From the NCBI RefSeq assembly GCF_900149695.1, contig NZ_LT703003.1, positions 310,001 to 374,000 of the forward strand: DNA of 64,000 nucleotides, given 5' to 3'. The notes under the pieces are model-generated. The model ran no database searches and had not been told where the DNA came from. It saw only the letters and a program-made list of their open reading frames with translations. Each line of letters starts with the position of its first letter. Within the stretch, counting starts at the first letter, position 1. The DNA comes from Anderseniella sp. Alg231-50. Lineage in GTDB: Bacteria > Pseudomonadota > Alphaproteobacteria > Rhizobiales > Aestuariivirgaceae. Shown in pieces: positions 1 to 64,000 of the stretch. Both the position numbers and the translations under genes were made by a program.

Positions 1-280
1 CGACGGTAACCGGTGCCCGAAACTCGACTGCCGCGCCGACGCAATCGTCAAAGGCGATGCAAAGTCCATGTCCATCGCGGCGGCATCGATTGTCGCCAAG
101 GTCACGCGCGACCGGATCATGGCGACGCTTGACCGGCAACTGCCCGAATACGGCTTTGCCCGCCACAAGGGCTATGGCACGGCATTTCACCTTGAAATGC
201 TGAAAGCTCACGGGGCTACACCACACCATCGCAACTCGTTTGCACCGGTACGCAAGGTGCTCGCCACAGCAGCGCGTTAA
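1..280 (+). CDS. rnhB: Ribonuclease HII, C-terminal part (gene begins before the window)
   Basis: The frame is open from base 2 and ends at the TAA at 278-280. It reads DGNRCPKL, then [20 protein letters not shown], the conserved C-terminal half of RNase HII, which removes ribonucleotides from DNA and RNA primers. The SIAAASI.AKV.RD block and the preceding GDAKS are family hallmarks. The N-terminal part with the first catalytic acidic residues lies outside the window. The stop codon overlaps the CtrA-like box of the next gene, so rnhB sits directly against the ccrM promoter, an arrangement known from other alphaproteobacteria. Confidence 0.93.
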
Positions 281-291
281 CCATTCATTAA
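277..291 (+). promoter_or_regulatory. Full CtrA-type binding site upstream of ccrM
   Basis: The sequence TTAACCATTCATTAA fits TTAA-N7-TTAA exactly, the consensus of the cell-cycle regulator CtrA. It overlaps the rnhB stop codon and lies about 150 bases before the likely ccrM start. In Caulobacter and Brucella ccrM is CtrA-controlled. That this site works here is inference. Confidence 0.8.
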
Positions 292-297
292 GAATTT

Positions 298-323
298 GAT
301 TCACCTCGGAGTCCGGGTGATTC
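298..323 (+). promoter_or_regulatory. Three GANTC methylation sites in the ccrM promoter/leader
   Basis: GATTC (298-302), GAGTC (309-313) and GATTC (319-323) lie within 26 bases just downstream of the CtrA box. GANTC is the target of CcrM, encoded downstream. In Caulobacter, methylation of two such sites in the ccrM leader reduces ccrM transcription, so the same feedback is likely here. Confidence 0.7.
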
Positions 324-344
324 AACATGTGCCTCAAGCCATGA

Positions 345-1544
<1,200 letters not shown>

Positions 1545-1547
1545 GCC

Positions 1548-2042
1548 ATGGGCATCACGGTGCGCGCAGCAGTTCCCGACGACGCGCCCGGCATCTGTAT
1601 TGTCTATAATCAGGGTATCGAGGATCGCGTCGCCACTTTCGAGACGCAGACGCGCACGCCGGATGATATCGCCCACTGGTTCGGCGACGATGCCTATCCT
1701 GTGCTCGTTGCGGACGAAGGCGGCCGGGTTCTTGGCTTCGCCTCGACCAGCGCCTACGGCACGAGGGAATGCTATGCAGGCATCCGGGAATTTTCCATCT
1801 ATGTGCACCGCGAGGCAAAACGGCGCGGCATTGCGCGCATGCTGCTCATCGCCCTGTTCGACGTTGCTGCCAAAGCGGGATGCTGGAAGATCACATCGCG
1901 GATTTTTCCGGAAAACACGGCCAGCCTGGAACTGTGCAAATCACTGGGTTTCCGGGTTGTTGGAACCCATGTCCGCCACGCCAGGCTTGATGGCGAATGG
2001 CGCGATGTAGTGACGGTCGAACGCTTGCTGGATCAGGACTAG
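1548..2042 (+). CDS. GNAT N-acetyltransferase, phosphinothricin-acetyltransferase-like
   Basis: The 164-residue protein starts with VRAAVPDDAPGICIVYNQGIEDRVATFET, typical of the PPT/methionine-sulfoximine acetyltransferase branch of GNATs. The acetyl-CoA segment IYVHREAKRRGIARMLL (about residues 85-101) contains the R-R-G-I-A loop, and a later FPENTASLELCKSLGFRVVG block closes the fold. It begins 3 bases after the ccrM stop and is probably co-transcribed. Relatives acetylate phosphinothricin, methionine sulfoximine or organoarsenicals such as arsinothricin; the true substrate is unknown. Confidence 0.85.
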   Translation: MGITVRAAVPDDAPGICIVYNQGIEDRVATFETQTRTPDDIAHWFGDDAYPVLVADEGGRVLGFASTSAYGTRECYAGIREFSIYVHREAKRRGIARMLLIALFDVAAKAGCWKITSRIFPENTASLELCKSLGFRVVGTHVRHARLDGEWRDVVTVERLLDQD

Positions 2043-2263
2043 AGGACCTGTCACCGATTATGCAATGACGCGACCTGAACTGACATGTCCCAGGTCCGAG
2101 GCAAACGTCAGCGAGACCTGATGTCCAACAACGGCGACACAGCTGCCTTGACCAAAAATCACCGCTACCGGAGAGCATGATCCCTATGGATCAAGCCCCC
2201 GCCATGCACTACGGTCAATCTTGATCGCTTAACTGGGGACTGCTCGAATCCGGGCATCATGCA

Positions 2264-3121
2264 ATGACGAATATGGGCAAGTACCGAGGCCGGATCGAAC
2301 GGGTCATAACCATGTCCTACATGCATGTACTGACCCGGTTTCCGTCCGTTAAGAAATTTGAAAACAAGCTGGTCCAGTCCTACATCGGTCTACTGAGCAA
2401 GCGGCGGGAGAAACAGTGGCAGGAACGGGCCCTTCCCGATTTCATTATCATCGGCGGTATGAAATGCGGTACTTCCAGCCTGTTCAAGTACCTCAATCAG
2501 CACCCTCAGCTTTTCAGCTCCGACTATAAGGAAGTCAGATATTTTTCCCATGACGAGCATTTTTCAAGAGGTGAAAAATGGTACAGAATTCACTTTCCCC
2601 TGGCACAAGACATCCCTGAAAACTCTCTGATTTTCGAAGCATCTCCGGACTATCTGTTTTATCCAAGAGCCGCGGAACGAATGGCAAGCCTGCTTCCAGA
2701 TATCAAACTGATTGCACTGCTCAGAAATCCGACTGAACGGGCGATATCGCATTATTTTCACGACCTGAAGAAAGGCAGGAAGCAGGGCGAAATCTTCAAC
2801 ACCATAAAAAATGACAGGGAAATATACAAACTCAAGGGAGCATACAAAATGCAGCTCGAACGATACTACAAGTTGTTCCCGGCTGATAACATAATGATAA
2901 TCAACAGTGAAAATTTCTTTGAAGACCCCGTCAAAACGCTAAAGGAGATATGCCTGTTTCTTGATGTTGATCCGGACGTCGAGATCAGCGATTTATCGCC
3001 GCAACAAGTCGGATTCAACCGGGAGCCTGTTGATGCCGCCGTGTATGATTATCTGAACGGTTACTACAAGCCGTTCAATCAGGCTCTGTTCGATTTTATC
3101 GGCAAGACGTTCAAATGGTGA
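2264..3121 (+). CDS. Sulfotransferase domain protein
   Basis: The 285-residue protein carries a PAPS-dependent sulfotransferase fold. FIIIGGMKCGTSSLFKYL (about residues 60-77) is the 5'-phosphosulfate loop, and LIALLRNPTERAISHYFHDL is the 3'-phosphate region. It resembles the heparan-sulfate/NodH-like bacterial sulfotransferases that modify glycans or lipids. The first ~55 residues are basic and lack a signal peptide. Base composition is clearly more AT-rich than its neighbours, and 220 bases of apparently non-coding DNA precede it, suggesting recent acquisition. The acceptor substrate cannot be told. The start at 2264 is the longest option; ATG at 2273 is also possible. Confidence 0.85.
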   Translation: MTNMGKYRGRIERVITMSYMHVLTRFPSVKKFENKLVQSYIGLLSKRREKQWQERALPDFIIIGGMKCGTSSLFKYLNQHPQLFSSDYKEVRYFSHDEHFSRGEKWYRIHFPLAQDIPENSLIFEASPDYLFYPRAAERMASLLPDIKLIALLRNPTERAISHYFHDLKKGRKQGEIFNTIKNDREIYKLKGAYKMQLERYYKLFPADNIMIINSENFFEDPVKTLKEICLFLDVDPDVEISDLSPQQVGFNREPVDAAVYDYLNGYYKPFNQALFDFIGKTFKW

Positions 3122-3171
3122 CAGTGAACTGAGGCTGCGCGCCGCCGGGATGAGCCGAGGCTGCACGACAC

Positions 3172-4281
3172 CTAACCCCTCCTGAAAACATCCGCCCCCA
3201 ACATGGCCACAGCCACCTTCTTCATGGCCGTGGGCAGGGCTTCTGTTGCCAGTTCGTGGGCACCCACCCAGCGCCAGTCTCCGTCATGGGCCGGCAGGTC
3301 ATCGAAGACCTCGTCGGTCTCATGCAGGTCCAGCACCAGATGGAAATGGGTAAATGTGTGCTCGACCTGCTTTTGCGTCGTCACCCATCCCGATACATAA
3401 GGCGGGGCGAGGTCGGAATTGCCCTTGCCCGTGGCCCAGCCGGAAGACGGAAATTCCAGCATGCCGCCGAGCAGGCCCTTTTCCTCTCGCCGGCGCATCA
3501 GCACCGCCCCATCCGCACGTTCGGCCCAGAAGATGCACGCATTGCGAACAGGGCGCTGTTTCTTCGGCGCCTTGACCGGCAGGGTTTCCGCGATGCCCAG
3601 TTCACGGGCGCGGCATGCAGTCATCCACGGACAGATCAGGCAATTGGGGTTTTTGGGCGTGCAGATGGTTGCGCCCAGATCCATCAGCGCCTGGGCAAAG
3701 TCGCCCGGTCGGCCCGCAGGCACCAGTTTCAGCGTATGCGCCTTGATCTCTGGCTTTGCAGCGGGCAGCGGGGTCTCGATTGCATGCAGCCGCGACATCA
3801 CCCGTTCCACATTGCCGTCAACGGCGGCAGCGGAGCGGTCAAAGGCAATCGCTGCGACAGCGGCGGCAGTATACGGTCCGACGCCCGGCAGCTCGAGCAG
3901 GTCCTGTTCGGTGTCGGGAAACCAGCCGCCGTGGTCTGCTACAACGGCCTTGGCACAAGCATGCAGGTTGCGCGCGCGGGCATAGTAGCCAAGGCCGGCC
4001 CATTCGCGCAGCACATCATCAAGCTCGGCCAGCGCCAGGTCCGTTACGGTCGGCCAGCGCGTGGTGAAGGAAATGAAGTATTTGCCGACTGTGGCAACAG
4101 TTGTCTGTTGCAGCATGATTTCCGACATCCAGACCTTGTAGGGGTCAGCCGTTTCGCCCGGTTTCGCCCGCCAGGGCAGCGCGCGGGCATGGGCGTCGTA
4201 CCAGTCAAGCAAACGCTGTGGCAGCTGCTCAATTCGGCTGGCCATGTTGTCATCATTAACTTCTTGCAACATAACGGACAT
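3172..4281 (-). CDS. mutY: A/G-specific adenine glycosylase
   Basis: MutY removes adenine mispaired with 8-oxoguanine. The catalytic segment SEIMLQQTTVATV is near residue 55. The helix-hairpin-helix LPGVGPYTAAAVAAIAF is near residue 130, followed by the catalytic Asp in VDGNVERV. The four Fe-S cysteines appear as CTPKNPNCLICPWMTAC (C-x6-C-x2-C-x5-C). A C-terminal NUDIX-like domain follows, with the MLEFPSSGW segment. At 369 residues the length is typical. The start is uncertain: MASRIEQLPQ at 4245 would give a more usual N-terminus. It is divergent from the DciA-like gene, a pairing common in Rhizobiales. Confidence 0.96.
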   Translation of the reverse strand: MSVMLQEVNDDNMASRIEQLPQRLLDWYDAHARALPWRAKPGETADPYKVWMSEIMLQQTTVATVGKYFISFTTRWPTVTDLALAELDDVLREWAGLGYYARARNLHACAKAVVADHGGWFPDTEQDLLELPGVGPYTAAAVAAIAFDRSAAAVDGNVERVMSRLHAIETPLPAAKPEIKAHTLKLVPAGRPGDFAQALMDLGATICTPKNPNCLICPWMTACRARELGIAETLPVKAPKKQRPVRNACIFWAERADGAVLMRRREEKGLLGGMLEFPSSGWATGKGNSDLAPPYVSGWVTTQKQVEHTFTHFHLVLDLHETDEVFDDLPAHDGDWRWVGAHELATEALPTAMKKVAVAMLGADVFRRG

Positions 4282-4352
4282 GTGAAATCTTATGACCTTT
4301 CTTGGCGTATCATTCAGGACAGGTTCATGGACGCAAGATCAAAATGTAAGAT

Positions 4353-4847
4353 ATGAAAAGCCTTGATCATCATTTCCGGCACATTACGCGCCCTGCCTTT
4401 GAGCAGTACGGGTTTGCCCATGGCGACCTGGTGGCGCAATGGACCGCCATTGTCGGTGACAACGTGGCCGAACGGTGTTCGCCGGAACGCATGGTGTGGC
4501 CAAAGGGGCGCGACAAGGCGCAGCGCCAGACAGAAGGCGCGACCCTTACGGTGCGCGCAGATCACGGAGCCGGGCTGGCGCTGAGTTACGAGACATCAGC
4601 GATTATTGACCGGATCAATGGATTTTTCGGCTATTACGCGGTCGAAAAGATAAAAATCGTGCAAGGTACGCGGGCCAATCGCGGCAGGTCCCCTGTCACA
4701 GAAGTTGCCGAGCCGACACCGGCCGTCATCGAAAACGTTCAGCAGAAAACCGGCGCTGTAGAAGACACCGATCTCAAGGCAGCGCTTACCCGGCTGGGCA
4801 ACGCGGCTCTGGCAAATGCCGCAGCCAGGGCCAAACAGGCCCGGTAA
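4353..4847 (+). CDS. DUF721/DciA-family protein
   Basis: The 164-residue protein matches the DUF721 family, of which DciA loads the replicative helicase in bacteria lacking DnaC. The core runs from FAHGDLVAQWTAIVGDNVAERCSPERM to LTVRADHGAGLALSYETSAIIDRINGFFGY, the usual W..IVG and small KH-like module. The remaining C-terminal 60 residues are low in conservation. It sits between divergent mutY and the dsbA-like gene, as in many alphaproteobacteria. A helicase-loading role is inferred from the family only. Confidence 0.85.
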   Translation: MKSLDHHFRHITRPAFEQYGFAHGDLVAQWTAIVGDNVAERCSPERMVWPKGRDKAQRQTEGATLTVRADHGAGLALSYETSAIIDRINGFFGYYAVEKIKIVQGTRANRGRSPVTEVAEPTPAVIENVQQKTGAVEDTDLKAALTRLGNAALANAAARAKQAR

Positions 4848-4931
4848 ATTGAAAACCCAAATCAAGAAAGTTCTCCACAGCCGGATTTCCGGCTCGCCAC
4901 AAACCCCAACATCTAGTAGGTAGAAGTCATT

Positions 4932-5576
4932 ATGAAACTAAATCGACGCACATTCAGCCAGTCCCTGGCGCTTTCAGCCATAGCAGCAACCGCCACAGGT
5001 GCGTTTTCCGCCGGGGCGTTTGCACAGAGCTTTTCGCCGGCTGACCTGCACTCAGCACCGGCTATCGGGGACAAGACACTGGGCCCGGATGATGCCAGCG
5101 TGATTGTCGTTGAATATGCCTCGGCCACGTGCCCGCACTGTGCCGCTTTCCATAACGGCACATTCAAGGAGCTCAAGTCGGAATTCATCGATACCGGCAA
5201 GATCAAGTTCATTTCCCGCGAATTTCCGCTTGATGACCTGGCCCTTGCAGGCTTCATGGTTGCGCGCTGCGTGCCGGACGACAAGTATTTCGGCATGCTT
5301 GACCTGATCTATGAGCAGCAAAGAACCTGGGCCGGCCAGAATGCGCGGACTGAATTGCTGAAAATGGCCAAGCTTGCGGGCCTCAGCGAGGCGGATTTTG
5401 ACGCCTGCCTGAAAAACGAAGATCTGGCAAAAGGCATTCTTGCCATTCGCAAGGATGGTGCGGAGAAGTTTGATGTCAAGGCGACACCAACCTTCTATGT
5501 GAACGGCAAAAAGCTGGAAGGAAACCGCGACATTGCGGGATTCCGCAAGGCAATCGAGGCGGCAGCTTCTTCCTGA
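4932..5576 (+). CDS. DsbA-family thiol:disulfide oxidoreductase, exported
   Basis: The protein has 214 residues with an N-terminal export signal ending near AGAFAQ. The NRRTFSQSLALS stretch resembles a twin-arginine signal, but Sec export is also possible. The thioredoxin-type active site is CPHC (in YASATCPHCAAFH), and the cis-proline region is VKATPTFYVNGKKLEGN. It belongs to the DsbA/ScoA-like group that forms or isomerises disulfides in the periplasm. It lies between the DUF721 gene and smc, a conserved alphaproteobacterial order. No cognate DsbB is in the window. Confidence 0.92.
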   Translation: MKLNRRTFSQSLALSAIAATATGAFSAGAFAQSFSPADLHSAPAIGDKTLGPDDASVIVVEYASATCPHCAAFHNGTFKELKSEFIDTGKIKFISREFPLDDLALAGFMVARCVPDDKYFGMLDLIYEQQRTWAGQNARTELLKMAKLAGLSEADFDACLKNEDLAKGILAIRKDGAEKFDVKATPTFYVNGKKLEGNRDIAGFRKAIEAAASS

Positions 5577-5738
5577 CGCCCGGTTGATACCCGGATTTTA
5601 CCGGGGAAAAACTGGCAGGTTGAGACTTCCCCTTGCAGACGAATCAGGCTGAACCGGCCAAGAATCACTCTTTACCCATGGGGCATGGGCATTTTGTGAG
5701 GCCGGTTCCGGTCATTTTAGTGAGGGGTGAGGTCGCCG

Positions 5739-8700
5739 ATGAAGTTCTCTAAGCTGCGGCTGTCGGGCTTCAAATCATTTGTTGAGCCAACCGAGCTGGA
5801 AATCCGGCCCGGGCTGACCGGCGTTGTCGGGCCGAACGGCTGCGGCAAATCCAACCTGCTAGAAGCATTGCGCTGGGTGATGGGCGAAAGCTCATACAAG
5901 AACATGCGCGGCTCCGGCATGGAGGACGTGATTTTCTCAGGCACCTCCAGCAGGCCCTCGCGCAACATGGCCGAGGTCATGCTGACGCTTGACAATGAAG
6001 ACCATGACGCACCGCCTTCGTTCAACGCGTTTGACCAACTGGAAATCTCGCGTCGCATCGAGCGTGATGCAGGCTCCGCCTACCGCATAAACGGCAAGGA
6101 CGTGCGGGCCCGCGATGTGCAGTTGCTGTTCGCCGATGCCTCGACAGGCTCACGCTCGCCTGCACTGGTGCGGCAGGGCCAGATCGGCGAGATCATCTCA
6201 TCGAAACCGCAGGCACGACGCCGAATTCTGGAAGAAGCAGCCGGCATCACCGGCCTGCACACCCGACGCCATGAAGCCGAACTCAAGCTGAAAGCCGCCG
6301 AAACCAACCTTGAAAGGCTGGAAGACGTGCTGGCGCAACTTGAAAACCAGTTGCAGAGCCTGAAACGCCAGGCCCGGCAGGCCGTGCGCTACAAGGAACT
6401 GTCATCAGAGATCAGGCGGCTGGAAGCAACCGGCCTGTACCTGGCCTGGAAAGACGCCCGGGCCGCGGTCGAGGCTGAAAACAACAACCTGTCGCAATTG
6501 ACCCGTGTGCTTGGCGAACAGACGCGCGCGGTATCCGAAATGACCCGCATGCGCGATGAGGCCTCCGAAACCCTGCCGAAACTGCGTGAGAATGAGGCGG
6601 TGCGGGCGGCGGTCCTGCAGCGGATTACGCTGGAACTGGAAGGTCTTGAACGCGAGGAAAAACAATCACTCGAACGCCGCGCCGAAATCGAAGGCCGTAT
6701 AGAACAGATCAACCGGGACCTGACCCGCGAAAAGGAACTGCTTGGCGACACCGACGGTGTCATGAAGCGGCTGGCGGATGAACAGGAAGTCCTTGAAGGT
6801 GCGGCTGCCAATGACGGTGATGCCAGGGCAGATGCCGCAAAGGCTCTGCAGGCAGAAGCGGAAAAACTCGCCCAGGCGCAGGCAGGCGCAGACGAAGCCA
6901 ATGGACGATTGTCCGAACTGGTGGCGCGCCACAATGCGATTGCACGCCAGATTGGCGAACTTGAAGCACGCATCGCCCGTGATGAAGCAGACCTTGCCGG
7001 AACCCGCGAAAAACACACCTTGATTGTCGCTGAAACCGGCGGCGATGACGCCACTGCGAGCCTGAGCGGGTCGATAGACGCCGCAATCGCTCATGCGGCA
7101 TCGTGTGAAACAGCCGCCACAACCGCGGAACAGACACTGCAGACGGCCCGCACCACGCAGACCGAAGTCCACCAGACCTATGACGAGGCAAGGCGCAAGT
7201 CCGAAAGCCTGACAACGGAAGTACGCACACTCACCAAGTTGCTGCACGTGGCAGATGACGAACTGTGGCCGCCCCTGATCGACGCGCTGAAAGTGGATGC
7301 CGGCTATGAGACCGCGCTGGGCGCAGCGCTCGGTGACGATATCGATGCGCCTGCCGATGAAGCGGCTCCGGTTCACTGGCGTGCGCTGCCGTCACTGGAC
7401 AACGTGCCGCCCCTGCCTGCAGGCCTGAAACGTTTGTCTGATGTAGTCAAAGCGCCGACCGCCCTGGCCCGCCGGCTGCAGCTTGTCGCCGTTGTCGGCA
7501 AGACGGACGGCGCCAGACTCCAGGCCAGCCTGGCCCCCGGCCAGCGGCTCGTGTCGGTTGAAGGCGACCTGTGGCGCTGGGACGGTTACACCGCTGCTGC
7601 GGATGCGCCAACCGCTGCCGCCAAGCGGCTGGCGGAACGCAACCGGCTTGGCGTGCTGCAGGAAGAAAGTGCCACCGCGTCGGCTGCAACCGAAACGGTC
7701 AGGGCCCAGCTGGAAGAAGCGCGTGAAACCGTCAAGACATCAGAACAGGCCGAGCGTGCCGGCCGCCAGGCATGGCGCGAAGCGACAGCTGCCGTTGAGA
7801 TGGCCCGTAAAGCCTTGTCAGAACATGAGAAAGTGACCGGCGAGAAGTTGCGACAGGCCTCCGTCCTGGAAGAAACCGCCAAACGTATCGAAAGCCAGAT
7901 TGCAGAATCACGCACATCGCTCGAACAGGTCACGGCGGAAAAATCCGGCCTGGCTCCAACTGACGGCGCTGAAGAGGAATTGCGCACGCTGCGCGGTGGC
8001 GTCGACACTCAGCGCGCTGCCTACACCGAAGCCCGAGCTACCCATGACGGGCTGGAGCGCGAAGCCAGGACCCGCACCGAGCGTCTGGCAGCGATCGGCC
8101 AGGAGCGCACCCAGTGGACGGATCGCGCCAAGCGGGCCAGCGGGCAGATCGAAGAACTGGAAGGCCGGGCGACATCGTTGCGCAATGACCTTGCGTCGCT
8201 TGCCGACCTGCCGGAACAGTTTGAAACCAAGCGCACCAAGCTGATGAATGCGTCAAGCGAGGCTGAAACCGAACGCAAGACCGCTGCCGACCTGCTGGCG
8301 GAAGCCGAAAACAACCTGCGCACCCGGGATCAGGCCTTACGTGAAGCAAGCGATGCGCACGGCAAGACCCGTGAGGAACACGCCCGTGTCGGCGCCCGTT
8401 CCGAAGCGGCGGAAGCCCGTGTGGAAGAGGCGACCCAGCGCATCACCGAAGCCCTTGAATGCGAGCCGGAGGAAGTCTCCCAGCGGGCCGGGCTTGACCT
8501 GGAAAACATGCCGTCGAGCGAGGACACCGAGCGCAAGCTGTCGACACTGAAAGACCAGCGTGAACGCCTCGGCGGGGTTAACCTGCGCGCCGAGGACGAA
8601 GCGGCTGAAATCTCCACCCAGGTGGAAACCATGATCACCGAGCGCGACGACCTGGTTCAGGCCATCGGCAAGCTGCGCCACGGTATTTCAAGCCTGAACA

Positions 8701-9194
8701 GGGAAGGCCGCACCCGGCTGCTGGAAGCCTTTGACCGGGTCAATGCCAATTTCAGCTCGCTGTTCGAAACCCTGTTCGGCGGCGGCAAGGCGGAACTGAA
8801 GCTGGTCGAATCGGATGATCCGCTCGAGGCGGGCCTTGAACTGGTTGCCAACCCGCCCGGCAAAAAGCCGACGGTTCTGTCGCTGCTGTCAGGCGGCGAG
8901 CAGGCGTTGACGGCAATGGCGCTGATTTTCGCCGTGTTCATGACCAATCCTTCGCCGATCTGCGTGCTCGACGAAGTCGATGCACCGCTTGATGACCATA
9001 ATGTCGAGCGTTTCTGCAATCTGCTTGACGCCATGCTGGAACGTACCGATACGCGGTTCCTGATCATTACCCATCACAGCCTGACAATGGCACGCATGAA
9101 CCGGCTGTTTGGTGTTACCATGATGGAACGCGGTGTCAGCCAGCTGGTATCGGTTGACCTTGAAACCGCGGAAAGCCTTCGCGAGGCCAGCTGA
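5739..9194 (+). CDS. smc: Chromosome segregation ATPase SMC
   Basis: SMC is the core of the bacterial condensin that organises and segregates chromosomes. The Walker A motif GPNGCGKSN is at residues 31-39. Long coiled coils (about residues 160-490 and 640-960) flank a hinge near 500-620. The C-terminal head has the signature LSGGEQ (~1050) and Walker B VLDEVDAPLDD (~1075). The hinge is divergent, as is usual in alphaproteobacteria. I chose ATG 5739 (1151 aa), preceded by GAGGGGTGAGG; a GTG at 5727 inside that Shine-Dalgarno stretch is less likely. ScpA and ScpB are not in the window. Confidence 0.97.
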   Translation: MKFSKLRLSGFKSFVEPTELEIRPGLTGVVGPNGCGKSNLLEALRWVMGESSYKNMRGSGMEDVIFSGTSSRPSRNMAEVMLTLDNEDHDAPPSFNAFDQLEISRRIERDAGSAYRINGKDVRARDVQLLFADASTGSRSPALVRQGQIGEIISSKPQARRRILEEAAGITGLHTRRHEAELKLKAAETNLERLEDVLAQLENQLQSLKRQARQAVRYKELSSEIRRLEATGLYLAWKDARAAVEAENNNLSQLTRVLGEQTRAVSEMTRMRDEASETLPKLRENEAVRAAVLQRITLELEGLEREEKQSLERRAEIEGRIEQINRDLTREKELLGDTDGVMKRLADEQEVLEGAAANDGDARADAAKALQAEAEKLAQAQAGADEANGRLSELVARHNAIARQIGELEARIARDEADLAGTREKHTLIVAETGGDDATASLSGSIDAAIAHAASCETAATTAEQTLQTARTTQTEVHQTYDEARRKSESLTTEVRTLTKLLHVADDELWPPLIDALKVDAGYETALGAALGDDIDAPADEAAPVHWRALPSLDNVPPLPAGLKRLSDVVKAPTALARRLQLVAVVGKTDGARLQASLAPGQRLVSVEGDLWRWDGYTAAADAPTAAAKRLAERNRLGVLQEESATASAATETVRAQLEEARETVKTSEQAERAGRQAWREATAAVEMARKALSEHEKVTGEKLRQASVLEETAKRIESQIAESRTSLEQVTAEKSGLAPTDGAEEELRTLRGGVDTQRAAYTEARATHDGLEREARTRTERLAAIGQERTQWTDRAKRASGQIEELEGRATSLRNDLASLADLPEQFETKRTKLMNASSEAETERKTAADLLAEAENNLRTRDQALREASDAHGKTREEHARVGARSEAAEARVEEATQRITEALECEPEEVSQRAGLDLENMPSSEDTERKLSTLKDQRERLGGVNLRAEDEAAEISTQVETMITERDDLVQAIGKLRHGISSLNREGRTRLLEAFDRVNANFSSLFETLFGGGKAELKLVESDDPLEAGLELVANPPGKKPTVLSLLSGGEQALTAMALIFAVFMTNPSPICVLDEVDAPLDDHNVERFCNLLDAMLERTDTRFLIITHHSLTMARMNRLFGVTMMERGVSQLVSVDLETAESLREAS

Positions 9195-9322
9195 CCCTGA
9201 CATTGCGGGTTTGAACCGCTACACTGGTTTCATGGCAACACCTGCCAAAGGCGAATTGCCGCACACCATGTCGTCACAAAAAAACACAATATTATCATAT
9301 GCTTATGCCCCACACACCGAAC

Positions 9323-9351
9323 TTGACACCTGATAGGCCCAAACCTATTAT
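9323..9351 (+). promoter_or_regulatory. Near-consensus sigma-70 promoter for the F0 ATP synthase operon
   Basis: TTGACA (9323-9328) is followed after exactly 17 bases by TATTAT (9346-9351). It lies about 60 bases before atpI in the 219-base smc-atpI gap, the only sizeable gap before the operon. Confidence 0.7.
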
Positions 9352-9413
9352 CCGGCCCGGTTTTAGGGGTTTTGTGGTCCTGAAACTGCCTCAATACCTT
9401 CAGGAGCGGGTGC

Positions 9414-9770
9414 ATGGGCGGCGATAACAACAAATCATCGCCCGAGCGACTTGAGAAACTTGGAGACCGTCTGAAAAAAGCGCAAGTCTCTGTTGATGCG
9501 CGCAACAGGCCCAGGCAACGGCAGTCCAACGCGCTTGGATTTGCCTTCCGGATTACCACGGAGCTGGTTGCAGCCGTGGCCGTCGGGGTTGCAATCGGGT
9601 GGGGTCTCGACAAATGGCTGGACAGCAAGCCGTGGTTTCTCATCGTGTTCTTCTTTCTGGGTGTTGCTGCCGGCGTCATGAACGTCTATAGGATCACGCA
9701 ATCCACTGGTGGTGACGGGCCTGTTCCAAAGTCCAAACTGCCGTCGGTAATCGAGGACGACGACGATTGA
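9414..9770 (+). CDS. atpI: AtpI/AtpZ-type ATP synthase accessory membrane protein
   Basis: This 118-residue protein has a charged N-terminus and two hydrophobic segments (LVAAVAVGVAIGWGLDKWL and WFLIVFFFLGVAAGVMNVYR). The GWGLDKWLDSKPWF link is typical of AtpI-family proteins. They are encoded first in alphaproteobacterial F0 operons and assist c-ring assembly or Mg2+/Ca2+ handling. An AGGAG site precedes the ATG. It lies 68 bases before atpB. Confidence 0.9.
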   Translation: MGGDNNKSSPERLEKLGDRLKKAQVSVDARNRPRQRQSNALGFAFRITTELVAAVAVGVAIGWGLDKWLDSKPWFLIVFFFLGVAAGVMNVYRITQSTGGDGPVPKSKLPSVIEDDDD

Positions 9771-9838
9771 TGCAATTGCCCGGCGTTTGGGACCGGAAGC
9801 ATTGATCGGGTCAGCAGATTGATAAAGGGGCTGGATTC

Positions 9839-10612
9839 GTGGCCAGTAATACCTCACAGGGCAGCGAAGGCGGGCTGGCGCTCGACCCGATGCACCAGTT
9901 CGAGATTTCTCGCATCATTCCGATCAAATTCGGGGGCATTGATGCGTCATTCACCAACTCCAGCCTGTGGATGGTGCTGACGGTCGTTGCGGTGTCGGCC
10001 CTGCTGCTGCTGGGCAGCAAGCGGATTGTGCCGAGCCGGCTGCAATCGGTCGGCGAGATGATCTATGAATTCATCTCCAACATGGTGCGCGACACGATGG
10101 GCGACGAGGGACGCAAATTCTTTCCGTTCATTCTGACTCTGTTTTGCTTCATCCTTGGCGCCAACATGCTCGGCCTGTTCGCGCTTCCGGTGCTGCTGCA
10201 TCCGTTTACCGTCACCAGCCACATCATCGTGACCTTTGCCCTGGCCGCACTGGTCTGGGTCGGCGCAACCGTTTACGGCTTCTACAAGCACGGTCTTGGC
10301 TACCTGAAACTGTTTGCGCCATCAGGTACACCACCGGTCATGCTGCCATTGCTGGTGCCGATCGAAATCATTTCATACCTGTCACGTCCGGTCAGTCTGT
10401 CGGTGCGTCTGTTCGCCAACATGATGGCGGGTCATACCATGCTTAAAGTGTTTGCCACATTCGTGGTGGCTCTGGGATGGGCAGGCATTATTCCACTGGC
10501 TGTGATGGTCGGTTTCACCGGGCTTGAAGTTCTTATTGCCTTCCTGCAAGCCTTCGTCTTCGCCATCCTTTCGTGCATGTACATCAACGATGCACTGCAC
10601 CCAAGCCACTGA
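9839..10612 (+). CDS. atpB: F0F1 ATP synthase subunit a
   Basis: Subunit a forms the proton half-channels against the c-ring. The 257-residue protein has five to six membrane helices. The essential arginine lies in [18 protein letters not shown], and the last helices contain the [19 protein letters not shown] segment with conserved Gln. Translation appears to start at GTG 9839 after AAAGGGG. It is the second gene of the atpI-B-E-F'-F operon. Confidence 0.97.
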
Positions 10613-10663
10613 GTTTTCTTTCTCAACCTTTAAACTACATCACTCAAACGGGAGTTTTCTAAA

Positions 10664-10891
10664 ATGGAACCTGAAGCAGCAAAACTGATCGGCGCAGGTA
10701 TCGCCGCTGTTGCAATGGCCGGTGCCGGTGTCGGTATCGGTAACATCTTCGGCAGCTATCTGCAGGGTGCGCTTCGCAACCCGGCAGCAGCTGACAGCCA
10801 GCGCACCAACCTTTTCATCGGCTTCGCGCTTGCAGAAGCAACCGGCCTGTTCGGCCTGCTGATCAGCTTCATCCTGCTGTTCGGCGTTTAA
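10664..10891 (+). CDS. atpE: F0F1 ATP synthase subunit c
   Basis: This is the 75-residue rotor-ring proteolipid. The first helix has the GAGVGIGNIFGSYLQGALRNP loop region, and the second carries the proton-binding glutamate in FALAEATGLFGLLISF. A GGGAG site precedes the ATG at 10664. A strong hairpin lies just downstream, at the point where subunit c needs far more copies than its neighbours. Confidence 0.97.
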   Translation: MEPEAAKLIGAGIAAVAMAGAGVGIGNIFGSYLQGALRNPAAADSQRTNLFIGFALAEATGLFGLLISFILLFGV

Positions 10892-10908
10892 TCAGTCGTC
10901 ATTGATCT

Positions 10909-10944
10909 CGCCGGACAGCGGGTTTCCCGCGCCGGCGGTTCTTT
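10909..10944 (+). promoter_or_regulatory. Strong intercistronic stem-loop after atpE
   Basis: CGCCGG (10909-10914) and GCGGG (10918-10922) pair with CCCGC (10926-10930) and CCGGCG (10932-10937), followed by GTTCTTTG. This 11-bp interrupted stem could stabilise the atpE message end or cause partial termination before atpF', so favouring subunit c. The function is inferred. Confidence 0.6.
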
Positions 10945-11007
10945 GCGATTGAGACTGGCAAATCCACCTGCCGTCCCTTGCGGACGGTCAGACAGGAGAC
11001 CGGCATT

Positions 11008-11493
11008 ATGCCGCAACTTATTGCAGCAGATTTTCTGCCACAGCTTATCTGGCTGGCGATCACCTTCGGTGCGCTGTATTACATCATTTCACGTTTGGCG
11101 ATCCCCAAGATCGGCAGCGTGATAGAACAGCGTCACGGCCGCATCGCAGCTGATATCGCCGATGCCGCACGGCTGAAGGAAGATACAGAAAAAGCCATCG
11201 AATCCTATGAGGCGGCACTGGCGGAAGCCCGTGCCAACGCCCACGCCATCGTGAGCGAAAACCGTGCCCAGATGACCGCTGAAATCAACAAGGAAGCAGC
11301 CGCGCTTGACGAGCGGCTGTCGAAGAAGCTGGCGGAGGCGGAAGTTTCGATTGCCAAGACACGTGATGCCGCCATGGCGCAGGTGACCGGCATTGCCCAG
11401 GACACCACGGAAGCCATTGTAACCGAGCTTCTCGGCAAGAAGCCGACAAAAGCGGCAATTTCGTCGGCGGTATCATCCGCTGCCAAGGGTTAG
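11008..11493 (+). CDS. atpF': F0F1 ATP synthase subunit b'
   Basis: This is the second b-type stator subunit, characteristic of alphaproteobacteria and phototrophs. It has one N-terminal membrane helix (LPQLIWLAITFGALYYIISRL), then IPKIGSVIEQRHGRIAADI and a long coiled coil rich in Ala, Glu and Lys. I chose ATG 11008 (161 aa), placed 9 bases after GGAG; an upstream TTG at 10978 is unsupported. Only 9 bases separate it from atpF. Confidence 0.94.
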   Translation: MPQLIAADFLPQLIWLAITFGALYYIISRLAIPKIGSVIEQRHGRIAADIADAARLKEDTEKAIESYEAALAEARANAHAIVSENRAQMTAEINKEAAALDERLSKKLAEAEVSIAKTRDAAMAQVTGIAQDTTEAIVTELLGKKPTKAAISSAVSSAAKG

Positions 11494-11502
11494 GGTGTAG
11501 TC

Positions 11503-11988
11503 ATGTTAAGTCAACCTGATTTCTGGGTCGGTGTTTCCTTCGTCCTGTTTATCGTGCTGCTGGTCTATCTGAAGGTGCCGGGCATGGCTGCCAAGGCGCT
11601 CGACGAGCGCGCCGATGCGATCCAGCACGAACTCGATGAAGCCAAGCGGTTGCGTGAAGAAGCGCAAGCTGTGCTGGCCGACTACGAGCGCAAGAAGATT
11701 GAAGCTGAAGCCGACGCTGAAAAGATCATTGCCCAGGCCAAGCGCGAAGCTGAAATCTACGGCGAGGAAGCCCGCCGCAAGATGCAGGAACAGATCGAGC
11801 GCCGCAGCCGCCTTGCGGAGCAGAAGATCCAGCAGGCAGAAGTCGCGGCGGTCAAGGATGTGCGCGCAGCAGCCGCCGACCTTGCCGTTGAAGCTGCAAG
11901 CAAGGTGCTCGGGGCCGAGGTCAAGGGTGCCACGGCATCTGGCCTCATCGACCAATCCATCTCAGCGGTCCGCAAACAGCTGAATTAG
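11503..11988 (+). CDS. atpF: F0F1 ATP synthase subunit b
   Basis: The 161-residue stator subunit has an N-terminal helix (FWVGVSFVLFIVLLVYLKVPG) and then a continuous charged coiled coil (LDERADAIQHELDEAKRLREEAQ onward) that reaches to F1. Together with b' it forms the heterodimeric peripheral stalk. It is the last F0 gene; a terminator follows. The F1 genes are elsewhere, as usual in this lineage. Confidence 0.95.
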   Translation: MLSQPDFWVGVSFVLFIVLLVYLKVPGMAAKALDERADAIQHELDEAKRLREEAQAVLADYERKKIEAEADAEKIIAQAKREAEIYGEEARRKMQEQIERRSRLAEQKIQQAEVAAVKDVRAAAADLAVEAASKVLGAEVKGATASGLIDQSISAVRKQLN

Positions 11989-12026
11989 AGTGAATTCCGC
12001 CTGCACCAGCCGGCGCTGAATTGTTG

Positions 12027-12064
12027 AACCCCCGGCCCTTTTGCAAGGTCGGGGGTTTGTTTTA
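12027..12064 (+). terminator. Rho-independent terminator of the atp operon
   Basis: AACCCCCGGCC and GGTCGGGGGTT form an 11-bp stem with one mismatch around a short loop, followed by TGTTTT. It lies 39 bases after atpF. Confidence 0.85.
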
Positions 12065-12176
12065 TACTGATCGGCAAATCATGCGGTCTGCGACCAGAGG
12101 TAAACTTGACAACAGTGCCTGTGACCTCCCATGTACGCCAACATAACGTCCTTGCTTCGAAACGGAACCAGTGGCC

Positions 12177-13166
12177 ATGACCAACCAGCTTCCCGACCTT
12201 AAGGTTTATCTTGCAGCGCCGCGCGGCTTTTGTGCCGGCGTCGTGCGTGCCATCGACATTGTCGAACGCGCCCTGGAGCTGCACGGAAAGCCCGTCTATG
12301 TGCGCCACGAGATCGTTCACAACAAATACGTCGTGGAGGACCTGAAACAGAAGGGCGCCATCTTCGTGGAAGAACTGGATGAAGTGCCGGACGGTGACCG
12401 CCCGGTGATCTTTTCCGCGCACGGCGTGCCGAAGTCGGTGCCGGAAGCCGCCAAGACCCGCAACATGTTCTATCTTGATGCAACCTGCCCGCTGGTCTCC
12501 AAGGTGCACATGGAGGCATCACGCCACTTCCAGGACGGCTACGAGATCGTGCTGATCGGCCATGCCGGCCACCCGGAAGTCATCGGCACCATGGGGCAAT
12601 TGCCGGACGGCGCCATTACCCTGGTGGAAGACGAGGCGGACGTTGCTGCGTTCACGCCTAAGGATGCCGACAAACTGGCCTATATCACCCAGACCACGCT
12701 GTCAGTCGACGATACACGCGGTATCATCGAGGCTCTGGAGAAAAAATTCCCGAGCATTCACGGACCGCACAAGGAAGACATCTGCTACGCCACGACCAAT
12801 CGCCAGGAATCGGTCAAGTCGATTGCCGACAAGTGCGACATGGTGCTGGTGGTTGGCGCACCGAACAGTTCCAATTCCCAGCGCCTGGTCGAGGTTGCCA
12901 GGACTGCCGGATGCGGCCGGTCGATGCTGGTACAGCGCGCCTCGGAAATCGACTGGTCGGTTATGGACGGCATCAAGACACTGGGCATTACCGCGGGCGC
13001 TTCGGCGCCGGAAGTGCTGGTCAACGAAGTTGTTGATGCGTTCCGCGAACGGTTCAATGTCAGCGTTGAAACCGTCAAGACCAAGGATGAGAACGTCGAG
13101 TTCAAACTGCCCCGGCAACTGCGCCGCGAAGGCGAACCGGGCGCACCTGTACGCGCTGCGTCGTGA
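12177..13166 (+). CDS. ispH: 4-hydroxy-3-methylbut-2-enyl diphosphate reductase
   Basis: IspH is the last enzyme of the MEP isoprenoid pathway, giving IPP and DMAPP through a 4Fe-4S cluster. The three cluster cysteines are in RGFCAGV (near residue 18), [11 protein letters not shown] and [11 protein letters not shown]. The catalytic Thr/Glu region [10 protein letters not shown] is present. ATG 12177 (329 aa) is preferred to the GTG two codons upstream. In many Rhizobiales thrB stands between ispH and rnhA; here rnhA follows after 26 bases. Confidence 0.97.
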
Positions 13167-13192
13167 ACCTTGAGGACAAGGCCTGAGCCCGC

Positions 13193-13633
13193 TTGACTGA
13201 CGTTACCATTTACACAGACGGTGCCTGTTCGGGAAACCCGGGACCGGGCGGCTGGGGTGCCATCCTTGTGCATGGCGAGACCCGCAAGGAACTGTCTGGC
13301 GGTGAAACTGAAACCACCAACAACCGCATGGAGCTGCAGGCAGCCATCGAGGCGCTCAACGCCCTGAAACGCCCGTGCAAGGTCGCCTTGTACACAGACT
13401 CGGTTTATGTCCGCGACGGCATTACCAAGTGGATCAAGGGCTGGCAGCGCAATGGCTGGCGCACGGCGGCAAAAAAACCGGTCAAGAATGCGGAGCTGTG
13501 GCAGGCCCTGCAAGCTGCCCTGCAGCCGCACGACATCGACTGGCACTGGGTGAAGGGCCACGCGGGCCACCCGGAGAACGAACGCGCCGACGAACTGGCG
13601 CGCGCAGGAATGGCCCCTTACAAATCAAGATAA
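13193..13633 (+). CDS. rnhA: Ribonuclease HI
   Basis: RNase HI cleaves RNA in RNA:DNA hybrids. The 146-residue protein starts [22 protein letters not shown] with the first catalytic Asp. The catalytic Glu is in [13 protein letters not shown], Asp in [11 protein letters not shown], and the C-terminal [16 protein letters not shown] carries the conserved His and Asp. Translation appears to start at TTG 13193, because no ATG or GTG is available at the conserved N-terminus. It is likely co-transcribed with ispH. Confidence 0.96.
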
Positions 13634-13663
13634 AACCCGCAACCGGTACGAGCCGGTGCGGGT
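13631..13663 (-). terminator. Terminator between convergent rnhA and peroxiredoxin genes
   Basis: ACCCGCAACCGGT (13635-13647) pairs with GCCGGTGCGGGT (13652-13663) with one bulge. Read on the minus strand the stem is followed by TTTTA, so it best ends the peroxiredoxin transcript and may also stop rnhA. Confidence 0.65.
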
Positions 13664-13693
13664 CCTGACATTGCTTGCAAATCGCCGGCTGGT

Positions 13694-14179
13694 TTACAGC
13701 GCAGCGAGAATTTTCTCTGCGCCGGATACGTCAGCCGAGCTGGCCACTTCTTCCAGGTTCAACACCTTGACGACGCCATCGTCGACCAGCATTGCATAGC
13801 GCTGGGAACGAATGCCGAGCCCGAAGCCAGATGCATCCAGTTCCAGGCCGATTGCCCTGGTGAAGTCCGCACTGCCGTCCGCCAGGAAGGTGACCACATC
13901 CTTGGCACCCGACTGGTCCGCCCAGGCATTGAGCACGAACACATCGTTCACCGAAACGCACGCGATGGTATCAACACCCTTGGCCTTCAGGTCGGCGGCA
14001 TGGGTGACAAAGCCCGGCAGGTGCTTCATGTGGCAAGTAGGCGTAAAAGCGCCCGGTACCGCAAACAGGACGACCTTGCGACCATCAAACACATCTGCGG
14101 TGCTCATCTGGGTAGGTCCTTCCGCGGTCATGGTCGTGAAGGTTGCTTCAGGCAGTTTATCGCCAACAGAAATGCTCAT
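13694..14179 (-). CDS. Peroxiredoxin, Prx5/TSA family
   Basis: The 161-residue thiol peroxidase of the Prx5 (redoxin) group reduces peroxides. The peroxidatic cysteine is in PGAFTPTCHMKHLPGF, with the conserved Thr three residues before it and the distant Arg in GLGIRSQRYAMLVDDG. A second cysteine (TIACVSVND) is in the usual non-resolving position, so glutathione or glutaredoxin is the likely reductant. There is no signal peptide, so it is cytoplasmic. Confidence 0.93.
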   Translation of the reverse strand: MSISVGDKLPEATFTTMTAEGPTQMSTADVFDGRKVVLFAVPGAFTPTCHMKHLPGFVTHAADLKAKGVDTIACVSVNDVFVLNAWADQSGAKDVVTFLADGSADFTRAIGLELDASGFGLGIRSQRYAMLVDDGVVKVLNLEEVASSADVSGAEKILAAL

Positions 14180-14230
14180 GGGTCACTCACTTGATTGAAT
14201 GGGATTGGAAACATGCAGTAACGACATGGT

Positions 14231-15067
14231 CTACTGCAGCACACCTTCGTGGACAAGGCCCGTATCGCCGTCCGCGATGGTCAGCCGGACGGGTTTTCCG
14301 GCCAGCGAAACAGCATCGCCGTAGCTGTCAACGGCAATCCGCCAGGTGTCTACGCCGCCTGACTGGCTGACGAGCTCTGGCTTGCGAAAGTAGGAATTGC
14401 CGGCTGCCTCGACGAAAATATCCGCATCGGCGGGCGACTGGATACCTTTCAGGGATACCTCCAACGCCATCTTGCCATCCACCTCAATCTGCTTGAGCGA
14501 TGTAACTGCCAGCCTGCCTGCATCAGGCTCGACCGGCACGGCTGCGCGTGCAACCCTGAGCCGGAACTTGTCGGAAGCAGATACGGAATTGGCGTCAATG
14601 TCGACCTGTACCTGAGCCTGCACCGGCACGCAAATGTCGTTGCACACGGCATAGAATATCTTGAGGTCCAGCCTGGCGGGCCTGGACGGGTCTTTCGGCT
14701 TCACATCGACCGGGAAAACCACTTCTGTCTTGTAGCCGATACCTTCGCCGTTTTCGTCAGTGAAACGATGTGGCAACGGCATCATCACCTTGGTCGTCTC
14801 CACATTTTCTGATCCCGACCAGTCAAAGCTCGGTGGAACCCCGCCGTCGCCGGGCACCCGCCAATAAGTCTTCCACCCCTTTTGCATCGTGATATAGACA
14901 CCACTGTGCCAGACGCCGGACTGCTTGCCGGCATTCATCAACCGCAATGAGGTATAGGGCGAGGAAAACTCCCGGGCCGGTTTGTCACCGGCACTTGCCA
15001 GCGCCGACACCGAGACAAGAGCTGCACCGAGCAGCGTTGTCAGGGTTATTTTGCGAACTGTTTTCAT
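14231..15067 (-). CDS. Exported DsbD N-terminal-domain protein (stand-alone)
   Basis: The 278-residue protein has a signal peptide (MKTVRKITLTTLLGAALVSV.., cleavage near ALASAG). The body matches the DsbD alpha (N-terminal) domain: YITMQKGWKTYWRVPGDGG, then FYAVCNDICVPVQ with a cysteine pair like the redox-active pair of nDsbD. It lacks the membrane and thioredoxin domains of full DsbD. Such solo proteins are common in Rhizobiales; a role in receiving electrons for periplasmic thiol reduction is inferred. It is divergent from yqgE. Confidence 0.85.
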   Translation of the reverse strand: MKTVRKITLTTLLGAALVSVSALASAGDKPAREFSSPYTSLRLMNAGKQSGVWHSGVYITMQKGWKTYWRVPGDGGVPPSFDWSGSENVETTKVMMPLPHRFTDENGEGIGYKTEVVFPVDVKPKDPSRPARLDLKIFYAVCNDICVPVQAQVQVDIDANSVSASDKFRLRVARAAVPVEPDAGRLAVTSLKQIEVDGKMALEVSLKGIQSPADADIFVEAAGNSYFRKPELVSQSGGVDTWRIAVDSYGDAVSLAGKPVRLTIADGDTGLVHEGVLQ

Positions 15068-15209
15068 AGCACCTATCTAGCAGCAAATTCAGTATCGCTT
15101 CTATTAAACCGCTATCAATTTAATGCGAGAACCGGCGCAAGGAAATTTGCCCGAAGCTCTTTGCAGGTGCTATTCTGTATCTCAGTGTACAGCATTGGGA
15201 TGAACCTGG

Positions 15210-15797
15210 ATGACTGAGCAATATCTCGACGGAAAGATGTTGATTGCAATGCCCGGTATCGGAGATGACCGTTTTGAACGGGCGGTGATATTCGTGTGTG
15301 CTCATTCCCAGGACGGCGCCATGGGACTGGTGGTCAATCATGAGGTCGACAGCCTGTCTTTCGGCGGTCTTCTGGAGCGGCTTGATCTCGTCGAGAATGA
15401 TGACGCAATCCGCCTGCCCGAAAGCATCGCATCAACACGGGTGCTGCAGGGCGGACCTGTCGAAACAAGCCGCGGATTTGTACTGCATTCAAGGGACTAT
15501 TTCAGCGCGGAAAGCACGTTGGGTGTCGACAGCAATATCGGACTGACGGCGACGCTTGATGTACTGCGGGCCATTGCGCGTGGTGAAGGCCCGCGCAAAT
15601 CGCTTCTGGCTCTTGGTTATACGGGCTGGGGACCGGGGCAGCTGGAGGGCGAAATCCGGCAAAACGGATGGCTGCACTGCGACGCCGATGAAGGCTTGCT
15701 GTTCGACAGCGACCTAGACGCAAAATACCAATCGGCGCTTGCCCGCATCGGGGTCAGCGAAGCCATGCTGTCAGGCGGTCATTTCGGCAACGCCTGA
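15210..15797 (+). CDS. yqgE: YqgE/AlgH family protein (UPF0301)
   Basis: The 195-residue protein begins YLDGKMLIAMPGIGDDRFERAVIFVCAHSQDGAMGLVVN, the hallmark of the YqgE/AlgH family. VLQGGPVETSRGFVLHS and LLALGYTGWGPGQLEGEI follow. Members are cytoplasmic, of unknown biochemical role, and often near RNase H or Holliday resolvase genes. Confidence in the family is high; no function can be assigned. Confidence 0.95.
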   Translation: MTEQYLDGKMLIAMPGIGDDRFERAVIFVCAHSQDGAMGLVVNHEVDSLSFGGLLERLDLVENDDAIRLPESIASTRVLQGGPVETSRGFVLHSRDYFSAESTLGVDSNIGLTATLDVLRAIARGEGPRKSLLALGYTGWGPGQLEGEIRQNGWLHCDADEGLLFDSDLDAKYQSALARIGVSEAMLSGGHFGNA

Positions 15798-15836
15798 ATT
15801 TTCATGAAACCCCAATGTTGACATCCGCAACATGAC

Positions 15837-18800
15837 CTAGGCTGCATTGGTTCCTTTGGCCTTTTTCGCCACGCTGCGCTTTTTTCGGGCCGCAGACTTT
15901 TTCGCGGGCTGCTTCCTTGCTGACCTTGTTTTCTTGGGTTTCTGCTGCGCCTGAGGCTTGCATTGTCCGGCGGTTTCAGCCTTGGCGTGGCCAGCATTAG
16001 CTGCACCGTTTGTTTTGGGTGCTTCTTTTTCAACAGTCTGCGCTGCCGGCTGACGTTCAGCAACCGGCGCACGTTTCGACACAACAGAATCAGCAGTTGA
16101 AGACTTCTGCGCTTCTGCAGGTTCTTTTGCCGGTACGGGTTTTGCCGCCGCAGGTTCCTTTGCCGGCGCTGGGGACGATTTTGCCGCCACCGCAGGCTCT
16201 TTTGCCGGAGCGGGTTTTGGCGCCACAGGCTCTTTTGCCGGTGCCGTTTTTGCCGCCGCAGGTTCCTTTGCCGGCGCCGGGGACGATTTTGCCGCCACCG
16301 CAGGCTCTTTTGCCGGTGCGGGTTTTGCCGCCACAGGCTCTTTTACCGGTGCCGTTTTTGCCGCCGCAGGTTCCTTTGCCGGAGCCGGAGTCGATTTTGC
16401 CGCCACCTCAGGCTCTTTTGCCGGTGCCGGTGTCGGTTTTTTCGGCGTTGCAGTTTCCTTCACCGGTGCGGGTGCCGGTTTTTGCGCTGCTGCCGGTTCC
16501 TTTGCCGGTGCCGGTTTCCGTTCCGCAGCAGGCTCTTTTGCCGGAGCTGATGCCGGTTTTTGCACTGGCGCAGTTTCCTTGGCCAGCGCTGGTGCCGGTT
16601 TGGCCGCCGCCGCAAGCTGTGATTCCGGTAACGGTTTCAACTCCGCTGCGGGTTTCGCCACAGGTGCCGGGTCTACCTTCGGCGCAGGTCTGGTTTCTGC
16701 TGCAGGTTTTGCCTTGGCGACAGGCTTCAAAGACGGAATCGGCCGCGACGCCGCAGGCGCCGCGGCTTGCGTGATATCCGCCAGTGCGTCGTTGACCTGT
16801 CGCGACACCGTTTCCAGATCAACCCCCGCCGTCTCGCGAATGTCTTCAGGATAATCAGCCGCCGGCAAGGCTTCTTCTTCTTCTGTTGCCTCACTGGACA
16901 CATCAGGCTCAGCTGCCTGCGGACCCTCAATTGCCGGTTGCGCGTAGGCCGGATTTGCAACCCGGGGCGCCCAGGGTGCGGGATGGAAGTCGTATGGTGA
17001 CCACGGCGCCAGTGATTCCACTTCAGGCTCAAATTCAGGCTCCACTGCAACAGACGCGGCGGGCGCAACCGGCTGCCTGCGCGTCAAGCGGTTCCACAAG
17101 GATGCAATTCCGGACTGGCTGGCCGATGTATCACGCGACGGTGCACCGAGCGCGGCCAGCACCTGCTGGGCATCGATCGGTTCGCCAATCAGGAAACCCT
17201 GCGCCAGGTCGCATTCCAGCGTGACTAGGTGATTCAACTGGTCCTGGGTTTCAACACCTTCCGCAACCACCTGAAGGCCAAGGTCATGGGCAAGCAGAAT
17301 AATGGCGTCCAGGATGACCGATCCGCGATCGGTTTCAAGACCGGCCTGCAGGAACGACCGGTCTACCTTGAGCGTGTCGAAAGGCAGCCGCCTCAAATAG
17401 GAAAGTGAAGAGTAACCGGTTCCGAAATCATCACAGGAAAGCCCGATGCCCAACGCCTTCAACCTGTCGAGCATCTGCAGCGACAATTCCGGGTTTTCCA
17501 TCACCATTGTTTCGGTGACTTCCAGTTTCAGCGTGCCGGGCGCCAGTTCCTCGCGCGACAGCACAGTGCGGGCCAGATGCAGCAGGCGCGGGCCGGCAAG
17601 CTGGGAAGACGATACATTGACGGAGACAAAAACCGGTTGCGCAGGCGTAAACATCCGTTGCCACACACCGAGCTGGCGAGCTGATTCAGACAACACGAAG
17701 GCGCCGATGTCCCCAATCAACCCGCAGCGTTCAGCCAGCGGCAGGAAGCTGGTCGGCTCAAGAATTTCGCCATCAGCCTTGCGCAGCCGAACCAGCGCCT
17801 CAAACCCCGCCAGCTGGCGATCCGACAGCCGCATGATGGGTTGATACAAGAGCTCGAAGCGCCGCTCCTGCAGGGCTTCCTGCAGATCCTCGATACTGAG
17901 GCCGGTAGAGGTCGCCTCCTGCATCATTCCAGGCTTGTAAAACGCCACCTTGTCCTTGCCGCGGGTCTTGGCGTTAAACAGCGCCGTGTCGGCGCACCTG
18001 TGCAGAACTTCCGCGCTTTCCATCTGCGGGTCCCAGTGGGCAACGCCGACGCAACAGGTCAGGTATATTTCGTTGGGCGGCACCCGTACCGGCTGGGAGA
18101 CGGCGTGGCGCACCTGATCCACGAAAATAATGGCCGATTCCATGGCGTCCTGGTCTGAGGAGGTCTCATGAATAATCGCAAACTGATCGCCGGGCATGCG
18201 GGCAAGACTGCTGGTTTCCGGCAACAGTTTCTCAATCCGCCGCGCAATGGTCTTCAGAAGGCTGTCGCCAATCTCCTGGCCGAGCCGGTCATTGACCACG
18301 TTGAAGCGGTCAATATCGACAATCACGATATTGAGTTGCAGATCATCATTGGCGATAGCCCGATTGGTGGCTTGTGACAGGCGATCAAGATAGAGCGCGT
18401 AATTGGGCAGGCCCGTAACCACATCGAAGATGGCATCGGACAACAGGCGATTTTGCGAATTGCGTTGCTGTGATGCATCACTCAGGACGCCTGTCAGGCG
18501 GAGGCCGGTTTCCGAGCCGTTCGGAAGCGAACTGCCTTTCAGTGTGTACCAGCGATAGCGACCATCGGCATGGCGAACGCGCAACTGCTGTTCAAAATGC
18601 TGGTTGCCGCGCAGCTTCGCCACTTCCAGCGCGGCAAAATAGGCGTTGTGATCATTGGGGTGAATCAAGGTCAGCCAGGACTTCGGATCGGTGTTGTCCA
18701 GGCTGCCCTCCTCATATCCCAGCACTTTTTCCAGCTCGCCGCCGACAAAGAACGAGTTGTCGCCCGGCTCGTAATCCCAGACGACTTGCGAGGCACTGGC

Positions 18801-20042
18801 CAAGGCAAGTGCATTGCGCTCGGCTTCCAGCGTGTCCTGTTCAGGGTTCAGTGCACTGGAGAACGCGAAATAGGCCAGCACGAACGCAAGGGCGACAAGC
18901 ACCAGCGCCAGCCCCCCGACCAGAACCGGAGAGGCGAGCTCACTGGGCGGACGCGCGATTGCAATAAAGCTCGCAGCGGAAGTCCACAGCCCTAGAAGGA
19001 CCCAGACCATGGCAGACGACTTTGCCCGCACGCCACCGCGATGAGCCAGGATCGCGGAGGCCACCAGCACGGTGACCACACCCGATGCGAAGCCGACCCG
19101 CACGATCTGCTTGACCAGAACCGGTTCAAAGAATGAATAGGCGGCAAGTGCGACGCTGGCCCCGCCGGCAAATATCAGCAGGCCGCTCAAGGTCGGCAGC
19201 TGCCTGCGGGTACGCATGATGGTCACGCCCATAAACATCACCCCGGCGGTCATCAACGCCTCAATGATGGCACTGAGCACCTCATGCCGCGGCACCAGCA
19301 CCGGCAATATGGAATTCAATGCGGCTTCAAGCTGGCCGGTCTCCAACGTGATGAAACCGACGGCTGGCACGGCGAAAATCATCGACAGCGGAAACACGAT
19401 CTGCGGGGACAGCAGCACCAGGCAGGTAATAACCACCACCGCCAGCATCGCCATTCCCAACACGATGCCGCGATACAATGCCTGCCGATAGGCATTGTGA
19501 TCAAATGCCGAACGCTGCCAGAGCCTGACGCCTGAAACACCGACTTCAGACAACTCCAGAGCGACCGTAAGACTTGTTTTCGGTGGCACCGTGAATGCAA
19601 ATGCGTCGCGGTCCGGTATGTTCAGCCGGCGTAATGTCACACTTCGAGAAGACGACGCAGCCGATATGCGGCTGCTGGAGTAAGACGGCGACGCAATTCC
19701 GGAGCCGGGAAACGACTGCCGCGCCGCATCAATGACCAGTTCACGTTCGATGCCTGAGGGGTTGGCGGTCGTAAAGATGGCCCAGCGATATTGCGGTCCG
19801 GCACCCGTTGCCTGCAGGTTCATGCTTTCGCTTTGACCGGCGCTGTTTGTCGGCAGCTTGACCACAACCTGCTTGTTGTCGCTTTGAACAGCGCCCAGAA
19901 ACGGAACCACATCGATATGGCTGGCTGAAAAATCGGCGCGCACGACCTTGCCGGAGTCCTGTGCCAAAACGCCAGCCGTACTCACGATCAGAGCTATGCA
20001 AAAGCCGATCCATCCCGCAATTGTTAACCGCCAAAATGGCAT
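15837..20042 (-). CDS. Membrane PAS-GGDEF-EAL protein with long AKEPA-repeat basic tail
   Basis: This is a likely cyclic-di-GMP phosphodiesterase of 1401 residues. In order: signal peptide (MPFWRLTIAGWIGFCIALIV.., cut near VLAQ), periplasmic part to ~185, about seven membrane helices (~190-395), PAS (~415-525), GGDEF domain (~535-700), EAL domain (~715-965), and a ~400-residue tail. The GGDEF site reads PGDQF, so cyclase activity is probably lost. The EAL site is intact: FEALVR, SVNVS, EVTET, DDFGTGYSSL, LKVDRSF and AEGVET. The tail is Ala/Pro/Lys-rich with repeated AKEPA units and ends in a Lys/Arg/Ala stretch like histone H1. I chose ATG 20042, preceded by AAAGAG; 46 upstream codons have no signal-like quality. 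It follows the GNAT gene, as in relatives. Confidence 0.9.
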   Translation of the reverse strand: MPFWRLTIAGWIGFCIALIVSTAGVLAQDSGKVVRADFSASHIDVVPFLGAVQSDNKQVVVKLPTNSAGQSESMNLQATGAGPQYRWAIFTTANPSGIERELVIDAARQSFPGSGIASPSYSSSRISAASSSRSVTLRRLNIPDRDAFAFTVPPKTSLTVALELSEVGVSGVRLWQRSAFDHNAYRQALYRGIVLGMAMLAVVVITCLVLLSPQIVFPLSMIFAVPAVGFITLETGQLEAALNSILPVLVPRHEVLSAIIEALMTAGVMFMGVTIMRTRRQLPTLSGLLIFAGGASVALAAYSFFEPVLVKQIVRVGFASGVVTVLVASAILAHRGGVRAKSSAMVWVLLGLWTSAASFIAIARPPSELASPVLVGGLALVLVALAFVLAYFAFSSALNPEQDTLEAERNALALASASQVVWDYEPGDNSFFVGGELEKVLGYEEGSLDNTDPKSWLTLIHPNDHNAYFAALEVAKLRGNQHFEQQLRVRHADGRYRWYTLKGSSLPNGSETGLRLTGVLSDASQQRNSQNRLLSDAIFDVVTGLPNYALYLDRLSQATNRAIANDDLQLNIVIVDIDRFNVVNDRLGQEIGDSLLKTIARRIEKLLPETSSLARMPGDQFAIIHETSSDQDAMESAIIFVDQVRHAVSQPVRVPPNEIYLTCCVGVAHWDPQMESAEVLHRCADTALFNAKTRGKDKVAFYKPGMMQEATSTGLSIEDLQEALQERRFELLYQPIMRLSDRQLAGFEALVRLRKADGEILEPTSFLPLAERCGLIGDIGAFVLSESARQLGVWQRMFTPAQPVFVSVNVSSSQLAGPRLLHLARTVLSREELAPGTLKLEVTETMVMENPELSLQMLDRLKALGIGLSCDDFGTGYSSLSYLRRLPFDTLKVDRSFLQAGLETDRGSVILDAIILLAHDLGLQVVAEGVETQDQLNHLVTLECDLAQGFLIGEPIDAQQVLAALGAPSRDTSASQSGIASLWNRLTRRQPVAPAASVAVEPEFEPEVESLAPWSPYDFHPAPWAPRVANPAYAQPAIEGPQAAEPDVSSEATEEEEALPAADYPEDIRETAGVDLETVSRQVNDALADITQAAAPAASRPIPSLKPVAKAKPAAETRPAPKVDPAPVAKPAAELKPLPESQLAAAAKPAPALAKETAPVQKPASAPAKEPAAERKPAPAKEPAAAQKPAPAPVKETATPKKPTPAPAKEPEVAAKSTPAPAKEPAAAKTAPVKEPVAAKPAPAKEPAVAAKSSPAPAKEPAAAKTAPAKEPVAPKPAPAKEPAVAAKSSPAPAKEPAAAKPVPAKEPAEAQKSSTADSVVSKRAPVAERQPAAQTVEKEAPKTNGAANAGHAKAETAGQCKPQAQQKPKKTRSARKQPAKKSAARKKRSVAKKAKGTNAA
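16151..16432 (-). repeat. 108-bp tandem repeat inside the EAL protein gene
   Basis: The phrase CAGGTTCCTTTGCCGG recurs at 16151, 16259 and 16367, a period of exactly 108 bases (36 codons). Two copies are nearly complete and a third runs about 65 bases before diverging. Each unit holds three AKEPA-type sub-repeats. The repeat keeps the reading frame. Confidence 0.9.
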
Positions 20043-20180
20043 CGCCACTCTTTCTATAACTTCCGCACGGTAAATGTATCTTAGCCTGACTATTATAGAA
20101 GACCAAAGCCTGCTGATGACAATGGTGCCCAATATCCACCGATTACGGACAGGACCCCGGATTTTTGCAAAACCTTTCAA

Positions 20181-20768
20181 TCATCCGGGCGGGTCTGCAT
20201 CCAGCAGGGCGAAGAGCAGGTGATCCTGCCACCTGCCATTGATTTTCAGATACTGGCGGGCATAGCCCTCCTGCGTAAATCCACATCGCAGCAGCAGTTT
20301 TCTGGATGCCTCATTGACCGGCAGACAGGCCGCTTCTATCCGGTGCAGCCGCAAACTGTCAAAGGAGAATGATACGGCTGCGTTCACCGCAGCCGACATG
20401 TATCCCTGGTTTGCATATGATTGCCCGACCCAGTACCCAAGAGAACAGGTTTGTGCCACGCCCCGGCGCACATTGGAGATGGTCAGCCCGCCTACCAGAT
20501 TGCCGGACTGCCTGCAGAATACGAAAAACGCATAGGCATAGTCGTCCCGCATATCCTTGTTGTAGCGGCGAATACGATGGCGATAGGACGACTTGGTCAG
20601 GTCATCGCGGGGCCAGGTCGGTTCCCATGGCTCCAGAAAAGCCCGGCTGGACGACCTCAGCTGCGCCCATTGGGCATAATCAGACCCTATGGCAGGGCGC
20701 AATATGACCTTTTCGGTGTGAATAACCGGGTCATCGTCCAGATAGGCATAGGTTCTCAAGAATGACAT
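20181..20768 (-). CDS. GNAT acetyltransferase, RimJ/RimL type
   Basis: The 195-residue protein (from ATG 20768) contains ILRPAIGSDYAQWAQLRSSS, then LVGGLTISNVRRGVAQTCSLGYWVGQSYANQGYM with the acetyl-CoA loop. IEAACLPVNEASRKLLLRCGFTQEGYARQYLKING completes the RimJ-like fold that acetylates ribosomal-protein N-termini or similar amines. A longer frame reaching 20891 overlaps the peptidase gene and has an implausible N-terminus. It is next after thrC-M16 in the same order as many Rhizobiales. Confidence 0.9.
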   Translation of the reverse strand: MSFLRTYAYLDDDPVIHTEKVILRPAIGSDYAQWAQLRSSSRAFLEPWEPTWPRDDLTKSSYRHRIRRYNKDMRDDYAYAFFVFCRQSGNLVGGLTISNVRRGVAQTCSLGYWVGQSYANQGYMSAAVNAAVSFSFDSLRLHRIEAACLPVNEASRKLLLRCGFTQEGYARQYLKINGRWQDHLLFALLDADPPG

Positions 20769-20808
20769 ATTGACTGTGGTTTTAGCTGATCTGCCATGTA
20801 CTGACGGT

Positions 20809-22068
20809 TCAGGCAAATCTTGCCGCAAGTTCGTTGCCTTGTGCAAGCAGTGATGTGTCACCAACTGCCGCGCGTGACAGGCTTGTGCCACTGAATGTAG
20901 CGCTGGCGAGGCGTTTCACATCATCGGTGGTCACCGCATCGACCTTGGCAAGGATGTCAGTAACCTCGGGCACCTTGCCATAGGCCAGGAACTGACGCGC
21001 GATCTGATCAGCACGCGAGGACGGACTTTCCAGGCTCATCACCAGCGAAGCCTTGAGCTGTGCCCGGGCGCGGTCGAGTTCAGCCTGATCTATGTCCTGG
21101 GTACTTGCCAGGAGCACGTCCGTTGCCACCTTGCAAAACTCGGCTGCCGTATCCGGCGCGGTGCCCGCATATACCTGCATGAGGCCGGTATCGGCAAACG
21201 CGGATACGTGAGCGAATGTTGAATAGCACAGACCACGGCGCTCGCGGACTTCCTGAAACAGCCGTGATGACATGCCACCACCCAGGATGCTGGCCAGCAG
21301 ATGAATGCCGTAGACGTCGTCGTCATAATAACCCGGCGTTGAAAACGCCATGACCTGATGCACCTGATCAAGCGGGCGTTTGCGCGCTGCATCCCCGCCG
21401 GAGTAAACCGGAGTGGTCCGGCTGGTGCCGTCACCCTGTTCAATGGCCGACAAGCGCTCACCCGCCGCTTCCACCAGCACATCATGATCAACGCGGCCTG
21501 CTGCCGACAGTACCATGCGCGAGCCGGTATAGTGTTTGGCGCGATAGGAGGCGAGGTTATCCGCGCTGAATTTTTTAACCGTTTCCGGTGTGCCGAGAAT
21601 ATCGCGCCCGAGCGAATGATCCGGCCATGCCAGGCTCTGCACCAGGTCGAAAACCAGATCATCCGGAGTATCTTGCGCAGCAGCAATTTCCTGCAGGATA
21701 ACACCCTTTTCCAGCGCCAGATCGTCGGCGGCGAACACCGGATTCATGACAATGTCTGAGATCACATCCAAGGCAAGCTGCCAGTCGTTGCGCAACACAC
21801 GGGCGTAATAGGCCGTGGTCTCCATGGACGTCGATGCATTCATGTCGCCGCCAGCGGCTTCTATTTCCGCAGCAATCTCGAACGCAGACCGGTTCCTAGT
21901 GCCCTTGAACGCCATATGCTCCAGAAGATGAGCCAGGCCGTTCTCGTCATCAGCCTCGTCGCGCGCACCTGCCTTGGTCCACATGCCAAGCGACACGGTT
22001 TCAACATGCTCCATGTTGTGAGACACGACCGTCAGGCCGTTTTCCAGTGTGGTGGTGCGTGCGCTCAT
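20809..22068 (-). CDS. M16-family zinc metallopeptidase (processing-peptidase type)
   Basis: The 419-residue protein has the inverted zinc motif HLLEH in NGLAHLLEHMAFKGT (near residue 50) and the distal ligand Glu in LEKGVILQEIAAAQD. Other family blocks are GSRMVLSAAGRVDHD and YGIHLLASILGGGMSSRLFQEVRE (the R/Y region). The length fits bacterial homologues of mitochondrial processing peptidase. The protein lacks a signal peptide. Its start overlaps the thrC stop by 4 bases (ATGA), so translation is probably coupled. Confidence 0.95.
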   Translation of the reverse strand: MSARTTTLENGLTVVSHNMEHVETVSLGMWTKAGARDEADDENGLAHLLEHMAFKGTRNRSAFEIAAEIEAAGGDMNASTSMETTAYYARVLRNDWQLALDVISDIVMNPVFAADDLALEKGVILQEIAAAQDTPDDLVFDLVQSLAWPDHSLGRDILGTPETVKKFSADNLASYRAKHYTGSRMVLSAAGRVDHDVLVEAAGERLSAIEQGDGTSRTTPVYSGGDAARKRPLDQVHQVMAFSTPGYYDDDVYGIHLLASILGGGMSSRLFQEVRERRGLCYSTFAHVSAFADTGLMQVYAGTAPDTAAEFCKVATDVLLASTQDIDQAELDRARAQLKASLVMSLESPSSRADQIARQFLAYGKVPEVTDILAKVDAVTTDDVKRLASATFSGTSLSRAAVGDTSLLAQGNELAARFA

Positions 22069-23480
22069 GAGACCTTAACCGCCTGGGTGCGTTCCAGAAT
22101 GAATTGCTTGACTGCCGGCAGGTCATTGGCCAGCACTTCGAAACGTTCCCGGCGCTGCATCAGATCGCCCAGCCTTTCAGGCAGTGCCGGACGCACACCA
22201 CTGGCAGCCTCGACAGCATCGGGGAATTTTGCCGGATGCGCCGTTGCCAGTGTAACCATCGGTACATCCTGCCTGGCCCGGACACGGGCCACGCTATACC
22301 CCACCGCGGTGTGCGGGTCGAGCAATTCTCCGGTTTCGGCAAGTGTCGTGCGGATCATACCGGCGGTCTCTGCTTCATCGCTCCGCCCGGACGCAAATCC
22401 GGTGGAGATATAATCGCGCATGTCATCACTCAGGGTGAAACTGCCGGACTGCTTCAATCCGGCCATAAGCGTCGACAGGTGCCCGGCGTCCTTGCCGCAG
22501 GCTTCGAACAGCAGGCGCTCAAAATTGCTGGATACCTGAATGTCCATGGACGGGCTCTGTGTGGCCTCGACCCCCAGCACCTCATAGCGCCCGGTTTCCA
22601 TGGTGCGGTGCAAAATGTCATTGACGTTGGTCGCAACCACCAGATTGCCAACCGGCAACCCCATGTGCCGCGCCACCTGGCCGGCGAAAATGTCGCCGAA
22701 ATTACCGGTCGGCACGCAGAAATCCACCTGGCGATCAGGTGCGCCCAGTGCCAGCGCCGTGGTAAAATAATACACCGTCTGCGCCATGATGCGAGCCCAG
22801 TTGATGGAGTTGACACCCGACAGCAAGACGTTGTCGCGGAAACCCGCATCCGCAAACATGGCTTTGACGTGGGCCTGGCAGTCATCAAAATTGCCCTGCA
22901 GCGCAATATTGTGAATGTTCGGCTTGTCCACGGTCGTCATCTGGCGGCGCTGCACGTCACTGACAAGGCCGTGCGGATGCAGGATAAACACATCCGTGCG
23001 GGTCGACGCCGCAAACGCATCTATAGCAGCACCACCGGTATCACCGGATGTCGCACCGACAATGGTGGCACGCCTGCCGGCACGTTCCAGCGCATGATCC
23101 ATCAGCCGCGCCAGAAGCTGCATCGCGACATCCTTGAACGCCAGAGTGGGACCGTGAAACAGCTCCATCAACCAGTGATTTGCGTCCAGTTGCTTCAGCG
23201 GCACCACCGCCTTGTGGGCAAACGTCGCATAGGCCTCATCGATCATCCGGCGCAGGTCCGCATCTGCAATCTCGCCCCCGGCAAACGGCTTGATGACGGC
23301 AAAGGCGACGTCCGCATAGCTCCTGCCGCGCAACGCCGTCAACTCGGCCGGAGTCAACAGCGGCCAGGTCTCGGGCACATAAAGCCCGCCGTCTGACGCC
23401 AGTCCGGCCAGCAGTACGTCGGTAAAACCAAGTGCAGGCGCCTGCCCGCGTGTCGAAATATACTTCATCATCGTTGTCAC
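22065..23480 (-). CDS. thrC: Threonine synthase
   Basis: ThrC converts O-phosphohomoserine to threonine with PLP. The PLP lysine lies in HGPTLAFKDVAMQLL (near residue 110), and ATSGDTGGAAIDAFA is the phosphate-binding loop. PTGNFGDIFAGQVA and QSPSMDIQVSSNFERLLFE are also diagnostic. The 471-residue length is typical of the long bacterial form. The start may be MKYISTRG, four codons downstream. It is followed by the M16 gene with an ATGA overlap. thrB is not in the window. Confidence 0.97.
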   Translation of the reverse strand: MTTMMKYISTRGQAPALGFTDVLLAGLASDGGLYVPETWPLLTPAELTALRGRSYADVAFAVIKPFAGGEIADADLRRMIDEAYATFAHKAVVPLKQLDANHWLMELFHGPTLAFKDVAMQLLARLMDHALERAGRRATIVGATSGDTGGAAIDAFAASTRTDVFILHPHGLVSDVQRRQMTTVDKPNIHNIALQGNFDDCQAHVKAMFADAGFRDNVLLSGVNSINWARIMAQTVYYFTTALALGAPDRQVDFCVPTGNFGDIFAGQVARHMGLPVGNLVVATNVNDILHRTMETGRYEVLGVEATQSPSMDIQVSSNFERLLFEACGKDAGHLSTLMAGLKQSGSFTLSDDMRDYISTGFASGRSDEAETAGMIRTTLAETGELLDPHTAVGYSVARVRARQDVPMVTLATAHPAKFPDAVEAASGVRPALPERLGDLMQRRERFEVLANDLPAVKQFILERTQAVKVS

Positions 23481-23489
23481 TTGTTCGCG

Positions 23490-24275
23490 TTACGCTTTGC
23501 CAGAACCATGCTCACGGCGGCGCTTGCGGATAAACAGCCAGCTCATCACGCCCAGTACCAGCGCCAATGCATACCATGTGAAAGCGTATTGCAGGTGATT
23601 GTTGGGTAATTCAACCTTCAAATCCTCAGGATCGGGCCAGGTGCCCGCGCCAGGTTCGCCGCCAGGCTCCAGTTGAACAAACATGGCGGAGGTAATCGGC
23701 TCGGGTCCTTCATATCCCTCCAGCAGGTTTTTGGGCATTGAAGCAGAGATTCCAACCAGATCATACCAATACCAGATGGCCTTTTCCGTATCCGCCTCAG
23801 GTGAGAACATGTTTCGATCAGACGCCCGGTTGCGGGTGACACCGGTAATCGTGATCTCGCCTTCGGGTTTGCGGGTGTCGCCCGCAATCGGCACCTTCAG
23901 CATGCGCTGATCAATAAACCCGCGATCCACCATCACGATAAACCCGGACTTGTCGATGAATGGCGTAATCAACTGGTAGCCGGGCCGCTTGCCGCGCGCG
24001 CGATAGACATAGCGCGAAGCACCGTGACGATATTCACCGTTCAGGCGAACCCGCAGGAAGTCCACATCATAGCCATGCTCCATGCCGGCTTCGACATCGT
24101 ATATGGTCACCGGATTGCCGGTCAGCGATGAGCTGCGCTTTTCTATCAGGTCCAGCTTCCACTGCAGGCGCAGCACTTGCCACGAACCCAGCCCAACCAG
24201 CAGCAAGATGCCGGCAAGAGCCGCAACAATGACCGGCCAGCTGCGCAGTGCAGGATTTGAGGTTGCGGTTGTCAC
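23490..24275 (-). CDS. SURF1-family cytochrome oxidase assembly protein
   Basis: SURF1 supports heme a insertion into subunit I of aa3 oxidases. The protein (261 aa from GTG 24275) has two membrane helices: PVIVAALAGILLLVGLGSWQVLRLQWK near the start and YAFTWYALALVLGVMSWLFIRKRR at the end. Between them, GEYRHGASRYVYRARGKRPGYQLITPF and FIVMVDRGFI are SURF1 blocks. The GTG overlaps the DUF983 stop (GTGA), which decides this start over a longer frame reaching 24482. Confidence 0.93.
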   Translation of the reverse strand: MTTATSNPALRSWPVIVAALAGILLLVGLGSWQVLRLQWKLDLIEKRSSSLTGNPVTIYDVEAGMEHGYDVDFLRVRLNGEYRHGASRYVYRARGKRPGYQLITPFIDKSGFIVMVDRGFIDQRMLKVPIAGDTRKPEGEITITGVTRNRASDRNMFSPEADTEKAIWYWYDLVGISASMPKNLLEGYEGPEPITSAMFVQLEPGGEPGAGTWPDPEDLKVELPNNHLQYAFTWYALALVLGVMSWLFIRKRRREHGSGKA

Positions 24276-24652
24276 TTGTCTTCCAGCCTGCCTTCGCGCG
24301 CACTGGTCAGGTATTGCTGGTTGAGAAAAATACCCTTGACGGGCCGCAGCAGCAAAAGTGGCAGGCCAACCGCCAGTGGCAGCGCCACCAGGGCATGCAC
24401 CCACCAGACAGGTTGCCAGTTCAACTCGACAAACAGCACGCCGCCCATGGCAAGCGTACCGCACACCAGCATGATGAACCATGCCGCGCCGTCGCCGCTG
24501 TCGGAAAATGAGAAATCAAGATCACAGTGGTCGCATTTTTCCCGGATGGTCAGGTAACCGCTGAACATCCCGCCCCGGCCACACCGCGGGCACAGCCCCC
24601 TGATGCCGTTGCTGACCGGCGATTGCGGCGGGTAGTAGGGTTGCTGGTTCAT
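24272..24652 (-). CDS. DUF983 small membrane protein with zinc-ribbon-like cysteines
   Basis: The 126-residue protein contains GLCPRCGRGGMF and EKCDHCDLDFSF, two CxxC pairs of the DUF983 family. Two membrane helices follow (AAWFIMLVCGTLAMGGVLFVEL and VHALVALPLAVGLPLLLLRPV). Members lie in cytochrome oxidase clusters between ctaE and SURF1, as here; their role is probably in oxidase biogenesis. I chose ATG 24652 (MNQQPYYPP); the longer frame runs into the terminator region. Confidence 0.9.
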   Translation of the reverse strand: MNQQPYYPPQSPVSNGIRGLCPRCGRGGMFSGYLTIREKCDHCDLDFSFSDSGDGAAWFIMLVCGTLAMGGVLFVELNWQPVWWVHALVALPLAVGLPLLLLRPVKGIFLNQQYLTSAREGRLEDK

Positions 24653-24705
24653 CCAGGAAGCGGCCTCTAGGGTGTGGTGACCATTACGGACATGCACGGC
24701 TTTAT

Positions 24706-24750
24706 ACAAAAAGACCGCATGCGAGGACTGTGCGCGCCCCTCATGCGGTC
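24706..24750 (-). terminator. Rho-independent terminator after ctaE
   Basis: GACCGCATGCGAGG (24713-24726) and CCTCATGCGGTC (24739-24750) form a strong stem. On the minus strand it is followed by TTTTT (24708-24712). It separates the oxidase operon from DUF983-SURF1-thrC, or attenuates read-through into it. Confidence 0.85.
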
Positions 24751-24781
24751 CATTGATCAGAAGATCAGGCGAAAGCCCTGA

Positions 24782-25645
24782 TCAATGCGGCGCTATTGTT
24801 GCACCCACACTGCCCCACACATAAATGCAGGCGAACAGGAACAGCCAGACCACATCAACGAAGTGCCAGTACCAGGCGGCAGCCTCAAAGCCGAAATGCT
24901 TCTCCGGCGTAAAGTGACCAGCCAGCGCGCGGAACAGGCAGACAATCAGGAAGATAGTGCCCACCAGCACGTGGAAACCGTGGAAACCGGTCGCCATGAA
25001 GAAGGTCGACGAATAGATGTTGCCGCCGTTGTCCGCCTGGAAGGCGAAAGCTGCATGACCGTACTCGTAGGCCTGAACGCAGGTAAACAGCGCACCCAGG
25101 GCAACCGTGCAGATCAGACCCCATTTGAGGCCTTCACGGTCATTGTTGATGAGGGCATGATGTGCCCAGGTCACAGTCGTGCCTGACAACAGCAGGATAA
25201 GCGTGTTGAGCAACGGCAGGTGCCAGGGATCAAATACTTCCATGCCGGCAGGCGGCCACACACCTTGCGTCAGTTCAACACGGGTCGCCTGTATGGCTGA
25301 ATCCGTATACAGCGAAGCTTCAAAGAATGCCCAGAACCAGGCCACAAAGAACATGATTTCCGATGCAATGAACATCAGCATGCCATAGCGCAGGTGAAGC
25401 TGCACGACAGGAGTGTGATCGCCCTTGTGGCTTTCCATCACAATGTCGCGCCACCACATGAACATGGTGTAAAAGACAATGGCGAAGCCCAGCAACGCAC
25501 CCCACGAGACGCTCCAGGTCTGGCCGCTGTGCATCCAGTAGATGGACCCGATCGCGAGGATCAGCGCGCCAATGGAGCCGACAACCGGCCATGGGCTGGG
25601 GTCAACCAGATGATAGTCATGATTTTTAGCGTGGCTGTCTGCCAT
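24782..25645 (-). CDS. ctaE: Cytochrome c oxidase subunit III
   Basis: The 287-residue subunit III of an aa3-type oxidase has seven membrane helices. Typical blocks are YHLVDPSPWPVVGS, EGDHTPVVQ-like KGDHTPVVQLHLRYGMLMFIASE, FWAFFEASLY, WPPAGMEVFDPWHLPLLNTLILL and GFHGFHVLVGTIFL, ending WHFVDVVWLFLFACIYVWG. ATG 25645, after GGAGAAAAGGG, is preferred to the longer start at 25678. It is the last gene of the main oxidase operon. Confidence 0.97.
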   Translation of the reverse strand: MADSHAKNHDYHLVDPSPWPVVGSIGALILAIGSIYWMHSGQTWSVSWGALLGFAIVFYTMFMWWRDIVMESHKGDHTPVVQLHLRYGMLMFIASEIMFFVAWFWAFFEASLYTDSAIQATRVELTQGVWPPAGMEVFDPWHLPLLNTLILLLSGTTVTWAHHALINNDREGLKWGLICTVALGALFTCVQAYEYGHAAFAFQADNGGNIYSSTFFMATGFHGFHVLVGTIFLIVCLFRALAGHFTPEKHFGFEAAAWYWHFVDVVWLFLFACIYVWGSVGATIAPH

Positions 25646-25706
25646 AGCCCTTTTCTCCCGCTCAAGCTGTCCGGCCAATGTGCATACTGGCGGCGGACAA
25701 AGTCAA

Positions 25707-26303
25707 TTAATTCACCGTGTTGTCTTTTTGTGGATCTGAAGCAGATGATGTTTTCACCGGCTCTTCGTCCACGGCATAAAAGGTGTATGAAAGTGTAATC
25801 GTCTTAACTGATTTCATGTCCGGGTCATTGACGATATCCGGGTCCACGAAATAGCTCACCGGCATGTCAACGGACTGGCCGGGCTGCAATGTCTGCTCGG
25901 TAAAGCAGAAGCACTCGATCTTCGAAAAGTACACGCCCGCTCCGACCGGCGTCACATTGAAGGTCGCCGTACCGGTAACCGGCCGCTTGCCGTTGTTTGC
26001 CGCCTTGTAGAACGCCAGCGTCTGTTCGCCGATGCGAATCGTCTGGCTGTGCTGGCTGGGAACAAAATCCCAGCTGAGCGAGGAATTCACATTGGCATCA
26101 AAAGCAACGGTAATTGTCTGATCAAGCACCTGCTCGGGCGATGCGTCAGCCCGTTGCGTCGTGCCGCCAAAGCCTGTGACCTGGCAGAAAATCTGGTACA
26201 GCGGCACAGCCGCATATGCCACGCCGACCATGCCAATGGCCACGCCGCCGGCCATAATGGCCACCCGCAGGTTTGACTTTTCCCCAGGCTGTCTGGAACT
26301 CAT
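25707..26303 (-). CDS. ctaG: Cytochrome c oxidase copper-assembly protein CtaG/Cox11
   Basis: CtaG delivers copper to the CuB site of subunit I. The 198-residue protein has an N-terminal membrane anchor (VAIMAGGVAIGMVGVAYAAVPLYQIFCQVTG). The copper-binding CFCF motif appears in SKIECFCFTEQTL, and PVSYFVDPDI is conserved. It begins one base after the coxF stop region, inside the oxidase operon. Confidence 0.97.
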   Translation of the reverse strand: MSSRQPGEKSNLRVAIMAGGVAIGMVGVAYAAVPLYQIFCQVTGFGGTTQRADASPEQVLDQTITVAFDANVNSSLSWDFVPSQHSQTIRIGEQTLAFYKAANNGKRPVTGTATFNVTPVGAGVYFSKIECFCFTEQTLQPGQSVDMPVSYFVDPDIVNDPDMKSVKTITLSYTFYAVDEEPVKTSSASDPQKDNTVN

Positions 26304-26304
26304 G

Positions 26305-26469
26305 TCAGCCTCCTGCCTGCATGGAAATGTTTGAACTCATGCGGACCACCGTGGTGACGAAAAACAGAATGACCAGGGCTACCAGCGACCATGCAATCAC
26401 AACCGACCGCTTGCGCTGGCGGGCCCGTTCCTCAGCAGTAGGCGTATGTGTCTGCATGTCTTCAGCCAT
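26305..26469 (-). CDS. coxF: CoxF-like small membrane protein of the oxidase cluster
   Basis: This 54-codon gene lies between ctaB and ctaG, starting at ATG 26469 and stopping at TGA 26305-26307. The protein has a polar start (MAEDMQTHTPTAEERARQRKR) and then one membrane helix (SVVIAWSLVALVILFFVTTVV). That pattern matches the small CoxF-type proteins found at this place in alphaproteobacterial aa3 clusters. It fills the gap with 3 bases to ctaB and 1 to ctaG. Its exact role is unknown. Confidence 0.85.
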   Translation of the reverse strand: MAEDMQTHTPTAEERARQRKRSVVIAWSLVALVILFFVTTVVRMSSNISMQAGG

Positions 26470-26472
26470 GGT

Positions 26473-27423
26473 CTATATCAACCCCGCCAGGCTGACTGCC
26501 CTGTCAACAAGCAGGGACCCGAAAATGGCAAAAAGATAAAGGATTGAATAACCGAACAGCTTCTTCGGCGCACGCTCGGCTTTTTCACCTTCGCGCAGTG
26601 AATACACCGCCCAGGCATGCCAGATGAACTTCGCGGTCAGCGCAAAGGCGGCCACACCGTAGACCCAGCCGGCAATGCCTGCTGCAACGGGCAGCGCCGC
26701 AACAGGCGCCATGGCCAGCGAGTACCACCAGATCTGCTTTCGCGTGGCATCAACACCCGCCACGTTTGGCAACATCGGAACGCCGGCGGTTTCATAATCA
26801 CCGAACCGGAACAGGGCCAGTGCCCAGAAGTGCGGCGGCGTCCACATGAAAATGATCAGGAACAGCGACAGGCTTGCCATGTCAACCGATCCGGTCACCG
26901 CAGACCAGGCCACCATCGGCGGAAATGCACCCGCTGCACCGCCAATGACAATGTTCTGCGGCGTGGAGCGCTTGAGGAACATTGTGTAGATCACGGCGTA
27001 GAAGAAAATCGTGAAGGCCAGAAATGCTGCAGCAACCCAGTTGACTGCCAGTCCCAGCACGACAACCGATCCGACCGAAAGTGCAGTTCCGAACACATAG
27101 GCTTCGCCCGGCTCGATGGCGCCGCGCGGAATCGGGCGTTTGGCGGTGCGGCCCATCCGGGCGTCGATATCGGCATCATAGGCCATGTTCAAGGCCCCGG
27201 AGGCACCTGCTCCGACAGCTATGCACAAAATGGCGATGAATGCCGTCCACGGGTGAATATCGCCCGGTGCCAGCAACAGTCCGCAAATCGCCGTGAAGAT
27301 AACCAGCGACATGACGCGCGGTTTGAGCAGCGCCCAGAAATCCTCAACAGCGCCCTTGCCGCCAAGCGCAAACGAATGCGCTTCCCGGCCCTGCTGCATC
27401 ATGTCTGTGCGAACGTCTGTCAT
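26473..27423 (-). CDS. ctaB: Protoheme IX farnesyltransferase (heme o synthase)
   Basis: CtaB converts heme b to heme o for aa3 oxidase. The 316-residue UbiA-superfamily protein has about nine membrane helices. The first Asp motif is [23 protein letters not shown], and [26 protein letters not shown] is the second diagnostic block. ATG 27423 is preferred; a longer frame would overlap ctaD and has no membrane-protein character. Confidence 0.97.
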
Positions 27424-27509
27424 CTGTATCCCAAAATTCCGGCACCTTGCACCGATTGCGAACCCGGCCCGCAACAATGAAGCAGCGGACCGGGGTGTCT
27501 TGTTTCTGC

Positions 27510-29195
<1,686 letters not shown>

Positions 29196-29200
29196 TCAAA

Positions 29201-30070
29201 TCAGTTTGCGGACCCGCCGGCAGTCCCAAGCGCCAGCTTGCCCTTGGTCTTCAGAATACCGGCAAGATGCTCCTGCGCCTGTTCGACGCCGGCTGTCTTG
29301 GCCTTCTCGAGCCAGGCCTTGTATTCATCTTCAGACACGACACGCACAGTAATCGGCATGTAGGCATGGTCTTTTCCGCACAGTTCAGAGCATTGGCCGT
29401 AGAAGATGCCTTCCTTTTCCGCCTTGAACCAGGTTTCGTTCAACCGGCCCGGTACCGCGTCAATCTTCGAACCGAAGGATGGGATCGTCCAGGCATGCAG
29501 AACATCGTTGGCAGTCACGATGACACGCACGATCTTGTTGACGGGAACCACCACCTCGGTATCGGTGGCGAGCAGATAAGGCTCTCCGTCTTTCAGTTCG
29601 TCCTTGGCCTTGAGATACTGGTCGAAAGATACATCATGCTCAGGATATTCGTAAGACCAGAACCACTGGTTGCCGATTGCCTTGACGGTCATTTCAGCTG
29701 CGGGAAAGTCGCGCTGGAAATACAGCAGCCGGAACGACGGGATGGCGATGCCGATCAGGATGAGGATCGGGACTACGGTCCACACTACTTCAACCAGAGT
29801 GTTGTGCGTCGTGCGGGACGGAACCGGATTGGCTTTTGCGTTGAATTTCACGCAAACCCAGATCAGCAGGCCCAGAACAAACAGGCAGATTATGGTGGTC
29901 AGAACCAACAATCCATTGTGGAAGTCGGTGATGAACGTCATGACCGGCGATGCCGATTCCTGAAGGTCCATCTGCCATTCTACCGGCTGGCCCAGGCCCG
30001 CCGCGATCGCAGCGGGTGCTGCCGACAAGGCCGCCCCCAATACAGTCAAGCTCGCAAACAATTTGCGCAT
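29201..30070 (-). CDS. ctaC: Cytochrome c oxidase subunit II
   Basis: The 289-residue subunit holds the CuA electron-entry site. It has a signal peptide (MRKLFASLTVLGAALSAAPA), two membrane helices, and a periplasmic cupredoxin domain. The WFWSYEYPEH aromatic region precedes the CuA ligands in GQCSELCGKDHAYMPI. No heme c motif is present. It is the first gene of ctaC-D-B-F-G-E; a small hairpin (GGCGGT...ACCGCC, 30091-30108) lies in its leader. Confidence 0.97.
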   Translation of the reverse strand: MRKLFASLTVLGAALSAAPAAIAAGLGQPVEWQMDLQESASPVMTFITDFHNGLLVLTTIICLFVLGLLIWVCVKFNAKANPVPSRTTHNTLVEVVWTVVPILILIGIAIPSFRLLYFQRDFPAAEMTVKAIGNQWFWSYEYPEHDVSFDQYLKAKDELKDGEPYLLATDTEVVVPVNKIVRVIVTANDVLHAWTIPSFGSKIDAVPGRLNETWFKAEKEGIFYGQCSELCGKDHAYMPITVRVVSEDEYKAWLEKAKTAGVEQAQEHLAGILKTKGKLALGTAGGSAN

Positions 30071-30450
30071 ATTGCCCTCTTAAAATTCGCAGGCGGTGGT
30101 AAAACCGCCATGCATTGCATTCAAATGTGCAGGCTTGGCTGTAGATATGATTGCCGCACTTCTGCCATGTGTCTGTTGAACCACAATCGATCAATGCCTG
30201 CAACTGTCATGGGGCGCGTCAAAATTGCACGGTTTGGAGTTGCTGCATCACAAGGTCGACAATGATCGCAATAAAGCCTCAATTGCGCACGAAGAGTGCA
30301 TATCGATCATCAAAATCAGTCAATCAGCATGTTTCGAAGATGAAATCGCACAGTCGGGTTGCTAAATTGGCCTCGCCTCTGGCATACACGGCAATTATTC
30401 GGAATGAGCGGCAGTTCAAATTCAGTCAATCTGTAGGGAGCAGGTATCCA
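30071..30450. other. Divergent intergenic region ctaC / ialB
   Basis: The 380 bases separate two divergent operons, so both promoters should lie here. I see the small hairpin at 30091-30108 in the ctaC leader and an AGGGAG ribosome site at 30435-30440 for ialB. No convincing -35/-10 pair, RNA gene or repeat was found. Confidence 0.5.
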
Positions 30451-31137
30451 GTGGCTAAAACATTCAACGTGATTCGCAACACAGCTTCACTGCTGGCAAC
30501 AGCCGGTATCATGTCAGCTCTGGCAACGGCAGGTATCGTAACTGTCATGGCAACATCCGCCACGGCACAGCAACAGACGCCACCGCCGTCACCCAAGCAG
30601 TTCGGGCCGCGCGTCAACGCACCGGCTGCGGGAAGAGGAAACCGTCCGGCACCGCAACTGATTGCTGAAAACGGCAAGTGGAAAGTACAGTGTGAATCAC
30701 GCCCTGCCCGCAAGGACTCCAAGGGCAAGGATATTCCGGCACAAAAAGTCTGCGCCATGGTGCAGATCAGCCGTGACACGAAACGCCCGCAGATTGCCCT
30801 GTCACTGATCATGCGCCAGCAGAAGCAGGGCGACAGGTCAGCGACCATGATGCAGATCATGGCCCCGATTGGCGTGTTCCTGCCCACCGGTATCGCGCTG
30901 GAGATCGACGGCGCCGCGGTTGGCCGGGTCCCGTTTGTGCGCTGCCTGCCACAAACCCGCTCGGCACCCGGCCTGTGCACGGCAACCGCAGAGGCGCAAA
31001 AAGCGACACTGGCCAAAATGAAGGCGGGCCAGTCGGCCAACTTTATTATTTATGAAGCGCCAGGTGCTGCCATCAAGATGCCGATCTCGCTGAACGGCTT
31101 TACGGCATCCTACAAGGCCCTGCTCGACAACAGCTAG
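30451..31137 (+). CDS. Invasion-associated locus B (IalB) family exported protein
   Basis: The 228-residue protein (GTG 30451, 10 bases after AGGGAG) has a signal peptide ending near ATSATAQ. A Pro-rich linker and the IalB core follow: WKVQCESRP, QKVCAMVQIS, MMQIMAPIGVFLPTGIALEIDG and FVRCLPQ...LCTATAE. The paired cysteines are typical of the family. In Bartonella IalB aids erythrocyte invasion, but most Hyphomicrobiales carry homologues with unknown periplasmic roles. A frame open from 30151 lacks a signal and is not used. Confidence 0.9.
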   Translation: MAKTFNVIRNTASLLATAGIMSALATAGIVTVMATSATAQQQTPPPSPKQFGPRVNAPAAGRGNRPAPQLIAENGKWKVQCESRPARKDSKGKDIPAQKVCAMVQISRDTKRPQIALSLIMRQQKQGDRSATMMQIMAPIGVFLPTGIALEIDGAAVGRVPFVRCLPQTRSAPGLCTATAEAQKATLAKMKAGQSANFIIYEAPGAAIKMPISLNGFTASYKALLDNS

Positions 31138-31301
31138 AAGAGCTTGCTCGGAAAATGGAGCAGGCTGTTGTGATTCAGCCTGCCTCACTTTCACCGTCAG
31201 GCTGTATGCCGGTATCGCCGGTTGGCTGTCATTGCAGTTGCACCATCGGATGATATCGCTAACGATGAAGCTTCGTATGTTTATCCGGAGGCCAGCCGAC
31301 C

Positions 31302-32732
31302 ATGACTGACACCACTGCCAGTGACGATCTTTTCTTCGCGGAAACCGGATTAGAACGCGAAGCCGCATTGCGGCTGACCGAGGACGCCCTCGTCAACAGC
31401 GATGACGGTGAACTGTTCCTTGAGTATTGCCAGTCCGAAAACCTTGTGTTTGACGACGGCCAACTGAGAACCGCCAGTTTTGACGTGAACCAGGGTTTTG
31501 GGCTGCGCGCGGTCTGTGGCGAAACATCAGCCTATGCACATTCTGCTGAGCTGTCCCAGGCGGCCCTGGTCCGGGCTGCCGACACGGTCCGCAGCATCCA
31601 GTCCGGCTCCGGCGATATATCGGCAGCCCCGCCGCGCACCAATACAAGCCTGTACAGCGACGACAACCCGGTGCAGGCCATGGCCTTTGAAGACAAGGTG
31701 CGCCTGCTGCAGCAGGTGGATGAATTTGCCCGCAACCTCGACAGCAGGGTGCGACAGGTGACGGTATCGCTGGCCGGTGAGTGGCAGGCTGTCGACATTA
31801 TCCGCCCGGGAGGCCACACCGTCAGCGATCGCAGGCCGCTTGTCCGTTTCAACGTATCGGTCGTCACCGGTGACGGGGAAAAACGCGGAAGCGGCAGTTA
31901 TGGTGCAGGCGGGCGCACAAACTATGCAGGCTTCATTGACACCGGCAGCTGGCAGGCAGCGGCGCGTGAAGCCCTGCGGCAAAGTCTTGTGGCACTTGAG
32001 GCAGAAGATGCCCCGGCCGGAGAAATGGACGTTGTCCTGGGCCCCGGCTGGCCGGGTATCCTGCTGCATGAAGCCATCGGCCATGGGCTTGAGGGGGATT
32101 TCAACCGCAAGAAAACCTCCGCTTTTGCCGGCCTTATGGGCAAGCGTGTCGCCAGCCCGGGTGTCACCATCGTGGATGATGGCACTCTCAATGACCGGCG
32201 CGGATCACTGTCGGTGGATGATGAAGGAACACCGGCCCAGAAAACCACTCTGATCGAGGACGGCATTCTGGTCGGGTACATGCAGGATCGCATGAACGGC
32301 AGGTTGATGGGCGAAGGTTCAACCGGCAATGGCAGGCGGCAGTCATATGCCCACCACCCGATGCCGCGCATGACGAATACGGTCATGATCAACGGCAACA
32401 GCGATCCGCAGGACATCATCTCATCGGTCAAGTCCGGTTTGTACGCGGTGTCATTCGGCGGTGGCCAGGTAGATATTACCAGCGGCAAGTTCGTGTTTTC
32501 GTGCACCGAGGCCTACCGGATCGAAAACGGCCGGATCGGCGCGCCGGTAAAAGGCGCCACCCTGATCGGCAACGGGCCGGACGCGCTGACCCGTATTTCC
32601 ATGATCGGAAACGACATGCAGCTTGATCCGGGCATCGGGACATGCGGCAAGGATGGCCAGGGCGTTCCCGTCGGGGTCGGCCAGCCAACCGTTCGCCTGG
32701 ACCGGATCACCGTCGGCGGCACGGCGGCCTGA
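31302..32732 (+). CDS. tldD: TldD metalloprotease subunit
   Basis: TldD with its partner TldE/PmbA forms a zinc protease that degrades unfolded peptides, and it processes microcins in enterobacteria. The zinc motif HEAIGH is in LLHEAIGHGLEGDFNRKKTSAF (about residue 250). SFGGGQVDITSGKFVFSCTEAYRIE and the final GTCGKDGQGVPVGVGQPT are TldD hallmarks, and 476 residues is the usual length. The partner gene is at 60660-62000 in this window, not adjacent. It leads an operon with HAD, MATE and DUF937 genes. Confidence 0.97.
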   Translation: MTDTTASDDLFFAETGLEREAALRLTEDALVNSDDGELFLEYCQSENLVFDDGQLRTASFDVNQGFGLRAVCGETSAYAHSAELSQAALVRAADTVRSIQSGSGDISAAPPRTNTSLYSDDNPVQAMAFEDKVRLLQQVDEFARNLDSRVRQVTVSLAGEWQAVDIIRPGGHTVSDRRPLVRFNVSVVTGDGEKRGSGSYGAGGRTNYAGFIDTGSWQAAAREALRQSLVALEAEDAPAGEMDVVLGPGWPGILLHEAIGHGLEGDFNRKKTSAFAGLMGKRVASPGVTIVDDGTLNDRRGSLSVDDEGTPAQKTTLIEDGILVGYMQDRMNGRLMGEGSTGNGRRQSYAHHPMPRMTNTVMINGNSDPQDIISSVKSGLYAVSFGGGQVDITSGKFVFSCTEAYRIENGRIGAPVKGATLIGNGPDALTRISMIGNDMQLDPGIGTCGKDGQGVPVGVGQPTVRLDRITVGGTAA

Positions 32733-32743
32733 GCCAGACAACA

Positions 32744-33367
32744 ATGACGTTCACCACCATCATATTTGATTTTGATGGCGTCCTGTCCGCCTACGACCGT
32801 CCGGCAAGGCTTGATGCCCTGTCCGGCATCGCCGGCCTGGACAGGGCAACCATCCTGGACCGGATCTGGGGCTCCGGCTTCGAAGATGCCGCAGACAGCG
32901 GCGAATGCGCGGATGATGCTGCGTACCTCAGCGCGTTCAATGACCACCTCGGTTACCGGCTCAGCCGTGATGAATGGATTGCCAGCCGCGCCGCCGCCAT
33001 GCAGCACTGGCCGGATATGCATGACCTGGCCACCAGGCTGTCAAAACACTACAAGCTGGCAATGCTGACCAATAACGGCCCGCTGACCAAAGCCGCATTT
33101 GCTGAGCTTGCGCCTGAAACTGCAGACCTGTTCGGCGACAGGGCGTTCTTTTCATGCGACTTCGGCACCAAGAAACCGGATGGCAAAGTCTTTGAACAGG
33201 TTGCAACCCGGCTCGGCAGCGCTTGCGAAGACTGCATTTTCATTGACGACAAGCAACGCCATTGCGACGGCGCGGCCAGGACCGGCATGACCGGTATCCT
33301 GTTCAACGGCATCGGCGATCTGGAAAACCGCTTGACGCATCTTGGAATCCTGAAGGTTTCCGGATGA
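32744..33367 (+). CDS. HAD-superfamily (subfamily IA) hydrolase
   Basis: The 207-residue protein shows the four HAD motifs. These are IIFDFDGVLS (nucleophile and acid Asp), MLTNNGP (motif II Thr), FGTKKPDGKVFE (motif III Lys) and CIFIDDKQRHCDGA (motif IV Asp pair). It probably dephosphorylates a small metabolite. ATG 32744 is chosen, as the longer frame overlaps tldD heavily. Its stop overlaps the MATE start as ATGA, so the two are translationally coupled. Confidence 0.92.
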   Translation: MTFTTIIFDFDGVLSAYDRPARLDALSGIAGLDRATILDRIWGSGFEDAADSGECADDAAYLSAFNDHLGYRLSRDEWIASRAAAMQHWPDMHDLATRLSKHYKLAMLTNNGPLTKAAFAELAPETADLFGDRAFFSCDFGTKKPDGKVFEQVATRLGSACEDCIFIDDKQRHCDGAARTGMTGILFNGIGDLENRLTHLGILKVSG

Positions 33368-34737
33368 GCGCTCCTTCCAACGGCACACGCATAGGCGCAC
33401 GCTTTGTAACCGGCTCCACCATGCGGCATGTGGTTGTCATGACGGCAACCAGCGCCGTCGGCCTGATGGCCATGTTCCTGGTTGACCTGGCCGACCTGTG
33501 GTTTCTGACGCTGCTGAACCAGATTGAGATCACCGCCGCAATCGGATTTGCGGGTACTATCGTGTTCTCGAACCTGTCGGTCGGGCTTGGCCTGGCAATT
33601 GCCGCAGGTGCGCTGGTAGCGCAGGCCATGGGGCGCGGTGACGAAGACCAGGCGCGCGAAACCGCATCCGCTGCGTTGTGCCTGAGCCTGTTCACCGGGC
33701 TCGCCGTTGCCATAGCAATTGTGGTGTTTGCCCGGCCCATGCTGTCTGTTTTGGGGGCATCCGGGGAAGCGCTTGAACTGGCGCGGTCCTATCTCCTGAC
33801 CATCGCACCCGGCTTCCTGCTGCTGGCGGGTGCGATTACCGTCAGCTTCGTGCTGCGCGCTATCGGCGACCCCAGGCGGGCCATGTACGTCACGCTGGTC
33901 ACGGCCATTGCAAATGCCGTGCTGGACCCGATTTTCATTTTCTGGATGGAGTTCGGGATCAGGGGCGCAGCGCTGGCCACCGTGTTCGCCAACCTGGCTT
34001 CGTTTGCCGTCGGACTGTATGCGCTGCACCGCCACCACCAGTTCGTTGTGCGGCCCCGGATTGCCTCCATCAGGCAAAACCTGCGTCCGATCATGCGCAT
34101 TGCCCTGCCCGCAATCGCCACCCAGCTCGCCACCCCGTTTGCAATTGCCTACATGACCCGCATCACAGCCACCTTCGGCAATGACGCAGTTGCCGCGGTT
34201 GCCGTCATTAACCGGCTGGTGCCGGTGGCGTTCGGGGTCATCTTCTCGCTGTCAGGCGCGGTCGGGCCGATCATCGGGCAGAATTACGGTGCCGGCAAAC
34301 TTGATCGCGTCAGCCAGACGCTCAAGGATGCGATGGTGTTTTCAACGTTTTATACCGTCGGCGTCAGCATTGTCCTGCTCGCCGTTGCCGGGCAAATGCC
34401 GGCCTGGTTCAGCGCCACTCCTGCGGCCGCGGAACTGATCACGTTCTACTACAGCTTCATTGCCATAACCTGGGCCTTTGCCGGCGCACAGTTCGTGGCA
34501 CAAGCCGCGTTCAACAATCTCGACCGGCCAAAATGGTCGATGTGGTTCAACTGGGGCAAGGCTACCGTCGGCACCATTCCGCTGTTGCACCTTGGCGCGG
34601 CGTGGGGTGGTGCAACAGGCGTGCTCGTCGGGATGGGCGCGGTCAATATCGTGTTCGGGCTGGCTGCCACCGTCACTGCCTTCATGCTGGTGCGGACAAT
34701 GGCCGTGCGGGCCCCTATTACAGGAGACGCCACATGA
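33364..34737 (+). CDS. MATE-family efflux transporter
   Basis: The 457-residue protein has twelve hydrophobic segments in two similar halves, for example VVVMTATSAVGLMAMFLVDLADLWFLTLL and IMRIALPAIATQLATPFAIAYMTRI. GAVGPIIGQNYGAGKLDRVSQTLKDAM is the classic MATE loop. It belongs to the multidrug and toxic compound extrusion family, which uses Na+ or H+. Its start overlaps the HAD stop and its stop overlaps the next start (both ATGA), so three consecutive genes are coupled. The substrate is unknown. Confidence 0.93.
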   Translation: MSAPSNGTRIGARFVTGSTMRHVVVMTATSAVGLMAMFLVDLADLWFLTLLNQIEITAAIGFAGTIVFSNLSVGLGLAIAAGALVAQAMGRGDEDQARETASAALCLSLFTGLAVAIAIVVFARPMLSVLGASGEALELARSYLLTIAPGFLLLAGAITVSFVLRAIGDPRRAMYVTLVTAIANAVLDPIFIFWMEFGIRGAALATVFANLASFAVGLYALHRHHQFVVRPRIASIRQNLRPIMRIALPAIATQLATPFAIAYMTRITATFGNDAVAAVAVINRLVPVAFGVIFSLSGAVGPIIGQNYGAGKLDRVSQTLKDAMVFSTFYTVGVSIVLLAVAGQMPAWFSATPAAAELITFYYSFIAITWAFAGAQFVAQAAFNNLDRPKWSMWFNWGKATVGTIPLLHLGAAWGGATGVLVGMGAVNIVFGLAATVTAFMLVRTMAVRAPITGDAT

Positions 34738-35405
34738 GCGACCAGGCCACCGAGTTGATCGATATCATTCTGGCTGCAAACGACGGCAAGACAGCCGGCG
34801 CCCTGGCGCTGGCCGGCAATTACAGCATCGATACAGCAGAAAAGGCATTGAAAACCCATGTCCGCGAGATCGGCTCGAAAATGGCCGTCAAGGCGCGCGA
34901 TCCGGAAGAGCTGGAACTCCTGCTGGACGTGATCGAAGCCGGCGAGCATGATGACTACCTGACCAACCCGGACGCACTGCTGTCGCGCGAAGCGGTCGAA
35001 GAAGGCGAGGAGATTCTCGCCCATGTCTATGGTTCGCTGGAACGGGCGCGCACCGTCGCACGCTCCTTACGCAAGCCGCACGGCATTACCGAAGAAAAGA
35101 TGGAGCGTATGATGACGCTGGCGGCCACCTTGTGTGTCGCAGCGCTGGTCAAACGCGGTCAGCAAACCTACCTGGCGGCTGATACCGGCGGTATCACGTC
35201 GACATTCATGTCAGAGCTTGTCAAAGCCATCATCAAGGGCATCACCCATGTGCCGGCCAAACGCAGGCGGCGGCGCAGCCGTGCCACCTATGCAAAATCC
35301 TACAAGAACTCACGCAAGCGCCGCAAACAGCGCAGCCGCTCGCGCCGCAAGAAAACACCTGATCTGGGTGATGTATTCGGGGAATTGCTGAAACGCGCAA
35401 TATGA
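34734..35405 (+). CDS. DUF937-like protein with polybasic tail
   Basis: The 223-residue protein is not clearly named. Residues 1-150 align by eye with the DUF937 protein encoded next. ELELLLDVIEAGEHDDYLTNPDALLSREAVEEGEEILAHVYGS corresponds there to MVSLFEALSGGGHERYLDDDSAVQYDSVKNDGNAILGHLFG. A strongly basic tail (KRRRRRSRATYAKSYKNSRKRRKQ..., about 180-208) follows. It ends in PDLGDVFGELLKRAI, which resembles the LGDILGDIL units of the neighbour. It has no signal peptide or membrane helix. The ATGA overlap couples it to the MATE gene. The tail suggests nucleic-acid or acidic-surface binding; that is inference. Confidence 0.7.
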   Translation: MSDQATELIDIILAANDGKTAGALALAGNYSIDTAEKALKTHVREIGSKMAVKARDPEELELLLDVIEAGEHDDYLTNPDALLSREAVEEGEEILAHVYGSLERARTVARSLRKPHGITEEKMERMMTLAATLCVAALVKRGQQTYLAADTGGITSTFMSELVKAIIKGITHVPAKRRRRRSRATYAKSYKNSRKRRKQRSRSRRKKTPDLGDVFGELLKRAI

Positions 35406-35453
35406 CTAAACTAGCCTTCGGATGAGGGAGCTTTATCAAAGTGAGTAGATGCC

Positions 35454-36305
35454 ATGAATATCGTTGAGATGATTGCCCGGTCCCATAATGGGCAGGGGCT
35501 GGATGTGTTGGGCCAGCAGTTCGGGCTGTCGCGCGAGCAGACACTGGCTGCCGTCGCCGAGCTCGCTCCCATGGTAACGTCCGGGGTGCGCCGCAATACG
35601 CGGGAACCCGATGGCATGGTATCCTTGTTCGAAGCGCTGTCCGGCGGCGGGCACGAGCGCTACCTGGATGACGATTCAGCGGTTCAGTACGACAGCGTGA
35701 AAAACGACGGCAATGCCATTCTCGGTCATCTGTTCGGGCGCAAGGAAGTCAGCCGCGAGGTCGCCATGCAGGCAGCCGGTACCACTGGCATTGGCGGCGC
35801 CATCCTGAAGAAAATGCTACCGGTGATTGCGTCCATGGTCATGGGCGCCATTTTCAAGCGCATGACCGGCGGCGCACCGGCTCCAAGCCCGCGTGGCGGA
35901 TCAGGCGGCGGGCAAGGCGGCGGCCTTGGTGATATTATCGGTGACATTCTCGGCGGCGGCCAGAAGCGGCAACCGCGGGGCGGTCAGGGTGGTGGTCTGG
36001 GTGATATTCTCGGTGACATCCTGGGTGGCGGATCAGGCCAGCAGCGCTCGCCGGCGCCGCAACCGCAACAGCGCGCACCCGCACCGGGCGGTGGCCTTGA
36101 TGATCTGCTGCGCGACATTCTCGGCGGCGGCATGGGTGGCGGTGGCCGGAGCCGCAGCACAAGACAGCGCCCGACCTATAATGACGATGCCATCGGCCGC
36201 GGCCGCACTACGCTGGATGACATTCTCGGCGGCGATACCCGAACCGGGTCAGGCAACGCCGCCGATGATTTGTTGGACTCGGTCAATCGCCGGCTTGGTT
36301 ACTGA
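35454..36305 (+). CDS. DUF937-domain protein with Gly-rich LGDIL repeats
   Basis: The 283-residue protein has an N-terminal DUF937 domain (about 1-135). It includes AAGTTGIGGAILKKMLPVIASMVMGAIFKRMTGG, the family's glycine-hinged hydrophobic helix. A Gly/Gln-rich region follows with related amphipathic units: GLGDIIGDILGGG, GLGDILGDILGGG, GLDDLLRDILGGG, TLDDILGGD and a last AADDLLDSV. E. coli YidB is the best-known relative and has no firm biochemical function. The gene follows its paralogue after 48 bases and closes the tldD operon. Confidence 0.85.
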   Translation: MNIVEMIARSHNGQGLDVLGQQFGLSREQTLAAVAELAPMVTSGVRRNTREPDGMVSLFEALSGGGHERYLDDDSAVQYDSVKNDGNAILGHLFGRKEVSREVAMQAAGTTGIGGAILKKMLPVIASMVMGAIFKRMTGGAPAPSPRGGSGGGQGGGLGDIIGDILGGGQKRQPRGGQGGGLGDILGDILGGGSGQQRSPAPQPQQRAPAPGGGLDDLLRDILGGGMGGGGRSRSTRQRPTYNDDAIGRGRTTLDDILGGDTRTGSGNAADDLLDSVNRRLGY

Positions 36306-36313
36306 TACCGGGT

Positions 36314-36562
36314 TCAATTGCGGCGATGCTTTCTGCGGCGGCGGAAAGCTGCGTCTTCCAGTTCCAGCGCAGCATTGACTGTCAGCGGCAGGTGTGAAGC
36401 CCAGATGACTTCGTCACGCCGCACACCGATGTCGGTCAGCATCCGGTCATCAAGGTCATACAAGGCGCGAACCTTTGAACGCGCGCGCCAGTTGCGCAAC
36501 AGCGCGGCCAGGGAAAACCCGGTTGCAGCCGGGCGAGTTTGCTGGATGGTGCAATCAGTCAT
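36314..36562 (-). CDS. DUF1127 (YjiS-like) small protein
   Basis: The 82-residue protein carries the DUF1127 core: LAALLRNWRARSKVRALYDLDDRMLTDIGVRRDEV, about residues 18-52. An RRRRKHRR tail ends the protein. Such small Arg-rich proteins in alphaproteobacteria bind RNA or regulators and influence phosphate, carbon and stress responses. It is convergent with the DUF937 operon and divergent from lysR, with a perfect 18-bp palindrome just upstream. Confidence 0.9.
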   Translation of the reverse strand: MTDCTIQQTRPAATGFSLAALLRNWRARSKVRALYDLDDRMLTDIGVRRDEVIWASHLPLTVNAALELEDAAFRRRRKHRRN

Positions 36563-36581
36563 GGCAATAGTCTCCTGTTGG

Positions 36582-36599
36582 CGGAAAACCGGTTTTCCG
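36582..36599. promoter_or_regulatory. Perfect 18-bp palindrome upstream of the DUF1127 gene
   Basis: CGGAAAACCGGTTTTCCG is its own reverse complement. It lies 20 bases before the DUF1127 start, in the region divergent to lysR. It may be an operator or a leader hairpin. Confidence 0.5.
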
Positions 36600-36710
36600 G
36601 CCTTCCGCAGTGGGCCGCCGGAACCCGGCGGGATTTGCTTGTCGTTTTGACTGCCTCACAATATGCGCCTTGACTAAACATCAATCCAACGAATAGTATT
36701 TATGACAATC

Positions 36711-36725
36711 ATCAACAATATTGAT
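36711..36725 (+). promoter_or_regulatory. LysR-type T-N11-A palindrome before lysR
   Basis: ATCAACAATATTGAT is an interrupted palindrome of the LysR T-N11-A form, located 11 bases before the ATG at 36736. It suggests autoregulation and argues against the TTG at 36721 as the start. Confidence 0.5.
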
Positions 36726-36735
36726 AGAACTCCAA

Positions 36736-37611
36736 ATGCTGCCCAACCTGGATGTCGACCTGCTCAAAACCTTCGCCGTACTGGCGGAAACCGGCAATTT
36801 CACCCGCACCGCAGAAGCGGTTGGCCGCACCCAGTCAGCTGTTTCCATGCAGGTCAAACGCCTGGAAGACCTGGTTGGGAAGCCATTGATTGCGCGGGTC
36901 GGACGGTCCAATTCGCTGACGTCGGACGGCCAGATGATGCTGGATTACGCGCGCCGGATGATCCAGCTGAACGATGAGGCGATGACGGTTTTCACCAAGC
37001 CGGAGATATCCGGTCATGTGCGTTTCGGCACGCCGGACGATTACGCGGACCGCATCCTGCCGGACGTGATGGCGCGGTTTGCCCGTACCAACCCGAAAGT
37101 CCAGGTCGACGTCGAATGCCAGGCCAGCCGCACCATGGTCGACATGGTGAAGTCAGGCGATCTCGACCTGGCCATGATCACCTGTGAGTGCGACATCGCC
37201 AATGCACAGGTGATCCGCTCGGAACGGCTTTTGTGGGTGACGTCCGCGCGCCATTCGGTACATCGCAGTGATACATTGCCGGTGGCCCTGTCCCAGTTCG
37301 ATTGTGCCTGGCGGCAGATGGCGCTGGACGGGCTTGAGGTGATCGGGCGGCCTTATCGGCTCGCTTACACCAGTTCCAATTCAGTGGCCATCACCTCTGC
37401 CGTCGCGGCCGGACTGGCCATTGCGGCCATCCCTGAAATCTGCATGCGCCCGGGCATGCGGGTATTGAGCGAAACCGATGGTTTTCCACCGTTGGGAATA
37501 TTCGACATCGGACTGATCAGGTCATCGAAGACCAATGCCGCCATCGACAGCCTGGCCTGCCACATCGCCGATGCCATGTGCCAGCTGACACCTGCGATGG
37601 CAGCGGAGTGA
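36736..37611 (+). CDS. LysR-family transcriptional regulator
   Basis: The 291-residue protein has the LysR winged HTH at its start (LDVDLLKTFAVLAETGNFTRTAEAVGRTQSAVSMQVKRLEDLVGKPL). The periplasmic-binding-like effector domain follows (HVRFGTPDDYADRILPDVMARFARTNPKVQVDVE). The start ATG 36736 fits the family N-terminus. Its target is unknown. The last 290 bases of the gene and its trailer recur in shortened form at 38611-38762. Confidence 0.93.
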   Translation: MLPNLDVDLLKTFAVLAETGNFTRTAEAVGRTQSAVSMQVKRLEDLVGKPLIARVGRSNSLTSDGQMMLDYARRMIQLNDEAMTVFTKPEISGHVRFGTPDDYADRILPDVMARFARTNPKVQVDVECQASRTMVDMVKSGDLDLAMITCECDIANAQVIRSERLLWVTSARHSVHRSDTLPVALSQFDCAWRQMALDGLEVIGRPYRLAYTSSNSVAITSAVAAGLAIAAIPEICMRPGMRVLSETDGFPPLGIFDIGLIRSSKTNAAIDSLACHIADAMCQLTPAMAAE

Positions 37612-37634
37612 CTATTCCCTGACGGCGGGCGTTG
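37345..37634 (+). repeat. Direct repeat copy 1: lysR 3' end and trailer
   Basis: The segment runs from GGGCGGCCTTATCGG in lysR to GGCGGGCGTTG 20 bases after its stop. It recurs at 38611-38762 with three base changes and one 138-base deletion. Confidence 0.95.
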
Positions 37635-37990
37635 CGGCAGTCAAGCGCAACTCAGCAAATATGGACTGCGCGGAAAGCGGCGACTGAATGTCGGCTTAGC
37701 AGACAAAGCTGCCGTTCAAATCAACCGAACGAAAGCCCGCTTCTGACCCAATGCAGACATCTGACAATGCTTCGTAGCCGAGCTGATTTACATTCAACCC
37801 TTCGGCTGAAAGCAGTGTCAGCACAATATTGCTTTCGTCATGGCACTTCATTATACTTAAGGCCTAGACCCAATTACAGAAAGAGGCGAGATAGCCGCTC
37901 GGTTGCTCAACTAAAAAGTCGGCGATTTGGTTGAGTACCTCAAAACGACCTAGGACCTATTTTCTCTAATTGTACCGGAACCCGCGGATC
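37612..37990. other. Intergenic region with no intact gene; part of an inserted segment
   Basis: After the lysR stop the first 23 bases belong to the direct repeat. The rest is AT-richer and holds no convincing gene. One frame near 37866-37950 reads LDPITERGEIAARLL, a stop, then KVGDLVEYLKTT, which may be a decayed coding scrap. The promoter of the following membrane-protein gene should lie here, but I could not place it with confidence. Confidence 0.4.
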
Positions 37991-38584
37991 ATGAGTGAAA
38001 CAAATTTCAAGCTTGATGTAATGCCCTTTATCATTGCGACAGCGGGAGAGTTCTTGGCGCTTCACTACTGGCTGACATATCAGGATCTCGGCTATTTTAT
38101 TCTTGCGAACATCATTCTCTGGGCGGGCTTCCTGACCGAGCGCATCGCTGTCATTACTTGGATTCAAAGAGTGTACAGGCCAAAGGAAGGTGTCGCGTCC
38201 GAAACCACATCCGTTGCCAAAAAAGCCGTCGGCCTGGTCATCGTTACTTTGACCGAAATTGTCATATGGATTGTCTGGTTATGGTTGGCGGACGAGGTGG
38301 ACTTCTGGTTGGCTGGTGCAGTTCTCATGGTGCTCATGCTTGCTGAGCACAGCATGGAAATGGCCCTGCTCAAAAGGGACAGTTTTTGGAAATATGTCGT
38401 CGATGTCAGAACGATTTTCTTTACCCTGATGGAAGTTGCAGGGGGCATAGGTTGGTTGTATCTGGTGCGCGAAGGTGAGCCGATTTGGGGTGCTATTGTT
38501 CTCATCCTGGGGCTATCGATCGAGCATATTCTGCAGGGTCGACAGCTAAGACCTGAACCATCGCAGAGGATGGCCGCTGCCTAA
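37991..38584 (+). CDS. Predicted multi-pass membrane protein of unknown family
   Basis: The 197-residue protein starts at ATG 37991 and has about six hydrophobic stretches: FIIATAGEFLALHYWL, GYFILANIILWAGFLT, AVGLVIVTLTEIVIWIVWLWL, WLAGAVLMVLMLAEHSME, IFFTLMEVAGGIGWLYLV and IWGAIVLILGLSIEHILQG. The acidic residues placed inside helices (GEF, LTE, AEHS, IEH) recur in each half and suggest an internal duplication. I do not recognise the family. Base composition is lower in GC than neighbours, and the gene lies between two copies of the lysR tail, so it looks inserted. Confidence 0.75.
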   Translation: MSETNFKLDVMPFIIATAGEFLALHYWLTYQDLGYFILANIILWAGFLTERIAVITWIQRVYRPKEGVASETTSVAKKAVGLVIVTLTEIVIWIVWLWLADEVDFWLAGAVLMVLMLAEHSMEMALLKRDSFWKYVVDVRTIFFTLMEVAGGIGWLYLVREGEPIWGAIVLILGLSIEHILQGRQLRPEPSQRMAAA

Positions 38585-38610
38585 AACCCGCCGACGGTGC
38601 TGGAGATCAT

Positions 38611-38762
38611 GGGCGGCCTTATCGGCTCGCTTACACCAGTTCCAGTTCAGTGGCCATCACCTCTGCCGTCGCGGCCGGGCTGGCCTGCCACATCGCCGAC
38701 GCCATGTGCCAGCTGACACCTGCGATGGCAGCGGAGTGACTATTCCCTGACGGCGGGCGTTG
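38611..38762 (+). pseudogene. Truncated second copy of the lysR 3' end (direct repeat copy 2)
   Basis: The 152 bases match 37345-37634 with substitutions at three places. They lack 138 bases (46 codons, in frame) between two CTGGCC hexamers. Two of the three changes are silent in the LysR frame and one gives Asn to Ser. No start or HTH region is present, so it cannot be functional. Confidence 0.9.
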
Positions 38763-38780
38763 ACACTTTCCATCGGCCGA

Positions 38781-38808
38781 TTGACAAATCGGACCCCTCA
38801 TATTTAAT
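38781..38808 (+). promoter_or_regulatory. Sigma-70 promoter of the cobalamin riboswitch transcript
   Basis: TTGACA (38781-38786) and TTTAAT (38803-38808) are 16 bases apart. The predicted start, near 38815, falls right at the first riboswitch helix. Confidence 0.65.
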
Positions 38809-38815
38809 GAATGTT

Positions 38816-39003
38816 GATGGTTCCCGAACCGCTCCGGCGGCACGGGATTTAAAGGGAATACGGTGCGGCTGGTGAAAACCCGTCAAATCCGTGACTGCCC
38901 CCGCAACTGTAGGCGGTGAGCCGACCCGAGTTACACCACTGGGCCCGATTGCCCGGGAAGGTTCGGAAAAGGCTGAGACCCGCAAGTCAGGAGACCTGCC
39001 ATC
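38816..39003 (+). ncRNA. Cobalamin (B12) riboswitch
   Basis: The 188 bases carry the class-I cobalamin riboswitch landmarks in order. These are GATGGTTCCCG, GGGAATACGGTGCGGCTGG, TGAAAACCCG, the B12 box region GACTGCCCCCGCAACTGTA, GCCACTG-like ACACCACTGGG, GGGAAGG, and the final GTCAGGAGACCTGCC. GATGG at the 5' end pairs with CCATC at the 3' end as helix P1. A GC-rich hairpin (CCGGGC..GCCCCGG, 39019-39036) then precedes the AAGGAG site at 39039, so control could be at translation. Such riboswitches repress B12 synthesis or cobalt/B12 transport genes, but none follows here. Confidence 0.92.
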
Positions 39004-39050
39004 GCAATTCAACTCAACCCGGGCGGGGTGCCCCGGCAAGGAGCATTGTG

Positions 39051-39176
39051 ATGACAGACCGGCACTGCCGAGACACCATGGAATGCCTGCGCCAGACGAC
39101 CCGTCCACTGCGCGGAGGGCGCCATGGTACTAAACCGGCTTCTAGACAGACTTCAGCTGCACCACACCGGGCATGA
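39051..39176 (+). CDS. Short ORF directly after the cobalamin riboswitch
   Basis: The ATG at 39051 stands 6 bases after AAGGAG and opens a 41-codon frame (MTDRHCRDTMECLRQTTRPL...). The product is basic with two cysteines and matches no family I know. It may be a leader peptide for the overlapping frame at 39124 or the decayed start of a former cobalt or B12 gene. Support is the ribosome site and position only. Confidence 0.4.
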   Translation: MTDRHCRDTMECLRQTTRPLRGGRHGTKPASRQTSAAPHRA

Positions 39177-39426
39177 CAGGGCCAACGAGTTCGGCCAACT
39201 CGGTTTCATGGAATGGCTCGGCTCGCTGCCTGCTGACAGCGATTACTATCACCAGGCGATGACGGCGTATCAAAAGGCGCTACCGCTCAGGTTAACAGCT
39301 CCGGCGATTGGAGTTTTCTGCGACCTTTTGATTGCGTCCACACGGATGCCGCCGCAGCCACTGGACTTGTCGCTGCCCAGCCCGCACCGCAGAGGCGGTG
39401 CCAGGGGACGGCGAATGCTGCACTGA
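39124..39426 (+). CDS. Hypothetical protein under the cobalamin riboswitch, possibly frameshifted
   Basis: The ATG at 39124 follows GGAGGG by 5 bases. The first ~57 residues (NRLLDRLQLHHTGHDRANEF, GQLGFMEWLGSLPADSDYYH, QAMTAYQKALPL) look like a real protein. The rest of this frame is Arg/Pro-rich and unconvincing. Near 39290 a neighbouring frame becomes more protein-like (SGDWSFLRPFDCVHTD onward to a stop at about 39519), which suggests a frameshift. I do not recognise the family. Confidence 0.45.
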   Translation: MVLNRLLDRLQLHHTGHDRANEFGQLGFMEWLGSLPADSDYYHQAMTAYQKALPLRLTAPAIGVFCDLLIASTRMPPQPLDLSLPSPHRRGGARGRRMLH

Positions 39427-39657
39427 AAGATGCCGGGCACTGTTGGCAAGTCCGTTTCGAGGGACTCCAGCGGCCAAAGGGGCAGTTAACAATGCAAGAT
39501 TGGGGCCGTGATCGATAAAGCCACATTGTGGTCAATATATTCATCTTCACTTAGGCTAAGGGGGGAGGCGTGATGCGGCTTCCACTAACTTGGGATGGCT
39601 CCTGAAGGGTTCTTTCTCACACACGTGCCAAACGCATGCGTGAGTTGAAGGGCAGTT

Positions 39658-40638
39658 GTGGGTTGTGTAAAAATGCAGTGTGATCCGAGTAAGGACTACT
39701 TCGCGGTACTTGGGCTGTCGTCTCAGGCGCCTCCGGAAGTGGTAAAGGCGGCCCATCGGGCATTGGCCAAGAAATTCCATCCGGACCTGCATTCAGGCGA
39801 GGACACCGAGGCCGAGAAAAGATTTCAGGAGATACAAGAGGCTTACGAAGTCCTTCGCGATGAGGACAAACTCAAGCAATACCTGGCTTTGCGTGCGCAA
39901 ATCAAACTGCAGATGCAGCAGCAACAGGCAGCACCGGCGCGGCCCCATATCCGCCCGAGGGTCTATCTGAAGCTGGACGACCGGTGGGATCATCTGGTTC
40001 GCAGGTATCCCGAACTCAGCCAGCACTATGCAAAATTCTGCTTCCTCTCCCACAAGCTCGGCAGACAATACAAGCTTATCATTCTGGGCAATCAGAATCC
40101 TGCCCGTTTCAAACGGGTTGCAGCCAAGCTGGAGCGGCAGTTCTACAGGCGGCACTTCTCCTATCACAGAAACCTTCAGACGCTGGCCAGGAAACTGGCT
40201 GCCAGTCACAGGCGGCACGCGGTGCGCATGCTGCAGACGGAGATAAAAGGCAGGCGGTTTGTGTCAAAACGCAGCAGGTCGGAGATAGTGTGGCGCTATG
40301 AATCGAGATACTTGCAGGATGAGGCACCGGTTAAAGCTGCCAACAGGTCATCTCTGCGAACCCGCGTGCAACGTGGCACCGCCCACCGGCATTATCCGGG
40401 ACAGCAGCGTACCACGCTCAAGTCGACCCACAACCGTCCGATTGCCTGGTTGTGCATGGGCATGGCAGTGGCACTCGGCGCGCTCATTGTCGTTGGCCCG
40501 CTGCTGGCGCCATCCGAGATCAGTATGAACCAGCAGGCTCAGGCCAAGGTCCAGGTCCAGGGTCTCGGCCGGTCCAATTGCATCATTACGACGCCGCTGG
40601 CCGCTTCTGCTGCACAACTCAATAAAAACGTCTGTTAG
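39658..40638 (+). CDS. Membrane-anchored J-domain protein
   Basis: The 326-residue protein opens with a J domain (about residues 12-75): DYFAVLGLSSQAPPEVVKAAHRALAKKFHPDLHSG with the HPD motif that stimulates DnaK. A basic middle region of unknown type follows (~90-260). One membrane helix lies near the C-terminus (AWLCMGMAVALGALIVVGPLLA), then a short tail. It lacks the Gly/Phe and zinc domains of DnaJ, so it is a type-III J-protein that may recruit DnaK to the membrane. The GTG at 39658 follows GAAGGG; ATG 39673 is the alternative. Confidence 0.85.
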   Translation: MGCVKMQCDPSKDYFAVLGLSSQAPPEVVKAAHRALAKKFHPDLHSGEDTEAEKRFQEIQEAYEVLRDEDKLKQYLALRAQIKLQMQQQQAAPARPHIRPRVYLKLDDRWDHLVRRYPELSQHYAKFCFLSHKLGRQYKLIILGNQNPARFKRVAAKLERQFYRRHFSYHRNLQTLARKLAASHRRHAVRMLQTEIKGRRFVSKRSRSEIVWRYESRYLQDEAPVKAANRSSLRTRVQRGTAHRHYPGQQRTTLKSTHNRPIAWLCMGMAVALGALIVVGPLLAPSEISMNQQAQAKVQVQGLGRSNCIITTPLAASAAQLNKNVC

Positions 40639-40668
40639 TCCGTTAGATCCGGCAGGCACAGCAGCAGA

Positions 40669-42303
40669 TCAGGAGGACCGGCCGGCTGCATCGGCAGGGT
40701 CTGCCCGGCAGACACGGTTTCTTCCGGTGTCCTTGGCGCGGTAGAGCGCCATGTCGGCGGCCCGCAACAACTCTTGCGGAACATATCCAAATTCGGACGT
40801 TCCCGCGACGCCACACGATACCGTCACCTGCGGCAGCACACCTTCACCATAACGGATTGAAAGGCCCGAAATGGCGGCGCGAATTGCTTCGGCGCGATCC
40901 TCCGCGGCTTGTGTGTTGGTGTCCGCCAACAGGACAGCGAATTCCTCGCCGCCAAAGCGGGCCACGGTATCGGTCGGCCTGACTGCCTCCAGCAAGGCTT
41001 CCGAAATTGCGCACAACACCACGTCGCCCGCATTGTGACCGTGCACATCGTTAAATGTCTTGAAGTTGTCCGCATCAAGCGCGATCAGTCCGACAGACTT
41101 CTGAGCCGAGCCGGATTTCTTCATGGCATGGTGCATCTGGTTCATGAAGTGGCGGCGGTTGTACAACCCGGTCAGGGGATCGCGGATCGACTGCTGTTCA
41201 AGCTCATCGCGCAGTTTTGCGTTTGCAACGGCCAGGCTGATGTGCTCGGCGCACTGCAGAGCGAATGACAATACCCTGTCATCCAGGCATTGCTGCTCGG
41301 AACAGCCCAGTTTCGGAAACCTGATGTGCAGCAGTCCCACGGTTTCGCCGTGGGCCAGTATCGGAATGCATACATAGGGCGGTATCTGCTCGCCATCCGC
41401 TTCCGACTTGGCCGCATGGGCACACGGAATATTGGACAGGCCTTCGCCGTAGCGCATCATCCGCCCGCGCCGCAGGGCCCAGCAGTCATCCGGCTGGATG
41501 TGCTTGTTCAGGCGGCCGTCGCGGTTCCACTGGCAGGCCCCGTCCAGGACATCGCGGGAGTTGGAATAAATGTACAGCTCGCCCTCGCTTGACGGGAACA
41601 TTTGCGGCATCAGGCGCTCGACGACAACAAACAGTTCCTGAACGGTTTTGCAGCTTTGCAGCCACTCTCCCAGTTCGGACAGTTGCCGGGCCTGCAGCTT
41701 GCGGGATCGTTCCGATTTAAGGGAGGTTTCCGCGCGTTCGGTAGCCTCTTCGGCCACGTTCCTGGCCCTGTCCAGTTCGGCTTCGCGTTGCTTGAGCTCG
41801 GTAATGTCCAGGGCAATGCCGGCGCTGCCACCTGATGACAGTCGGTACTTCATTATCCGGAAGTCCCCGCTGCCGTGATAACTGCGCTCCACAGGCGCAC
41901 CATCGGCGTATTTTTGCGCTTCGACCCGTTCTGAGACCGCAGCCTCAAGCTCATCAGAAGACACCTTGCCGGCAAGTTCCCTGCGTACCAGGTCGGCATA
42001 GAAAAGGTCTATTCCCTTGTCGCTGGCCTGAAGCCGCAGTTCAGCCAGCCCCGGATGCAGGCGTTCATAGGCAGGATTTGCGGCAATGAGGCGGTCACGT
42101 TCGTCATAGACGCAATAGGCCATCGGGCTTTTGTCGAGGGCTTCGCGGAGAATCCGGTATTCCGACACCAGTCGCTTCAGCGCTGATCGGTCAGATAACA
42201 GACTTTGAATCTGAGTATCATCCCTGTCCTGATCTGACGGCTTCAGGTCAATTGAACTTCTCAGATCATCAACCATGGCGCGCAGGTGATTTGTATCAGT
42301 CAC
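40669..42303 (-). CDS. PAS-GAF-GGDEF diguanylate cyclase
   Basis: The 544-residue cytoplasmic protein has a PAS-like domain (ALDKSPMAYCVYDERDRLIAANPAYERLHPG, about 50-170) and a short coiled coil. A GAF domain follows (LFVVVERLMPQMFPSSEGELYIYS, about 215-365), then a GGDEF domain (375-535). The active site is intact (RFGGEEFAVLLADT) and the inhibitory I-site RPTD stands five residues before it, so it should make c-di-GMP with product inhibition. No membrane helix or EAL domain is present. It may oppose the EAL protein at 15.8-20.0 kb. Confidence 0.92.
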   Translation of the reverse strand: MTDTNHLRAMVDDLRSSIDLKPSDQDRDDTQIQSLLSDRSALKRLVSEYRILREALDKSPMAYCVYDERDRLIAANPAYERLHPGLAELRLQASDKGIDLFYADLVRRELAGKVSSDELEAAVSERVEAQKYADGAPVERSYHGSGDFRIMKYRLSSGGSAGIALDITELKQREAELDRARNVAEEATERAETSLKSERSRKLQARQLSELGEWLQSCKTVQELFVVVERLMPQMFPSSEGELYIYSNSRDVLDGACQWNRDGRLNKHIQPDDCWALRRGRMMRYGEGLSNIPCAHAAKSEADGEQIPPYVCIPILAHGETVGLLHIRFPKLGCSEQQCLDDRVLSFALQCAEHISLAVANAKLRDELEQQSIRDPLTGLYNRRHFMNQMHHAMKKSGSAQKSVGLIALDADNFKTFNDVHGHNAGDVVLCAISEALLEAVRPTDTVARFGGEEFAVLLADTNTQAAEDRAEAIRAAISGLSIRYGEGVLPQVTVSCGVAGTSEFGYVPQELLRAADMALYRAKDTGRNRVCRADPADAAGRSS

Positions 42304-42566
42304 AGGTCACAACCTCCGGGATTAGAGGTCGTGATTAACATAAATATACTACCAAGAACTTAGCCAAGTGCCGAAATATACTAACAAAACTTAACTTCCG
42401 GCCATTTTTATTGAGAGAAAACTGCCCTTTATCCACTTGTTACAAAACATGATTCAAGCTCGTCCGGCGGTTTATCAAATTACTCTTTCTTTTCGCGCTT
42501 TCGGAAAACTGATCTGCGATCTTGTTAAAATGAACCGATGGAAAACACCGACAGATCACCCTGTAT

Positions 42567-43433
42567 TCAGTGTTCAATCTCTATCCATGGGGCATTCTTG
42601 GCCGAGTGGCGTAGGCTACTCAGTGCTTCGTCGCGCAACTCGGTGCGCGCTTTCTCGGTCCAGACTGCGTAAGCGGGAAATGGAAACGACGGGCTGTCCT
42701 TGACGACATGCAGCTGTCCACGCGCAACATAGTCATCAGCTATTCGGTAGGGCAGGAAAGTTGATTTCCTGCGTTCCATCAGAAATTTCGGTGCCGACGC
42801 CCCGACCTGCATCATCAGCTGAGGTGGCTTGGCTTCGGGAAACCAGCGACTATGGGCCATGGCAAACTCTGGTCCCCAGTTTGTGTAGATATAGTCATCA
42901 CTCAGAACGTCGCCCTTGCCCTCTTCACTTGAAACCAGAATGAGACGATCGTCCATGATGTGTTCGACCCTAAAGCCCTGGCGAATTTCCGGATTGTACA
43001 TCACGGCAATATCAAGCACGCCGCGCAGCAGCATGTTTGACATGCTTTGCGGTGTACCGATCTGGAAGTTGAATGCCGTTGTTGGAAGCGCCTTGCTGAG
43101 TTCACCAAGCCACCTGCTGGAAAGCTCGGGCCACAAGGTATCTTCACAGGCAAGAGACAAACTACCGTCAAGGCCGTCGCGCAGGGAAATCTGATACAAC
43201 GCCTCATCCCATAGCTGCAGTGATGATCTTGCATAAGGCTCAAACTTTGCGCCGTCGGGCGTAAGGACCACGCCGCTCTTTGATCGCTCAAACAGCTTCT
43301 GGCCCAGGGTATCTTCCAGCTTTTGAATCCGAACACTGATGGCGGACTGCGTCACGAACATGCGATCGGCTGCTCCAACAAAGCTTTCGGATGCGAGGAC
43401 GTTCAGGAATGTCTTGATCAGTACAATGTCCAT
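42567..43433 (-). CDS. LysR-family transcriptional regulator
   Basis: The 288-residue protein has the LysR HTH at its N-terminus: IKTFLNVLASESFVGAADRMFVTQSAISVRIQKLEDTLGQKLFERSKSGVVLT. A substrate-binding-like domain follows. It is divergent from the DUF2853-mscL genes across an AT-rich 179-base gap that holds an inverted repeat, so it may regulate itself or them. The effector is unknown. Confidence 0.93.
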   Translation of the reverse strand: MDIVLIKTFLNVLASESFVGAADRMFVTQSAISVRIQKLEDTLGQKLFERSKSGVVLTPDGAKFEPYARSSLQLWDEALYQISLRDGLDGSLSLACEDTLWPELSSRWLGELSKALPTTAFNFQIGTPQSMSNMLLRGVLDIAVMYNPEIRQGFRVEHIMDDRLILVSSEEGKGDVLSDDYIYTNWGPEFAMAHSRWFPEAKPPQLMMQVGASAPKFLMERRKSTFLPYRIADDYVARGQLHVVKDSPSFPFPAYAVWTEKARTELRDEALSSLRHSAKNAPWIEIEH

Positions 43434-43443
43434 GGTTGATTTC

Positions 43444-43477
43444 TATCTATAAATTATTTTCATATAAACAATAGATA
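43444..43477. promoter_or_regulatory. Inverted repeat in the lysR/DUF2853 divergent region
   Basis: TATCTAT (43444-43450) is mirrored by ATAGATA (43471-43477) with a 20-base AT-rich spacer, just upstream of the LysR start at 43433. It is a candidate autoregulatory LysR site. Confidence 0.4.
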
Positions 43478-43612
43478 TTATTCGTTTTTAGAATTTATAC
43501 AATACTGTACATAAGCTGCCTGTGAGCGATTGATTGTGCGTGCCGGAGAGTGTTGAGCGAACCCGTGCCGATTAATTGACACCTACCAGACAAACATGCA
43601 GAGGGGATTCCC

Positions 43613-43954
43613 ATGAGCAAGCGAGACGACCTGATCGCCAAATATGCAAGCGACCTGAAAGACAAATGCGGCATGACGCCAGACATGAACCTTCTCACCA
43701 AGGTCACAGTCGGTTGTGGCCCTTCGATCTACAATGCCGATGCATCAACCGTATCGGGTTCGGACCAATCGGAGCTCGAGACCGTCAAGAACAGCTTCCT
43801 GATCAAGAAGCTCGGATTGCCGAACGGATCAGATCTTGATCAGGCACTGGCCTTTGTCATGGACACCTATGGCAGGTCAAACCGGAACAAGTACCGGGCG
43901 GTTGTGTACTACATGCTCACCAAACACTTCGGCAAAGAAGCCGTATACAAATAG
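43613..43954 (+). CDS. DUF2853-family protein
   Basis: The 113-residue soluble protein matches DUF2853: [49 protein letters not shown], then [48 protein letters not shown]. The family is widespread in alphaproteobacteria and has no known function. It lies 16 bases before mscL and is probably co-transcribed with it. Confidence 0.9.
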
Positions 43955-43970
43955 CCGGAGGGAACTTTCC

Positions 43971-44381
43971 ATGTTCAACGAATTCAAAGCATTTGCCTTC
44001 AAGGGCAATGTCCTGGACCTGGCTATCGGCGTGATCATAGCAGGTGCCTTCGGTCTTATAGTCAGTTCCCTGGTTGGCGACATCATCATGCCGATTGTCG
44101 GCGCCATATTCGGTGGTCTTGACTTCTCGAACATGTTTGCGCCGCTGGCCAGCAGTGTCACTGCAACAACGCTTGACGCAGCCAAGGAACAGGGAGCTGT
44201 CCTGGCATACGGCAACTTCATCACTGCAGTGGTCAACTTCCTGATAATTGCCTTCATCCTCTTCTTGATCGTGCGTGCAGCAAACAGCATGAAGCAGAAA
44301 GAGGAAGAGGCAGCGCCATCAGCTCCGGCCGCCGACATACAGTTGCTTACTGAAATCCGTGACGTACTGAAGAAAAAGTAA
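43971..44381 (+). CDS. mscL: Large-conductance mechanosensitive channel
   Basis: MscL opens under membrane tension to release solutes after osmotic downshock. The 136-residue protein has the N-terminal [43 protein letters not shown] (TM1 and pore). TM2 is [28 protein letters not shown], and the charged C-terminal helix is [13 protein letters not shown] 43971 follows GGAGGG and is preferred to the longer frame that overlaps the DUF2853 gene. Confidence 0.96.
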
Positions 44382-44403
44382 GCCCGCGTCCAGGGACAGG
44401 AAC

Positions 44404-44440
44404 TGCGGGGACCTGACCGATCAGGCCTGGACCCCGCATT
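44404..44440 (+). terminator. Candidate terminator after mscL
   Basis: TGCGGGG (44404-44410) pairs with CCCCGCA (44432-44438), and CCTG/CAGG pair inside the loop. A short T-rich stretch follows. Confidence 0.5.
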
Positions 44441-44576
44441 TCCTGCGCACGCCGGAAGCAGAGACGGATTACACCTCGCCCGGGTGGAAGGGGGCAGAAC
44501 AACACCTCCCTCAACCGCACCTCACAATCATGCCGAGGTTAGATTGAACCTGCCAGAATCAGGATTGGAACAACAA

Positions 44577-45263
44577 ATGAATAAGCAAATTGCAGAGTTT
44601 TTCGGGACGTTCACATTAGTCCTCTTTGGTTGCGGTTCGGCTGTCATCGCCGGGGCCGATATCGGATTGACCGGTATCAGCTTTGCATTCGGGCTGGCAT
44701 TGATCGGAATGGCCTATGGAATTGGCCCCGTATCCGGCTGCCATATCAACCCGGCCGTTTCGCTTGGCATGGTGGCTGCTGGCCGCATGACAATGCCGGC
44801 CGCCATCAAATACATCATTGCCCAAGTTGCCGGCGCTATCGCTGCGGCACTGGTTTTGCTGATCATTGCGACAGGCAAGGCCGACTACAGCGTTGCAGCG
44901 AACGGCCTGGGTCAAAACGGTTGGGGAGAAGGCTATCTGGGCGAATACTCCATGTTGGCAGCCTTCTTGTTTGAAGTCGTCGCCACGTTCCTGTTCATGG
45001 TTGTCATTCTCGGCGCGACGGGCGCAGGTGCCCCAGCGGCAGTGGCCGGCATAGCGATAGGCCTTGCGCTTGTTGCGATCCACCTGGTCGGCATCAATGT
45101 CACAGGCGTTTCTGTCAACCCTGCTCGCTCAATCGGACCTGCGCTTTTTGCCGGCCCGGCGGCCCTTGGGCAGCTTTGGCTGTTTATCGTTGCACCGACA
45201 ATCGGCGCTCTCGCCGCCGGCATGGTCTTCAGGACAGGGCTGCTCAACGCACCTGAGCATTAA
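44577..45263 (+). CDS. aqpZ: Aquaporin Z-type water channel
   Basis: The 228-residue MIP-family protein has six membrane helices and both pore motifs: GCHINPAVSLGMV (first NPA) and GVSVNPARSIGPAL (second NPA followed by Arg). The narrow-filter His in LVAIHLVGINVTG marks a water-selective aquaporin rather than a glycerol facilitator. ATG 44577 gives the usual start NKQIAEFFGTF. Next to mscL it suggests a small osmotic-stress block. Confidence 0.95.
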   Translation: MNKQIAEFFGTFTLVLFGCGSAVIAGADIGLTGISFAFGLALIGMAYGIGPVSGCHINPAVSLGMVAAGRMTMPAAIKYIIAQVAGAIAAALVLLIIATGKADYSVAANGLGQNGWGEGYLGEYSMLAAFLFEVVATFLFMVVILGATGAGAPAAVAGIAIGLALVAIHLVGINVTGVSVNPARSIGPALFAGPAALGQLWLFIVAPTIGALAAGMVFRTGLLNAPEH

Positions 45264-45289
45264 TGCCATAGGACTATCAGTTTTCGTCC

Positions 45290-45320
45290 ATGCAGCGGGT
45301 GCCTTAGGCACCTGCTGCAT
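45290..45320. terminator. Hairpin between convergent aqpZ and phosphatase-like genes
   Basis: ATGCAGCGGGTGCC pairs with GGCACCTGCTGCAT around a TTA loop, with one mismatch. Convergent genes flank it, so it may stop transcription in both directions, though the T-tracts are weak. Confidence 0.6.
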
Positions 45321-45393
45321 TGGGTTGTCTGGATCACATCATCCGACAGTCGCAATCATACAAGTGCATCTGCGTCCGGAAACTGCTCACACT

Positions 45394-45717
45394 CTATCGC
45401 AGAAACGAGCCAGCTTTGCTTTCAAGCAGGCGGACGAGCGTGGGGTCCATGAACCCGTAGTCGTCCGGGATATCAAGACAGATCACGCGCTGGCCATTCA
45501 GATAACGGCGGTATTTCCCGCTCAACTTGGCCCGGTGTGCCTTTTCCATGACGAAAATGACATCGGCCCATTCCAGCTGCTCCGACGATAAAACCACACT
45601 GGCATCGTTGGACAGGCCCGCTGAGTCAGTTTCAACTCCCGGCCAGGAGGCAAAGACATGCTCCGCGGTCGGAGACCTCAATTTGTTGGCCGAACAAATA
45701 AACAGGACATTTCTCAT
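45394..45717 (-). CDS. Short low-molecular-weight protein tyrosine phosphatase-like protein
   Basis: The 107-residue protein starts MRNVLFICSANKLRSPTAEHVF. The P-loop CSANKLRS (C-x5-R-S) of LMW phosphatases is at residues 8-15. WADVIFVMEKAHRAKL and LDIPDDYGFMDPTLV supply the later family blocks, including the Asp region. It is shorter than classic LMW-PTPs (about 150 residues), but similar short forms are widespread. ATG 45717 is chosen; a longer frame overlaps the VWA gene. It is downstream of that gene by about 100 bases. Confidence 0.82.
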   Translation of the reverse strand: MRNVLFICSANKLRSPTAEHVFASWPGVETDSAGLSNDASVVLSSEQLEWADVIFVMEKAHRAKLSGKYRRYLNGQRVICLDIPDDYGFMDPTLVRLLESKAGSFLR

Positions 45718-45820
45718 TTCACACTTCACCGGGCCCACTGACTTGTTTTCCAAAGATGCCTCGTCTGGATTTGACTTGCACCCCGACACCTGGACGCTGA
45801 CCGAGACGAACAAGGTTCCG

Positions 45821-46711
45821 TCAGCTTTCATCAATCATCAGGTTGGCAACAAATTCCGGCAAGTCACCGGTCAGCATGCCCGCCGGCGCAATCTTGATAC
45901 TGTTTGAATATAAACCAAAATAATCGTCATCCAAACTGATCGCAGCGATGCTGAAACCGGTTTCATTGGAAGTTTGCGAAATGACGGCCTTCAGATGGTC
46001 GGTCAGAATGTCAGGATGATTGTGCATCAAGGTGGAATCGTCGACTGGTGCACCATCGGACAGCACGATGATTATCTTACGAGGCTCGGCTCGTCGCCTC
46101 AAACGTTCGGCAGCCCACAAAACTGCTTCACCATCCACATTTTCTTTCAACAGAGCAGGCCTGAGAACATTTCGGATGCTCCACGGCACTCCCGGCTTTG
46201 TGTCATCAGCAGAACGGTAAACAATATGCAACAAGTCGCACAATCTTCCAGGATTTCTGGGACGTAATCGCCGCTTCCAGAGTTTACGCGATCTCCCGCC
46301 GTGCCACGACTGGGTTGTGAAACCCAAAATTTCATAGGCAATCCCCAGACTGCTCCAGAAATCCGCAACCACCTCGGAAATGGCGCAAGCCATTACCGCG
46401 CGTTGACCACGTAAAGATCCGGAATGATCGATGAGAAGACAGGCAACAGTGTTCGACAACGCCTTTTCGGACATGCAAGTTTTGATCCGGCTTACCTCCC
46501 TGTTGGCAGCCAGTGTTGCCTTTCCGCAAATTTCAGCAGCGGCATTGTCGTATTCATCCGCGTAAGCGCCCCAGCTCTTCAGGTCTCCGGTACCTACTAT
46601 CTCGTCGATTTGATCTGCCGGTATCTCGAGATCAAACTTCGTCGAATAAGGCTTGTAGGCAACTTCGTCGGCCTTCGACGATTGTGTCCGTGATTTAAAG
46701 AGTCCAAACAT
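45821..46711 (-). CDS. CobT-like VWA-domain protein (stand-alone)
   Basis: The 296-residue protein matches the C-terminal VWA half of the aerobic cobaltochelatase subunit CobT. Blocks include CLLIDHSGSLRGQRAVMACA (MIDAS DxSGS), WHGGRSRKLW, RNPGRLCDLLHIVYRSAD, RPALLKENVDGEAVLWAAERL and IIIVLSDGAPVDDSTLMHNHPDIL. The long acidic N-terminal part of CobT (about 300 residues) is missing. CobT works with the AAA+ CobS and CobN in B12 synthesis; no cobS or cobN is here, so its role may differ. It follows the RidA-like gene by 18 bases. Confidence 0.88.
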   Translation of the reverse strand: MFGLFKSRTQSSKADEVAYKPYSTKFDLEIPADQIDEIVGTGDLKSWGAYADEYDNAAAEICGKATLAANREVSRIKTCMSEKALSNTVACLLIDHSGSLRGQRAVMACAISEVVADFWSSLGIAYEILGFTTQSWHGGRSRKLWKRRLRPRNPGRLCDLLHIVYRSADDTKPGVPWSIRNVLRPALLKENVDGEAVLWAAERLRRRAEPRKIIIVLSDGAPVDDSTLMHNHPDILTDHLKAVISQTSNETGFSIAAISLDDDYFGLYSNSIKIAPAGMLTGDLPEFVANLMIDES

Positions 46712-46729
46712 TCACACAGTAAGGGGCCG

Positions 46730-47830
46730 TCAACTCGATAACGCAACCACGTTGACGGCCATCCGGCACTTCCCGTTGCCCAGGCCTGCAACCGGCAGAC
46801 CGGTGGAAGCCGGGCCGGGGCTTGCGTAGAAGCCGTGCCGCACTTTCATATTGCCATGGAGTTCTTGTTCGGTTGCACCGCCGGTATAGTGAGCCGTCAG
46901 CTTGACTACATCGGCGAAGCTCATGCCCGAAGCGCGCAGGCCTGTATCAAGTCCCTGCATGATCATCGAGGTCTGCCCGACCAGATCGAGGTTCGACTGT
47001 GCACACGTGCCACTGCCCCAGACCATGCGTCCGGACTTCTTCAATGTCAGGCGCACCCCGTCGTCGGTTTTTACGTCTGTGAGAACGGCAACGGGTTGCC
47101 TGGCGAAGGACAGTGCGGCCGCAATGACCGGAACCGCCGGATCGGACGGCCGGACCAATGCATCGGGGTTTGCCGTCAACTGACGGCGCTGTGCATTGCG
47201 CGCGGCCTCGCGGGCATCATTGTCGCTACCGGAGACCGTCCACAAATCACCCAGCAAATGCCGGTGATCCAGGCCATGCCGCGCCAGTGCCCCGGCAATG
47301 CGATCAACCGCACCCGCTGATGTGCCCTCAGCCAGCGATGCGCTGGCATGGACCCAGACCTGATCACCGGCATCCGCCATTTCCAGCCGGACGCCATCTG
47401 CCTCGAAAGGAGCGTGCACCTTAAGGTTATCGGCAGCGAAGACATCTACCTCGATCAGCATGCCGTCGTAGTAAAAGTGTGGCACCGGGATCGGCACGAC
47501 GAGCGGGCCATGGTCAAATCGCGTAGCGATCACAGCCAGCATATCGCTGGCCTCGCGTTCGGTTTCGGCAGCAAAATAGACGTGCAGCTTGCCGACGGAT
47601 GATGGCGAGAAGCCTGCCCTTTCCATGACATTTTCGATCATGTCGCAAACAAAGCCTGCCTGGGCCAACAAATCGCCGGACGCATGGACGGCGCCCTGAT
47701 CCGTCAGCGGGCACTGCCCGCAGGTCCAACCCAGCCCGCCGTCGCGCACTGCTGTTGACACCGGCACCTCGACCCGCATGGCAAACACGTCAAACGGTAC
47801 ATGGGAACGCTCAGCCACGGGAGTTTCCAC
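46730..47830 (-). CDS. Double RidA (YjgF/YER057c/UK114)-like protein
   Basis: The 366-residue protein contains two RidA-type regions. The first is about 20-140 (TCGQCPLTDQGAVHASGDLLAQAGFVCDMIENVMERAGFSPSSVGKLHVYF) and the second about 240-360 (MVWGSGTCAQSNLDLVGQTSMIMQGLDTGLRASGMSFADVVKLTAHY). RidA proteins hydrolyse reactive imines released by amino-acid or amine oxidation. Its place after a FAD dehydrogenase fits that role. Translation starts at GTG 47830 or GTG 47818; the latter is better spaced from the GGGAGGG. The N-terminus overlaps a pseudogene scrap read in another frame. Confidence 0.8.
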   Translation of the reverse strand: METPVAERSHVPFDVFAMRVEVPVSTAVRDGGLGWTCGQCPLTDQGAVHASGDLLAQAGFVCDMIENVMERAGFSPSSVGKLHVYFAAETEREASDMLAVIATRFDHGPLVVPIPVPHFYYDGMLIEVDVFAADNLKVHAPFEADGVRLEMADAGDQVWVHASASLAEGTSAGAVDRIAGALARHGLDHRHLLGDLWTVSGSDNDAREAARNAQRRQLTANPDALVRPSDPAVPVIAAALSFARQPVAVLTDVKTDDGVRLTLKKSGRMVWGSGTCAQSNLDLVGQTSMIMQGLDTGLRASGMSFADVVKLTAHYTGGATEQELHGNMKVRHGFYASPGPASTGLPVAGLGNGKCRMAVNVVALSS

Positions 47831-47943
47831 CCTCCCGGCAGCACAACCTCACAGACCCAATCTTCCGGCTCGTCGTCCACCAGATCATCCGGGAAACTGC
47901 CAGCCAGAACCAACAAGCCAGTGGGAACTTCATTTCTGCGGCC
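47821..47943 (-). pseudogene. C-terminal scrap of a 3-hydroxyisobutyrate-dehydrogenase-like gene
   Basis: On the minus strand this stretch reads TGLLVLAGSFPDDLVDDEPE, then DWVCEVVLPGG. It closely matches the very end of the dehydrogenase at 53889-54845 (TGLSVLADGFPDDLIDDEPE, EKGYEVVPPGR). No upstream part of such a gene exists: a stop lies nine codons before it and the FAD/GcvT gene ends at 47930. It looks like the last relic of a deleted paralogue. Confidence 0.75.
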
Positions 47944-50326
47944 TCATTCGCGACCCGTCGGGGTCGAACAGCGGGCCGAGCGTGACCGTTGCATCAAAAA
48001 ACTCGCGTGCGATATCCACCTGCACCCGGTCCCCGTCTGCAAGAGGGAGCTTGGCGTGCCCCAGCGCCACTGGCCTGCCAACCCTGTGGCCGAACGCGCA
48101 GGACGTGGTCTGGCCCATGATTTGTCCGTCCAGATAAACCGGTTCATGCCCCAGTGGCACAGCGGCCTCATCATCAAGCATCAGGGAGAATACCTGCTTC
48201 ACAGCGCCGTCCGCACGGCGTTGCTGCATCGCATCGGACCCGATGAAGCCGCCAGCCTTGCGCACAGCGAAATCCAGTCCCGCCTCGATTGGCCCGGTAT
48301 CGCTGTCCAGTTCGTGTCCCATCGCGCAAAATCCCTTTTCGATCCGCATGGAGGTTTGCGCGAACATGCCGGCAAGCTGTGCGCCCGCGGCGGTCAGCGC
48401 GCCATAAACCGGGGCCGCGTTTTCGGCCAGGCAGGTAATCTCCCACCCCGCCTCGCCGACATAGGACATCCGGGCCGCACGTACGCGGTTACCTGCGATT
48501 TGAGCCGGGCCAACCAGGAAATACCCCAGATCGTTGAGTTCCGGCGCACCGCAATCCGCCACGATCTGCGACGAGTCGGGGCCCATCAGGCCGAGAACCG
48601 CGTATTTCGTCGTGCTGTTTTCAATCCTCACATCAAAGCCCCGGGAAGCGCGGGAAAACCAAGCCAGGTCACGCCTGACGGCATTGGTGCCGACAAACAG
48701 CCGGTAGTGGTCTGCCGCAATCCTGTGTGCGGTAATGTCACTTTCAAATGTACCGCGCTCGTTCAACACCGCGGAGTAGATCACGGAGCCCGGCGCGCGA
48801 CCCATATGGCCGGCACAGGTCTTCAGCAGAAAGGCCTCGGCATCCGGGCCAGTCACATCGATCTTGCCGAAGGACGAGGAATCGAAAATTGCAGCGGCAT
48901 TGTGCGCAGACCAGACTTCTGCCGCGACATTCTCGAACCAGTCAGGCCGGTCAAAGCGCAGTTCAGGTTCTGCCGACTTGCCGAAGTAAAGCGGACGCTC
49001 CCAGCCGTAGAACTGTCCCATGTGCGCGTGCGCTTGGCGGTATGCAGGCTCGAGAGGAAGTGCCTGCAGGTTTCGCGCGGTCCTGAGCTGCTTACCCGGA
49101 TAAGCGATTTCGTAGTGCGTACCAAGAATTTCCGGCGCCCGCGCCAAAAGATGATCAAGGCTGTTGAAGACGGGCGCGAACCGTTTCGCGTCTGCTTCGG
49201 ACAGGTCATAGGCGGTATGGCCGTGCACGATGCAATGAGCCAGGTTCATGCCCGCTCCACCACCGGATGCCAAGCCAACCGAATTCATTCCACAGCCCAG
49301 AAAGAGGCCGCGCGTCTCGGCAGTTTCTCCCAGCATGAACATACCATCCGGCGTGAAACTCTCCGGCCCGTTCAGAAGCATTTTGACTTCCGCTGTTTCA
49401 AGCGCAGGCAAACGATGAAGCGCGTTCACCATCATGGGCTCGAAGTGGTCCCAATCCTCCGCCAGAAGCGAGAATTCAAAATTCTCGTCCAGAACGCCGG
49501 GCTTTATTGGCTTGCCCATCGGCTCGAAACATCCAACCAGAAGACCGCCGGAGTCGTCACGAATATAAAGATGACCATCATGGTCAGATAGCGTTGGTGT
49601 GTTGCCGACAATCCCTTCAATCGGCTTGGTCAGCAGATAGAAATGTTCACACGCGAGAGCCGGCACTTCGGCGCCCGCCATGGCGCCTGCTTCGCGGGAC
49701 CATAAGCCGGTACACAAGGCGATACGATCGCACATGATCGTACCGCGGGAGGTTTCCACACCCTTGATCTGGTTATTTTCAACCAGGATGCCGGTTACGC
49801 CGGTGTTCTCGAAGATTTTTGCGCCCTGCCCTTTGGCCGCCTTGACAAGTGCTGCGCATACGTCACTGGGCGAAACCCGGCCGTCATCCGGTGACCAGAC
49901 TGCACCCAGAACATCCTCAGCATTCATCAGAGGCCAGCGTTCCCTGGCCTCATCCGCTGAAACCGAACAGGCCTCAATCCCGTAAGCATGGGCAAGTGCT
50001 TCCTGTCTCTTGATGTGGGTCAGCCGGCCTGGTGTAGTGGCGATCGAAAGGCTGCCTTTCTGAATCCATCCCACACTCTGGCCGGTCTCCTGCTCCAACT
50101 GTGAATACAGGTCCACTGAATACTGAATCATCCGTGTCAGGTTTCGCGAATGCCTGAGTGCGCGCACCTGCGCGGCTGAATGCCAGGTCGTGCCGCCTGT
50201 CAGCTTGTTGCGCTCAAGCAGGATCGCGTCACCTACACCCATTTTGGCGAGATGGTACAGCGTCGAGCATCCCATGATGCCACCGCCGATAACGACGACT
50301 GAAGCGTGAGAAGGAAGGTCAGACAT
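47930..50326 (-). CDS. FAD-dependent dehydrogenase fused to GcvT (sarcosine/dimethylglycine dehydrogenase type)
   Basis: The 798-residue protein has an N-terminal DAO/FAD fold (VVVIGGGIMGCSTLYHLAKMG, residues ~9-30). TGGTTWHSAAQVR follows, whose His matches the covalent-FAD histidine of dimethylglycine dehydrogenase. A mid FAO-type domain and a C-terminal GcvT-like tetrahydrofolate domain follow (about 430-790: SSSFGKIDVTGPDAEAFL, GWEITCLAENAAPVY, and the last LPLADGDRVQVDIAREFFDATV). Such enzymes oxidise N-methyl amino acids and pass the C1 unit to folate. The substrate is unproven. It is central to the catabolic cluster. Confidence 0.9.
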   Translation of the reverse strand: MSDLPSHASVVVIGGGIMGCSTLYHLAKMGVGDAILLERNKLTGGTTWHSAAQVRALRHSRNLTRMIQYSVDLYSQLEQETGQSVGWIQKGSLSIATTPGRLTHIKRQEALAHAYGIEACSVSADEARERWPLMNAEDVLGAVWSPDDGRVSPSDVCAALVKAAKGQGAKIFENTGVTGILVENNQIKGVETSRGTIMCDRIALCTGLWSREAGAMAGAEVPALACEHFYLLTKPIEGIVGNTPTLSDHDGHLYIRDDSGGLLVGCFEPMGKPIKPGVLDENFEFSLLAEDWDHFEPMMVNALHRLPALETAEVKMLLNGPESFTPDGMFMLGETAETRGLFLGCGMNSVGLASGGGAGMNLAHCIVHGHTAYDLSEADAKRFAPVFNSLDHLLARAPEILGTHYEIAYPGKQLRTARNLQALPLEPAYRQAHAHMGQFYGWERPLYFGKSAEPELRFDRPDWFENVAAEVWSAHNAAAIFDSSSFGKIDVTGPDAEAFLLKTCAGHMGRAPGSVIYSAVLNERGTFESDITAHRIAADHYRLFVGTNAVRRDLAWFSRASRGFDVRIENSTTKYAVLGLMGPDSSQIVADCGAPELNDLGYFLVGPAQIAGNRVRAARMSYVGEAGWEITCLAENAAPVYGALTAAGAQLAGMFAQTSMRIEKGFCAMGHELDSDTGPIEAGLDFAVRKAGGFIGSDAMQQRRADGAVKQVFSLMLDDEAAVPLGHEPVYLDGQIMGQTTSCAFGHRVGRPVALGHAKLPLADGDRVQVDIAREFFDATVTLGPLFDPDGSRMRPQK

Positions 50327-50429
50327 ATCAATTATCCCGGTGATTTTTCGATTTCCCGCTCAATGACGAGATCGGTTTCCCGGCTCAATGGCACGGCATG
50401 ACAGGCAATGAGAGATGCACGTGTGGCAT

Positions 50430-51281
50430 TTAATCGGCAAACCCTTTTCCCGATTGTTCAATTTGTTCCCGGCGATCCTTCAGGAACGGGTAGAGTTCGC
50501 GGACGCGGACAAGTTCGGACCGGTCGATGGTTAGGGTTGTAAACTGCTGGTCACTTTCGGAAAAATGTGTCGGCTCAAGGGACTCATCTATCCAGGGCGG
50601 GCAAAACAATGATCTTCCATAATCGGCACCAGCCCGGTTCAGGCTGACAAAAAAGACCTGATTTTCCAACGCCCGCGTGTGCACAAAACTGTGCCAACTG
50701 TGGAAAGAAGGGTCTCGTGAATAGGCACTGGAGTGCAGTATCACATCGACTCCGTGATCGATCGCAAGTGTGCGGCATACCTCGGGAAACCGGATGTCTG
50801 CACATATGATCGGAGCAATTCGGAAGCCATTAACACTGAAGCGGAAAAACTCTGCGCCGGGCGTGAAGAATTCTTTCTCCATAGAGGCACCAAACTGAGC
50901 CAGATAAATCTTGTCGTAGTAACCGACCAGTTCTCCGTCAGGCCCCGCAACCGCCAGTGTGATGAGATATTGGCCATCGCCATCGCGACGCGCAAAGCTG
51001 AATGCCACATGACATCTGTGGGCCAAGCTGATCTCGCGCCAGTGCTGAAAGGACGCGCCACGAACGGTTTCCGACAATACGTCGAGCCGCTCAAATGCTT
51101 CACGCGAATAGTCGATACTGCACAGTTCCGGTAACACAACGAGGTCGACGCGCTTGTGCTTAAGCTCTGCAGATACTCGCTCACATACCCGCCCAAGGTG
51201 TTGATCGCGATCTGCTGCGGTTCGAGTTACGGGCACATCAATCTGGCAGGCCAGAATTGTCAATTGCTCGGGCAAGCTCAT
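50430..51281 (-). CDS. Carbon-nitrogen hydrolase (nitrilase superfamily)
   Basis: The 283-residue protein has the Glu-Lys-Cys catalytic triad of nitrilases: Glu in VVLPELCSIDY, Lys in GYYDKIYLAQFGASME and Cys in APIICADIRFPEVCR. The superfamily cleaves amides, carbamoyl groups or nitriles; this one most resembles omega-amidase or N-carbamoyl amidase branches. Its ATG overlaps the stop of the RpiR gene (ATGA), which implies co-regulation with the FAD/GcvT enzyme. Confidence 0.9.
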   Translation of the reverse strand: MSLPEQLTILACQIDVPVTRTAADRDQHLGRVCERVSAELKHKRVDLVVLPELCSIDYSREAFERLDVLSETVRGASFQHWREISLAHRCHVAFSFARRDGDGQYLITLAVAGPDGELVGYYDKIYLAQFGASMEKEFFTPGAEFFRFSVNGFRIAPIICADIRFPEVCRTLAIDHGVDVILHSSAYSRDPSFHSWHSFVHTRALENQVFFVSLNRAGADYGRSLFCPPWIDESLEPTHFSESDQQFTTLTIDRSELVRVRELYPFLKDRREQIEQSGKGFAD

Positions 51282-52174
51282 GTTTGTCTGCCCCCTTTAC
51301 CCGTATCCCAATACTCGCCCATTCGTTGCCGATCAGCCTCAATTTGTCTAATTCGTTTGACCGCATCGGGGCCCGCACGGGTGGTCATGAAGCCCACAAG
51401 CAACTCCAGGATTGCCGTGACGCCAACATAAGACTCGAAGAATAACGGACTGTCACAGGACGTTAACAATATATCCGTGGAGTAAGCAGCAAGCGGTGAA
51501 ATCCGGCTATCGGTGATTCCGACAACATAGACCCCACGCTGATACGCAAGTTCGGCAACTTCAATAGTTGTTCGAGCACAGGGCTGAATTGCCAAACAGA
51601 GCAACGCATCTTGTTCATTCAAATCAACGAGATCATCGGCAATGATACCACCACGTCTGCCCAGCAGCTTGAATTTCGGAACCGCCATGCCGCCCACATA
51701 GTGAAAGTAGTCAATCAACGGCGACGAAGCCTGCATGCCGGAGATATAGATTTGATCGCGCTCCAACAGACGTTCAGCGACACTTGCAACGAGGCGTACG
51801 TCCACCTGGGAATATGCCGCCTCGACATTTTTCAATGCCGACTGTTTGAATGAAGACCAAACGCCCTCATCGCCTGAAATTTTTCCTGATGATTGCAAAC
51901 GGTCTGCACGTTCAGGATAGCGATCCGATGTTTTCAGATGGACTTGCCTACGATATACATCACGCAAATCATTGTATTTTTCGTATCCGACAACTTTTGC
52001 CAATCTGGCATAGTTTGAAAGTGTTACTCCGGAAGCTGTAGAGATCTTCCGCATTGACTGCGTAGCAATCTCGCCTGGATTTTCAAGCAAGAACGCAGCG
52101 GCTTTCCTTAATTGGGGCGGCAATTTTGGACTGATACGGGTAAGTTTGTCCTGAACTTGCTCAAACTCAGTCAA
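51278..52174 (-). CDS. MurR/RpiR-family transcriptional regulator
   Basis: The 298-residue protein has an N-terminal RpiR HTH (LTRISPKLPPQLRKAAAFLLENPGEIATQSMRKISTASGVTLSNYARLAKVVGY). A C-terminal SIS sugar-isomerase-fold domain follows (RDQIYISGMQASSPLIDYFHY, about 150-280) that would sense a small ligand. I chose TTG 52174, 8 bases after AGAGGA. A frame back to 52243 adds an odd Phe/Lys/Cys-rich extension. It lies between the binding-protein gene and the nitrilase and probably controls the catabolic cluster. Confidence 0.88.
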   Translation of the reverse strand: MTEFEQVQDKLTRISPKLPPQLRKAAAFLLENPGEIATQSMRKISTASGVTLSNYARLAKVVGYEKYNDLRDVYRRQVHLKTSDRYPERADRLQSSGKISGDEGVWSSFKQSALKNVEAAYSQVDVRLVASVAERLLERDQIYISGMQASSPLIDYFHYVGGMAVPKFKLLGRRGGIIADDLVDLNEQDALLCLAIQPCARTTIEVAELAYQRGVYVVGITDSRISPLAAYSTDILLTSCDSPLFFESYVGVTAILELLVGFMTTRAGPDAVKRIRQIEADRQRMGEYWDTGKGGRQT

Positions 52175-52328
52175 GTAAACGTTCCTCTTGAAAATGGGGC
52201 AAAAAAATTTGCCCATCTTCCAGCAGAATTTGCTGATATGCACTCATAGTCTATCATGCAGGGAAACTGAAGCAGCCGGCGGACGGCGCACCGGAACCGG
52301 CGCGCCGCACATTCTCAGCTCCCGCTGC

Positions 52329-53414
52329 TCACTTCGTTGCCAGCCATGCACTGAATTGCTCGTTCAACTGGTCTCCATAGTCAGACCAGAAAGCCGCACT
52401 GGAACGCAGTCCCCTGGCAAAATTGTCTTTCGCAGTCGGCAAATGTGGTTTCATTTTCTCAGAAACCAGATTTACACCCGAAGCCCGCGAAGGTCCGTAG
52501 GAAATGTAGTTGGTCAAATCGGCCAGCCGCTCCGGTGCTGTAGCAAACCTGATAAACTCGAGAGCCCGGTCGCGATTGGGTGAACCTTTGGGTACAACAA
52601 ACGCACCATAGTCCCAAACCTGACCGTCCCAGACAATCTGGAAAGGCTGTCCCTCTTTCACGATGGCGTTGAAAAGCCGGCCATTGTAGGCAGATGTAAT
52701 CGCGACTTCCCCGTCAGCAAGCATTTGTGGCGGCTGAGCACCAGCCTCCCACCAGATGGTATCTTTCTTAATTCTATCCAGCACTTTAAAGGCACGCTCG
52801 ACACCTTCCGGTGTTGCCAAGACTTCATAGACATTTTCGCGGGCAACTCCATCAGCCATAATTGCCCATTCCAGATTGGCCTTAGGGCTCTTTCTCAGGC
52901 CCCGTTTGCCCGGAAATTTCTTCGTATCGAACAAATCGGCGATGGACTGTGGGCCACCATTCGGGAACTTGTTTTTGTCGTATGCATAAACATTTGCCCA
53001 AACATAGTTTGCAACACCGCACTCATGGACAGCTGACGCAAAAAAGTCCTTCTCAGGCGAGCTTCCGTCAGCGCCGGGAGCCAGATCACTTGTCTTGATT
53101 TTTTCCAACAAACCTTCAGCACAACCGAGTTCAGCGTCGGTCATCTCCGCATCCATCACATCCCATGTGACATTGCCCGATTCAACCTGCGCCTTCACTT
53201 CTGCCAAACCACCGCTGTAGACCTGGGCATTAATCTTCACCCCTGTCTTCCTGGTGAACGGTTTTTCGAAAGCCTCATTCTCGGCCTTGCTAAGCGCACC
53301 ACCCCATCCAACAACCGTCAGGCTTTCTGCAGATGCGCCACCCGCCGTCAACAGGGCAATGCCGGCCGATACTGCAAACATTGCAAACTGCCTCCTGATT
53401 GATCCGACTTTCAT
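52329..53414 (-). CDS. ABC transporter substrate-binding protein, PotD/spermidine-putrescine type
   Basis: The 361-residue protein has a signal peptide (FAMFAVSAGIALLTAGGASAES). The family start is LTVVGWGGALSKAENEAFEKPFTRKTGVKINAQVYSGG, then VTWDVMDAEMTDAELGCAEGLLE and WDYGAFVVPKGSPNRDRALEFIRFA. These proteins deliver polyamines, opines or betaine-like compounds to ABC permeases. No permease or ATPase gene is in the cluster, which is unusual. ATG 53414 follows AGGGAG. It leads the operon that continues with the RpiR, nitrilase, FAD/GcvT and RidA genes. Confidence 0.9.
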   Translation of the reverse strand: MKVGSIRRQFAMFAVSAGIALLTAGGASAESLTVVGWGGALSKAENEAFEKPFTRKTGVKINAQVYSGGLAEVKAQVESGNVTWDVMDAEMTDAELGCAEGLLEKIKTSDLAPGADGSSPEKDFFASAVHECGVANYVWANVYAYDKNKFPNGGPQSIADLFDTKKFPGKRGLRKSPKANLEWAIMADGVARENVYEVLATPEGVERAFKVLDRIKKDTIWWEAGAQPPQMLADGEVAITSAYNGRLFNAIVKEGQPFQIVWDGQVWDYGAFVVPKGSPNRDRALEFIRFATAPERLADLTNYISYGPSRASGVNLVSEKMKPHLPTAKDNFARGLRSSAAFWSDYGDQLNEQFSAWLATK

Positions 53415-53517
53415 TTCTGACTCCCTTTTTTTGACGAGAATGCCTTGCATTCAATTGTGATTTACCGGGCGTTTTTGCGCCACTATCAAGCCGACCCAAT
53501 CGATGGCCCGCACCACA

Positions 53518-53545
53518 ATCATATCTAAAACACACAAATGTTCAA
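53518..53545 (-). promoter_or_regulatory. Sigma-70 promoter of the binding-protein operon
   Basis: On the minus strand TTGAAC (53545-53540) and TATGAT (53523-53518) are 16 bases apart. The -35 element lies inside one of two direct repeats, as expected for a repressor site. Confidence 0.6.
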
Positions 53546-53576
53546 TATTTTTTATATTGCAATTCAAATGTTCAAT
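53535..53576. repeat. Two perfect 12-bp direct repeats, 30 bases apart (operator candidate)
   Basis: CAAATGTTCAAT occurs at 53535-53546 and again at 53565-53576. The 30-base period equals about three helical turns, so both copies face the same side of the DNA. They flank an AT-rich stretch and overlap the -35 box, so they are a candidate site for the RpiR protein. Confidence 0.65.
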
Positions 53577-53888
53577 TTCGTTTCAACGTTCCACTTCGCG
53601 CATCGGTTGGGAATTGACCTGGTAAACTCCCGGTCGGTGAACCCGAAATTTGTGACAAATCACGACAGCGCGGAAAAAAAATTTGGCTCGCTGGCTCGAC
53701 CAAGCAGAACTTGCGTCACCGCCCGGTCACCCGTCCATACGAATATGAAAATTGCACACGCAACTGTCTTGTTCGGCACCAACCATCTGTGACGAACATG
53801 GCGCGGATTGAACGCCTTTTGACCGCGCATTGCGCCGTTTAAGACGGGCCAGGCAGTAGTCTCAGGAACACTTACCTGCGAGCACCCT

Positions 53889-54845
53889 CTACCGCCCCGG
53901 CGGCACCACCTCATAGCCTTTTTCTTCCGGCTCATCGTCGATCAGATCATCCGGGAAGCCGTCGGCCAGCACAGACAGGCCGGTTGCGTCTTCCAGGCGC
54001 TTGATGATTTCGTCGGAATTGGCGCGCCGGCCATAGCGGTTCTGGCCATCCTTCATGATGTCGATGATCATCGGCGAGAGTTCCAGCGGCACATTGTTGC
54101 GCTCCGCGATAGTCTGGAACAGGCCGATATCCTTCAACACAAGGTCAATGGTGAAGTTCACATCGCGCGACCCGTTCAGGATCAGCTGGCTCTCGGTTTC
54201 GTGCACAAACGAGGTACCGGATGAAATCTTCATGGCCTCATAGGTGGTGGCCAGGTCCATGCCGGCCGCCTTCATGGTCACCAGCGCCTCGCAGCAAGTG
54301 AGCAGGTTTGCCGTAGCCAGGTAATTGGTCATGACCTTCAGCGTGGAAGCAGACCCCAGCGGCCCGGTGTGCAGCACCCTGCGGCCCAGAACGGTGGTGA
54401 GCGGCAGGATTTTCTCGAAGGTGTCGCGCTCGCAGCCCGCAAAGATGGAAATATTGCCGGTGTCGGCGCGATGGCAGCCGCCTGACACCGGGCAGTCCAC
54501 CGGCTCCGCGCCCTTGGCCTTGACCTTCGCGCCCAGGCGTTTGACCTCAGCTTCGTCGGTGGTCGACATCTCCATCCAGATCTTGCCGGGCGACAGGCCG
54601 TCCAGAATGCCGTCCTCGCCCTCCATGACGTCGGCACAGGCCGCCGGTGACGGCAGACAGGTGATGATCACATCACACATTTCAGCCATTTGCTTCGGGC
54701 TGTCGGCCCAACCCGCACCCCGGTCAATGAACTTCTGTGCCGCATCGCGATCCAGGTCGCGCACAACCGTGTCGATACCATTGCGAATGAGGCTGCCCGC
54801 CAGCTTGCCGCCGACATTGCCCAGTCCGATAAACCCGACCTTCAT
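53889..54845 (-). CDS. NAD(P)-dependent beta-hydroxyacid dehydrogenase (3-hydroxyisobutyrate dehydrogenase family)
   Basis: The 318-residue protein begins MKVGFIGLGNVGGKLAGSLIRNG, the Rossmann dinucleotide fold. DCPVSGGCHRADTGNISIFAGCE is the substrate-binding signature, and the catalytic Lys lies in GSASTLKVMTNYLATANL. It oxidises a beta-hydroxyacid such as 3-hydroxyisobutyrate, tartronate or a sugar acid. ATG 54845 follows GGGAG. It lies 32 bases after the enolase-type gene and forms a pair with it. The unusual acidic C-terminal tail (FPDDLIDDEPEE) recurs in the scrap at 47.8 kb. Confidence 0.9.
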   Translation of the reverse strand: MKVGFIGLGNVGGKLAGSLIRNGIDTVVRDLDRDAAQKFIDRGAGWADSPKQMAEMCDVIITCLPSPAACADVMEGEDGILDGLSPGKIWMEMSTTDEAEVKRLGAKVKAKGAEPVDCPVSGGCHRADTGNISIFAGCERDTFEKILPLTTVLGRRVLHTGPLGSASTLKVMTNYLATANLLTCCEALVTMKAAGMDLATTYEAMKISSGTSFVHETESQLILNGSRDVNFTIDLVLKDIGLFQTIAERNNVPLELSPMIIDIMKDGQNRYGRRANSDEIIKRLEDATGLSVLADGFPDDLIDDEPEEKGYEVVPPGR

Positions 54846-54877
54846 GGCCGTTCTCCCATTGTTGCTTGTCATTGAAA

Positions 54878-56101
54878 TCAGTCGTTCCAGGCCGCGTGGT
54901 TTTCGCTCGGTGCGATGTGCAGCCCGTCATCAGTGGCGTAAGGGTTGGCCAGCGCCACCTCCTCGTTCAGTTCCACGCCGAGACCCGGCTCTTTCGGCGG
55001 AATGACAAAGCCGTCTTCAAACTGCATCGGCTTGACCAGAATATCCGAATGGAACCCGCCCCATTGCTCTATGCTTTCAAGGATGAGGAAGTTCGGCGAA
55101 CAGGCCGAAATCTGCACATTTGCCGCTCCTTCAATCGGCCCGCAATACAGATGCGGCGCGATCTGTGCATAGTGGGCTTCCGCCATGCCGGCAATCTTCT
55201 TGGCTTCCAGCAGGCCACCGACCCGGCCCAGCGCCATCTGCAGGATCGATGCTGCGCCCAACTCCAGCACACGGGCAAATTCATACTTGGTGGTCAGGCG
55301 TTCGCCGGTGGCAATCGGCACCTTTGTCGAACGGGCAATTTTCGCCATCTCTTCCGGCATTTCGGGCGGGCACGGTTCTTCAAACCACAACGGATCGAAC
55401 GGTTCCAGCCGGCGCGCCATGCGGATTGCACCTGAGGTGGTGAACTGACCATGGGTGCCGAACAGCAGATCGGCCCTGTTGCCCACGGCTTCCCGGATTT
55501 TCCGGCAGAAGCGCTCGGAAATATCCATGCGCTCCAGGCTCGGCATGTGCGGGTCAAACGCCGTGTACGGCCCTGCGGGATCAAATTTTACCGCGGTGAA
55601 CCCCTGATTGACGTAGTGCAGCGCACGTTCTGCCGCGACGTCTGCATTGTTGTACACATCATTGCTGGGGTCGGTATATGCATAGGCGTCTATGTCGGCG
55701 TCTGCATACAGATATGTGTAAGAACGCAGCCGCTCATGTACACAGCCTCCCAACAGGTCATACACAGGCTTATCCACAGCCTTTCCACAGATGTCCCACA
55801 TGGCCATTTCGATGCCGGACATGACACCCATCAGCGAAATGTCGGGGCGGCCTGAATAGCCTCGCGTGTACGCCCGGCGCCAGAAGGTCTCGATGTGAAA
55901 CGGGTCGTTGCCCTCGACATTACGCTGGAACACGTCCTCGATCATGGCGACCACCACGTCGGGCGCAAAACTGGCGGTATAAACCTCGCCAACGCCCTCA
56001 ATACCGTTGTCGGTTACGAGCTTGAGGAAAATGAAATAGCGCCCGCCGCGGCGCGGTGGCGGATTGCCGACGATGAAGGTTTTCAGGCCGGTGATTTTCA
56101 T
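54878..56101 (-). CDS. Mandelate racemase/muconate lactonizing enzyme-type dehydratase (enolase superfamily)
   Basis: The 407-residue protein has the enolase-superfamily capping domain and barrel. Motifs in order are AVKFDPAG, LLFGTHGQFTTSGAIRM, LWFEEPCPPE, IATGERLTTKYEFA and the final APHLYCGPIEGAANVQ with the C-terminal His. These resemble galactonate and mannonate-type acid-sugar dehydratases. At the first metal-ligand position, where galactonate dehydratase has Asp in DFHG, this protein has Gly (GTHG). The other ligands Glu and Glu are kept. The substrate is unknown; its neighbour suggests a hydroxyacid pathway. Confidence 0.88.
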   Translation of the reverse strand: MKITGLKTFIVGNPPPRRGGRYFIFLKLVTDNGIEGVGEVYTASFAPDVVVAMIEDVFQRNVEGNDPFHIETFWRRAYTRGYSGRPDISLMGVMSGIEMAMWDICGKAVDKPVYDLLGGCVHERLRSYTYLYADADIDAYAYTDPSNDVYNNADVAAERALHYVNQGFTAVKFDPAGPYTAFDPHMPSLERMDISERFCRKIREAVGNRADLLFGTHGQFTTSGAIRMARRLEPFDPLWFEEPCPPEMPEEMAKIARSTKVPIATGERLTTKYEFARVLELGAASILQMALGRVGGLLEAKKIAGMAEAHYAQIAPHLYCGPIEGAANVQISACSPNFLILESIEQWGGFHSDILVKPMQFEDGFVIPPKEPGLGVELNEEVALANPYATDDGLHIAPSENHAAWND

Positions 56102-56254
56102 CAGGTGCGCTCCAGGACACAGTCTTGCAGGGCGAAGCTAGAGCACAATCGGGGAACAGGAAACCGGTTTTACGACCGATAGGGTCAGTATCCGTCATTC
56201 GGCTGTTTTCTTTCAAACAGGATGGACAAGATTGGCGGGTCCTGACCCTGGAAT

Positions 56255-57637
56255 TCAGAAAGCGAAATCGCGGTAGACGCGGGTGACGTCACCGTTCCAG
56301 TTGCCTTCATAAAGCGCCAGTAATTCATCGGCGTTGGATTTGCCCGACTGGGCGATTTCATCGAGAACATCGATGAACTTGGCTTCCGTCTGTTCTGCCG
56401 GACCCTGCACGTTGCGGGTTTCAAGACCCGCCCGGCAGATGGCCAGCACCTCGATGGCGATATCCTGCAGGCTGCGCCCGGCTATGCTTGCTTCAAGCCC
56501 CCTGACCGGCACTTCGTCACGCAGTGCCTGGCGCTGGTCTGCGGTCCAGTCCTTGACCAGGTCCCAGGCTGCATCCTGAGATGCCTGTTCATACAACAGG
56601 CCGGTCCAGAACGCCGGCAGGGCACATAGCCTGCGCCAGGCACCTGCGTCGGCACCGCGCTGTTCGATGAACTTCTTGAGCCTGACTTCCGGGAAAATGG
56701 TGGTGATGTGATCGGCCCAGTCCTTCATGGACGGCTTTTCACCGGGCAGTTGCGGCAACTCGCCGGCCATGAAGGCGCGGAAGCTTTCGCCGGAGCAGTC
56801 GAGATAGTCACCGCCGCGATTGACGAAATACATCGGCACATCAATGGCATAGTCGACATATTGCTCGAAGCCGAAACCGTCATCGAACACGAACGGCAGC
56901 ATGCCGGTGCGGTCAGGGTCGGTATCGCGCCAGATTTCAGACCGGAACGACTTGAATCCGTTCGGCTTGCCCTCTGTGAACGGTGATGCCGCAAACAGCG
57001 CCGTGGCGACCGGCTGCAGGGCCAGGCTGACGCGCATTTTCTGGCGCATGTCGGCTTCGGAGGAAAAATCCTGGTTCACCTGGACGGTGCAGGAGCGCAG
57101 CATCATGTCACGGCCCAGATTGCCCTTCTTGGCCATGTATTCACGCATGATCTTGTAACGGCCCTTGGGCATGACCGGGATGTCTTCGCGCTTCCACAGC
57201 GGGTTGAAGCCCAGCCCCAGGAAGCCGATACCAAGCTCGTCACCCACTTCACGCACCTGCGCCAGGTGCTCATGCACTTCCTGGCAGGTCTGAAAAACGT
57301 TTTCCAGCGGTGCGCCGGACAACTCAAACTGTCCGCCGGGTTCCAGCGATACATTGCCATAGGCCGCAGGATCAGTGAGACCGATAATCTTGTCGCCTTC
57401 CATGGCGGGCGTCCACCCGAACCTGGCCGCCAAACCTTCCAGCAGGGCCTTGATGGAGCGTTCGCCGTCATAGGGAACCGGGCGCAGCGTATCGGTGAGA
57501 AACGCAAATTTCTCATGCTCGGTGCCCAGCCGCCACTCGGCCTTGGGTTTGCACCCGGCCTCAAGGTAAGACACCAGCTGTGCCTTGTCTTCGATGATGG
57601 CGCGGGTCTCTGCGGTATCTGGAACAGCCACACTCAT
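56255..57637 (-). CDS. gshA: Glutamate-cysteine ligase (GCS2 type)
   Basis: The first enzyme of glutathione synthesis, 460 residues, belongs to the plant/alphaproteobacterial GCS2 family. Markers are WRLGTEHEKFAF, SLEPGGQFELSGAPLENVFQTCQEVHEHL, LGIGFLGLGFNPLW, MREYMAKKGNLGRDMMLRSCTVQVNQDFSSEADM and PMYFVNRGGDYLD. ATG 57637 is preferred to the longer frame, whose start is Arg/Cys-rich. In relatives it is next to rsmE; here a small unknown gene intervenes. Confidence 0.96.
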   Translation of the reverse strand: MSVAVPDTAETRAIIEDKAQLVSYLEAGCKPKAEWRLGTEHEKFAFLTDTLRPVPYDGERSIKALLEGLAARFGWTPAMEGDKIIGLTDPAAYGNVSLEPGGQFELSGAPLENVFQTCQEVHEHLAQVREVGDELGIGFLGLGFNPLWKREDIPVMPKGRYKIMREYMAKKGNLGRDMMLRSCTVQVNQDFSSEADMRQKMRVSLALQPVATALFAASPFTEGKPNGFKSFRSEIWRDTDPDRTGMLPFVFDDGFGFEQYVDYAIDVPMYFVNRGGDYLDCSGESFRAFMAGELPQLPGEKPSMKDWADHITTIFPEVRLKKFIEQRGADAGAWRRLCALPAFWTGLLYEQASQDAAWDLVKDWTADQRQALRDEVPVRGLEASIAGRSLQDIAIEVLAICRAGLETRNVQGPAEQTEAKFIDVLDEIAQSGKSNADELLALYEGNWNGDVTRVYRDFAF

Positions 57638-57764
57638 GGGGAACGTCCGCCTTAAATCAAAAAAACACGCCAGTCGGGCTGAGCGCATGGTCAAAAATAT
57701 CTGCCGAACGTCTAGCCTGTGATTTCCGTCAAGGGCAAGTCAAACTTATTTGTCCGCGCATTAG

Positions 57765-58265
57765 TCAACCTTTGGCAACTGTGTCTTCGTAATTTGCCAT
57801 CATGAGGTTGAGAGACTTCATTTCCTTGGGTTCGAAAACGGTCTGAGCGGTATCAATCAGAATTTCCTTCATCAGGTAGTATTCCGTGTCGTCAGCGATC
57901 TTTCCCCGTCCGAATATTGCTCGTGCCATGTTCTTTACGCAGCCGGCATCATCATAATAGGTGCGGCCGGTCCTGGTTTTATAGAAGTTTAAGAAATCGG
58001 ACAGGTGATCATCATCACAATTAACGCTGTCAGCCAAATCAAAATTGTTGTCGTTTATGGCTTGCCGTACACCTGAAACGGCCTCGCTGAGCGTCAACTC
58101 ATTACGCTCTAACGCAGTCAACATCTGTTGACGGGATATGGTATCATCCACGTACTCCGCTGCTTCCTCGGTATCCATCTGAGTGACAAGAAACTCTTCA
58201 TAAGTCTCGATGATGTCATATAGACGGTGAAACTCTTGCAGCATCTCTTCCTTGGTTCTACGCAT
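57765..58265 (-). CDS. Hypothetical acidic protein inserted between gshA and rsmE
   Basis: I do not recognise this 166-residue protein (MRRTKEEMLQEFHRLYDIIETYEEFLV...). It is acidic, predicted mostly helical, and has no signal peptide or membrane helix. A LNFYKTRTGRTYYDDAGCVKNMARAIFG segment lies in the middle. Base composition is lower in GC than gshA and rsmE, so it may be acquired. The reading frame is clear, with an RBS-like GGTTAA/GAA region upstream but no strong Shine-Dalgarno site. Confidence 0.7.
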   Translation of the reverse strand: MRRTKEEMLQEFHRLYDIIETYEEFLVTQMDTEEAAEYVDDTISRQQMLTALERNELTLSEAVSGVRQAINDNNFDLADSVNCDDDHLSDFLNFYKTRTGRTYYDDAGCVKNMARAIFGRGKIADDTEYYLMKEILIDTAQTVFEPKEMKSLNLMMANYEDTVAKG

Positions 58266-58279
58266 ATCGATTTAACCTG

Positions 58280-59047
58280 CTAAGCGTCAGACAAGCCAGA
58301 GCTGCCATCATCCCAATCTCCCAAAACCGACTGCACCAGCGCCAGGACGGCCACGGCAGCGGTATCGGCGCGCATGATGCGCGGTCCCAGCGACAGTGCC
58401 ACGACATTTGGCAGCGCCAGTATCATGTCGCGTTCTTCTTCGGAAAACCCGCCTTCCGGGCCAAGCAACACGGCCATCGGCCCGGGTTTCACCTGTTTCA
58501 GCGTGTCGATTGGGTTGCTCAGTCCGGCGCGCTCGTCACAGAAAACCAAGGTGCGCTCATCCGGCCAGCCTGCCAGCACACTGGCCAGCTTTTCAGGTTC
58601 CGCCACATCCGGCACATAGACCATGTTGCACTGCTCAGCCGCCTCGATGGCGTTGGCGCGCATCCGTTCCAGGTTGACCTTGGCTGCAACCGTGTGGCGG
58701 GTGATGACGGGGCATATCCGGCGCGCACCCATTTCGGTTGCCTTCTGGGCCAGGTAATCCAGGCGGGCCGATTTCAGGGGCGCAAACAAATAATCGATGT
58801 CCGGTGGTGGTGTTGCCGCACGCAGGCACTCCTCACAGGTGACCCGGGCAGCCTTGCGGTTGGCGTGGGAAATGACACACCGCCATTCACCGTCTATCGC
58901 ATTGAACAGCTTGGCCGGTGCGCCCACCTCGGACCGAAGCACGGTCACCAGGTAATGCGACGCCTCACGCGGCAGCGTCAGTTCACCGCGCGCGCTCAAT
59001 GTCTGTTCACAATACAAACGGGGCACCCGCCCCTGCGACCTGGCCAT
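58280..59047 (-). CDS. rsmE: 16S rRNA (uracil-1498-N3)-methyltransferase
   Basis: RsmE methylates U1498 of 16S rRNA. The 255-residue SPOUT protein has the PUA-like N-terminus (RLYCEQTLSARGELTLPREASHYLVTVLR). The C-terminal knot carries VLLGPEGGFSEEERDMI and SLGPRIMRADTAAVAVLALVQ, the deep trefoil SAM site. The order gshA-rsmE-ubiA is typical of Rhizobiales. The gene is convergent in direction with neither neighbour; it shares the minus-strand run. Confidence 0.96.
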   Translation of the reverse strand: MARSQGRVPRLYCEQTLSARGELTLPREASHYLVTVLRSEVGAPAKLFNAIDGEWRCVISHANRKAARVTCEECLRAATPPPDIDYLFAPLKSARLDYLAQKATEMGARRICPVITRHTVAAKVNLERMRANAIEAAEQCNMVYVPDVAEPEKLASVLAGWPDERTLVFCDERAGLSNPIDTLKQVKPGPMAVLLGPEGGFSEEERDMILALPNVVALSLGPRIMRADTAAVAVLALVQSVLGDWDDGSSGLSDA

Positions 59048-59056
59048 GACGTTTGA

Positions 59057-59617
59057 CTATCCTGCCTTGGGGATGCCCGCAAGGCGCCCGGCATTGCGGG
59101 CAGCGACCTGCTTTATCTTCTGCCCGTCCAGTGCAACCGGTTTTCCATCCGGGTCGAGCGGTTGCTTGAAGGTGAAAACCTGCTCACCGGCACCGTGCTC
59201 ATGCAATTGCAGATGTTTCGCACAAGCCTCGCGCCAGGTGGGTGTATGATCGTTCGCAACCCACCAAATCGCATAGGGCGGCCATTGCGGCGGCTCGAAC
59301 CATTCCCTGCCATGGCGTAGCGCTTCACCATGCAGGCCCTGATAGGCAAACGCCATGGCCGATTCCAGGTCCTGCCACAATGACAGCGTCTGCGGTGTCC
59401 AGCCGTCGCCGCGTTCTTCATAGAATGCCGGAAACACGTAGTCTCCCCACGTTTCCGGACCGGGCTCATCCGGATAACCGGAGTGTGCAACAAAACCTTC
59501 AGCCTGCGAAACCGCCGCCAGGATCGGGTCATTGCGGACATGGAAGCCGTCATTTGCCGGATCATCGGCCGGTTTGGCAAACACCCCGAAGGTGAACAAT
59601 GCAAGCCTGGCGTTCAA
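59057..59617 (-). CDS. DUF3291-family protein
   Basis: The 186-residue protein (from TTG 59617, 9 bases after GGAAGG) matches DUF3291. Blocks are LALFTFGVFAKPADDPANDGFHVRNDPILAAVSQAEGFVAHSGYPDEPG, LSLWQDLESAMAFAYQGLHGEALRHGREWFEPPQWPPYAIWWV and THTPTWREACAKHLQLHEHG-like VANDHTPTWREACAKHL. A GTG at 59650 is an alternative start. The family has a dimeric alpha/beta-barrel-like fold, possibly a monooxygenase relative; function is unknown. Confidence 0.85.
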   Translation of the reverse strand: MNARLALFTFGVFAKPADDPANDGFHVRNDPILAAVSQAEGFVAHSGYPDEPGPETWGDYVFPAFYEERGDGWTPQTLSLWQDLESAMAFAYQGLHGEALRHGREWFEPPQWPPYAIWWVANDHTPTWREACAKHLQLHEHGAGEQVFTFKQPLDPDGKPVALDGQKIKQVAARNAGRLAGIPKAG

Positions 59618-59715
59618 AATTCCATTCCTTCCAGTAGCGGGATTACGCACACCATGTGTTGCCGCATCCGTTTGATGGTTTCAAGACCCGTCAGATTAGG
59701 CTAACACTCGCAGCA

Positions 59716-60663
59716 ATGATGCAGACATCGAACAATGACGGCCGGGTGGCCGATGCGGTGCGCGAACACTGGGCCGACAGGCTTTTACCACGCGCGGCGC
59801 GGGGTTATGCGCGCCTGGCCCGGCTGGAACGGCCGATCGGCTGGTGGCTGCTTCTGCTGCCGGGCTGGTGGGCCATCGCACTGGCCCAGACCGCATCGGG
59901 CGGCGGCATGGCCAACCTGTGGTACCTGGTGCTGTTTTTCATCGGCGCCGTGGTCATGCGCGGGGCCGGCTGCACCTTCAACGACATCGTCGACCGTGAC
60001 TTCGATGCCGCCGTGGCCCGCACAAGGTCGCGTCCGATACCGTCGGGCCAGGTCAGTGTCGGCCAGGCGAAGGCCTTCATGATCGTACTGTCGCTGACCG
60101 GTTTTCTGGTCCTGATGCAGTTCAACTGGTTCGCCGTCGGCCTCGGCGTGTTGTCGCTGGCAACCGTTGCGATCTATCCGTTCATGAAACGCTTCACATA
60201 CTGGCCACAGGTGTTTTTGGGCATCGCCTTCAACTGGGGCGCCCTGCTCGGCTGGGCCGCGGTGCGCGGTGAACTGGAACTGCCGGCCATACTTATGTAT
60301 CTCGGCGGCATCTCCTGGACGCTTGCCTATGACACCATCTATGCGCACCAGGACAAGGAGGACGACCTGGCCATTGGCATTAAGTCCACTGCCTTGAAGT
60401 TCGGTGCCGCGACGCCCAAATGGCTCACCCTGTTCTTTGCGCTGACCTTCATATTGCTGTTTGCCTCAGGATTTTTCGCCGGTGCCGGGATTATCTTCTA
60501 CACCGGCCTGGCAGCCGCAGCTCTGCATGCGGCCTGGCAACTGGCGCGGCTTGACGTGGATGATCCCGACCGCTGCCTGATGCTGTTCCGCTCCAACCGC
60601 AATTTCGGCCTGATCATATTTGCCGGAATCATGATCGATAGTTTAGTGAGACTGCCATTATGA
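59716..60663 (+). CDS. ubiA: 4-hydroxybenzoate polyprenyltransferase
   Basis: UbiA attaches the polyprenyl chain in ubiquinone synthesis. The 315-residue membrane protein has eight to nine helices. The first Asp-rich motif is NDIVDRDFDAAVARTRSRPIPSG and the second is YDTIYAHQDKEDD. PFMKRFTYWPQVFLGIAFNWGALLGWAA is a further UbiA block. Start is ATG 59716 or 59719. Its stop overlaps the pmbA start (ATGA). Confidence 0.96.
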   Translation: MMQTSNNDGRVADAVREHWADRLLPRAARGYARLARLERPIGWWLLLLPGWWAIALAQTASGGGMANLWYLVLFFIGAVVMRGAGCTFNDIVDRDFDAAVARTRSRPIPSGQVSVGQAKAFMIVLSLTGFLVLMQFNWFAVGLGVLSLATVAIYPFMKRFTYWPQVFLGIAFNWGALLGWAAVRGELELPAILMYLGGISWTLAYDTIYAHQDKEDDLAIGIKSTALKFGAATPKWLTLFFALTFILLFASGFFAGAGIIFYTGLAAAALHAAWQLARLDVDDPDRCLMLFRSNRNFGLIIFAGIMIDSLVRLPL

Positions 60664-62000
60664 GTTCTTCCAGCACGCTTTCCTCTGCCGAACAGTTTCT
60701 CGAACTGGCCCAAAAGGCCGGTGCGGATGCTGCTGACGTGCTGGCTGTCAACGGCACATCGGTGCAGGTCAGGGTCCGCAACGGCGCCACCGACAAAGTG
60801 GAGAGATCCGAGGCCACGGACTTTGGCCTGCGCGTGTTCGTCAACGGCGCCAGCGCGGTGGTGTCCGGCACGGCGCGCACGGCGCAGGACTACCGGACCC
60901 TGGCGGAGCGCGCCATTGCGATGGCGAAAATTGCACCGTCTGATGCGTCTTTGGGTCTGCAGGACACAACCGGAAAGGCCGCCGCACCGGACACGCTCGA
61001 ACTTGCCGATGATGCCCGGCCGGACACGAAAACCCTGACTGACCTGGCCCTGGCCGCCGAAGCCGCGAGCCGGGAAATCAAGGGTGTCACCAAGACCGAC
61101 GGATCGGCGGCAAGTGCGGGGTATCGCGAAATTGCGCTGGTCACATCGAACGGGTTTTCGGGCAACTACCGGCGTACCGGCTATTCCGTATCCGCATCGG
61201 CGATTGCCGGTGAAGGCACGTCGATGGAACGCGACTACGACTATTCGTCGAAGGTGCACTTTGCCGACCTGGAAGATGCCCATGCCATCGGCAGGCAGGC
61301 CGGTGAACGGGCCGTACGGGCGCTGAACCCGCGCAAGATGGTTTCGCAGAAATGCCCGGTGATCTTTGAAGCCCGTCTGGCCAGTTCGTTCCCGTCGCTG
61401 CTGGCACAGGCCGCCAACGGAGCAGGCGTGGTGCGCGGCACCAGTTTCTTAAAGGACATGATGGGACAACAGGTTTTCGCCAGCGGCATCACCATCGTCG
61501 ATGACCCGCAACTGGTGCGCGGACTGTCTTCAAAGCCCTTCGATGCCGAGGGCATGATGTGCGAAGGGTTCAATCTCGTTGAAGACGGTGTTTTGTCAAA
61601 CTGGCTGCTGGACGGGCGCACTGCCGCCAAGCTGGACCTGGCCAGCAATGGCCGCGCGGCGCGCTCGACAGGCGGGCAGCCGTCGCCATCATCGACAAAC
61701 CTGTGGCTGGCCAACGGCACGGTTTCGGTGCCCGACATGATCTCGGGCGTCGGCGATGGCATCCTGATCACGTCGATGTTCTCATCCGGGGTCAACATGG
61801 TCACCGGGGATTATTCGCGCGGAGCCGCCGGACTGCGCATCGAGAACGGCGAAATCACCCATCCGGTCAGCGAGATCACCATTGCCGGCAACCTGAAGGA
61901 CATGTTCATCAACCTGACACCCGGTGATGACCTTGAGATGAAATCAAGCACAAACGCCCCCACATGTATGGTGGAAGGAATGACCGTTGCAGGCGCCTGA
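60660..62000 (+). CDS. pmbA: TldE/PmbA metalloprotease subunit
   Basis: The 446-residue partner of TldD has the fold but lacks the zinc HExxH motif. SAIAGEGTSMERDYDYSSKVHFADLEDA, CPVIFEARLASSFPSLLAQAANGAGV and the MISGVGDGILITSMFSSGVNMVTGDYSRGAAGLRIENG stretch are TldE hallmarks. It works with TldD, encoded at 31302-32732 here. It is translationally coupled to ubiA. Confidence 0.95.
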   Translation: MSSSSTLSSAEQFLELAQKAGADAADVLAVNGTSVQVRVRNGATDKVERSEATDFGLRVFVNGASAVVSGTARTAQDYRTLAERAIAMAKIAPSDASLGLQDTTGKAAAPDTLELADDARPDTKTLTDLALAAEAASREIKGVTKTDGSAASAGYREIALVTSNGFSGNYRRTGYSVSASAIAGEGTSMERDYDYSSKVHFADLEDAHAIGRQAGERAVRALNPRKMVSQKCPVIFEARLASSFPSLLAQAANGAGVVRGTSFLKDMMGQQVFASGITIVDDPQLVRGLSSKPFDAEGMMCEGFNLVEDGVLSNWLLDGRTAAKLDLASNGRAARSTGGQPSPSSTNLWLANGTVSVPDMISGVGDGILITSMFSSGVNMVTGDYSRGAAGLRIENGEITHPVSEITIAGNLKDMFINLTPGDDLEMKSSTNAPTCMVEGMTVAGA

Positions 62001-62799
62001 GCCAACATCAACAAATCTGTGGCAGAAAGAACACCAACTGTTATGCGACGCGGTGCGCGAGGCAGGTGAACTGGCATTGCACATGTGCAAGTCCGGTGTC
62101 GACAGCTGGGACAAGACAGACGGTACGCCGGTGTCGGAAGCCGATCTGGCGGTCGACAGGCTGCTGGCAGCGAGACTGCGCGACGTGACCCCTGATTTCG
62201 GCTGGCTTTCGGAAGAAACCACCCGCGAAGACGCGACCCAAATGAAACCCAATGTCTGGGTGGTGGACCCCATTGACGGAACATCAGCCTATGTGGGCGG
62301 CTCCAATCACTGGTGCGTCGGCGCCTGTCTGCTGTCGCAGGGCCGGCCGGTCGCAGCCGCGGCATTTGCACCTGCCCAGAACAGGTTCTACGAGGCCAGG
62401 CTGGGCGCCGGAGCGCGCCTGAACGGTAATGTGATGCATGTAACCGACAAGTCGGGTCTGGACGGTTCCCGGTTCGTGGCGCACAAGAGCGCTATCAGCC
62501 AGAGCAAATGGAAATCCCCGGTTCCGCACATCAACTGCGCCATGACCACGTCGCTGATCTTACGTCACTGTGTTGTGGCAACGGGTGAATATGACGGTGC
62601 CATTGCGTTCGGCAAAAAACATGACTGGGACCTGGCACCGGGCGACCTGATTGTGCATGAGGCCGGTGGGCGCACGCTTGATCTCGACGGCAAGCGCTTC
62701 GTCTACAACCGCAACAGCACGCGCCAGAACGGCCTGATGGCCGGTTCAAAAGCACTGCTTGACGAGATCAGTGAACGGCTTCATACGGTTGCTGCCTGA
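61987..62799 (+). CDS. Inositol-monophosphatase/CysQ-like phosphatase
   Basis: The 270-residue protein carries the IMPase metal sites: GTPVSEADLAVDR, WLSEETTRED, VWVVDPIDGTSAYVGG (DPIDGT motif) and HDWDLAPGDLIVHEAGG. It is either a 3'(2'),5'-bisphosphate nucleotidase or an inositol/sugar phosphatase. The start is probably TTG 61987, 7 bases after GGAAGGA and overlapping the pmbA end by 14 bases. DUF4170 follows. Confidence 0.92.
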   Translation: MQAPEPTSTNLWQKEHQLLCDAVREAGELALHMCKSGVDSWDKTDGTPVSEADLAVDRLLAARLRDVTPDFGWLSEETTREDATQMKPNVWVVDPIDGTSAYVGGSNHWCVGACLLSQGRPVAAAAFAPAQNRFYEARLGAGARLNGNVMHVTDKSGLDGSRFVAHKSAISQSKWKSPVPHINCAMTTSLILRHCVVATGEYDGAIAFGKKHDWDLAPGDLIVHEAGGRTLDLDGKRFVYNRNSTRQNGLMAGSKALLDEISERLHTVAA

Positions 62800-62832
62800 A
62801 ACAGCCGCCATCGAAAAACGGGAATCATAGTG

Positions 62833-63069
62833 ATGTCTGAAACCGCCAAACAATCTGACCAACTGCTTCACCTCGTGTTTGGTGGCGAGCTTGAGAGCCT
62901 CGACGGGGTGCGCTTCAAGGACCTTGAGCACCTTGATGTCGTGGGCATCTATCCGAACTATGCCGCGGCCAAGGAAGCCTGGCAGGAAAAGGCCCGCGCC
63001 ACCATCGACATTGCCGAGATGCGCTATTTCATCGTGCACCTGCATCGCCTGCTCGACCCTGAAGACTGA
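62833..63069 (+). CDS. DUF4170-family protein
   Basis: The 78-residue protein (ATG 62833; the GTG one codon before is less likely) matches DUF4170: LLHLVFGGELESLDGVRFKDLEHLDVVGIYPNYAAAKEAWQEKARATIDIAEMRYFIVHLHRLLDPE. The family is common downstream of IMPase genes in Rhizobiales and often near the lipid A Kdo gene waaA. The function is unknown. Confidence 0.9.
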   Translation: MSETAKQSDQLLHLVFGGELESLDGVRFKDLEHLDVVGIYPNYAAAKEAWQEKARATIDIAEMRYFIVHLHRLLDPED

Positions 63070-63085
63070 CAGGCCGGGCTGCAGA

Positions 63086-64000
63086 TCACCTCAGTTCCTG
63101 ATACAGCCTGCCTGACATCTGAGCTGCCAGCAGCGGCAGGCCGGCATCAACCGCTGCATCTTCATGCAGCAGTTTGCGGATGTCGTCACAATCGCGGTTC
63201 ATCTGCGCAACCAGGGCATCAAGATCGTCGAACTTCTCGTCCGGCCTGATCATGTCGACAAACTCGACCGCCAGTTCGTGACCGTACAGGTCACCGTCAA
63301 AGTCCAGCAGAAACGCTTCCAGGAATACCCGGTCCGTGTCGAACGTCGGCCGCCAGCCGAAATAGGCAGCCCCCATCAACACCTTTTGCCTGTCGCCCGA
63401 CAAGTCCCGGACCCGCACCGCGTAAATGCCGTGACAGGGCTCCATACCCGGATCCAGCATGATGTTGGCGGTTGGAAACCCGATTGTGTGGCCGCGCCGG
63501 TCTCCCTTGACCACGTTGCCGATCACTGTCCAGCGATATCCCAGCTGGGCATTTGCCTGTTCGATGTTGCCGGCATGCAGCGCCGCACGCACCGACGATG
63601 ATGAAAACGGCGATGTGCCATCCTCGCGGGTCACCTGATCCACAATGGTCACACCAAAGCCGAACCGGCCGCCCAGTTCCTGCAGCAATGCCGGGCTGCC
63701 CCGCCTGCCCTTGCCGAAATGAAAATCATACCCCGACACGATGTGGCTGATGCCGAGTGCGCGCACCAGGTAGCGCTCGACAAAGTCTTCCGCTTCCACG
63801 GAGGCGAGGTCGCGGTTGAAGGGAATGGCGGCACAGAAATTGACGCCGAAACTGCGCGCCAATGCCGCCTTGAGACGCGGCGGCGTTAACCGGAACACCG
63901 GCTGCTCGGGCTGGAAAACCGATTTGGGATGCGGTTCAAACGTCACCAGGCCGGACGGCGAACCGGCCTTGCGGGCAATTTCAACTGCAGTTCCCGCCAA
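63086..64000 (-). CDS. ribF: Bifunctional riboflavin kinase/FAD synthetase (runs out of the window)
   Basis: The 304 visible residues lack the first residues, as the frame is still open at base 64000. The FAD synthetase part shows LVTFEPHPKSVF and HIVSGYDFHFGKGRRGSPALLQEL, and SSSSVRAALHAGNIEQANAQLG. The C-terminal riboflavin kinase part has GDRRGHTIGFPTANI (the PTAN motif) and FLLDFDGDLYGHELAVEFVDMIRPDEKFDD. It makes FMN and then FAD. Confidence 0.95.
   Translation of the reverse strand: MAGTAVEIARKAGSPSGLVTFEPHPKSVFQPEQPVFRLTPPRLKAALARSFGVNFCAAIPFNRDLASVEAEDFVERYLVRALGISHIVSGYDFHFGKGRRGSPALLQELGGRFGFGVTIVDQVTREDGTSPFSSSSVRAALHAGNIEQANAQLGYRWTVIGNVVKGDRRGHTIGFPTANIMLDPGMEPCHGIYAVRVRDLSGDRQKVLMGAAYFGWRPTFDTDRVFLEAFLLDFDGDLYGHELAVEFVDMIRPDEKFDDLDALVAQMNRDCDDIRKLLHEDAAVDAGLPLLAAQMSGRLYQELR

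Follow-up and report, generated by a model that had tools for sequence, protein, structure and literature searches.

A cobalamin riboswitch upstream of a conserved, uncharacterised small-protein gene, with a relay-like leader, in Anderseniella sp. Alg231-50 and its relatives

Which gene does a cobalamin riboswitch control when no annotated B12 gene stands behind it? The question is raised by a locus on contig NZ_LT703003.1 of the alphaproteobacterium Anderseniella sp. Alg231-50 (assembly GCF_900149695.1). It lies within a stretch of 64,000 nucleotides (positions 310,001 to 374,000 of the contig), which was analysed as a whole and is called the window below; coordinates refer to this window. 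A preliminary description, made from the letters alone, had placed a complete cobalamin riboswitch at 38816-39003, had called it an orphan, and had proposed a covariance-model search as a check. Scanning the whole window with Rfam at gathering scores yielded a sole match, to the cobalamin riboswitch family RF00174 at 38801-39017 on the forward strand, which encloses the proposed element. The match is full-length (model positions 1-189 of 189) and strong, with 136.5 bits (E 3e-34) against a gathering score of 31.5 bits, and on this basis the aptamer probably binds cobalamin. In the 4.6 Mb genome (8 contigs) one further RF00174 match was found (C1:531479), with a HupE/UreJ gene behind it. This second locus recalls the B12-regulated cobalt and nickel/cobalt transporters, cobalt transporters being named as a target class of cobalamin riboswitches in passages of PMC2667541 and PMC3766115. 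The locus studied here differs from it, since the 100-amino-acid protein encoded behind the switch is modelled as four helices with a tail and matches no transporter family.

A sigma-70-like promoter had been assigned to 38781-38808. Its -35-like part stands: an exact TTGACA at 38781-38786, contained in CGATT-GACA-AATCG (38778-38791) and lying within a 16-base block which is identical in a congener (G001). The -10 region, on the other hand, is poor by eye and has diverged in the congener, and no promoter is listed at 38781-38808 by a consensus promoter scan. Further upstream the 3' part of a LysR gene (36721-37611) is repeated just ahead of the riboswitch, the copies lying within 37345-37634 and 38611-38762 (75 nt at 97%, 104 nt at 90%). 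Between them a membrane-protein-like frame is found (37970-38584; DoxX_3 below cut-off only), at the spot of which the congener carries a different gene on the opposite strand. The region between the repeats looks like a variable insertion spot.

Two short frames had been noticed behind the riboswitch, and both exist, at 39051-39176 (41 amino acids) and 39124-39426 (100 amino acids), neither with a Pfam family at cut-off. The congener made it possible to examine the longer one for coding character, as riboswitch, leader and 39124 frame form one block in both genomes, with 527 of 655 DNA columns identical (80%) from the -35 hexamer to the end of the frame, while the flanking genes on both sides, close to the block, differ. 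Mismatches within the frame are distributed over the three codon positions as 18/13/40, which corresponds to a dN of 0.153 and a dS of 0.920, and the products are 76% identical. The frame keeps 77 of 101 letters; over the same region the two other forward frames each keep 51 of 100, and the antisense frames 50 to 63. Judged by these comparisons, the 39124 frame is a real conserved gene under purifying selection. Pfam and NCBIfam searches with eight members of its family gave no match above cut-off (best E 0.061 and 0.067, respectively). A literature search found no paper on the gene; PMC3766115 covers cobalamin regulons of Rhodobacterales, and its supplement may list the gene unnamed.

Homologues were collected from 2 of 60 relatives, 4 of 397 genomes drawn from the order and 2 of 385 drawn from the class (own genome counted each time), from 36 of 394 genomes in the family of a Roseobacter relative, and from three Cereibacter plasmids, which yielded 45 loci in total, genomes and plasmid hosts possibly overlapping. 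The distribution is patchy, the draws from order and class being nearly empty. An RF00174 scan around the gene covered 42 of the 45 loci. The riboswitch lies directly upstream on the same strand in 37 of the 42 (G000, G001, G799, G070, G095, G838, G1169, G975, two Cereibacter plasmids, and 27 of the 29 loci L041-L069) and in three more (G063, G1141, G1066) it is again on the same strand, at a distance of 2.4-3 kb upstream; at the remaining two (G742, G1052) the scan found none. The search for homologues next to B12 riboswitches, which the preliminary description had suggested, thus gave a riboswitch at 40 of 42 loci. Its proposal of a new B12-regulated small protein gains support from this linkage to the same riboswitch class, together with the purifying selection on the 39124 frame. 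The term orphan fits in so far as the target is unannotated, but a conserved gene family follows the same switch in relatives. Among the diverged members, L067 and L069 have an RF00174 aptamer upstream which lacks the usual GACCxGCC end. On two Cereibacter plasmids (L035 5311-5858, L036 5313-5858) two divergent cobalamin riboswitches are found about 135 nt apart, one facing corrin genes and the other facing the small gene.

Leader analysis covered 36 of the 45 loci; the aptamer-end pattern was present in 32, of which 31 remained after removal of a near-duplicate. The presumed expression platform is a P13/L13 hairpin directly behind the aptamer (39019-39036, CCGGG-CGGGGUGC-CCCGG). All five P13 pairs are present in 26 of the 31 loci, and 147 of 155 cells are paired; shifting the 3' arm by one to three positions lowers this to at most 123. 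A single compensatory change, from G-C to A-U, was seen (L044), P13 and L5 being mostly invariant with little covariation. At this locus L13 (GCGGGG) is complementary to the L5 segment CCCCGC at 38899-38904, as placed by the RF00174 alignment, and CCCCGC is found in all 31 loci within the 200 nt that precede the aptamer-end motif, these loci having all been preselected for GGCGGGG in L13. This complementarity points to an L5-L13 kissing loop.

Directly behind P13 a Shine-Dalgarno sequence AAGGAG (39038-39043) precedes the ATG of the shorter frame (39051-39176), which is nested in a longer listed open reading frame and, in a different frame, extends past the start of the 39124 gene. An ATG is found 15-32 nt behind L13, a stretch set after the leaders had been inspected, in 29 of the 31 loci. 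Of these 29 upstream open reading frames (uORFs) 24 are out of frame with the main gene, with stops 4 to 569 nt past its start; the other five are in frame and could be N-terminal extensions of the gene. In the congener the uORF stop overlaps the gene start as ATGA. A leader uORF is a better reading of the 39051 frame than the regulated product. As a control 21 other B12-riboswitch loci from the own genome and relatives were used, a weak control as the L13 pattern was matched in six only; five of the six have no short ATG frame 15-32 nt behind, and in the sixth (L022), which has one, the motif is located 136 nt past the aptamer and apparently inside a gene.

This arrangement suggests, by analogy, a translational relay like that of the ppe2 B12 riboswitch of Mycobacterium tuberculosis. 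According to passages of PMC11260477, the start of a uORF is predicted there to be masked by a hairpin that carries a likely L13; the stop of this uORF overlaps the next start (AUGA), and expression of PPE2 needs translation of the uORF. The two leaders share, as far as these passages describe the mycobacterial one, the L13 hairpin ahead of a short uORF and the overlap of stop and start, AUGA there and ATGA in the congener here, and in the loci studied here the short frame, preceded in 27 of 29 by an SD-like stretch, runs past the gene start wherever it was placed (29 of 29). Compared with the same passages, they differ in phylum and target, in the out-of-frame uORFs ending at varying distances (4 to 569 nt) past the gene start, and in the downstream Shine-Dalgarno sequence being part of a conserved 13-mer. 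Set against cobalamin riboswitches in general, the locus has the full-length aptamer match, the L5/L13 pairing partners and a P13 beside a ribosome-binding site in common with them; it departs from them in a target gene without a Pfam or NCBIfam family and in the uORF between switch and gene. Taken together, and on sequence comparison, the 39124 gene is real and conserved, lies outside the family libraries, and is the probable target of a B12 riboswitch with a relay-like leader.

The preferred reading, to which a probability of about 0.72 is assigned, is that of a functional B12-responsive operon leader which controls a conserved, uncharacterised protein of about 100 amino acids by way of a uORF relay and as an OFF switch. 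At low cobalamin the L5-L13 kissing loop would be unformed and ribosomes would initiate at the uORF (AAGGAG, ATG 39051); their transit over GCGC-GGAGG-GCGC and over the overlapping stop and start would then allow translation of the 39124 gene. With cobalamin bound, P13/L13 would dock on L5, the uORF start would be occluded, and both frames would be silent. What the analysis shows directly is the RF00174 match, the way in which P13/L13 pairs across the loci, the overlap of uORF and gene start in relatives, and the coding conservation of the 39124 frame; from these we infer cobalamin binding, the OFF direction and the coupling between uORF and gene.

The alternative which survives best, an unlikely one, is that the riboswitch acts directly on the 39124 gene and the uORF is incidental and dispensable. 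High G+C favours open frames: all 29 placed uORFs read over the main start codon without a stop, against 20.2 of 29 expected after base shuffling (nominal P ~1e-5, ignoring relatedness), and 37 of 58 alternative frames across the same start are open as well. The 39124 gene also has a strong Shine-Dalgarno sequence of its own (GGAGG, 39114-39118), and two loci (L057, L068) lack an ATG in the 15-32 nt stretch in which the uORF is expected. Against an incidental uORF stand, besides its consistent openness, the SD-like stretch ahead of 27 of the 29 and the near-fixed distance of its start behind L13 despite divergence of the leaders. In addition P13 adjoins the uORF start, and the Shine-Dalgarno sequence of the 39124 gene is located about 75 nt further on.

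That second Shine-Dalgarno sequence is embedded in the 13-mer GCGCGGAGGGCGC (39110-39122), a GGAGG with GCGC arms, which is found exactly in 28 of 32 loci (C_SY5 included). Of ten genomes, the own and two others hold it once, five hold 2 to 5 copies and two hold none, the reversed pattern giving 0 to 2 per genome as a control. A scan of viral contigs for the 13-mer plus ATG found 37 stretches. By eye the 13-mer is missing in the diverged loci L067 and L069, where the short intervening frame is seemingly kept. Consensus folding proposes a GCGC-GCGC pairing with GGAGG in the loop, a pairing which scarcely varies, and individual predictions have GGAGG mostly paired. The own leader folds with a z of -3.8 and has the 39124 start paired in the prediction; the congener has a z of -0.5, and over 32 leaders the values range from -3.8 (own) to +1.6 with a mean of only about -0.7. 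As moreover the P13 stretch (z +0.92) and a 35-nt stretch around the Shine-Dalgarno sequence (z -0.32) fold no better than shuffles, sequestration of the ribosome-binding site by folding stays a hypothesis drawn from the models.

The 13-mer also gives rise to a second alternative, according to which the 39124 protein acts chiefly in feedback regulation through RNA or DNA binding, its Arg/Gly-rich tail attaching to GCGCGGAGGGCGC in its own leader. The conserved RRGG tail and the persistence of the 13-mer across distant genomes, with one occurrence in its own, would fit. The element, however, is absent where the gene sits within a transporter operon, in G063 (0 genome copies) and by eye in L056, and the tail is kept in both, so that the 13-mer appears to go with the leader; feedback regulation is considered improbable. 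Still less credible is control of the J-domain gene by read-through, a possibility raised in the preliminary description. This gene is real (39658-40638; PF00226, E 2.5e-18), is located on the same strand 231 nt past 39426, and a scan of 38550-39750 found no intrinsic terminator-like site. In the congener, however, it lies about 2.6 kb downstream behind a LysR gene of opposite strand, while riboswitch, uORF and 39124 gene stay linked, and in a clustering of neighbours, many loci of which reach just 1.5 kb, the J-domain cluster consists of the two congeners only. The relic proposal, in which a cobalt or B12 gene was lost and left its control region ahead of short chance frames, could appeal to the lack of an annotated B12 gene behind it and to the differing flanks of the two congeners, but is rejected by the purifying selection on the 39124 frame and by RF00174 at 40 of 42 homologous loci, the full-length aptamer match and the recurrence of the arrangement in dozens of genomes adding to this, and it is the least probable of all.

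If the 39124 gene is the target, the next question is what its product does. An AlphaFold2 model from three sequences (mean pLDDT 80) places four helices within residues 2-73, followed by an RRGG tail of low confidence. A PDB sequence search gave 0 matches for the 39124 product, and Foldseek and VIA-align searches with the model found nothing convincing, an absence which says nothing about a new fold. A reading as cobalt chaperone was rejected, as no conserved set of His/Cys metal ligands was seen in the family by eye; the best-kept cysteine, C66, is an arginine in L065, L066 and L068.

Gene neighbours were counted on the same strand at 41 placed loci, from which the query proteins had themselves been taken, so that the counts are context and not a blind test. 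A BtuF-like gene (PF01497) follows directly downstream at 7 of 41 (G861, G1095, G1029, G810, G879; partial in G990 and G1141), the match beginning 303-364 nt past the start of the small gene. metH is found downstream at five (G095, G990, G980, G1014, G891; with other genes intervening in G095 and G990), a homocysteine S-methyltransferase gene at one (G1099), a gene for a DUF1289-DUF6925 protein downstream at four (G063, G810, C_ORIO; partial in C_SY5), and a ZnuA/B-type ABC transporter upstream at two (G063, G1141). At least one of these partners is present at 15 of 41 loci, and none on the same strand at 26, own genome and congener included. Besides, at G1162 metH is encoded on the opposite strand and a CobW match lies 3.6 kb downstream, G843 has a weak ZnuB match, and the Cereibacter loci adjoin cobyric acid synthase genes. 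Example neighbours were named by Pfam and NCBIfam, those called BtuF, MetH and zinc ABC transporter scoring below the NCBIfam whole-protein cut-offs.

Of 40 genomes with the small gene family 18 have a BtuF-like gene, compared with 4 of 40 without the family (Fisher P 9e-4, relatedness uncorrected), and within the single family draw the figures are 15 of 34 against 4 of 40 (P 1e-3, again uncorrected); neither the own genome nor the congener has a BtuF-like match at E 1e-30. The BtuF-like proteins are connected with the 39124 protein as neighbours at 7 of 41 loci but are not that protein, and three scanned examples fall under the NCBIfam BtuF cut-off. In L048 (1832-2614) and L052 (663-1493) the BtuF-like neighbour opens directly with the binding-protein domain (from residue 9). 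Inspection by eye shows no clear signal peptide, so that a cytosolic location is suggested; the called frame of L041 begins 81 residues before the domain. Downstream of a cobalamin riboswitch, the small gene is followed by a DUF1289-DUF6925 fusion in L031 (6142-7023) and L036 (6276-7220), and a literature search found no paper combining DUF1289 and cobalamin. Rieske-type oxygenase genes are found in several genomes behind cobalamin riboswitches near the small gene (L032 9775-9976, L042 1050-1245, L095 7088-7290). Judging from the neighbours in relatives, the 39124 protein may help, when B12 is scarce, to handle corrinoids or cobalt or to make methionine, a suggestion with about an even chance of being right.

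A family present at 45 loci and lacking a Pfam or NCBIfam model can be linked to B12 status through its RNA switch, which makes the 39124 family a target through which an unknown step in the physiology of corrinoids, cobalt or methionine can be tested. In Roseobacter relatives and some other Alphaproteobacteria this undescribed family of small helical proteins could be a dedicated part of the low-B12 response which works with intracellular corrinoid handling (BtuF-like) or with methionine synthase; a cobalamin riboswitch would control it by way of a uORF relay that is obligatory and includes a conserved Shine-Dalgarno element. This wider picture is as apt to hold as to fail. If true, it would mean that the uORF relay, which the passages of PMC11260477 report for a single B12 riboswitch of mycobacteria, also exists, as a conserved arrangement, in a second phylum.
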